Shown here: piece after piece, positions 1 through 31,888 of the stretch
Layout: the number at the start of each line of letters is the position of its first letter
How positions within the stretch are numbered: the stretch's first letter is position 1
Virus record (IMG/VR): IMGVR_UViG_3300035670_010871
Coordinates: 1-31,888 of that record
Direction: 5' to 3' (one strand)
DNA length: 31,888 nucleotides
DNA from: a virus
Notes under the pieces: model-generated
Databases searched by the model: none
What the model saw: the letters and a program-made list of their open reading frames with translations, nothing else
What the model was told of the DNA's origin: nothing
Translations under genes and position numbers: made by a program

Positions 1-14
1 AGGGTTGGGAGCGG

Positions 15-22
15 TATATTTA
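15..22 (+). promoter_or_regulatory. Candidate late promoter element ahead of the HsdS-like gene
   Basis: TATATTTA preceded by GCGG and followed by CC, ending 5 bases before the ATG at 28. It resembles the TATTTATa element found before the structural genes of this window. The distance to the ATG is very short for a -10 box, so either the transcript is nearly leaderless or the match is incidental. Confidence 0.35.
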
Positions 23-27
23 CCATT

Positions 28-315
28 ATGAAACTGAAAGACATAGTTAATCTCCAAGTCAACAATCCCGATGCGGATTTTTGGTTAATCCGTAAAGGAA
101 CTAAAAATATGGTCGGTAAACCTACTCGTGAGTTTTCACCTGAACATATTGGTGTTACTATCACTCGACCTGATTTAGTTCTGAATGATTTTCTTTTCTA
201 TCTTTTTGAATACTTCTCTAGCGTGGGAGCGTTCAGTTCTTTGGCTCAGGGAACCACAGGGATTAGAAGTATTAAAATCAAAGATTTAGGAGAAATTCCT
301 ATTACGACTGCTTGA
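28..315 (+). CDS. Small HsdS-like (type I restriction specificity subunit-like) protein
   Basis: This 95-residue protein looks like one target-recognition half of a type I restriction specificity subunit. The centre carries an IRKGT...GKP segment (about residues 21-32). The C-terminal part carries the typical pattern of a short helix, then LAQGTTGI (about residues 73-80), then an I-K-DL-EIPI strand, as in HsdS domains where the chain passes back to the conserved helices. There is no second recognition domain and no long coiled-coil spacer, and no HsdM or HsdR gene is nearby. The reading frame is complete with an ATG start, and its last 14 bases overlap the tail-to-tail gene on the other strand. 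Similar mini-HsdS proteins occur in marine T4-like phages, as far as I recall. Its function is unknown; interference with a host type I system is only a guess. Confidence 0.6.
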   Translation: MKLKDIVNLQVNNPDADFWLIRKGTKNMVGKPTREFSPEHIGVTITRPDLVLNDFLFYLFEYFSSVGAFSSLAQGTTGIRSIKIKDLGEIPITTA

Positions 316-637
316 GTCCATCAGAAGAGATAATGTACCAAACACCGGCACAGAATCTGAACTCAACACAAGCACCCTTGTCAATTAAGATTTCATCGTA
401 ATCTTCATCGATTTTTCCCACATCGGGAATTATCAAGACTTTGGTCATTGCTTTAATGACGGTGTGGTCCGTTGATATACTATCTAAACGAACTTTGGCT
501 TGAGGTACTCCTCTAATTACAATACACGCTTCTCCGTGTGTTTCGTAAAATGGTTCTGAAACAACGGATGTTTCTGATGTTGTAATAACCTTTCCGTTAA
601 TTACTCTTTGCGATGGGGTATTTTTAATTACTGACAT
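302..637 (-). CDS. Small beta-rich phage protein of unknown function
   Basis: This 111-residue protein has no signal peptide or membrane segment. It has alternating hydrophobic strands and ends with an aromatic-rich pattern (ACVEFRF then GVWYIISSDGLK, about residues 89-109) that I associate with small virion-associated proteins of marine myophages; this is recollection, not a search result. It is the last gene of the leftward block, 6 bases after the preceding gene, so it is probably co-transcribed with the gp13-like neck gene. Its 3' end overlaps the rightward HsdS-like gene by 14 bases. A head or neck decoration role is possible but unproven. Confidence 0.55.
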   Translation of the reverse strand: MSVIKNTPSQRVINGKVITTSETSVVSEPFYETHGEACIVIRGVPQAKVRLDSISTDHTVIKAMTKVLIIPDVGKIDEDYDEILIDKGACVEFRFCAGVWYIISSDGLKQS

Positions 638-643
638 ATTTTT

Positions 644-1024
644 TTATTTTGGTTCTACTCTTATCATCCACCTTGAAGAAAATCCTGCTTGGTCATTACT
701 TGTTCTCAATTGTTCCAAAACGACACCCACAAAACTTGTTGAGTCTTTTTCTTTCGTGAGTTTACCCGACTTGTTAATTGAATAATCTGAGAAAAAAGAA
801 TAAAGAAAATCACCAACTTCTTTGATTTCATCCAAAAAAGTTTCGTATTCTATTCCATCGTAATCGTCACCATTAATTTCCATGAAAATATCGTACGAAA
901 GAATTCCCCCTGTTTTTTCATAATCCAAAATAACACGAGGTCTTTTGAATTCACTAAAAGGTTTGTTTATATTCTTTAAGAAAAATTCAAACATCAAACC
1001 AAATTTATCTTCAACTTCACTCAT
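644..1024 (-). CDS. Hypothetical acidic protein downstream of the gp13-like neck gene
   Basis: I do not recognise this 126-residue protein. It is rich in Asp, Glu, Phe and Lys. It begins with a predicted amphipathic helix (about residues 5-20), followed by a beta-rich middle with a run of acidic residues (GDDYDGIEYE, about residues 51-60) and a C-terminal SSRWMIRVEPK strand. Its ATG starts one base after the stop codon of the gp13-like gene, so the two are almost certainly in one operon and may be translationally coupled. Position suggests a structural or assembly role at the head-tail junction, but nothing in the sequence proves it. Confidence 0.6.
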   Translation of the reverse strand: MSEVEDKFGLMFEFFLKNINKPFSEFKRPRVILDYEKTGGILSYDIFMEINGDDYDGIEYETFLDEIKEVGDFLYSFFSDYSINKSGKLTKEKDSTSFVGVVLEQLRTSNDQAGFSSRWMIRVEPK

Positions 1025-1025
1025 A

Positions 1026-2144
1026 TTATATTACGTAAATTTGACGTGGCATGGCCCTAAATCTCATTTGTTTATTCAAATTCTCAGCAAGAAGTGCTTC
1101 TTTTTCCATTTGTTTTTCAGGACGAAGTCTTTCTAATCTCAATTTCAATTCCTCCTCTAACTTAGATTTTTCATCTTTTGACTCGGTAGCCAAAGATTGA
1201 TAATCCATCTGTAATTCTGAGTCAGGTGTTTTGAGGTTTCCTGAAAACTTACCTCTGACTCTTGATAAAGTTTCTTTAGCGTAAGCGGTGAACCACTTCC
1301 TAACCCATTGTTGTGCGGGAGTGTTCAAATCTTCCCAACTTAATTCCTCAATAGGGACATCGGAAGGGAGTTTTATAATATCAGGATTGTCTTTCAGACA
1401 TTGTGCTCTACTATCTCCATCGGTATCATAGTACCAGTACCAAACCGCTTTACCGGTATACTGTGAATAATTACTGAACGAGAAATTCGAACCAGGTGCG
1501 TTGTATAAAGTGATTAGTTTTTTACCATCGGGAAGACCAGTTATTTTATAGGTCAAAGCACCCCCTAATATGCGGTTGAGAATATTAGCTTCTTGTGCAC
1601 GAATAAGGTAATCAAATCCGCTCATCATAAAATAACCACCAGCAGTTCCGATTTGAGCGTATCCCGCTTGGTTAGCACCCAAACCCAAACCACCGAAACC
1701 ATAGTCAGTTGTCCCCCAAAGAGCTAAGTTTTGAAATGGTTGGTTCGAAAACCATAACAACTCGTTGACTTCTCTTCCTGCAGGAATTTCATATGATTGT
1801 GTATCTGCACTTAAAATAAAATAATCTTTCTTAATTACGTATGGTCCTGTAGTTTGGAGTCCAACGATTTTGGAATATGCATAAGTGAACTGGTCCTCTA
1901 AGTTAAATGTTCTTGTAACTAAAGCACGAGCAACAGACTTTTCTTTCATATTGAGATTGACCAAATTGACCCAATTTGATTCAATTAACCAATCTAAAGT
2001 ATATTGCTCATAGTCCTGAATGGATAACTCCATTAAGGAATCAAGCATTTCATCTTCGAGTTCTACTGCTCGAAGTGGGGCACCTAATTGGTGACGAAGT
2101 CTGGTATAGATTCTACTTCTTTCGGGTTCAGGTATTACAGCCAT
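1026..2144 (-). CDS. Putative neck protein, T4 gp13-like
   Basis: At 372 residues this is somewhat longer than T4 gp13 (about 309). The N-terminal part (residues 1-75) is helical with a pattern seen in head-tail connector proteins. The middle is rich in Gly, Tyr and Trp and beta-structured. The C-terminal part (about residues 260-350) holds the segment I consider diagnostic: WEDLNTPAQQWVRKWFTAYAKE, then LSRVRGKFSGN, then a charged helix rich in Glu and Lys. In T4, gp13 and gp14 form the collar that seals filled heads and accepts the tail. Here the gene is on the - strand while the gp14- and gp15-like genes lie on the + strand beyond a small block of accessory genes, so the usual 13-14-15 run is split. 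The gp13 assignment is by pattern only. Confidence 0.55.
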   Translation of the reverse strand: MAVIPEPERSRIYTRLRHQLGAPLRAVELEDEMLDSLMELSIQDYEQYTLDWLIESNWVNLVNLNMKEKSVARALVTRTFNLEDQFTYAYSKIVGLQTTGPYVIKKDYFILSADTQSYEIPAGREVNELLWFSNQPFQNLALWGTTDYGFGGLGLGANQAGYAQIGTAGGYFMMSGFDYLIRAQEANILNRILGGALTYKITGLPDGKKLITLYNAPGSNFSFSNYSQYTGKAVWYWYYDTDGDSRAQCLKDNPDIIKLPSDVPIEELSWEDLNTPAQQWVRKWFTAYAKETLSRVRGKFSGNLKTPDSELQMDYQSLATESKDEKSKLEEELKLRLERLRPEKQMEKEALLAENLNKQMRFRAMPRQIYVI

Positions 2145-2147
2145 ACC

Positions 2148-2155
2148 TATAAATA
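2148..2155 (-). promoter_or_regulatory. Candidate late promoter element ahead of the gp13-like gene
   Basis: On the coding (-) strand this reads TATTTATA preceded by GCGG, ending 3 bases before the ATG. It lies in the 17-base gap after the SOD fusion gene. It is an exact match to the element seen before several structural genes, but the very short distance to the start codon would make the message leaderless. Confidence 0.4.
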
Positions 2156-2161
2156 CCGCGA

Positions 2162-3688
2162 TTATCTCAAATCGTATATCAGACTCTTTTTGTCAAAAAC
2201 GTAGTTTCCCTTTTCGATTTCACATTTGTTTTCAAAAACAACGACCTTACTCCCTTTTACAAAGACCATCCAATCAACATTGTATTTTGCAACCTCACCC
2301 GTTTTGGTCATAATTAAACGACCATCTTGTTCCAAGATTTCGTCGTAACCTTTAACCTGTGCAGTACGTTTACCGTTTTCGGTGATAACCTCCATGTCGA
2401 TTTTTTGTACCGCGTCTTTGGTTTTTCCCGCTCCTGCGGTTACTGAGACTTTGAAATTCGGTAGGCTCTCCATGATTCGGTTCTTTGCCGTAAGTTCTCT
2501 ACGAGTCCCAATATTATCTTTTTCTTTCAAAGTATTCATTATGGAATGAAAGGTTTGTGAATTGGGGTCGAAAATTCTATTACTGAATTGCTCGATGTAA
2601 TTACACATTCTCTTCATCTCTTGAACTTGGTCATCGTAACTTTTACCTTGAAAAACAATTGGTTTTTCACCCATAGATTTGGTGATAACTCTGTTGAGGT
2701 CACGGACCATAATACAAAAAACCGAATAGTTTGTGTTCAAGTAGTTGATGACACTGCGACCTGGTTTTTCTAAATCATATACCCCAGGTATTTCACCATT
2801 TTCTCTTTTGTTGTGGTATTTGTCACGAAACAATCTCTTGAGAATGTCGTTGATGGTGTTTTTGTATTGGGTTCTTGCTCGGGTGTTTGTGTTAAACAAC
2901 TCCCGATAGATTTCCACTTCGTTTCTTGGGCACGCCTCTGATTTTGTCTCCATAAGTAATTTACCCATTTCTTGTGATTCTAATAATTTGGTCTCAGTCT
3001 TAAGTAAAAACATATCTTCCACAAAGTCCCAATTGACAACAGTCCAAAAGTTGTTGATGTACTCATCTCTTTTGTTTCGGTATTTGAGGTAATATGCATG
3101 TTCCCACAAATCTAAGCCTAAAAGTGGATATCCGCCGCCTTCAATTACATTCATTAATGGATTATCTTGGTTGGGGGTAGACATAATCTTTAGTGTCCCT
3201 TTGTTGGTTAACACTAACCATACCCAACCTGAGCCGAATCTTTGTTTAGCAACTTCTTCAAATTGTTTTTTGAATTTTTCAAAAGTTCCGAAGTCCTTTT
3301 TGATTTTTGTCATCAAGTTTTTACCCACTCTTTGTGGTTTGGGTGACAACATGTTCCAAAAAAGTGCATGGTTGAAAGCACCACCAGCATTGTCCCTTAC
3401 TCCCTTAGGATATCTTGATATGTTCCTTACGATTCTTTCCAAATCGTGGTCACCCTTTCTTTTGGATAATAGGTTGTTGAGTTTATCTACGTAACCTTTG
3501 TAGTGTTTGTTATAGTGAACATCCATTGTCTCGGAATCAATAAACCTCTTTACCGCTGAGTAACTGTAGGGTAGTTTTTCAATTCCGATTTTTTTTCCTT
3601 CTTTTAAAATTTCTTTGGCTTGTTCTCTTTTCTTTTCGTGGAGAATTTGATTTTCTATTTTCTCTACTTGTTCTTGTATATGTTGCAT
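2162..3688 (-). CDS. Mn-type superoxide dismutase fused to a probable PD-(D/E)XK nuclease-like domain
   Basis: The 508-residue product begins with a charged helix (1-35), then a full iron/manganese superoxide dismutase domain (about 36-235). All four metal ligands are visible: His58 in DVHYNKHYKGYV, His107 in FNHALFW, Asp193 and His197 in DLWEHAYY. Tyr66 matches the gateway Tyr34 of E. coli SodA. Gly103, four residues before His107, plus Gln174 in TPNQD is the second-sphere pattern of Mn enzymes rather than Fe enzymes. After a helical linker (about 236-400), the C-terminal ~100 residues carry Asp431, then a QVK motif (444-446), then a hydrophobic VDWMVFV strand; this resembles PD-(D/E)XK nucleases, but I infer this without a search. 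Dismutation of superoxide is likely if folded; the joint role is unknown. It has its own candidate promoter. Confidence 0.8.
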   Translation of the reverse strand: MQHIQEQVEKIENQILHEKKREQAKEILKEGKKIGIEKLPYSYSAVKRFIDSETMDVHYNKHYKGYVDKLNNLLSKRKGDHDLERIVRNISRYPKGVRDNAGGAFNHALFWNMLSPKPQRVGKNLMTKIKKDFGTFEKFKKQFEEVAKQRFGSGWVWLVLTNKGTLKIMSTPNQDNPLMNVIEGGGYPLLGLDLWEHAYYLKYRNKRDEYINNFWTVVNWDFVEDMFLLKTETKLLESQEMGKLLMETKSEACPRNEVEIYRELFNTNTRARTQYKNTINDILKRLFRDKYHNKRENGEIPGVYDLEKPGRSVINYLNTNYSVFCIMVRDLNRVITKSMGEKPIVFQGKSYDDQVQEMKRMCNYIEQFSNRIFDPNSQTFHSIMNTLKEKDNIGTRRELTAKNRIMESLPNFKVSVTAGAGKTKDAVQKIDMEVITENGKRTAQVKGYDEILEQDGRLIMTKTGEVAKYNVDWMVFVKGSKVVVFENKCEIEKGNYVFDKKSLIYDLR

Positions 3689-3705
3689 TGTCCTTAATAT
3701 TTTTC

Positions 3706-3713
3706 TATAAATA
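3706..3713 (-). promoter_or_regulatory. Candidate late promoter element ahead of the SOD fusion gene
   Basis: On the - strand this reads TATTTATA, 17 bases upstream of the ATG at 3688, inside the 40-base gap after the SNF2 helicase gene. There is no TTG at the -33/-35 position. The match is exact. Confidence 0.5.
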
Positions 3714-3728
3714 ATAGAAACTTACCGA

Positions 3729-5483
3729 TTATCTCCTTTGATTGATACTGTTTAAAATTTCTTCAACAATATTTGTTTCATCGGGTGTGTCACCCATGAC
3801 TGTGGCAATAATTCTTTTTTTGTTGTTTAATATGTCGTAAATAATACCCTCGATTGTGTTTTCAAAAATTGGGTAGTAGACCAAAACATTATTTTTTTGT
3901 CCGTATCTGTACGCACGGTCTTCAGACTGGCTATGGTCTGAGGGTAGGAACGACAGGTCGTTCATAATAACAGCTTCCGCGGCGGTGAGGGTGATTCCAA
4001 CACCAGCGGCTTTTATGTTACCCACGAAAACTTTTACTTTTTCATCCTCTTGGAAACGGTCGACAGCATCTTGTCTTTGGATTTTACTCATTGAACCATC
4101 CAACCGAACTGCACTTTTTCCAAAGTGATTACAGATGACCTCAAGTGATTTTGTGAAATTGCAGAAGATAATAACCTTTTTTCCTTGCTCCACAATGTTT
4201 TCCGCAAGTTCAATTGTGTGTTGTGTCTTTTCATCCGCAATCACCTGTCGAACTTGAGTTAGTTTTGTAAATTGAATTGAAAGGTTTTTACTTTCATCGG
4301 GGTTCTTGTCGTACCAATTGTAGTAATCACCCATGACCTCTTCGTACATTTTTGAACGAAGTCTAAGGTAAACAGGAGTGATAATTTTGTCGGGTAAATC
4401 CAAAACATCTTCTTTCAATCTTCTCAGAACTGTAGCCGAGGTTCTGTCTCTTAGTTCCTCTAAATTGGAAGCACCCATCACGTTCCAAACTTTTCTTGGT
4501 CCCACTTTGAACTGATATCCCGCACAATATCTAACAACATACGCCATCCAATTTTTCGCGACAGGGGAATCCACAAGGGATAAAAGGTTAAAGTAATTAA
4601 TCGGTCGAGATGTCATAGGGGTTCCTGTGAGTAACCACAATCTTTCAATGTCTCTAACCAAGTCGTTAATTAGTTTTGTTCTTTGTGCCTGAACGTTTTG
4701 AATATAGTGTGCCTCGTCGATGATTACCAAATCAAACTTTGAGTTCAAGATGATTGAGTTTTTTCTGTCTTTTGAATCGTGGAAGTTTTTGATAATGTCA
4801 TAGTTCATGATGACAATCTCAGCGTCCTCCGAATAATTTTTTCCTTCGCAAACATAACTGATTTTTTCACTGTAGAGTTGGTATTCTCTTTGCCAGTTAA
4901 TTTTCAGAGATGCGGGACAAATGATTAGGATTTTCTTAGCCCCCGTTTCTAAGGACGCAATTATAGTGGAGGTTGTTTTCCCCAAACCCATATCATCCGC
5001 CAAGATATACTTTTTGTTTTTGAGGAGTTCTTCGATGGCAATCTTTTGGTGGTCCAATGGTGGACGATGTGAATACTTCGAGTAATCCACTTCTTTAATT
5101 TCAACCTTATTGTCCTTAATGATTGCCGCTTTGGGAATCCACATGTCAGATAGTTGGTCCCCCTCGTTAAACTTACCCCAAATGTGATATGCTTTGTCCT
5201 TCTCAGAGAGAAGTTTTTCAATCCACATCCTTTCGGGTATGGTCATCAAAAATCTTTCGTCGGCAATTTTGTTGGCAAAATAAGAATCCAAAACCACCCA
5301 CTTTTTAGCAACAAGGGGGTTTTTATCGTGATTGTTTAAAATATATTCAGACTGACTACGCGTGGGATAAAATTTGGAATTTTTCTCTAACTTGAGTTTT
5401 AATCCCAAAATATAATTGTTAGCCCCTTGATAGTTCTCTAAAATAGAGATGGCTTTGGATTCTATAGTTGTTCCAACCGACAT
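3729..5483 (-). CDS. SNF2-family (SWI2/SNF2, SF2) DNA helicase/translocase
   Basis: The 584-residue protein has both RecA-like lobes of a SNF2 ATPase. Motif I is DDMGLGKT (163-170), motif II is DEAH (256-259), motif III is LTGTPM (285-290), motif V is near GVGITLTAA (494-502) and motif VI is QSEDRAYRYGQ (519-529), the last being the SNF2 signature. The N-terminal 140 residues are a separate region with an IPxxxWIE-like segment, reminiscent of SMARCAL1-like annealing helicases. It may do the job of T4 UvsW, remodelling forks and recombination intermediates, but it belongs to a different branch. Its ATG overlaps the stop of the SET-domain gene by one base (TAATG), indicating coupled translation. 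All motifs appear intact. Confidence 0.92.
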   Translation of the reverse strand: MSVGTTIESKAISILENYQGANNYILGLKLKLEKNSKFYPTRSQSEYILNNHDKNPLVAKKWVVLDSYFANKIADERFLMTIPERMWIEKLLSEKDKAYHIWGKFNEGDQLSDMWIPKAAIIKDNKVEIKEVDYSKYSHRPPLDHQKIAIEELLKNKKYILADDMGLGKTTSTIIASLETGAKKILIICPASLKINWQREYQLYSEKISYVCEGKNYSEDAEIVIMNYDIIKNFHDSKDRKNSIILNSKFDLVIIDEAHYIQNVQAQRTKLINDLVRDIERLWLLTGTPMTSRPINYFNLLSLVDSPVAKNWMAYVVRYCAGYQFKVGPRKVWNVMGASNLEELRDRTSATVLRRLKEDVLDLPDKIITPVYLRLRSKMYEEVMGDYYNWYDKNPDESKNLSIQFTKLTQVRQVIADEKTQHTIELAENIVEQGKKVIIFCNFTKSLEVICNHFGKSAVRLDGSMSKIQRQDAVDRFQEDEKVKVFVGNIKAAGVGITLTAAEAVIMNDLSFLPSDHSQSEDRAYRYGQKNNVLVYYPIFENTIEGIIYDILNNKKRIIATVMGDTPDETNIVEEILNSINQRR

Positions 5484-5878
5484 TATTTAATTTCAATATC
5501 CGAACGCCCGTCTGACCAGTAATTTTCATCACCGTACCAAACAAAAATTTCCTCACCTGGTTTAATATCAGTCAGGGCACGAAAATAGAAAGTACCATTT
5601 TCCATGTTGTTTTCCCAATCTGCGTTTGGTGTATCGGAATGGTTGTAGTAGGATGCATAACCCATCGCAACAACGTGTTGGTACCAACCGATACCTTTTG
5701 GCCAAGCAAAACGGTGATTCATAAACAAACCACTTGTCTGACCAGGTTCAATTGGTAAAACCATCAGTGGACATTCCTCGATGATTTCTCCTTTCTTAAT
5801 TTTCTTGGTAGCGAACACACCCAATCCGTGTATGTCACTTGATTTGACCGTAATCTTGGTGGGTAAGATAAGTTCCAT
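5483..5878 (-). CDS. SET-domain protein (putative lysine methyltransferase)
   Basis: This 131-residue protein is a compact SET domain with little else. The N-terminal GLGVFATKKIKKGE (18-31) matches the first SET motif that binds S-adenosylmethionine. MGYASYYNHSDTPNA (72-86) matches the NHS..PN pseudoknot motif, and GEEIFVWYG (108-116) matches the final motif, with Tyr115 in the place of the catalytic tyrosine. There are no post-SET zinc cysteines. SET enzymes methylate lysines; the substrate here (host or phage protein) cannot be told from sequence. It is the first gene of the leftward block and its stop codon overlaps the SNF2 helicase start. A Bacteroidota-type promoter lies just upstream, so it may be expressed early. 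Confidence 0.85.
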   Translation of the reverse strand: MELILPTKITVKSSDIHGLGVFATKKIKKGEIIEECPLMVLPIEPGQTSGLFMNHRFAWPKGIGWYQHVVAMGYASYYNHSDTPNADWENNMENGTFYFRALTDIKPGEEIFVWYGDENYWSDGRSDIEIK

Positions 5879-5892
5879 AGTTTTTTTTATTT

Positions 5893-5923
5893 AAAATATA
5901 ACTTAAAAACAGGTATTTATCAA
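5893..5923 (-). promoter_or_regulatory. Candidate Bacteroidota-type promoter for the SET/SNF2 genes
   Basis: On the - strand TTG (forward 5921-5923) is followed after exactly 20 bases by TATATTTT (forward 5893-5900), matching TTG-N20-TAnnTTTg with one mismatch at the last base. The ATG of the SET gene is 14 bases further on. The same spacing is seen before the gp32-like gene. It overlaps the divergent rightward element at 5914-5921. Confidence 0.45.
5914..5921 (+). promoter_or_regulatory. Candidate late promoter element ahead of the gp14-like gene
   Basis: TATTTATC preceded by CAGG, 12 bases upstream of the ATG at 5934, in the 55-base divergent region. No -35 box is visible. Confidence 0.5.
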
Positions 5924-5933
5924 TATATTCATT

Positions 5934-6449
5934 ATGGCAGAGAAGTTAGTTCCAATTACAAGGTTAGGAAAGTTCTTCGGTGGTGAGGACTACAGTTTGG
6001 ATATCTCCATGGGTCAAGAATGGCTCGAGGGTGATATGAACTTTACTGTGGTATTATATCGTATCGACAGATACCGCACTCGTATTGATGACGTTTACGG
6101 TGAATCCCCCGAAGGAGGAATTCAGTTCTTGGCTCCTGTGGAACTCAAGGGTTACGTACAAATCTTGGGTCCAACAGCTCAACGTCTCGGTACTTCAAGA
6201 GTGGAACAAAACGAACCTGGTAACATGAGGTTCTCTGTCTACCAAGCATACCTTGAAGAATTGGGGGTTGATATTCAATACGGAGATTACCTCGGATATT
6301 ATGAGTCTGAAAGTAAGGTTAGATACTACACCGTTTCAGATGATGGTCGTGTCGTGTCAGACAATAAACATACTTATGGTGGTTACAAACCGTTCTACAG
6401 AACAATTATTGCAACACCAACAAGTCAGAACGAATTCTTTGGTACCTAA
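5934..6449 (+). CDS. Putative neck protein, T4 gp14-like
   Basis: This 171-residue protein has a VDDVYGESP segment (about residues 52-60), then a beta strand/helix region, then DIQYGDYLGY (about 113-122), KVRYYTV and GGYKPFYRTIIATP (about 148-161). The order of a D-x-x-YGE-type motif, a GDY/GDLI-type turn and a final xPFYR strand resembles T4 gp14 (256 residues) and its marine relatives, though this protein is shorter and the likeness is distant. It lies directly before the gp15-like gene, whose ATG overlaps its stop codon by one base (TAATG), matching the 14-15 order of T4. A role in the collar between head and tail is therefore likely by context. Confidence 0.5.
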   Translation: MAEKLVPITRLGKFFGGEDYSLDISMGQEWLEGDMNFTVVLYRIDRYRTRIDDVYGESPEGGIQFLAPVELKGYVQILGPTAQRLGTSRVEQNEPGNMRFSVYQAYLEELGVDIQYGDYLGYYESESKVRYYTVSDDGRVVSDNKHTYGGYKPFYRTIIATPTSQNEFFGT

Positions 6450-7513
6450 TGGCACTTCCTAAAAATCCCATATTCAAGAAACAAATCAAAATGGATATTG
6501 ATTTGGTTCCTCCCAAAACTTTGTCGGCGAGAAGACACCAATTACTTGAGTTTATTAATGAGGATGGAACTTACCTTCCTCAGAGTGTACTTCATGCCGA
6601 TTTAGATGGGGGAATGCTTGAGTTTGTAAAGAACGAATTAAAAACGACCGTATCAGGAAAGGATATTAATGTTATTGATAAAATCATAACCAACCAAAGG
6701 TGGTCTCAATTCACTGAAACTTGGAATTTCAAGGACGATGATTTCAACGTTCAACTTCCTTTCATTACCTTAGTCCGTCAACCTGAGGTAAAGTATGGAA
6801 CCAACCCCTCAACTCAGTATACAATTCCCGTTAGAAAACAATTTTATTACGCCACAGTCCCCACTTGGAATGGTAATCAAAAAGGGTACGACGTTTATAC
6901 TATTCCTCAACCAGTACCTGTGGATATAAATTACAGTGTAAAAATTATCTGTAACCGAATGAGAGAGTTAAACACATTCAACAAAAATGTTTTACAAACT
7001 TTTTCATCAAGACAAGCCTACACGTTCATCAAAGGACAGTATGTTCCAATTATTATGAACAACATTTCAGATGAATCTGTAATTGATGTTGAGAGGAGAA
7101 ACTACTACATCCAAAGTTATGATTTCACCATGTTGGGGTATCTTATTGACGAGGAGGAATTTGAAGTCAAACCAGCAATTTCTCGAGTAGTCCAACTTTT
7201 CGAAGTTGATACACAAGTCCCAAAAGGGTTAAGAGCACAAACAATTCCTTCTAATCCTGATGAATTCGAGTACCGCCTTTTTTATACTTCAGGTAATACT
7301 TCTTTAGTTGATGACCAAGTAGATTATCGAGTTAATCTTTCTTTTATCTCATCATCAAATGTAAACACATATGATGTTTACATTAATGGTGACTATTACG
7401 GACAGAATGTATCTGTAATACAACTGAACACCGGTGACATTTTTAGAGTCGATATCACTAAAACAAATGTTGGTGAAGAGGCTTTGATTCTATTTGAATC
7501 TAAGTTAGTTTAA
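6449..7513 (+). CDS. Tail sheath stabiliser / tail completion protein, T4 gp15-like
   Basis: The 354-residue product has a core at residues 155-245 that matches the gp15 pattern: a VDINYSVKIICNRMRELN strand and helix, a QAYTFIKGQYVPIIM segment, then DVERRNYYIQSYDFTMLGYLID, a strand pair ending in an acidic tail. In T4, gp15 caps the last ring of tube and sheath and joins the tail to the neck. T4 gp15 is about 272 residues; here an extra C-terminal beta-rich domain (about 265-354, with a Y-DVYINGDYYG repeat-like strand pair) is appended. It is translationally coupled to the gp14-like gene and lies upstream of the sheath gene, as in T4. Confidence 0.65.
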   Translation: MALPKNPIFKKQIKMDIDLVPPKTLSARRHQLLEFINEDGTYLPQSVLHADLDGGMLEFVKNELKTTVSGKDINVIDKIITNQRWSQFTETWNFKDDDFNVQLPFITLVRQPEVKYGTNPSTQYTIPVRKQFYYATVPTWNGNQKGYDVYTIPQPVPVDINYSVKIICNRMRELNTFNKNVLQTFSSRQAYTFIKGQYVPIIMNNISDESVIDVERRNYYIQSYDFTMLGYLIDEEEFEVKPAISRVVQLFEVDTQVPKGLRAQTIPSNPDEFEYRLFYTSGNTSLVDDQVDYRVNLSFISSSNVNTYDVYINGDYYGQNVSVIQLNTGDIFRVDITKTNVGEEALILFESKLV

Positions 7514-7675
7514 CTACTCCCCGTAGATATCTTTAGTTTCTTTACAATTGTCCAAAATAAGTTTTTCTAAAAACTTATACATCTTCAAACCATTTTTTTC
7601 ACAATGTTTTTTTAGTACCTCATGGGTACTTTCGGATATTTTAAGGTTTTTGATTGTTTTAGGACTTTTTTTCAC
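7514..7675 (-). CDS. Small ribbon-helix-helix-like protein (possible DNA-binding regulator)
   Basis: A 53-codon frame reads leftward from GTG at 7675 to TAG at 7514, ending exactly where the gp15-like gene ends (stop at 7513). The product has a short strand (TIKNLKIS, residues 7-14), a first helix ESTHEVLKKHCEKNG (15-29) and a second helix LKMYKFLEKLILDNCKE (30-46): the layout and hydrophobic spacing of Arc/MetJ-type ribbon-helix-helix proteins. No in-frame ATG exists upstream before a stop, so GTG is the likely start. Lys-rich N-terminal residues fit DNA binding. It is divergent from the sheath gene, so it might control that promoter; this is inference. Overlapping frames on the other strand look like random sequence. 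Confidence 0.55.
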   Translation of the reverse strand: MKKSPKTIKNLKISESTHEVLKKHCEKNGLKMYKFLEKLILDNCKETKDIYGE

Positions 7676-7755
7676 AAGGCAGAAAAAAGGTAGAAAAAAA
7701 ACATACCCTTTAATAATACATATTCAAAAGTCAAGTTTTTTCGTTTTAAATCAAA

Positions 7756-7763
7756 TATTTATC
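7756..7763 (+). promoter_or_regulatory. Candidate late promoter element for the tail sheath gene
   Basis: TATTTATC lies 35 bases upstream of the sheath ATG, followed by an A-rich leader. No -35 box is visible. The intergenic stretch 7676-7798 otherwise holds only A/T-rich sequence. Confidence 0.5.
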
Positions 7764-7798
7764 TAATAAAATAAAACCGAATAAGAAAAATTTAAAAA

Positions 7799-10700
7799 AT
7801 GTTTTTTCAAGTAACATCACAAGCAAATCAGAAAGTTTTTGTTTCTCCCGGAGTCTATACATCGGAAACTGACTTATCATTTGTTGCTCAAAGTGTGGGT
7901 GTAACCACATTAGGTTTGGTCGGGGAGACTTTAAGAGGTCCCGCTTTCGAGCCAATCTTCGTAACAAATTTCAATGAGTTTCAGACATTTTTCGGGGGAA
8001 CGATACCTGAAAAATTTATTGGAACACAAATTCCAAAATATGAAGCCGCTTATATTGCTAAAGCGTATCTTCAACAATCTAACCAACTTTTTGTAACCCG
8101 TATTTTAGGTTTATCGGGTTATGATGCAGGGCCTTCTTGGTCATTACAAGCGGTGGCTAACGTTGACGGTCAAACTGTTGGTATTAATTCTTCAATTGCA
8201 ACCGTACCATTCTCAGTAACTTTCACAGGATACACGTCGGGTACTACCCTTACTTTATCATCTGGTTTACCCGCGATTTTATCTAATTCATTGAGTACTT
8301 CTTACTCGTTAATTGATGGTTCAACATCAACTTACAATGCGGATTTATTCAACTTTATGATTAGCATTTCCGCAAACACAACAGTGTCAGCAACCACAGC
8401 AAACGTATATGGTTCTATTCCGACTACCGATTATGACTCTTTGAACTCATCTTATGGTATTTTATCAAACGAATTTGGTTGTGATAATTTGAGTTTAGAT
8501 TTTGCAGACTTGACTGATGGTGATAACGACCCTTGGTACTACGCGACTTTCGATGTAACCACATCTAATTCTTATTCGGGTTATTCTTGGTACTACAGTG
8601 TTACTAATTTCGTAACTGGTGCTACAGGAAGTTTCACAGGAACTTTATCAGGTAACTTGTACACATATTCGGGAACTGCATATTCAGAGTGGAATAACCT
8701 GATTCTTGCAACAATACGTTCACGTGGTATCTCAATCTATGATGCAGACGACCATGGACCTCAATACCAAGTTACTGGTTTGACAGATTTGAATTTAGTA
8801 TGTACTGGGGCTTACTCGGGAATTTCACAAAGTCCTTTCGCAACATTCCAATTAAGTGGTGTAACCTTCGAAGGAAAAACATTCTCATTCGATACATCAT
8901 TCAACTCAACAAACTCGAATTACATTACAAAAGTTTTAGGGGTCACTAATTTCTCTAAACCAAGACAAGATGTTCCAATTTATGTTGAGGAATCTTATTT
9001 GGGAATGCTTAATTATGGTTTCAATAAAGGGTATGTCAGAGGAGTCAAATGTGATTTGATTGCACTTCCCGGAGCAAGGGATAAGAGTTCGACTACTTCA
9101 ATCGGATGGTATTTAGAACAATATCAAACACCAAAGACACCATTCTTTGTATCTGAACTTAGAGGTAACACTGTATATGAACTATTCAGATTTGTTGCAA
9201 TCTCTGATGGAAACGCGGCTAACACTCAAGTCAAAATTTCTATTGCTAACATTTCATTCAATAACTTAACCTTTGATGTTCAAGTAAGAGACTTTTTTGA
9301 TACGGATGCAAATCCTGTTGTTTACGAGAAGTTCACTAACTGTACTATGGACCCAAGTTCAAATAGTTTTGTTGCTAAAAAGATTGGTTCTTCGGATGGT
9401 GAGTATCCATTGAATTCTGCATACGTTATGGTGGAACTTTCTGATGAATATCCGATAGATGCACTTCCTTGTGGTTTTTATGGTTTGGAAGAAAGAGTTT
9501 ACGAAAGTGCTACAAATCCATCACCTTTCCCAATTATAAAGAACAAATACTACTTCCCAGGTGAAACAGTATTTGACCCACCATTTGGAACAACTGCTGG
9601 TGGAAGTAACATTGTAACCTCTTCAGGTGACATTGTTAGAAGAACATACTTAGGTATTTCAACACAATTCGGAATCGATAGTGATTTGTTACAATACAAA
9701 GGAAAGAAAAATCCTGTTGTTGGTTGGGATTTGGCAACAAATTCAGAACCTTGGAATTATCAAACTAAAGGTTTCCATATGGATTCAGGAGCAACTATTA
9801 TTACCATTGCAAATTCACAAGTGACTAGTGGTACACCGGCATTCGTATGTGGTGTTGCTAGTTTCGATGACGAACCAACCTCACAAGACAATCCATATTA
9901 CTTCCTTTACTCAAGAAAATTCACTTGTGTTTTCCAAGGAGGATTCGATGGTTGGGACATCTATAGAGAATTCAGAACTAACCAAGACAGATTTGCACTT
10001 GGGGCATCAGGTTACCTTCAAGGCGCAACACCGACCCAAAGATATCCTAACGCATCTGGTGACGGCACATTCAAACGTATTGTCGTAGGTGATAACACCC
10101 AAGATTTTGCTAACACCGATTACTACGCTTACCTGTTGGGACAGTTGTCATTTGCAAATCCTGAATCAACCAACATTAATGTTTTTGCAACTCCAGGAAT
10201 TGATTACGTAAATAACTCAAACCTTTGTGAATTAGCAATCGGTATGATTGAAAATGAAAGGTCTGACTCTGTTTATATCGTAACAAGTCCTGATTACAAT
10301 ATGTACACTGCGGATGGTAGTTCTCAGTTTGAAATTATTTACCCTCAAGAGGCGGTAGATAATCTTGACCAAACAGGTATTGATTCATCCTATACCGCAA
10401 CTTACTACCCTTGGATTTTGGAAAGAGACACGGTAAATAACACTCAACTTTACATACCACCTACAGGTCAGGTTTGTAGAAACTTAGCGTTAACCGATAA
10501 CATTTCCTTCCCTTGGTTCGCATCCGCGGGTTACACAAGAGGTCTGGTAAACTCAGTCAAAGCAAGATTGAAATTAACTCAAGAAGACAGGGATACTTTG
10601 TATCAAGGTAGAATCAACCCAATTGCTACGTTCTCTGATGTGGGTACTGTTATTTGGGGTAACAAAACTCTTCAAGTACGAGATACGGCACTCAACCGTT

Positions 10701-11005
10701 TGAATGTAAGAAGATTGTTATTACAAGCAAGAAAGTTGATTTCCGCGGTCGCAGTTAGATTGTTGTTCGAACAAAACGACGAGATTGTAAGACAGCAATT
10801 CTTAGACTCGGTAAACCCAATCTTGGACGCAATCAGAAGAGACCGTGGTTTGTATGACTTTAGAGTTACGGTAGCATCAACACCTGAAGATTTGGATAGA
10901 AACACTCTTACAGGTAAGATTTACCTCAAACCAACGAAGGCTCTCGAATTCATTGATATTGAATTCTTGATTACACCAACTGGTGCATCTTTCGAAAATA
11001 TTTAA
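7799..11005 (+). CDS. Tail sheath protein, T4 gp18-like, enlarged
   Basis: At 1068 residues this is far longer than T4 gp18 (659). The N-terminus carries the sheath hallmark VFVSPGVYTSETDLSF (14-29). The C-terminal domain (about 885-1068) carries the strongly conserved handshake region: GQVCRNLALTDN, a PWFASAGYTRG segment, TQEDRDTLYQGRINPIA and a long helix with LNVRRLLLQARK, ending with a strand LEFIDIEFLITPTG. The middle (about 115-700) is rich in Ser, Thr, Gly, Tyr and Asn and beta-structured, suggesting surface domains inserted in the sheath. Sheath subunits wrap the tail tube and contract on infection. It is followed by a strong terminator and stands in a separate transcription unit from the HAD and tube genes. 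Confidence 0.95.
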   Translation: MFFQVTSQANQKVFVSPGVYTSETDLSFVAQSVGVTTLGLVGETLRGPAFEPIFVTNFNEFQTFFGGTIPEKFIGTQIPKYEAAYIAKAYLQQSNQLFVTRILGLSGYDAGPSWSLQAVANVDGQTVGINSSIATVPFSVTFTGYTSGTTLTLSSGLPAILSNSLSTSYSLIDGSTSTYNADLFNFMISISANTTVSATTANVYGSIPTTDYDSLNSSYGILSNEFGCDNLSLDFADLTDGDNDPWYYATFDVTTSNSYSGYSWYYSVTNFVTGATGSFTGTLSGNLYTYSGTAYSEWNNLILATIRSRGISIYDADDHGPQYQVTGLTDLNLVCTGAYSGISQSPFATFQLSGVTFEGKTFSFDTSFNSTNSNYITKVLGVTNFSKPRQDVPIYVEESYLGMLNYGFNKGYVRGVKCDLIALPGARDKSSTTSIGWYLEQYQTPKTPFFVSELRGNTVYELFRFVAISDGNAANTQVKISIANISFNNLTFDVQVRDFFDTDANPVVYEKFTNCTMDPSSNSFVAKKIGSSDGEYPLNSAYVMVELSDEYPIDALPCGFYGLEERVYESATNPSPFPIIKNKYYFPGETVFDPPFGTTAGGSNIVTSSGDIVRRTYLGISTQFGIDSDLLQYKGKKNPVVGWDLATNSEPWNYQTKGFHMDSGATIITIANSQVTSGTPAFVCGVASFDDEPTSQDNPYYFLYSRKFTCVFQGGFDGWDIYREFRTNQDRFALGASGYLQGATPTQRYPNASGDGTFKRIVVGDNTQDFANTDYYAYLLGQLSFANPESTNINVFATPGIDYVNNSNLCELAIGMIENERSDSVYIVTSPDYNMYTADGSSQFEIIYPQEAVDNLDQTGIDSSYTATYYPWILERDTVNNTQLYIPPTGQVCRNLALTDNISFPWFASAGYTRGLVNSVKARLKLTQEDRDTLYQGRINPIATFSDVGTVIWGNKTLQVRDTALNRLNVRRLLLQARKLISAVAVRLLFEQNDEIVRQQFLDSVNPILDAIRRDRGLYDFRVTVASTPEDLDRNTLTGKIYLKPTKALEFIDIEFLITPTGASFENI

Positions 11006-11013
11006 TATATTTG

Positions 11014-11044
11014 GGGTGGGAAAACAATTTCCCACCCTTTTTTT
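11014..11044 (+). terminator. Rho-independent terminator after the sheath gene
   Basis: A perfect 10-bp stem GGGTGGGAAA/TTTCCCACCC (11014-11023 with 11028-11037) has a 4-base loop ACAA and is followed by seven T residues. It ends only 12 bases before the ATG of the next gene. Confidence 0.92.
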
Positions 11045-11056
11045 GCCTAATTGAAA

Positions 11057-11878
11057 ATGAAAACTAAACCGACTGAAGTCTTTAAAAGTGGAACTCCCGA
11101 CCTCAAATACTATGCTTTTGATTGGGATGACAACTTAGTACACATGCCCACCAAAATCATTTTGTTAAATGATAAGGGAGATGAGGTAGAAATGTCAACT
11201 GAGGACTTTGCAACTTTTAGAGATAAAATCGGAATCGAAGACTTTGATTACGACGGTAAAACTGTTGTGGATTATGCGGATAATCCTTTTCGCTTTTTTG
11301 GTGTAGATGGTGACGAACAGTTTTTAATTGACTCTCTGAATGCAGAATTGGGTCCTGCGTGGAAAGATTTTAAGGAATCAATAAACAATGGTTCTATTTT
11401 TGCAATTATTACTGCACGAGGTCACAATCCAAACACCATTAAAGAGGCGGTTTACAACTACATCAATCAAGAGTTTGGTGGTATTTCAAAAAGTGAACTT
11501 ATCAAAAACCTCAAAAAATACCGAGACTTTGTCAACGAGGAAAATATGACCGATGAAGAATTAATTCGTTCGTATTTGGAACTCAACCGTTATAACCCCG
11601 TAAGTTTTGGTGACCAAGACAATGCCGTGTCTCCCGAGGAGGCGAAGGTCAAAGCGATGTCAGATTTTGTAAATTATGTAAAATCTATGGCAGCGCTCTT
11701 ACATAAGCAAGCATTTCTTAAAAAAGGAATTGCAAATAAATTTATACCTGGTAAAGCAACTATTGGATTCTCAGATGATGATGAAAAGAATGTAGAAAAG
11801 ATTAAGAACTACTTTAAATCAATCAAAGAACCAATTAAAACATATTCAACTAAAGGAGGGATAAAAAAAGAATACTAG
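11057..11878 (+). CDS. HAD-superfamily hydrolase (putative phosphatase)
   Basis: Starting at the ATG at 11057 (a TTG two codons earlier is also possible), the product has 273 residues. HAD motif I is FDWDDN with Asp22 as nucleophile and Asp24 as acid/base. Motif II is IITARG with Thr119. A motif III lysine lies in EEAKVKAM (Lys197 or 199), and motif IV is GFSDDDEKN with Asp240/241. The long cap (about 30-110) and a helical insertion before motif III are typical size for phosphatases of this class. All catalytic positions appear present. The substrate is unknown; small-molecule phosphate or nucleic-acid ends are both possible. It sits between sheath and tube genes, normally adjacent in T4, so it is an accessory insertion in the late tail region. 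Confidence 0.75.
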   Translation: MKTKPTEVFKSGTPDLKYYAFDWDDNLVHMPTKIILLNDKGDEVEMSTEDFATFRDKIGIEDFDYDGKTVVDYADNPFRFFGVDGDEQFLIDSLNAELGPAWKDFKESINNGSIFAIITARGHNPNTIKEAVYNYINQEFGGISKSELIKNLKKYRDFVNEENMTDEELIRSYLELNRYNPVSFGDQDNAVSPEEAKVKAMSDFVNYVKSMAALLHKQAFLKKGIANKFIPGKATIGFSDDDEKNVEKIKNYFKSIKEPIKTYSTKGGIKKEY

Positions 11879-11944
11879 TACTAGGAACTAGTTGTAGAAT
11901 AAAATCTCCGAAAAAAAAGTAAAGAAAAAAAAGTTCGCGATGGG

Positions 11945-11954
11945 TATATTTATA
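11945..11954 (+). promoter_or_regulatory. Candidate late promoter element for the tail tube gene
   Basis: TATATTTATA preceded by GGG, 34 bases upstream of the tube ATG; no -35 box. The preceding stretch 11879-11944 holds an A-rich tract and a short inverted ACTAGT pair (11874-11879 and 11887-11892) of unknown meaning. Confidence 0.5.
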
Positions 11955-11988
11955 ATAAAAGATAAAAGTAAAAAACTAAGTTATTACC

Positions 11989-12477
11989 ATGGCGGATTTA
12001 TTAATGAAAATGCCGATACCTTACGAACCTAAAAGACAAAACAGGTTTATTTTAAGGTTTCCATCATCCTTGGGTATCAATGAGTGGTTTGTAGAATCTA
12101 CTGCAAGACCACACATTACAATCAACCCAACTGAAATTCAATTTTTGAATACATCAACATTTGTTGCTGGAAGATTTAACTGGCAAACAATTCCAGTTGT
12201 GTTCCGTGACCCAATCGGACCTTCGGCAGCACAAGCCCTTATGGAGTGGGTTCGTTTACACGCTGAATCTGTGACAGGTCGTATGGGTTATGCAGCAGGT
12301 TACAAAAAAGACATCGACCTCGAGATGTTGGACCCAACAGGTGTTGTCGTAGAAAAATGGATTCTCTATGGTACATTCTTAACTGACGTTAACTTCAACT
12401 CACTTAACTATTCTCAAGATGGATTGGCAACAATTTCAGCAACTTTGAGAATGGACCGTTGTGTATTGATTTACTAA
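11989..12477 (+). CDS. Tail tube protein, T4 gp19-like
   Basis: The 162-residue product is almost the same length as T4 gp19 (163). It starts with a short helix and PKRQNRFILRFP (15-26), then has the LGINEWFVESTARPHITINP segment (29-48) typical of gp19, the middle DPIGPSAAQALMEWVRLH (74-91) and ends with a strand pair in GLATISATLRMDRCVLIY. Tube subunits stack as hexameric rings inside the sheath to form the DNA channel. It is followed by a strong terminator. The high copy number of this protein fits a strong separate promoter upstream. Confidence 0.92.
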   Translation: MADLLMKMPIPYEPKRQNRFILRFPSSLGINEWFVESTARPHITINPTEIQFLNTSTFVAGRFNWQTIPVVFRDPIGPSAAQALMEWVRLHAESVTGRMGYAAGYKKDIDLEMLDPTGVVVEKWILYGTFLTDVNFNSLNYSQDGLATISATLRMDRCVLIY

Positions 12478-12482
12478 TATTG

Positions 12483-12490
12483 TATTTATT
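12483..12490 (+). promoter_or_regulatory. Late-promoter-like element upstream of the gp26-like gene, before a terminator
   Basis: TATTTATT, preceded by TTG, lies between the tube stop codon and the terminator at 12514-12542. A related TATATTTAA (12507-12515) abuts the terminator. If used, transcripts must read through the hairpin to reach the gene at 12548. Confidence 0.35.
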
Positions 12491-12513
12491 TACTTTTATT
12501 AACTTTTATATTT

Positions 12514-12542
12514 AACCGTAGAGCTAAACTCTACGGTTTTTT
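12514..12542 (+). terminator. Rho-independent terminator after the tail tube gene
   Basis: A perfect stem AACCGTAGAG/CTCTACGGTT (12514-12523 with 12529-12538) with loop CTAAA is followed by more T residues. It ends five bases before the next ATG at 12548. Confidence 0.88.
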
Positions 12543-12547
12543 CATTT

Positions 12548-13291
12548 ATGGACCAAGATACTATCAATTACGGACAACAACAATTTACGTTACCACACGA
12601 TGTGGTACCCCTTCCTTCCAAAGGAATTTTTTATAAAAACAAAAAAAACTCCCTAAAGGTTGGGTATTTGACCGCTAGTGATGAAAACATTCTTATGGCT
12701 GGTGGTAAGGATATGACAACCAATTTACTTCGTGCTAAAATCTATGAACCTGGTGTTAGACCTGAAGATTTATTAGAAACCGACATCGAAGCAATCCTTA
12801 TTTTCTTGAGGAACACTGCATTTGGACCTAACATTGAACTCAACTTGACGGACCCAAAAACGGGTAAAAAATTTGTTGCTAACGAGAGGTTGGATGAACT
12901 TAACATTACAAATGGAACACAACCTAACGAGGATGGTACTTTTACAGTTAAACTTCCAATGTCAGAAAAAAATGTCAAAATAAAACCCTTAACATTCGGA
13001 GAGGTTACTGAAATAAATAACATGGCAGATACCTATCCACAAGGAAGGGTTGCACCGTTAAGAACTTGGAGACTTCAAAAAGAAATTGTTGAAGTTGAGG
13101 GAATAAAGGACAAAGTTGAAATTCAAAAGTTTATTGAATCGATGCCGTTAGCGGATTCAAAGTTCATAAAAAATTTCATGAATGAAAACGCACCTCGGTT
13201 GGATATGAACCGAGTCATTATTGCCCCGTCAGGAGAAAAGCTGTCTGTGAACATCGGCTTCGGGGTTGACTTTTTTCGCCCTTTCTTCTGA
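12548..13291 (+). CDS. Baseplate hub assembly protein / tape-measure chaperone, T4 gp26-like
   Basis: This 247-residue protein has VVPLPSKGIFYKNKKNSLKVGYLTASDENIL (residues 18-48), the LPS-G-FY...YLTA-DE-IL pattern found in gp26-type baseplate proteins of T4-like phages, followed by LLRAKIYEPGVRPEDLLETDIEAILIFLRNTAFG (60-93). The second half (about 120-240) is a helical region with PLTFGEVTEI. It sits directly before the tape measure, the usual place of tail assembly chaperones. Near its 3' end an overlapping +1 frame continues for about 50 codons, suggesting that a fraction of ribosomes make a longer product like the lambda G/GT pair. T4 gp26 is 208 residues. The family assignment is by pattern. 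Confidence 0.65.
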   Translation: MDQDTINYGQQQFTLPHDVVPLPSKGIFYKNKKNSLKVGYLTASDENILMAGGKDMTTNLLRAKIYEPGVRPEDLLETDIEAILIFLRNTAFGPNIELNLTDPKTGKKFVANERLDELNITNGTQPNEDGTFTVKLPMSEKNVKIKPLTFGEVTEINNMADTYPQGRVAPLRTWRLQKEIVEVEGIKDKVEIQKFIESMPLADSKFIKNFMNENAPRLDMNRVIIAPSGEKLSVNIGFGVDFFRPFF

Positions 13292-13433
13292 TTATAGAAA
13301 AAATCAAATAGATGAGTTTTATTACTTGTCTAAATTTTTTCATATTTCATATACTGATTTTACTACTATGCCAGTTTTCATAAGAAAATATCTTTTGGAT
13401 AAGTGGGTGGAGGAAAATCAAAAAAAATCCTAA
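13278..13433 (+). CDS. Out-of-frame C-terminal extension of the tape-measure chaperone (probable programmed +1/-2 frameshift product)
   Basis: This frame is +1 relative to the gp26-like gene, open from 13251 (after a TGA at 13248) to TAA at 13431. It has no ATG near its beginning; the first in-frame ATG is at 13368, too late to make sense. The coded segment DYRKNQIDEFYYLSK, then FFHISYTDFTTMPVFIRKYLLDKWVEENQ, is helical, aromatic-rich and looks like the C-terminal part of GT-type chaperones. A likely shift site is TTT-TTT-C at 13271-13277: tRNA-Phe in the P site can re-pair from TTT to TTC in the +1 frame, and a -2 slip within the T run gives the same frame. The fusion would be about 295 residues. 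A separate gene starting at TTG 13266 is the alternative. Confidence 0.55.
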   Translation, partial: ALSSDYRKNQIDEFYYLSKFFHISYTDFTTMPVFIRKYLLDKWVEENQKKS

Positions 13434-13438
13434 AACCC

Positions 13439-13446
13439 TATTTATA
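13439..13446 (+). promoter_or_regulatory. Candidate late promoter element for the tape-measure gene
   Basis: TATTTATA preceded by CCC, 15 bases upstream of the ATG at 13462. An AAAGG at 13451-13455 is one of the few Shine-Dalgarno-like sites in the window. Confidence 0.5.
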
Positions 13447-13461
13447 CAATAAAGGTCTAAC

Positions 13462-15195
13462 ATGGCAGATGAAAATTTAGGTTTTTTAGGAAACTTGAAA
13501 GAACTTATTGGTGAATCCGCGGATTTGGTTGGAAATATTGGAAGGATACAAGATGGAATCACCAATATCAATCGGTCCTTTGGTGAATCACGAGAACGAT
13601 TTTTAGAGTTTTCGATTGCGGTTTCGGACAGTGTTTCGGATTTTGTTAGACTTGGGGGTAGGGCAAGTGACGTAAGTGACACCATAGCAAAAATTGGTGA
13701 AGGGGCTAGGAGAAATGTTGTGGCATCACAAGAGTCTCTTCAGGAAATATTTGCTACTTCAAGGTTTTTAGGGGAAAATGTTGAATATTTGGTTGAGCAA
13801 TTTGGTGTTATTGGTGTTGAATTATCCAATATCGGTGAGGGTGTTGAGGAGTCTGTGGGATACGTCCAATCACTTGGACTCAATGCCGTGACAGTAATGG
13901 GTGATGTCCTCAACAAAGTGGACATGATGAATCGATTCAACTTCCAAGATGGAGTTGTTGGGTTTACAAAAATGGCGGCACAGGCTTCGATGTTAAGATT
14001 CGACATGCAGACTACCGCAAATTTTGCGGATAAAGTTCTCAACCCTGAAGGTGCAATACAAATGGCCGCAGCGTTTCAGAGACTTGGAGTTGCTACTGGA
14101 GATTTAGTTGACCCGTTTATCTTGATGGATAAATCAATCAATGACCCCCAAGGTCTTCAGGATTCATTGATTGAGATGACAAAACAGTTCACCTACTTCG
14201 ATGAAAAAACGGGTAACTTTAGAATTAATCCTGGTGGGGTCCGTTTGATGAAAGAATTAGCTGACACTGCGGGTATTTCATTCGAACAATTTTCCAAAAC
14301 CGCTTTAGCCGCAGCAGATTTAGACAGAAGACTTGGTGAAATATCTTTTGATGTTCAAGGTAGTGAGGAAGATAAAATGCTCGTTGCCAATATGGCAAAA
14401 ATGGGTGAGGGTGGAAGATACGAAGTACAATTCAGAGACGAAAGGGGTAAATTACAAACTGAGAGTTTGGATAAACTTACTCAATCTCAGTTTGAACTTA
14501 TTCGTAAACAAGCTGCCGAGAGACCTGAAACGATGGAGGATATTGCCAGAAAACAATTGGCTACGGATGAATTGATTGCTCGGGATATCGCTGCGTTACC
14601 CATGAGACTGGGTTATGCCATTGCTGGACAGGAAGGTTTACAAAGAGCAATTGAGAGGGGTAGAATGGAAGAGGAAAGAATCTCGGGTGCGGCATTTACT
14701 CCTGGTGTACTTCCAACTGCGGAAGAATTTAGAAAACAGTTCCAAAATGTTGGTGACCAAGTTGGTCAAAGTATTGTTAGTCTGTTGAAAGGACAAACCA
14801 CGTTTGAAGATGTTACGCAAACTCTGAAGAGTGCGATTGAGACCGAATCTGTAAATCTTAATATGGCGGAAAGATATCAGAACTTCCTTTCCAAATACCA
14901 AGAACTTACCAACCAACGTGATAATATGTTGGTGACAAGAATCGGACAACAAGAAGATTCAAGATTCCCCCAATGGGAAGAGTACCAAAGAACAACTCGT
15001 TCAATGGGTACTGAAACTATTACAGGAAAAGTTGACGTTGTGGGTGAATTCAACATCAAAGTCGACGCACCAAACACTCTTACAGAACAACAAGTGTTCA
15101 CTATTTTCAACAACCCTGAAGTGAAAGCCAACATCTACAAAATTGTAGAAACACAAACAACCGCGGCAATCAAAAAACTTAAAAACACGAACTAA
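13462..15195 (+). CDS. Tape measure / baseplate hub protein, T4 gp29-like
   Basis: The 577-residue length is close to T4 gp29 (590). The N-terminal 150 residues are heptad-like helices rich in Gly, Val, Ser and Glu (FLGNLKELIGESADLVGNIG onward), the central part (about 150-290) is Ala/Met/Phe-rich with FTKMAAQASMLRF, and further helices follow to about 500. The C-terminus (about 515-577) is a beta strand pair GTETITGKVDVVGEFNIKV and a last helix. Tape measures set tail length, with roughly one and a half angstroms of tail per residue, so a tail of T4-like length is expected. It stands after the chaperone gene and before the large baseplate genes. The identity rests on length, composition and gene order rather than a strong motif. 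Confidence 0.65.
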   Translation: MADENLGFLGNLKELIGESADLVGNIGRIQDGITNINRSFGESRERFLEFSIAVSDSVSDFVRLGGRASDVSDTIAKIGEGARRNVVASQESLQEIFATSRFLGENVEYLVEQFGVIGVELSNIGEGVEESVGYVQSLGLNAVTVMGDVLNKVDMMNRFNFQDGVVGFTKMAAQASMLRFDMQTTANFADKVLNPEGAIQMAAAFQRLGVATGDLVDPFILMDKSINDPQGLQDSLIEMTKQFTYFDEKTGNFRINPGGVRLMKELADTAGISFEQFSKTALAAADLDRRLGEISFDVQGSEEDKMLVANMAKMGEGGRYEVQFRDERGKLQTESLDKLTQSQFELIRKQAAERPETMEDIARKQLATDELIARDIAALPMRLGYAIAGQEGLQRAIERGRMEEERISGAAFTPGVLPTAEEFRKQFQNVGDQVGQSIVSLLKGQTTFEDVTQTLKSAIETESVNLNMAERYQNFLSKYQELTNQRDNMLVTRIGQQEDSRFPQWEEYQRTTRSMGTETITGKVDVVGEFNIKVDAPNTLTEQQVFTIFNNPEVKANIYKIVETQTTAAIKKLKNTN

Positions 15196-15198
15196 ACC

Positions 15199-15206
15199 TA
15201 TTTATA
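15199..15206 (+). promoter_or_regulatory. Candidate late promoter element for the large baseplate gene
   Basis: TATTTATA preceded by ACC, 13 bases before the ATG at 15220, with no -35 box. The sequence continues as AAATA, so a T4-orientation TATAAATA (15203-15210) overlaps it on the same strand. Confidence 0.5.
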
Positions 15207-15219
15207 AATAAAACAATAA

Positions 15220-18200
15220 ATGGGTAGTCCACTTGATTTTCCAAGTTCAGAAGTTTTCAGGAAGAAACTGGTTGTAAGGAATTTGAAACCTTACCAGAAG
15301 TCTCCAAAGTTTCCAAGCCCCCCCTACAACTACGAAACTATTCAGAGAGACTTGTCACCCGTTGATACGGATGATACTCTTATCGATACGCCCGTTTTAG
15401 CCAATTTGTTATATCCATTAAACCAATACGGTTCTGATGGGGGATACAAACAAGTCAGAGATGTAAATATTCTAAACAATACTCACTCTAACGAAGGGGA
15501 ATATGGATATCAAGACGCAAACATTATTGACGAAGGTTTTACTGCTGCTCAGATAGGGTTTCCTGGTGTTGCCCCAGCTTGGAAACCACTCAATGCGTAT
15601 GCGAGCACGGACCAACTATTAGATTCGGCCCAGTTCTTTGGTTCATTAGAAATCCTTACACAAAACAACGGTAGGTCAACAAACGCTCAACCGTACCCTA
15701 ACTTTAATTCTTCTTCCTACTCCACAATATCAATTATGTTGAACCCTGACCCACAGGGTTCGAACGGATTACTTTCAAGTGATTCGTTTTTGGCGAAGTT
15801 GGCGGCTACCAACCTGAGGAGACAGATTGAATACAACATTGGAAGACAGATAAGAAGAAACACAGTAGGACGTGCAAATTTCCTAAATGTAAACGGGGGT
15901 GAAGATATTTTAGGTTTTATTAATGGTCGTGTCCCACTATTAGAACCTAATTGGACAATTACTGAGGGTTCTACCGTTGCAGGGGCAGCTGCGGGTCTTT
16001 TGAATAGAATTTCAGGTTCTTACGCACCTTTTTCTGTAATACCTGGTCAATATTTCGACCCACAAATCAATAGTGGGATACCTACGACAGGACAACAATT
16101 AGCATCAGCATTTTTGGGACCGAATCTAGCCGCTGGTGTAGGAAGATTTTTTGCCAGGTTGAACTCTCAATCCAATTTAAGAGGGTCACAACTTTTCTTG
16201 GAAAATACCGGTGGTGGTCAGAGGTCACAATTATTCAAGAACCTTGATTACAACCTTTATAAGCCGGGATACGATAGACCTATTTTTGACCGAGTTGCAG
16301 GGGCACTACAGGGTAGAAATACCAATAATGGTGAATACTACATCGGTAGTGTCAAAAGTGAACCTGCACAAGTTTTCTCTCCTTCAGGGGATATACCTGT
16401 TGACCGTTTCGGTAGAGAGATTCAGTCCCCTGTTTACGGACCTCAGGAGTTGGCACAACTTTATGAAGGACCTGGTCAAGCACTTAACTTGGGGGCTAAC
16501 GGTCCAACATATAGTAGTGGTGGTGATGTAGTTGGTGGATTTACTTGGGTGTCCCCCAAGTTCAAGGGAAATGCCGGTAAATACGTGGGAATCGGGGGAG
16601 AAATTATTGCTGAGGACCCTGACTTTAGACCCTCTGCGTACCAACCTACGGAGTCTACAGAATTTGAGTTTAGACAAGGTTCTATTATGGATGATACTCA
16701 ACGTATCATCGACTCTCAGCCAAATGGTGGTAGAAGACTACAACATGCGGGAAATGCGATTGACCAAGTATCCAAAGTTTTCAATGATGGTTATAAAGAA
16801 ATAACCAAGGGTTCAAAGGTTAAGAAGTATATCGGAGCAATCGGTGCTGAAGTGGGTGCTGAATACTGTAGAATATTCCAAAAGGACACTCCTTACCTTC
16901 AATACAACGACCTTCAAAAACAAGATGGTATTACAACTGAAGGTAGAAGATTCTCTTACTCAATTTTTGACAAGACCTATAACCTCAACATTGCTCCGAA
17001 CAAAAGAGAGGGTGGTCAAGACTCCACTAACTTAATCGGGGGACCAAATGGTTACGCTAAAAAGTATATGTTCTCTTTGGAAAACTTAGCATGGAGAACT
17101 TCAAACAGACCTGGTTTAACTTATTCTGATTTACCAGTCTGTGAAAGAGGACCGAATGGTGGTCGTGTTATGTGGTTCCCACCGTATGGATTGACATTCA
17201 ATGAATCAACTCGTGCGAGTTTCAAACAAACGGATTTTATTGGTCGTCCTGAGCCGGTTTTCACTTATGCTAATAGTTCTCGTTCGGGGACACTTCAATG
17301 GAAAATTGTCGTTGACCACCCTTCGGTATTGAACATGTTGGTGAATCGTGTTTTGAATGACACTAACTTAAGACAAAGAGCCGATGATATTTTGGATTCT
17401 TTCTTCGCTGGTTGTAGAAAGTATGACCTTTACGAGCTGGCAAGAAAGTATTACACGGTTAATCCGAATGATATTTTTGAAATTCAACAAAGGTTACAAA
17501 CAAAGAATGTTACTACCGAAGAGGTTGAGTACTACACTCAAACAGTTCAAAGTGGAGGATTTGACACCACGGCAGGTGGAACTGCCTTAGGGGGTTATAC
17601 GTCCACAGGGTCTAACACCTCTTCTACCACATCAGGTTTTGATTATTCAAGACTTCAAAACTACGGATTGTATTTCGAGAATGATATTCCAAAACCGAAT
17701 TTGGAGGTTCAAAACTATGAGGTTTATTATCTGACTTACACAAGTAGTGCGAACAAAGAGAGGTATCGGGTGGAAAGTTCTCGTATTAATGAAGAGTTTC
17801 AAGTAAGTGAATTTTTTACTCAAGTCGTAGAGGGTAATAAAAGTGCCATACAAGAAATGTTCATTCAACTCAGTAAAGATTTAGATAATGATGTGAACGC
17901 CACTTGTCATATAGTTTTAGAAAGTAGTGCCTCTAATCCACAAACTATTGAATATAACGAGCTACTGTCTCAAAGAAGAATGGTCTCGGCTATAAGATAC
18001 ATTGAGAGTATTGGAAATCTTAAAACCTATATTGATAATAAGAGATTAACTCTTACACAAATTACCGAGGGTGAATTGGCCAAAGAGGTTATACCCATAG
18101 GGTTGGATGATAGGGCTTATGGGTTATTTGATTGTACTGGACAAGATAGTTTGTCAAGAACTGCACAAGTTTATAGTGTAAATGCTATGGCATGTAGAAG

Positions 18201-20271
18201 AACTGCAATAACAAGTATTGAATTCAAACAACAACCGCCCACAACCGATGTTGGTGTTCCTGAGGAAATTCCATTCTTCGATGAACAAATTATTGAACAA
18301 AGAAGACCAGGTCGTCCCGTCACAGAGGTTGTTGAGGAGACGGTTTTCAGGGATAATATTACCAAAAGAGTTTTGAGAAGTTTACTTTCGGAGTGTGACT
18401 ACTTTGAAGTTGTCAAAGAACAAACCCCGATGGTTTACGATAGTTTGAGAGAAAAGTTGAAATTTTTCCATCCTGCGTTTCACTCAATTACACCTGAAGG
18501 ATTAAATTCAAGATTAACCTTCCTTCAACAGTGTATGAGACCTGGTGACACTATACCTACCGTTAAGGTTGACAACCAAGGTGGAACCAGTCTACAATAC
18601 AACAATGCCGTAAACACCGCATTTGGTGCTCCACCTGTTTTGGTTTTAAGAGTTGGGGACTTCTACCACTCCAAAATTATTCCTGAGAACCTAAGTATTA
18701 CATACGAAGAGTTGGATTTGAACCCTGAGGGTATCGGGGTTCAACCTATGATTGCCAATATCAATTTGTCGTTCCAATTCGTTGGAGGTCAAGGTCTAAA
18801 AGAATCTGTGGATAAACTACAAAATGCATTGTCATTTAACTTCTACGCTAACACGGAAGTTTATGACGACAGAGCCGACGCTACTGATGATAGTTACAAG
18901 GTTCTCGACCAAGAGTTTATTCAACAACTTGGATTAAAAGTACCTCCACCTACAATCAACCAAGCTCAAACTACTCAACCACAGAATAACTTGGATGCGA
19001 TTGGTAGAATTTTAACAACTACAAACACACCGACAGGAGACATCGGAACAATTAGTTATAAGCAGTTCATGACCAATTTAGTTGGACAAACTCAAAATTA
19101 TTTCGCAACGGTCAACAATAAGATGAGGGATTTGAATCTTCAGTATAATAACGCTGTAAGACAACAATTTAGTTTCTCAAGAAGATATACTGATGGTGAA
19201 ATGTTGGTGACCGGTGTTGGATTTGATGTTCCATTATTTGGTAAACCTTCAACCTTTGAGTCAGATGTCAACGAAGTTTTCAGGAACTTTGTTGACGATA
19301 TCGATAACAACCAAGATGGGTTCATAAAATACTTGGTTGATGATGTAAGAATTTTCTCGAACAAAACAATTCGTGCGGTAAAGAATAACTACAAAGACTA
19401 TGTCAATAACTTCCGTGGGGAGTTTCAAAATGGTGCTACAACTATATTACAAAACCTTGTAGATACTCAGACATCTTACATTCAAACCCTTTCACGTTGT
19501 AACGTGTTACCATATTATGACACTGACCCAACACTCGGTACCGATGGATATCAACGTACTGACGGTAATGTGGTAATTTTAAACACCTCGGGAAGTACAG
19601 AAATTTCTGCGGCCTCGGTAGGGGTGACAAACACATTAGAAGAATTAATTCAAGATATTCAGATTGTTGCTTCGGCACTTACAACTTTCAATGATGTAAT
19701 TGAGAGTAAGTATACTGCAGAGGTTAGTGGAAAGGTATATGAAGGATACTTTACTACAGACCAACCTGACCAAGCCCAAGTTAAATCACAAGTATTTGAA
19801 CCATTTACCTGGAATACTTTTTGGGATAGTGAGGCAAACAGAAGACAATACTTCATTCTTTCTCAACAAATCTTGGATGAAAACAAGTACAATAGTTTCA
19901 GAAATGCAATTATTGGAAACTTAAGGGACAATGCAGGTGTTTTAGGTAATGTCACTTTTGTTCAACTCGAACAATCATTTGACAATTATTGGAAGGCTGT
20001 TGCACGTCCTGCTTATTTGGAAGAAAATGCTGCAACAAATACCTTCCTTACTGATTTCCAAACCAATGCTTTGAGAAACTTCCTTAATTTCACACCATTC
20101 AACTTGAACAAAGAGAGAGTATTCACATACGAAACTATTTTACAACCACCTGCGGAACAAATACAATTGATTAAGAACTTGGGTAATAAAAATAATATCA
20201 ACTCTGAGACCTCCTCTTGGACAACTTCTTTAGGTTCCAATGTAATAATCGGAAAAGCACAACTCTTATAA
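15220..20271 (+). CDS. Giant baseplate / tail-tube-initiator-like protein with OmpA-like domain
   Basis: The 1683-residue product has two regions resembling tube-initiator or contractile-system tube proteins. The first (about 615-710) has YMFSLENLAWR, WFPPYGLTFNES, DFIGRPEPVFTY and a VDHPSVLN strand. The second (about 1138-1220) has VLVLRVGDFYHSKII, the LSITYEELDLNPEGIGVQPMI segment and NLSFQFVGG. Between them (about 825-1030) lies an OmpA-like fold: a helix with IQEMFIQLSKDL, strand CHIVLESSAS, then NELLSQRRMVSAIRYIE (about 908-924) and a final ACRRTAITSIEF, matching the N-LS-RA-V and NRRV signatures of peptidoglycan binders. The N-terminal 500 residues are Gly/Asn-rich and unassigned. It is probably the functional relative of T4 gp48/gp54, and the OmpA-like part may touch cell wall. 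The gene ends two bases before the next start codon region. Confidence 0.7.
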   Translation: MGSPLDFPSSEVFRKKLVVRNLKPYQKSPKFPSPPYNYETIQRDLSPVDTDDTLIDTPVLANLLYPLNQYGSDGGYKQVRDVNILNNTHSNEGEYGYQDANIIDEGFTAAQIGFPGVAPAWKPLNAYASTDQLLDSAQFFGSLEILTQNNGRSTNAQPYPNFNSSSYSTISIMLNPDPQGSNGLLSSDSFLAKLAATNLRRQIEYNIGRQIRRNTVGRANFLNVNGGEDILGFINGRVPLLEPNWTITEGSTVAGAAAGLLNRISGSYAPFSVIPGQYFDPQINSGIPTTGQQLASAFLGPNLAAGVGRFFARLNSQSNLRGSQLFLENTGGGQRSQLFKNLDYNLYKPGYDRPIFDRVAGALQGRNTNNGEYYIGSVKSEPAQVFSPSGDIPVDRFGREIQSPVYGPQELAQLYEGPGQALNLGANGPTYSSGGDVVGGFTWVSPKFKGNAGKYVGIGGEIIAEDPDFRPSAYQPTESTEFEFRQGSIMDDTQRIIDSQPNGGRRLQHAGNAIDQVSKVFNDGYKEITKGSKVKKYIGAIGAEVGAEYCRIFQKDTPYLQYNDLQKQDGITTEGRRFSYSIFDKTYNLNIAPNKREGGQDSTNLIGGPNGYAKKYMFSLENLAWRTSNRPGLTYSDLPVCERGPNGGRVMWFPPYGLTFNESTRASFKQTDFIGRPEPVFTYANSSRSGTLQWKIVVDHPSVLNMLVNRVLNDTNLRQRADDILDSFFAGCRKYDLYELARKYYTVNPNDIFEIQQRLQTKNVTTEEVEYYTQTVQSGGFDTTAGGTALGGYTSTGSNTSSTTSGFDYSRLQNYGLYFENDIPKPNLEVQNYEVYYLTYTSSANKERYRVESSRINEEFQVSEFFTQVVEGNKSAIQEMFIQLSKDLDNDVNATCHIVLESSASNPQTIEYNELLSQRRMVSAIRYIESIGNLKTYIDNKRLTLTQITEGELAKEVIPIGLDDRAYGLFDCTGQDSLSRTAQVYSVNAMACRRTAITSIEFKQQPPTTDVGVPEEIPFFDEQIIEQRRPGRPVTEVVEETVFRDNITKRVLRSLLSECDYFEVVKEQTPMVYDSLREKLKFFHPAFHSITPEGLNSRLTFLQQCMRPGDTIPTVKVDNQGGTSLQYNNAVNTAFGAPPVLVLRVGDFYHSKIIPENLSITYEELDLNPEGIGVQPMIANINLSFQFVGGQGLKESVDKLQNALSFNFYANTEVYDDRADATDDSYKVLDQEFIQQLGLKVPPPTINQAQTTQPQNNLDAIGRILTTTNTPTGDIGTISYKQFMTNLVGQTQNYFATVNNKMRDLNLQYNNAVRQQFSFSRRYTDGEMLVTGVGFDVPLFGKPSTFESDVNEVFRNFVDDIDNNQDGFIKYLVDDVRIFSNKTIRAVKNNYKDYVNNFRGEFQNGATTILQNLVDTQTSYIQTLSRCNVLPYYDTDPTLGTDGYQRTDGNVVILNTSGSTEISAASVGVTNTLEELIQDIQIVASALTTFNDVIESKYTAEVSGKVYEGYFTTDQPDQAQVKSQVFEPFTWNTFWDSEANRRQYFILSQQILDENKYNSFRNAIIGNLRDNAGVLGNVTFVQLEQSFDNYWKAVARPAYLEENAATNTFLTDFQTNALRNFLNFTPFNLNKERVFTYETILQPPAEQIQLIKNLGNKNNINSETSSWTTSLGSNVIIGKAQLL

Positions 20272-20272
20272 T

Positions 20273-20596
20273 ATGGCGTTTAATTACTACAACCGATATA
20301 CACCCTTCGAAAATAACGGTGAAACTACCGTTGTTCCCTATGCGCCTATCACCTCCAAGCCGTCAGATAAAGTTTTTGTTTATAAGGTTGGAAGGTCAAG
20401 ATTGGACAACGTTTCACAAGAATACTACGGAACACCATTTTTTTCTTGGTTAATTCTTCAAGCCAATCCTCAATATGGGGGGTTAGAAAACAACATACCT
20501 GACGGGGCTGTCTTGAATATTCCATATCCTTTAATAACTTCTCTACAGGATTATAAATTAGCGGTGGACAATTATTTCTATTATTATGGCAGGTAG
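20273..20596 (+). CDS. Baseplate wedge protein with LysM-like fold, T4 gp53-like
   Basis: This 107-residue protein begins with a FNYYNRYTPFENNG segment. It then has VFVYKVGRSRLDNVSQEYYG (34-53), a strand-helix unit, then SWLILQANPQYGG (58-70) and NNIPDGAVLNIPYPL (73-87). This is the LysM-like arrangement used in gp53 and in tail protein X, where the domain staples hub and wedge together. The aromatic C-terminus YFYYYGR is notable. It starts one base after the TAA of the giant baseplate gene and its last 11 bases overlap the giant hub gene, so the three are probably coupled in one operon. Confidence 0.72.
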   Translation: MAFNYYNRYTPFENNGETTVVPYAPITSKPSDKVFVYKVGRSRLDNVSQEYYGTPFFSWLILQANPQYGGLENNIPDGAVLNIPYPLITSLQDYKLAVDNYFYYYGR

Positions 20597-23500
20597 TGTA
20601 TTCGGAGACAACTCAGGTAATATCTTTGTTGAAGCGGATTACAATAACATCATATTAGTAGACCCCAACAAAACTTCACGAGTAGGACCTAACGGAAAAG
20701 TTCTTATCGAGGAAAGGAACGTTGACCATGAAAACTTGGTGATGTACGCTAACTTGGAAGCACAGGTCCTTCCAAGAACAAAACTTGCCATCGGAGGTAG
20801 TCCTCAGGACAATCTCCGTACAATATCAATTGCGGCAATCAATTTTCTTAAACCTAACGACGACGAATTTTTAAACACTGGATACTACGATGATTTAACA
20901 GGACAAAATTCTAATCAGGGTAAAGCCAGACTTCAAAGATTTGAGACGGTTGTCAGTAATGACCAAAATGGTCAAAAGTTTTACAAACAATTTACAGCCA
21001 CCGACACAAGAGGAAGAGTTATCGACCCAGGTCTTTTGGGTATTACCAGTATCCAAATCAGAACAACAATGTCGTTCATCCCTGAAGTCACAATCGAGTT
21101 GGAAGATGTGCAGGGTAAAGCGTTGTTTGAATCAGGAGACCAGTCACCATATGCCGCGTTTTTTAATTTACCCTATCCCCCCTTTTATCTAACCCTCAAA
21201 GGGTGGTACGGTCAGGCGATTAGGTATCAATTAAACCTTCAAAAGTTTGACGCGAGATTCAACACCTTCAGTGGTAACTACCAAATCACCTGTCAGTTTT
21301 ATGGGTACAAGTACAATATCCTCAATGAGATATCATTGGGTCACTTACTCGCTACTCCCCACATGTACAGTAAAACCTTTAATATCACAAGAAGTGATGT
21401 TGGTTTACAGAATGAGAGTATTTTAAGTCAAACATCTGCAGAGGGAAACCTTACAGGTGATTCCACAATTTCGAGTACGGATACAAGTATTGAAGCCATT
21501 TCAGAGAAGGGATATCAGAAAATCAAAGAAATGTACGGAGAGTACAAGGCAAAAGGTTTAATACCCTTGGACTTTCCTGAACTCACCGTGGCTGAGATGG
21601 CGTACAAGTTACAACACCTTGAGCAGGATATTCTTAACGATTTCAAGGGGAAAGCAGATTTACAGCCATTGACTGATGCTACCACTTACGCCAAATACCT
21701 TGACCAATACTTCAAGAAATTAAGGGGGGATAGAAATTCGTGGTTTACGAAATATATTAATCCCAATCCGTTTGTTTTAAAAGATGAAACTATTGTTTTT
21801 GGGTTCAAAACAGAATTGGACCCTCAACAAAGAGAACAGGCGTTGACAGAGCTGAAGGCCGAGGTTGATTCTTTCAATATAAGACTCAATGAAAACCAAA
21901 CTTTTGGCGAGAACAGGGGGGTGAAGAATCTTAAGATTGATAATTCAATCACTCAAAAAACCTTCATTGCTCAGATTGACCCGAGTCAGATTGATGTTCT
22001 AAGAACTCTTAGACAACAGACTGGTATTGTCAATCCGACTTCGGGTCAGACATCTGATTTTTTCACTCAGTTGATTAAGAATCAGTTTCAAATAACTGTG
22101 GAGATGACTCCACAGGGAATCAAGGAGGTCAAGAAACCATTTTTTATATTCGAGGGTGTTGGACGTTTTGATACGTTAATAAGAACCATGCAAGCTGACT
22201 TGGATAAGAAAGTATCCAATTTGGAAACTGAAATCAGTACCAAACTTGCCGAGACTATTGCCTCGACGAGTGGGTTGGGGTTTGTTCCAACGGTGAGAAA
22301 TGTTATGGCGGTTATCTTTGCTTCCACCGAAGCGTTCATAAGACTTATGGACGAGGTTCACAGAAACGCGTGGGACGTAAGAACTGACCCCGTAAGAAGA
22401 AGTGTTGTCTTTAATAACTCAACCACGGTTCCCAACTCCGATAACGTAAGGAATACTCAATATGCCGCTAACGCATCGGACGCAGCTCGAAGTTCTGAAG
22501 AACCCGTATACCCTTGGCCACAAGTGTTTGTTGAAAATACAATTGCTGCAAACAATCCTAATGGGTCTGACTTTAACCCGCAGAAGAACCGTTATGAGTT
22601 GGCTTACCCGGGTGACCCCTCGATTGTTAATCTTACAAAAGGGTATCTCTACGACAAATGGCCTGAGGTTGAGTTTGTGGAAGAATACCTTAGGGGTTCG
22701 GCACAAAAACTTCAACCAACACGGGTTCAACCCCCACAAGAAAATAGTGGGCAGGTTACTTCGGTTTTGAATATCAATGCCATTGAATTTCCTTATGTCA
22801 ATTTTGCGTACTTGAACAAGGAAGAAGTGAGATTTTTCTTTGAGATTTATGAACGTAGTCTTATCTACCCAAGATACACAGGTCTTAACCGAGTGATAGG
22901 AACTGCTTTGGAAACAGGTTTGACAGAACTCGTTTCAAATGTTGAGTCAAGTAACATTGTCACAAGTTTAGGAATAAGTTCCCCTTACATAATTCTTAAA
23001 TTAAAGAATTTCCCACTCACAGCAAATAACTACATTCAATTCCTGTCTACCATTTCAAACGACGGAACAGGAAGAGATTGGAATAACTTTGTAAGAGACA
23101 TTTATGTTACAAATTATCTAAGAGATGAGATTGCCAATAGTTCATCAATTCTTTCAATAGAAAGTCTTTCGAGTTCAGTACAAACTCAAAACTTCTCACT
23201 TCCTCAGATTGACTATTTGAGTCAACTCTTGGCATCGACCAACACCAATATCCCAACAATTACGGACACATTCCCCTTCCGTGATGAGTTGTGGAATGCC
23301 ACATATTTGAACAATTACATTTTCAGTGGAGACTACAATAGAGTATTCAACACCACAAGAACCTACAAGGTATATCCACCGAAAAATTTGATTACTAATT
23401 TCACTGACCTGTTGGACAAGACCTCAGTCAGACCTGTTACGACGTTCTCTTATTTGGAAGTTGAAACTCCTGATGTAACAAATGGAATTACAGATTTCTT

Positions 23501-26500
23501 CTTGGGAAGAACTGCTTCGGAGTTATTACCCACGGAAGGTTTTGTACAGGGGGGAACACCTGGTGTTTTGAATAGCACCACTTCGATGCTCAACACCCCT
23601 TACTTTATAAATGCCATTCAATACGGGGTACAGAATCAAAAAAATTCTGTATCCGCACCCTACAAACAATCGGCATATCTTTTCTTGAACTCCCTTCCAC
23701 TGGCAACTTTGAAGGAGAAGTACAAGACGTTAGATGCTGCCAATCCTTTGGACTACATCTTCGCCAGTATGAAGAAGTTCGGTGCGGTTCATCGTCTACC
23801 ATATGTGTGGATTTTAAAATACGGTTCCATTTGGCACAGATACAAAGAGTTTGTTCAAACAGGTCAAGATATCTTGTCACCAGTATGGACGGACTTTGAT
23901 TACATCAACAACTACGACCCAGTCAGTGGTTCGACAGGAACGAGTTATACCTTGAACGGAGTGGGTACCATTACCCTTCAGGAACAAGACTTTGATGGGA
24001 CAACTCTGTATGATGAATTACAAGTTGGGTTCTACCCAAAGACAATCAACGACTTTAATTACTTCCTCAACGGAATAGACCTTTGGACTAACTACACTGA
24101 TAGTGAGATTAACCAATCTATCGCACAAGGATTCAAAGTTCAGAACCTATCCGAGTCAAATATATTTGTCTCAACGGTAGACACTACAGGACTTAACAGG
24201 ATTGTCAATCTAAACACTTACAGTTCAATTATCCCTGATACGGTTGAATCTTCAGACCCAAATCAGTTGGTTTGTAACACCCCCCCTCAAACACCACAAA
24301 CCAATTACTATGTGCTCCCCTCCTTTGGTACCAACCAAAACCAAGTAAGAGAGGCGTTGTTCAATAATGCTGGTGTGTTAACTGGAGACCTCAACAACAA
24401 CCCAGCAATCTTTAACGGGTCGGTACGAACCTTTTGGAAGATGCCAAACTACGGTTACTTGGATATTACAAACATCCAAAGACCTGATTACGATGCTTAC
24501 ATGAACCTTATTCCTTTATTGGGTGATGTTCCACCATTTAGGTTGATTGAGACCACAACATCTCAGTTACCTGGTGCTAATTACTCCAAAATAGATGACT
24601 TACTTGGAACATTTGAGAAACAAGTATTGGATATGTTTGAGAGAGAATTCCTTAAGTTTTCTCAATCGGTTCTTAACATTGACACCCAAGTAGGTGATGG
24701 AGATTTCATCATCGACGATTCACAAGCAACAACAAGAGGTGTTTCACAAAGCGGTGGTGCAACAAATGAGTCCTACCGAAACTTCCAATCTCTCTACAGA
24801 GAACTTATGAGTGTCCCTCTTCCTGTAACGTTTGCTTCACAAGAGGACCTGTTCAAGAAAATCATCGATGACCAGTTTACCAAGTCGATAAGTCAAATCC
24901 AAAATCTTATGGAGTTTGACGTGGCCTTTAGAATGGGTAACCCCACGCAATACAAAAGAAGAGAGACGGATTCATATCTGAGTTATATCTTAGGGACGGG
25001 TAATGTAATTGACCCTATTCCTTTTGAACCCTATGTTGCGGGGTCTCTTCCTACTAATGGTGGGACAACAACACTCCTACAATCACAGATTGACAATCCT
25101 GCTGCGTGGCAAGCACTAAGACTGAATGTAGGTTTTTCACAAATTCCTGAGTTACAATACTCAAATGGGGGGTCGTATATCACTGACTTCTTCGTGGACA
25201 GTAATATTGCGTTCACTCAAGCTAACGTAGAGTTTTTGGCTCCGATTATTAAAATGTACGCAACTCAAAAACTCGATGACCCAACGACCACGGATATTTC
25301 ATTCGCGACGTCGCTTCAAAGTTACATTGCGGTAAATGTTGATTTCCAAAACACTTCTTTGGATAACACATTGACTTTGATAAGGAAACAACTTCCTGAT
25401 ATTACAGAACTTCCCGAGAGAACAATTCAAAGTAATTTTGATGCGAAACAAAGTAAGGTTGAACTCTACGAAGTTTTCAAAGCGTTGAATGATAAATGGA
25501 TTGCGGGTTCAGACTACACCAACCAAACTTTGTTTGAGGATATTCTTTTCCTCGATAGGGCATCAAGAAATATTGGAGATAAAATTATTTTAGATATCTT
25601 CAATCTTCAGAAGTTAGTTAATGCGGACAACCTTAACTATAATATGAGTGTTTTCGTATTCATTAGTGGAATATTGACTGAAAACCATTTCTCTGTTATG
25701 CCCATGCCGGCTTACGTGAATTTCTACAATGTTCAAGAAGTTTCGGCTACCGCACAACCAAACTTGGAACCAGGTCGGGATTTTGCCAATAGTATGTGGG
25801 GTACGTACTTGAATGTGGATTATAGAAATTCGGGACCAAAGTTGGTTTGTTTCTATTCTGAAAGACCATCCACCTATGTTGATTTACAGGGTCAGACGAA
25901 AAACTATATGTTTAGAAGTGATGCATTTGACTTAAGGGAAGCACAATTAAATCCTTTGATTGAAGACCAAACCAATAAGAATGACTGGTCTTTGTCCAAC
26001 CGAGTTGTTGGATTTAACGTGGATATTGGAACAAGAAACCAAAACGTGTTCTATTCGTTTAGTGTTAGTCAAAACGGAGGTAAAGCCACGTCCGAATCGA
26101 TTCAACAGATTAACTTGATGTCGGCAAGCGCTGCGGGTAGAAGTACCTCAACACAAAACGTATCCCTCTACAACATCTACAAAAACATGAGTTATGAGTG
26201 TGAAGTAGTTTCTTTCGGAAATGCTTTGATTCAACCAACAATGTATTTTAATTTAAGACACGTTCCATTGTTTAATGGTTCTTATATGATTACCGACGTA
26301 CAACATACGATTGCTCCTGGTACCTTCCAAACTAAATTTAACGGGATAAGACAAAGCGTATTCACACTACCTGTACTTGATGGGTACCTACAAAGTATTA
26401 ACAAAAACTTGGTAACTAAACTTCTCAAGAGTGTCAAGCAACAAAGAGATGTGTCCCGAGGTACCACAACGACTACCACACAGGGTAACAATGCCAATAT

Positions 26501-27158
26501 ATCTACTGATACAAGAACAAGTGGTGACACACAAAATTCTTGTATGTCCAAAGTGTTGGAGGAACCATACCTCAATACACTTGGATACGAGTCAATTGCG
26601 GGTGTTAACACTTCAATCAACTCGGCAGGATTCTTGTCCCTAATTAATCAATCAACCACAGATGAAGACATTAAGTTTGTGATATTTGTATTGTCTTATG
26701 CGTCTACAGGAGTTGATAAGAAATTCCAATCTTCAAACAACAACTATGGTAAGATTACCTTGAACTACGATTATGGTGCAACCGCGGACCAGTATTTCCA
26801 AAGAACCTACACTTGTAGAAGAATGAAAGTTGAAAACACCACTGAGGTGTCTATGCCATTCGCGGTTTTTGATTCTGCTTTGAATTATATCAATTTTGTT
26901 AGGGATAGGGTTACGAATAGTTTGGGAGAAATACGTCAAAAAAGTATTGAGACTTATTTCTTACAAAACTGGCCCTACCCAAGAGGGACATCTCAAACTA
27001 CAAATGCAACACTGACTTTGAATTTGACACAAGCGGTAACGCTGGCAAAACAACTTGGGTTGAATACCACAATTCAAATTTTCACACCAGTGGTCACTCC
27101 TGTACCAGCACAGAATAATATTAACACAATCAATACGGTAACCCCCACATGTACATAA
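20586..27158 (+). CDS. Giant baseplate hub protein, gp27-like hub domain, with C-terminal lysozyme-like region
   Basis: The 2190-residue product is the largest here. Residues about 165-260 hold IQIRTTMSFIPEVTIELEDV, PYAAFFNLPYPPFYLTLKGWYG and QITCQFYGYKYNIL, a pattern I recall from hub/baseplate proteins of large marine myophages. Near the end (about 1869-1925) lies YECEVVSFGNALIQPTMYF, VPLFNGSYMITDVQHTI and FQTKFNGIRQ, which matches the tail-hub (gp27/gp44/gpD-type) strand set. The region 2025-2125 has a helix, SSNNNYGKITL and PFAVFDSALNYINFVRDR, like glucosaminidase or FlgJ-type lysozyme folds, but no Glu sits at the expected place (residues before it read YASTG). It may therefore be non-catalytic. 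The central 1500 residues are unassigned. It would sit at the centre of the baseplate. Confidence 0.7.
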   Translation: MAGSVFGDNSGNIFVEADYNNIILVDPNKTSRVGPNGKVLIEERNVDHENLVMYANLEAQVLPRTKLAIGGSPQDNLRTISIAAINFLKPNDDEFLNTGYYDDLTGQNSNQGKARLQRFETVVSNDQNGQKFYKQFTATDTRGRVIDPGLLGITSIQIRTTMSFIPEVTIELEDVQGKALFESGDQSPYAAFFNLPYPPFYLTLKGWYGQAIRYQLNLQKFDARFNTFSGNYQITCQFYGYKYNILNEISLGHLLATPHMYSKTFNITRSDVGLQNESILSQTSAEGNLTGDSTISSTDTSIEAISEKGYQKIKEMYGEYKAKGLIPLDFPELTVAEMAYKLQHLEQDILNDFKGKADLQPLTDATTYAKYLDQYFKKLRGDRNSWFTKYINPNPFVLKDETIVFGFKTELDPQQREQALTELKAEVDSFNIRLNENQTFGENRGVKNLKIDNSITQKTFIAQIDPSQIDVLRTLRQQTGIVNPTSGQTSDFFTQLIKNQFQITVEMTPQGIKEVKKPFFIFEGVGRFDTLIRTMQADLDKKVSNLETEISTKLAETIASTSGLGFVPTVRNVMAVIFASTEAFIRLMDEVHRNAWDVRTDPVRRSVVFNNSTTVPNSDNVRNTQYAANASDAARSSEEPVYPWPQVFVENTIAANNPNGSDFNPQKNRYELAYPGDPSIVNLTKGYLYDKWPEVEFVEEYLRGSAQKLQPTRVQPPQENSGQVTSVLNINAIEFPYVNFAYLNKEEVRFFFEIYERSLIYPRYTGLNRVIGTALETGLTELVSNVESSNIVTSLGISSPYIILKLKNFPLTANNYIQFLSTISNDGTGRDWNNFVRDIYVTNYLRDEIANSSSILSIESLSSSVQTQNFSLPQIDYLSQLLASTNTNIPTITDTFPFRDELWNATYLNNYIFSGDYNRVFNTTRTYKVYPPKNLITNFTDLLDKTSVRPVTTFSYLEVETPDVTNGITDFFLGRTASELLPTEGFVQGGTPGVLNSTTSMLNTPYFINAIQYGVQNQKNSVSAPYKQSAYLFLNSLPLATLKEKYKTLDAANPLDYIFASMKKFGAVHRLPYVWILKYGSIWHRYKEFVQTGQDILSPVWTDFDYINNYDPVSGSTGTSYTLNGVGTITLQEQDFDGTTLYDELQVGFYPKTINDFNYFLNGIDLWTNYTDSEINQSIAQGFKVQNLSESNIFVSTVDTTGLNRIVNLNTYSSIIPDTVESSDPNQLVCNTPPQTPQTNYYVLPSFGTNQNQVREALFNNAGVLTGDLNNNPAIFNGSVRTFWKMPNYGYLDITNIQRPDYDAYMNLIPLLGDVPPFRLIETTTSQLPGANYSKIDDLLGTFEKQVLDMFEREFLKFSQSVLNIDTQVGDGDFIIDDSQATTRGVSQSGGATNESYRNFQSLYRELMSVPLPVTFASQEDLFKKIIDDQFTKSISQIQNLMEFDVAFRMGNPTQYKRRETDSYLSYILGTGNVIDPIPFEPYVAGSLPTNGGTTTLLQSQIDNPAAWQALRLNVGFSQIPELQYSNGGSYITDFFVDSNIAFTQANVEFLAPIIKMYATQKLDDPTTTDISFATSLQSYIAVNVDFQNTSLDNTLTLIRKQLPDITELPERTIQSNFDAKQSKVELYEVFKALNDKWIAGSDYTNQTLFEDILFLDRASRNIGDKIILDIFNLQKLVNADNLNYNMSVFVFISGILTENHFSVMPMPAYVNFYNVQEVSATAQPNLEPGRDFANSMWGTYLNVDYRNSGPKLVCFYSERPSTYVDLQGQTKNYMFRSDAFDLREAQLNPLIEDQTNKNDWSLSNRVVGFNVDIGTRNQNVFYSFSVSQNGGKATSESIQQINLMSASAAGRSTSTQNVSLYNIYKNMSYECEVVSFGNALIQPTMYFNLRHVPLFNGSYMITDVQHTIAPGTFQTKFNGIRQSVFTLPVLDGYLQSINKNLVTKLLKSVKQQRDVSRGTTTTTTQGNNANISTDTRTSGDTQNSCMSKVLEEPYLNTLGYESIAGVNTSINSAGFLSLINQSTTDEDIKFVIFVLSYASTGVDKKFQSSNNNYGKITLNYDYGATADQYFQRTYTCRRMKVENTTEVSMPFAVFDSALNYINFVRDRVTNSLGEIRQKSIETYFLQNWPYPRGTSQTTNATLTLNLTQAVTLAKQLGLNTTIQIFTPVVTPVPAQNNINTINTVTPTCT

Positions 27159-27183
27159 AAAAGGATTATTTGTAACCGAGTTA

Positions 27184-27191
27184 TATTTATT
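27184..27191 (+). promoter_or_regulatory. Candidate late promoter element ahead of two small structural-region genes
   Basis: TATTTATT, 13 bases before the ATG at 27205; it is part of TATATTTATT preceded by T. No -35 box is seen. Confidence 0.4.
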
Positions 27192-27204
27192 AAGAAAAAG
27201 AATT

Positions 27205-27429
27205 ATGGATATCAATTCAATGTTGAACCAATATTTAGGAAAACAAACCAGAATTTCTCAAAGAGATAATGGTGATGGTACCAAGCAAGTTTGTGACTTG
27301 GATACTGGAGACTGTTACACTATTAGAGAAAGAGATGGTCTTATCGAAAGAGCCGGTCACGACGTTACATTAAACCGTAGAGTTCGTGTAGAAACACCAA
27401 ACGGAATTAAACAATTATTAAACGGATAA
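27205..27429 (+). CDS. Small hypothetical protein
   Basis: I do not recognise this 74-residue protein. It is hydrophilic, with two cysteines in CDLDTGDC (residues 30-37), an acidic loop that might bind a metal, and several Arg residues (VTLNRRVRVETPN) near the C-terminus. No signal or membrane segment. The ATG is preceded by the candidate late promoter element, and the next gene begins four bases after its stop, so both are likely expressed late in one unit, after the giant hub gene. Confidence 0.65.
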   Translation: MDINSMLNQYLGKQTRISQRDNGDGTKQVCDLDTGDCYTIRERDGLIERAGHDVTLNRRVRVETPNGIKQLLNG

Positions 27430-27433
27430 TTCA

Positions 27434-28075
27434 ATGAGTATCGATAAAAAAATATTGAGGGAGATTCAAAGACATAATAGAATCAACGCTTATATTACAG
27501 AACAAGCTGCGGGAAACATCGTACCAGGATTAGAACTTCCTACCGATGATGCGGCGGCAACACCACCTGCGGCAGATGCTGCAACACCTCAAGTTGGAGG
27601 TACACCTGAAAAAATAGATTTGGCCACCGACACCGAAGTAGAAAAAATTGGGGGAGAGACTGAATCAACAGAAAGTGGGACAGAAGAATTGGATGTAACA
27701 GAGTTAGTTAGTTCACAAAAGAAAATTGAAACTAAACAAGAAGAATACTTTGATAATTTATTTAACTATCTACAAAATCTTGAATCAAAATTGTCCGACA
27801 TGGACAATTTAGTTAATAAATTGAATGATATTGAAACCAAACTTGAAAAATTCAGACCGAAGTCTGCAGAAGAAAAATTGGAATTAAGAACTTTAGACTC
27901 AGGACCATTTAACAAGAAACTTTCAGATTTTTTTGATGACAAAAAAGACGATTGGGAGAAATCAGGAAAACACGAGTACATTTTGACAAGTGATGATGTG
28001 GAGGATGTGAGTCCGGCGGAAATTAAAAAAACTTTTATGCCATTGGACAAAGACCAACTACCATTTAAATTTTGA
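27434..28075 (+). CDS. Hypothetical acidic coiled-coil protein
   Basis: The 213-residue product begins with a basic helix (KKILREIQRHNRINAYITEQ, residues 5-24). A low-complexity linker rich in Ala, Pro, Thr, Asp and Glu follows (about 35-85). Then a coiled coil runs from about 88 to 140 with repeated Leu/Ile every three or four residues (FDNLFNYLQNLESKLSDMDNLVNKLNDI). The C-terminal part (about 150-213) is a charged globular region ending in LPFKF. The acidic linker and coiled coil would fit an internal scaffold, a chaperone or a tail-fibre connector, but none is supported by motif. It is followed by a strong terminator that ends this transcription unit. Confidence 0.65.
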   Translation: MSIDKKILREIQRHNRINAYITEQAAGNIVPGLELPTDDAAATPPAADAATPQVGGTPEKIDLATDTEVEKIGGETESTESGTEELDVTELVSSQKKIETKQEEYFDNLFNYLQNLESKLSDMDNLVNKLNDIETKLEKFRPKSAEEKLELRTLDSGPFNKKLSDFFDDKKDDWEKSGKHEYILTSDDVEDVSPAEIKKTFMPLDKDQLPFKF

Positions 28076-28099
28076 TTTTTTGAAAAACTTTACTATATT

Positions 28100-28126
28100 A
28101 AAGGTTGTGGAAACACAACCTTTTTT
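28100..28126 (+). terminator. Rho-independent terminator at the end of the tail module
   Basis: A perfect 10-bp stem AAAGGTTGTG/CACAACCTTT (28100-28109 with 28114-28123) closed by a stable GAAA tetraloop is followed by further T residues. It separates the tail genes from the replication genes. Confidence 0.92.
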
Positions 28127-28133
28127 ATTTTAT

Positions 28134-28164
28134 TTGACAATTAAACTATGATTTTTTATCTTTC
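28134..28164 (+). promoter_or_regulatory. Probable early promoter for the gp32-like gene
   Basis: TTGACA (28134-28139, part of TTTGACA) and TATCTTTC (28157-28164) are seen. Read as E. coli sigma-70 the boxes are TTGACA-N17-TATCTT. Read as a Bacteroidota promoter they are TTG-N20-TAnnTTTc. The ATG at 28191 lies 26 bases after. It sits right after the terminator and differs from the structural-gene element. Confidence 0.6.
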
Positions 28165-28190
28165 TAACACTAACTTAAATTAATTTTACT

Positions 28191-29045
28191 ATGAGTTCAT
28201 TAGACGCAGTACTGGCACAGTACGAAAAGGCCCAACAATCCAACGGAGGGGGTCAAGGAAAAATGTCACAAGACGAGAGAATGAAGAAATACTTCGCTCT
28301 TATTTTGGACGACAAATCGAATTCAGGAACACGACGTGTCCGAATTCTCCCAACACAGGATGGTAGTTCGCCCTTCAAAGAAGCGTGGTACCACGAAATT
28401 CAGGTGGGTGGTAAATGGCAAAAGTTTTACGACCCAGGAAAAAATGACAACGAACGTTCACCCTTGAACGAAGTATATGAAGAATTGATGTCTACAGGAC
28501 GCGATTCAGACAAGGAATTGGCAAAACAATACAAATCACGTAAGTTCTATATCGTCAAAGTTATTGACCGTGACCACGAAGAAGATGGTGTTAAGTTTTG
28601 GCGTTTCAAGCACAACTACAAGAACGAAGGAATCCTCGATAAGATTATTCCTATCTGGCGTAACAAAGGTGATATCACTGACCCTGAAAAAGGACGTGAC
28701 CTTATCATCGAACTTACCAAGCAAAAAACCCCTAAGGGTGCTGCGTACACAACCGTTTCAACTATTATGTATGATGACCCTCAGGCAATTCACGAGGACA
28801 AAGAAACAATGGAATCTTGGATTAATGATGAATTGACTTGGCATGACGTTTACTCTAAAAAACCTGTAGAGTACTTGGAGGCGATTGCTCGTGGTGAGGT
28901 TCCCCGTTGGGATTCTGACAAGGGTGGTTATGTATACGGTTCTGATGATGAAGCGACCGAATCATTTGGTGGTTTATCTAACAACAGTGTAAATTACACC
29001 GACCCTCAGGCGGATTCTACACCTGATGAGGACCTTCCGTTTTAA
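28191..29045 (+). CDS. Single-stranded DNA-binding protein, T4 gp32-like
   Basis: The 284-residue protein (T4 gp32 is 301) has a Lys/Ala-rich N-terminal region, then the OB-fold core. Recognisable segments are SGTRRVRILPTQDG (about 45-58), EAWYHEIQVGGKW (about 64-76), KFYIVKVIDRDHEEDGVKFWRF (about 118-139) and DITDPEKGRDL (about 161-171). Near the C-terminus is ELTWHDVYSKKPVEYLEAIARGE, then a Ser/Asp-rich tail that ends DEDLPF. This tip resembles the DDDIPF tip by which bacterial SSB recruits partners. The protein contains no cysteine, so the structural zinc of T4 gp32 is absent. It coats single-stranded DNA in replication and recombination and works with UvsX downstream. It has its own promoter and terminator. 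Confidence 0.85.
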   Translation: MSSLDAVLAQYEKAQQSNGGGQGKMSQDERMKKYFALILDDKSNSGTRRVRILPTQDGSSPFKEAWYHEIQVGGKWQKFYDPGKNDNERSPLNEVYEELMSTGRDSDKELAKQYKSRKFYIVKVIDRDHEEDGVKFWRFKHNYKNEGILDKIIPIWRNKGDITDPEKGRDLIIELTKQKTPKGAAYTTVSTIMYDDPQAIHEDKETMESWINDELTWHDVYSKKPVEYLEAIARGEVPRWDSDKGGYVYGSDDEATESFGGLSNNSVNYTDPQADSTPDEDLPF

Positions 29046-29057
29046 TTTAAGTTAGTT

Positions 29058-29080
29058 GGGTGGGGACTTTCCCCACCCTC
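29058..29080 (+). terminator. Hairpin, probable weak terminator after the gp32-like gene
   Basis: A perfect 9-bp G+C-rich stem GGGTGGGGA/TCCCCACCC (29058-29066 with 29070-29078) with a CTT loop is followed by only a short T-containing stretch (TCTTAATT). Termination may be partial, letting some transcription continue into the UvsX genes. Confidence 0.65.
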
Positions 29081-29096
29081 TTAATTCCCACATATT

Positions 29097-29339
29097 ATGA
29101 CACAAGAAACAAGAAAAAAAATGATTGATAGCCTCAAGAAAAAGTACGAGGCTGAAATTTTGGAAGCCGAAGCAACTCTTATGATTTACCTTGAGAATGC
29201 TGCTGGAATTGGAGAACATCCACAAATGTTAGAGGAAATGGATAACTGTGTTGAGAAGTTGGCAAATGCAAGTGACAAACTTCAAACCCTTACCGAATTC
29301 TGGAAATACACTGAAAATGGCTATAAAGAAAACAACTGA
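29097..29339 (+). CDS. Small helical hypothetical protein upstream of uvsX
   Basis: This 80-residue, mostly helical, acidic protein has two predicted helices (TRKKMIDSLKKKYEAEILEAEATLMIYLE, then EEMDNCVEKLANASDKLQTL). I do not recognise its family. It lies between the gp32-like and uvsX-like genes and its final 23 bases overlap the chosen uvsX start, so the two are likely translationally coupled. The position suggests a helper of replication or recombination, perhaps playing a mediator-like part, but this is only context. Confidence 0.6.
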   Translation: MTQETRKKMIDSLKKKYEAEILEAEATLMIYLENAAGIGEHPQMLEEMDNCVEKLANASDKLQTLTEFWKYTENGYKENN

Positions 29340-30324
29340 TTTCGCTTCTTTTAAAAAGAAATTCTCTACCTCGGCGAAGTACAAACCTCAAAGGTTCTTC
29401 GATTTGGGTGAAGAATTTTTGGATGCGGTGGGACTACCTGGTCCGGCAATCGGACACATCAATATGTTCTTGGGCCACTCGGACACTGGTAAAACAACTG
29501 CACTAATCAAAACTGCGGTAGATGCTCAAAAGAAAGAAATTCTTCCTGTGTTCATTATCACAGAGCAAAAATGGAGTTTTGAACATGCTCGACTTATGGG
29601 GTTTGAGTGCGAGGAAGTTGTTGACCAAGAGACAGGTGAAATTGATTGGGACGGGTTCTTTATCTTCAACAACAATTTTGATTACATCGAACAAATTACT
29701 GATTTTATTAACTCACTATTGGATGCTCAAGAGAAAGGTGAATTAGATTACTCTTTGTGTTTCCTATGGGACTCAATCGGTTCGGTTCCTTCGAAGATGA
29801 CCTTCGATGGTAAAGGTGGTAAACAACACAATGCGGCAACTTTGGCGGATAAAATTGGTATGGGTATTAACCAAAGAATTTCAGGGTCAAGAAAGGCAGA
29901 TTCAAAGTTTGAAAACACTTTGGTAATTGTCAACCAACCATGGGTTGAACTTCCCGATAATCCTTTTGGTCAACCTAAAATCAAAGCTAAAGGTGGAGAA
30001 GCTGTATGGTTAAATTCTTCATTGGTATTTTTGTTCGGAAACCAAAAAGGTGCGGGTACAACTAAGATTACTGCAACCAAAGACAAACGTACTGTGAAGT
30101 TTGCTAGTCGTACCAAAGTCTCAGTTATGAAAAACCACATAAATGGACTTGGATATGAAGATGGTAGAATTATTGTGACACCTCACGGGTTCCTGTCGGG
30201 TAAAGATACTACCGAAGAAAAAGCTTCGATTGAGAAGTATAAAAAAGAGTATTCAGATTATTGGAAAGAAGTAATCGGTACTGATGGTGATTTTGTGTTG
30301 AAAGAGGAAAAGGAAGAAAACTAA
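29317..30324 (+). CDS. uvsX: UvsX-like RecA-family recombinase
   Basis: From the ATG at 29317 the product has 335 residues (T4 UvsX has 391). I chose this start because the family-like sequence begins here, and a longer frame from 29248 reads through the preceding gene in another frame. The core holds Walker A as GHSDTGKTT (53-61) preceded by GHINMFL, then PVFIITEQKWSFEHARLMG (78-95), with a Glu in the position of the RecA catalytic Glu, and Walker B as LCFLWDS (147-153), followed by SIGSVPSK. The DNA-binding loop region with GKQHNAATLADKIGMGINQR and NTLVIVNQPW follow. The protein forms filaments on single-stranded DNA and catalyses strand exchange for recombination-dependent replication, helped by the gp32-like protein. 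The C-terminal part is charged and shorter than in T4. Confidence 0.92.
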   Translation: MAIKKTTDFASFKKKFSTSAKYKPQRFFDLGEEFLDAVGLPGPAIGHINMFLGHSDTGKTTALIKTAVDAQKKEILPVFIITEQKWSFEHARLMGFECEEVVDQETGEIDWDGFFIFNNNFDYIEQITDFINSLLDAQEKGELDYSLCFLWDSIGSVPSKMTFDGKGGKQHNAATLADKIGMGINQRISGSRKADSKFENTLVIVNQPWVELPDNPFGQPKIKAKGGEAVWLNSSLVFLFGNQKGAGTTKITATKDKRTVKFASRTKVSVMKNHINGLGYEDGRIIVTPHGFLSGKDTTEEKASIEKYKKEYSDYWKEVIGTDGDFVLKEEKEEN

Positions 30325-30337
30325 TTTATTCCCTTTC

Positions 30338-31345
30338 GTGAAAACACTATTAGTAGATGGAGATAATTTATTCAAAATCGGATTCCACGGAGTCCGAGAA
30401 CTTTTTGTTGAGGGAAACCATATTGGGGGAGTGTTTCACTTCCTCAATACCCTCCGTCGACAACTGGTCGACAACGAGTACGACAAAGTCATTGTTTTTT
30501 GGGATGGAAAACATAACTCCCAAAGTAGACGTACAATATATCCTAACTACAAACTAAATCGAAAAAACGATATGACCGAGGAAAAACTCGAGTCATATTA
30601 CACTCAAAAAGATAGAGTCAAACAATATCTTGAGGAATGTTTTGTGCGACAAATTGAAGTTGAACAAAATGAATCCGATGATTTGATTGCCCATTATTGT
30701 CAAATTGCTCAGGGAGAGATTAAAACGGTATTTTCTTCAGACAAAGATTTACTGCAACTGATTGATGAGACTACAAGTGTTTTCCAACCTCTTCAGAAAT
30801 ACACTTACCGTTTGGGTGATAAGGTTAAGTTTGGTGAATATTTCATTCCTCACCAAAACATTTTCCCGACCAAAGTTTTGTTGGGAGATAAGAGTGACAA
30901 CATATTAGGAATTGAAAGACTGGGTGAAAAAACTTTTGTAAAATTTTTCCCTGAGGTACTTGATAGAGAGATAAAAGTTGATGATATTTTAACAAGAACG
31001 AAAGAGTTGATTGAAGAAAATAATACTCTTAATGTTTTGAAAAATATTGTTAATGGTCGAACTAAAAATGGTGAATTAGGTGATGAATTTTACATAGTTA
31101 ATACTCGTATTGTGGATTTGAAAAATCCCATGATTACTGATGAAGCCAAGGAAATCGTTCAATTATATTATTCAGAAACTTTAGACCCCGAAGGTCGGGA
31201 TAGTAAGAATATTATATCCATGATGATGGATGATGGGTTCTTTAAGTACCTCCCAAAAAATGACGAATCGGTCGTCGATTTTTTGAAACCCTTTTTAAAA
31301 TTAACAAGAAAAGAAAAAAGAAAATTTAATCAAAACCAATTATGA
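30338..31345 (+). CDS. 5'-3' exonuclease / RNase H, FEN-1 family, T4 Rnh-like
   Basis: The 335-residue product (T4 RNase H has 305) starts at a GTG. No ATG is close, and the catalytic LLVDGDN (residues 4-10, Asp7) must lie near the N-terminus. The metal-binding acidic residues of the FEN family appear in order: Asp7, Asp56 in VIVFWDG, the cluster Glu112-Asp114-Asp115 in NESDDLI, Asp135 and Asp137 in SSDKDLLQL, and Asp184/Asp187 in LLGDKSDNILGI, followed by a helix-hairpin-helix-like LGEKTFVKF. It removes RNA primers and 5' flaps from lagging-strand fragments. It overlaps the following gene by four bases (ATGA) and follows uvsX closely, so these belong to the same replication operon. Confidence 0.9.
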   Translation: MKTLLVDGDNLFKIGFHGVRELFVEGNHIGGVFHFLNTLRRQLVDNEYDKVIVFWDGKHNSQSRRTIYPNYKLNRKNDMTEEKLESYYTQKDRVKQYLEECFVRQIEVEQNESDDLIAHYCQIAQGEIKTVFSSDKDLLQLIDETTSVFQPLQKYTYRLGDKVKFGEYFIPHQNIFPTKVLLGDKSDNILGIERLGEKTFVKFFPEVLDREIKVDDILTRTKELIEENNTLNVLKNIVNGRTKNGELGDEFYIVNTRIVDLKNPMITDEAKEIVQLYYSETLDPEGRDSKNIISMMMDDGFFKYLPKNDESVVDFLKPFLKLTRKEKRKFNQNQL

Positions 31346-31794
31346 AAGAAGAATCAATTAGCAAGATGGAATTCCTTCTAACTTTGAATGATAATATTGT
31401 AGTTCAAAGATTTTACAATGTCCGTAATTACAATCATTCTGCGGGACGTTCAGTTGAACTCATCGAGTTCATGAGACAAGTCGAGGATGATTTGGTACGA
31501 GACCTCAAGATGAAAACTGTCATGTATATGATGGACAACCAAGAGTCAATTTACCTTGACCCTGAAGTTCTAAATACTTCCAACACCGATGGTCCCGAGT
31601 ACTTCAACATGTATGTCAAAATGGGCGAAGACAAAATTTTTCACAGAATTTTTGACGCGAAATTGTACCCACCAAAAGTTAGATATACGGTTGACGTACG
31701 CCCCAGCTTGAAAAACATTTTGAAAGGATTGACTGACATTTTTTCAGGTGAAAATTTCTCCTTCGAGTACATGGAATACGACTTGTCTAAGTAA
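31342..31794 (+). CDS. Hypothetical protein in the replication operon
   Basis: This 150-residue protein overlaps the nuclease gene by ATGA, so it is likely translationally coupled. It has an alternating helix/strand composition with EFLLTLNDNIVVQRFYNVRNYN near the N-terminus, a helix RSVELIEFMRQVEDDLVRDL (about 36-55) and a C-terminal helix LKNILKGLTDIF (about 123-134). I cannot assign it to a family. Nearly identical settings (a gene between rnh and the helicase) exist in marine T4-like phages as far as I recall, so it may be a conserved replication accessory protein. Confidence 0.65.
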   Translation: MKEESISKMEFLLTLNDNIVVQRFYNVRNYNHSAGRSVELIEFMRQVEDDLVRDLKMKTVMYMMDNQESIYLDPEVLNTSNTDGPEYFNMYVKMGEDKIFHRIFDAKLYPPKVRYTVDVRPSLKNILKGLTDIFSGENFSFEYMEYDLSK

Positions 31795-31800
31795 TATTTA

Positions 31801-31888
31801 ATGAATACACGCAGCAGTATGACTAAGAATTTTGACTATCTAGGTAACACATTTCAAATCCAACTTTTAAACCAAATTATCGTAGATA
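31801..31888 (+). CDS. Replicative DNA helicase (gp41/DnaB-like), N-terminal fragment, cut by window end
   Basis: An ATG at 31801 (alternatively 31819, six codons later) opens a frame still open at the window end after 29 codons. The visible segment NFDYLGNTFQIQLLNQIIVD (residues 10-29) matches the N-terminal helical start of DnaB-type and gp41-like helicases of marine T4-like phages by recollection. The gene follows six bases after the 150-residue protein gene. Only the N-terminus is seen, so Walker motifs cannot be checked and the assignment is provisional. Confidence 0.5.
   Translation, partial: MNTRSSMTKNFDYLGNTFQIQLLNQIIVD

Follow-up and report, generated by a model that had tools for sequence, protein, structure and literature searches.

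A probable programmed +1 frameshift with an upstream hairpin in the tail assembly chaperone gene of a T4-like phage

Frameshifted tail assembly chaperones have been known since lambda. Vladimirov, Gautam and Davidson reportedly described in 2022 that several T4-like groups have retained frameshifting, whereas T4 employs two genes, 26 and 51; as their work is said to treat T4-like chaperone frameshifting, the opinion of an initial sequence-only reading that a gp26 frameshift was undescribed in T4-like phages had to be given up. In the +1 shift of E. coli RF2, as in the one proposed here, P-site slippage is helped by a duplex lying upstream close to the E site and by an A-site codon that is decoded slowly. 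RF2 relies for this on a Shine-Dalgarno (SD) sequence located 3 nt 5' of CUU and on a stop codon, both of which are missing at the present locus.

The T4-like chaperones, comprising T4 gp26/gp51 and their frameshifted relatives, share with the present locus the family PF12322/phrog_150, the place before what is here a probable tape measure gene, and a short and a (here predicted) long form with an apparently related C-terminal tail. T4 has two genes, whereas here one gene with a slip is proposed; the cyanophage-type relatives have a -1 site, U_UUU_UUC, with an SD-like motif, in contrast to a +1 site, UUU_CGN, with an upstream hairpin here. In excerpts of a 2016 review, long-tailed phages are said to have frameshifted tail chaperones, with T4 as the exception. 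Some T4-like phages have a short gene plus a fused long gene instead, according to a passage of the PRFect paper that cites Vladimirov 2022, and excerpts of a 2025 paper interpret the polyT signals of T4-like chaperone genes as promoting -1 shifts.

For lambda gpG/gpGT and the related -1 and -2 systems of P2 and Mu, review passages describe a low-level shift by which ribosomes close to the 3' end of the short chaperone gene add a tail domain; the locus reported here would resemble them in this respect and differs in its +1 direction, its slip site, and a hairpin upstream instead of a downstream element. A review excerpt describes the tail chaperone of the haloarchaeal myovirus HSTV-2 as 'very likely +1', which is alike in being a +1 shift in a tail chaperone gene and different in concerning an archaeal virus. 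The influenza A PA-X site UCC_UUU_CGU, as given in part of PMC3498833, is alike in P-site UUU re-pairing to UUC, the +1 direction and A-site CGN, whereas it works on a eukaryotic ribosome in an unrelated gene, so only the slip site is comparable. Refolding hairpins in portions of PMC3639245 and PMC6321510 similarly sit close behind the E site, in designed +1 constructs at CUUUGA or a yeast site, whereas the present one is a natural candidate. Literature searches, which covered open-access PMC papers, turned up no T4-like chaperone gene in which a hairpin precedes a +1 shift. T4-like chaperone frameshifting is already known, and the +1 mode with an upstream hairpin looks new.

Two reading frames at the end of the chaperone gene

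The window, i.e., the whole 31,888-nt stretch of viral DNA analysed (IMG/VR record IMGVR_UViG_3300035670_010871), has the following features around the junction.

11989..12477, plus strand: tail tube gene just 5' of the gp26-like gene (phrog_4542 tail tube, E 2.6e-25)
12548..13291, plus strand: gp26-like gene for the chaperone's short form, 247 aa (PF12322 T4_baseplate, E 8.2e-8; phrog_150, E 1.1e-10)
13223..13266, plus strand: upstream RNA hairpin, by excess pairing and covariation against shuffles
13223-13228 with 13261-13266, plus strand: outer stem of the hairpin, six pairs
13229-13237, plus strand: 5' bulge of the hairpin
13238-13246 with 13252-13260, plus strand: inner stem of the hairpin, nine pairs
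13271..13279, plus strand: putative shift site TTT TTT CGC (E-site TTT; P-site TTT, 13274-13276; A-site CGC, 13277-13279)
13271-13277, plus strand: heptamer TTTTTTC within the shift site
13275..13433, plus strand: putative C-terminal part specific to the long form, decoded in the +1 frame and beginning with the re-paired TTC (ORF 13251-13433, stop at 13431-13433)
13289..13291, plus strand: 0-frame stop TGA closing the short form, read from the sequence
13462..15195, plus strand: probable tape measure gene, the chaperone's client, by position only
LSVNIGFGVDFFALSSDYR: trans-frame tryptic peptide predicted for a +1 slip

The 3' end of the gp26-like gene reads GAC TTT TTT CGC CCT TTC TTC TGA, and its protein ends in GVDFFRPFF. 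The +1 ORF is open from stop to stop for 60 codons (TSASGLTFFALSSDYRKNQIDEFYYLSKFFHISYTDFTTMPVFIRKYLLDKWVEENQKKS, then the stop), with 47 codons beyond the 0-frame stop. The initial reading had described this overlap, as well as the two TTT codons of the heptamer in the 0 frame, and both are as it stated. It had also called the small frame free of ATG, which needs correcting: no start codon is conserved, but the window itself has an ATG at 13368-13370, the 40th codon and therefore too late to start the extension domain, and a TTG, a weak start, at 13266-13268 just 5' of the shift site.

The upstream neighbour was assigned to the tail tube by its profile match, and the downstream one to the tape measure by position. 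A position directly before the tape measure, as first claimed, would match that in the isolates immuto, LIS04 and SP-15, in which the next large gene after the chaperone is annotated as tape measure; the window's own 13462-15195 gave no Pfam or PHROG match. All 52 homologues in alignment A7 match PF12322. No tRNA genes were found in the window, and an Rfam search yielded one chance miRNA match only (E 0.99). In the records of immuto, Mel-JY01, LIS04 and SP-15 (L029, L030, L032, L034), no joined frameshift gene is listed, and the region after the chaperone is either unannotated or given as a separate small hypothetical ORF.

Three further genes lie on the minus strand of the window. That at 2162-3688 adjoins phage structural genes and encodes 508 aa; the two Fe/Mn superoxide dismutase domains are both present (E 4.7e-41 and 5.2e-20), whereas some 280 other residues match nothing in Pfam. 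The gene at 3729-5483 encodes an SNF2-type helicase (PF00176, E 3.1e-27), and that at 5483-5878 a protein of 131 aa consisting mostly of a SET domain (PF00856, E 4.2e-18), which is unusual for a phage.

Conservation of the putative slip site and probable direction of the slip

A first scan gave 26 loci, 25 of them with the gene end (the truncated L023 was dropped), and a profile scan the best 80 of at least 496 relatives; with the window itself, they make up a window clade of 106 readable loci, or 77 after removal of those with at least 95% nucleotide identity. The two-frame layout with an open +1 extension is present in 106/106 readable loci, the best 80 of 496 included, and the same pair of frames occurs in 25/25 loci of the first scan; one locus from another record (L022) has junction letters identical to the window. 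Over four scans and the window, the 0-frame product measures 211-256 aa in 217/217 readable loci, too short for a fusion. A one-base sequencing or assembly error in a truly fused gene, for which the initial reading had asked for fused relatives, would have to recur in 106/106 clade loci and six distant phage records, and no single-frame fusion occurs among the 217 loci. In the 71 pairs with equal-length extensions, a dN/dS-like ratio of 0.071 was obtained in the +1 frame versus 0.97 and 1.87 in the other two, the differences on +1-frame codon positions 1, 2 and 3 being 527, 237 and 1108. This comparison of sequences indicates that the extension is coding, with its +1 frame under purifying selection. 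The 106 conserved loci and the dN/dS-like ratio rule out a chance overlap, and leave a base error with a practically negligible probability.

Alignment of relatives at the junction, as the initial reading had suggested, revealed a conserved site: P-site TTT and A-site CGN are found in 77/77 non-redundant clade loci (best 80 of 496 included). The features of a UUU_CGN +1 site (P-site UUU, next base C, A-site CGN) are thus present throughout, and the +1 frame of the extension in all 106 loci does not fit a canonical -1 heptamer X_XXY_YYZ. The third base of the A-site codon varies freely (G 29, T 26, C 20, A 2), the E-site codon is TTT in 74/77 and TTC in 3/77, and the distance from the first base of the P-site codon to the 0-frame stop is 5 codons in 68/77 and 7 codons in 9/77. 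The A-site Arg is CGN in 77/77, as against 98/732 Arg codons elsewhere in these genes, of which AGA accounts for 572/732; CGG and CGC make up 49/77 at the A site versus 8/732 elsewhere. TTT_CGN also occurs in-frame in three other ORFs of the window, so the site alone is insufficient for a slip.

More distant relatives were sought by tblastn, which gave 12 phage records; eight were read, the remainder being near-duplicates. LR756508, immuto, Mel-JY01, GXN1, LIS04 and SP-15, and also RM378, have a +1 extension, and XacN1 and LR756511 the other shifted frame. Scanning with LR756508, immuto and Mel-JY01 yielded set A3 (best 80 of at least 599 relatives, 79 readable), in which 77/79 readable loci have a TTT +1 extension, 72 being non-redundant; with SP-15, LIS04 and GXN1, set A4 was obtained (32/35 loci readable), in which 24/32 have it, 21 non-redundant. 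The two scans add 93 non-redundant TTT +1 loci (72 + 21; A3 best 80 of 599), a count which needs an in-frame TTT at most 14 codons from the stop and hence selects for TTT. The sites of the 72 A3 loci are TTTTTTTGG (50), TTTTTTTAC (13) and others (9). Loci without such a TTT are L240 and L271 of the 79, and L286, L287, L296, L300, L301 and L304-L306 of the 32; the off-contig loci L023, L200, L278, L284 and L302 were dropped. L286 has TTT TTT CGG further upstream with a +1 extension, L287 shares the same 0-frame end, and L304-L306 are of the -1 type.

Two groups of distant loci stand apart. In L296, L300 and L301, as well as L291, L294 and L295, the +1 extension follows the 0-frame end ELFNPS; here, CCC_A just after the TTC/TTT may be the true +1 site, since TTC, or TTT before A, re-pairs poorly. 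In L240 and L271, within A3, the extension lies in the -1 frame with the site A_AAT_TTC, a canonical -1 heptamer, which by its sequence appears to be a natural switch of slip direction.

The -1 branch is represented by a cyanophage-type set (L307-L386; best 80 of at least 594 relatives, 76 non-redundant). U_UUU_UUC is in register in 76/76 non-redundant loci (best 80 of 594), and in P-SSM2, S-PM2, HTVC008M and phiM12 the body and tail of phrog_150 are in two frames, the tail in the -1 frame. The first small-frame ATG is located 2 codons past the stop in 69/80 loci, so that re-initiation is also possible; frameshifting or re-initiation could produce the tail in the cyanophage-type loci.

Such starts bear on the idea that the extension is a separate small protein starting inside the end of the gp26-like gene, for which the TTG of the window and the +1-frame codons near or before the site in the clade (ATG in 34/77, TTG in 69/77) may also be cited. 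No start codon is conserved among the +1 loci, however, despite the 34/77 with an ATG upstream of the site, a point on which the initial reading had made its proposal depend. Moreover, 6/77 clade loci have a +1-frame TAG two codons 5' of the site and then no ATG, GTG or TTG until at least 17 codons past it. In the distant sets, the interval is free of ATG in 56/72 A3 and 17/21 A4 loci, and of any start-like codon in 27/72 and 7/21. Given that an internal start also leaves the invariant TTT_CGN unexplained, we regard it as very unlikely.

The same frame could be reached by a Mu-like -2 shift on the U run, with one extra Phe, and the initial reading had allowed for either direction. The TTTTTT run is indeed present in 74/77 clade loci. 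However, a -2 move would leave the P-site tRNA badly paired in loci with an interrupted run, by TTC TTT in 3/77 clade, 3/72 A3 and 6/21 A4 loci and by CAG or ACG before TTT in 4/72 A3 loci; because all of these (3/77, 7/72 in all and 6/21) keep the +1-frame extension, the +1 slip is favoured, and a -2 slip seems a shade less probable still than an internal start. RNA polymerase slippage, which would make part of the mRNA one base short, could draw on the six- or seven-T runs in most loci, whereas loci with TTCTTTCG and CAGTTTCTT have no run of more than 3 T at the site and retain the extension; this explanation we hold to be highly improbable. A programmed shift yielding a long form of the tape-measure chaperone, as first proposed, is clearly the best reading of the conserved junction.

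An upstream hairpin in the +1 branch

The window clade keeps [GA]CCCC (-51 to -47) and GGGG (-12 to -9), synonymous positions included; the two form an outer stem ending at -8, with an inner stem above the 5' bulge. The initial reading had overlooked this hairpin. The base of the hairpin ends 8 nt 5' of the P-site codon, with 4 nt between the stem and the E-site codon, and the window's own fold has six of the nine inner-stem pairs plus two shifted ones. The Gly codon at GGGG is GGG in 76/77 clade loci versus 95/1027 Gly codons elsewhere. Over 15 pairs, 85.9% of cells are paired, compared with 77.3% in shuffles, of which 0/500 reached the observed value, and with 35.7-59.6% when the register is slid; the covariation score is 0.320 versus 0.199 (0/500); in the lineage of L024, two outer pairs have changed on both sides. 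Redrawing synonymous codons lowered the outer stem to 81.7% from an observed 97.6% and gave a mean MFE of -9.77 (sd 0.32) against -15.82. Permuting codons within columns gave an MFE of -13.73 and an inner pairing of 72.9% (max 74.6) against 78.5% observed; for the outer stem it gave 96.9% against the same 97.6%, a comparison that cannot separate this nearly invariant stem from chance. All of these controls (shuffle, redraw and permutation) leave shared ancestry in place. RNAalifold on the clade recovered the outer stem only. Folding at -117 to -60 is in small excess (-5.26 vs -4.19), and downstream folding in moderate excess (-10.10 vs -8.41).

In the distant sets, hairpins were sought sequence by sequence against synonymous-codon controls, a procedure set up after examples had been seen and thus partly post hoc. 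Hairpins that satisfy a strict definition (a stability of at least -3 kcal/mol and an end 3-12 nt 5' of the P-site codon) were found in 42/72 A3 loci (control mean 14.35, max 22) with 39 different sequences, and in 10/21 A4 loci (control mean 3.55, max 6) with 10 different sequences; 30/72 and 11/21 loci have no strict proximal hairpin. One example is LR756508, whose seven-pair hairpin ends 4 nt 5' of TTT_C. RNAalifold found no common upstream structure in A3 or A4. Upstream folding shows a clear excess in A3 (-12.98 vs -8.30) and a modest one in A4 (-9.45 vs -7.53; control place, -6.43 vs -5.18), and no excess in the -1 set (-6.54 vs -6.99). Downstream folding in A3 is also in excess, the largest of the sets (-13.93 vs -10.32), and a 3' stimulatory element may therefore exist. 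A pairing of TCAGGAGAAA with TTTCTTCTGA across the shift site was considered and dropped, because a ribosome at the site would sit inside the loop. Overall, the sequences point to a covarying stable stem close behind the E site in the window clade, and to different hairpins in many, not all, distant +1 loci.

Alternatively, the slip might be +1 with GGGG acting as an internal SD, the hairpin being incidental or having another role. The window clade exceeds its control in computed anti-SD pairing (-8.27 vs -6.76), as does A3 (-4.99 vs -3.47), and upstream SD duplexes beat hairpins for +1 in the test system of PMC6321510, as far as the excerpt goes. Against this, SD-like pentamers are rare in the +1 branch (2/77 in the window clade, 3/72 in A3 and 2/21 in A4), compared with 67/76 of the -1 loci, where they start 14-15 nt 5' of the slippery TTT; the L024 lineage has GGAC for GGGG with the stem kept; and the distant hairpins come in 39 (A3) and 10 (A4) different sequences. 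We consider this alternative unlikely, albeit the most credible of those weighed, and retain the +1 slip with a putative stimulatory hairpin.

Relation to T4 gp26 and gp51 and a putative model

The profile phrog_150 matches T4 twice, gp51 over profile positions 3-281 and gp26 over 10-236. In single pairwise comparisons, the extension profile of the window clade gave 98.9% against that of A3 and 96.7% against A4. The cyanophage tails gave 97.0% against the gp51 tails, and 45.2 and 54.7% against the A3 and A4 extensions, respectively. Alone, the window-clade extension gave 23.1% against the gp51 tails and 1.4% against the cyanophage tails, and the A3 extension 5.6% against the gp51 tails; the pooled +1 extensions against the pooled cyanophage and gp51 tails gave 90.9%. 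The pooled profiles suggest that the C-terminal domain of the long form is related to the gp51 tail, and the two predicted products are in keeping with what T4 encodes in genes 26 and 51, a short and a long tail assembly chaperone. Passages of PMC3004832 count T4 gp26 among the chaperones of hub assembly and describe gp51 as required for assembly but missing from the particle. The Campylobacter phage CP220 (W10) has a short copy and a copy with an in-frame tail about 9 kb apart (2343-3035 and 11158-11790), which by sequence appears to be a T4-like two-gene arrangement outside T4's own family.

The predicted model of the short form is a confident one (mean pLDDT 86.4). Its first Foldseek match, the HK97 tail assembly chaperone (2ob9), is weak (E 0.61, prob 0.69), and VIA-align, with matches under Z 5 left out, gave 3fgx (Z 5.9, 86 aligned, rmsd 4.7), 3klu (Z 5.5, 81 aligned, rmsd 3.2) and 2ob9 (Z 5.1, 91 aligned, rmsd 4.3), Z levels that are common according to the tool. 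YqbN and RBSTP2171 are presumably tail assembly chaperone relatives. The predicted body fold is weakly nearest to tail assembly chaperones (HK97 gp13, YqbN), which agrees with the assignment without proving it. A PDB sequence search with the chaperone profile returned one chance match only (E 0.99).

The sequence itself shows two conserved frames, of which the +1 frame is under selection, together with an invariant site and the excess hairpin pairing; from them we infer the slip, its level, the part of the hairpin and a lambda-like action on the tape measure. We are highly confident that a programmed +1 slip with an upstream hairpin yields a short and a long chaperone, and propose a putative model. 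Most ribosomes would end at the 0-frame stop, giving the 247-aa short form. In the others, P-site tRNA-Phe would re-pair from UUU to UUC with complete pairing and a +1 move; tRNA-Phe pairs better with UUC, which is how UUU_C slippage is explained in the consulted part of Firth 2012 (PMC3498833). Meanwhile, the mRNA hairpin would form again in the wake of the ribosome and so promote slipping forwards and oppose slipping backwards. Afterwards, slipped ribosomes would continue in the +1 frame to a long form of about 294 aa with the gp51-tail-related C-terminal domain. Finally, the two forms would play the part towards the tape measure that gpG and gpGT play in lambda.

According to excerpts of PMC3639245 and PMC6321510, a hairpin close 5' of the site lowers the level of -1 shifting and raises that of +1 shifting, in yeast as well as in E. 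coli extract, and the upstream hairpin is likened there to an SD duplex (Cho 2013; Huang 2018). In E. coli extract, the +1 effect of the hairpin is weaker than that of an SD and is seen only without RF2, at CUUUGA (PMC6321510, in part). A stimulatory role of the hairpin in this phage would follow by analogy, and the contrast between +1/hairpin and -1/SD branches is what Cho 2013 and Huang 2018 would predict.

In summary, we lean slightly towards a widespread bacterial class of +1 frameshifts driven by refolding of a hairpin behind the ribosome, without an SD or a stop codon, the slip direction following the upstream element within one chaperone family: a hairpin with UUU_Y for +1, a Shine-Dalgarno sequence with U_UUU_UUC for -1, and in T4 a second gene instead. 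T4 would thereby be placed in a family where both slip directions and the two-gene solution coexist. The junction would also supply a rule for annotating a domain that is missed, or listed as an orphan ORF, in the records of isolates. The +1 branch may offer many natural, independently varying examples of a hairpin behind the ribosome, earlier tests in the papers cited here having used designed reporters, and would thus make a long-standing mechanical idea directly testable.
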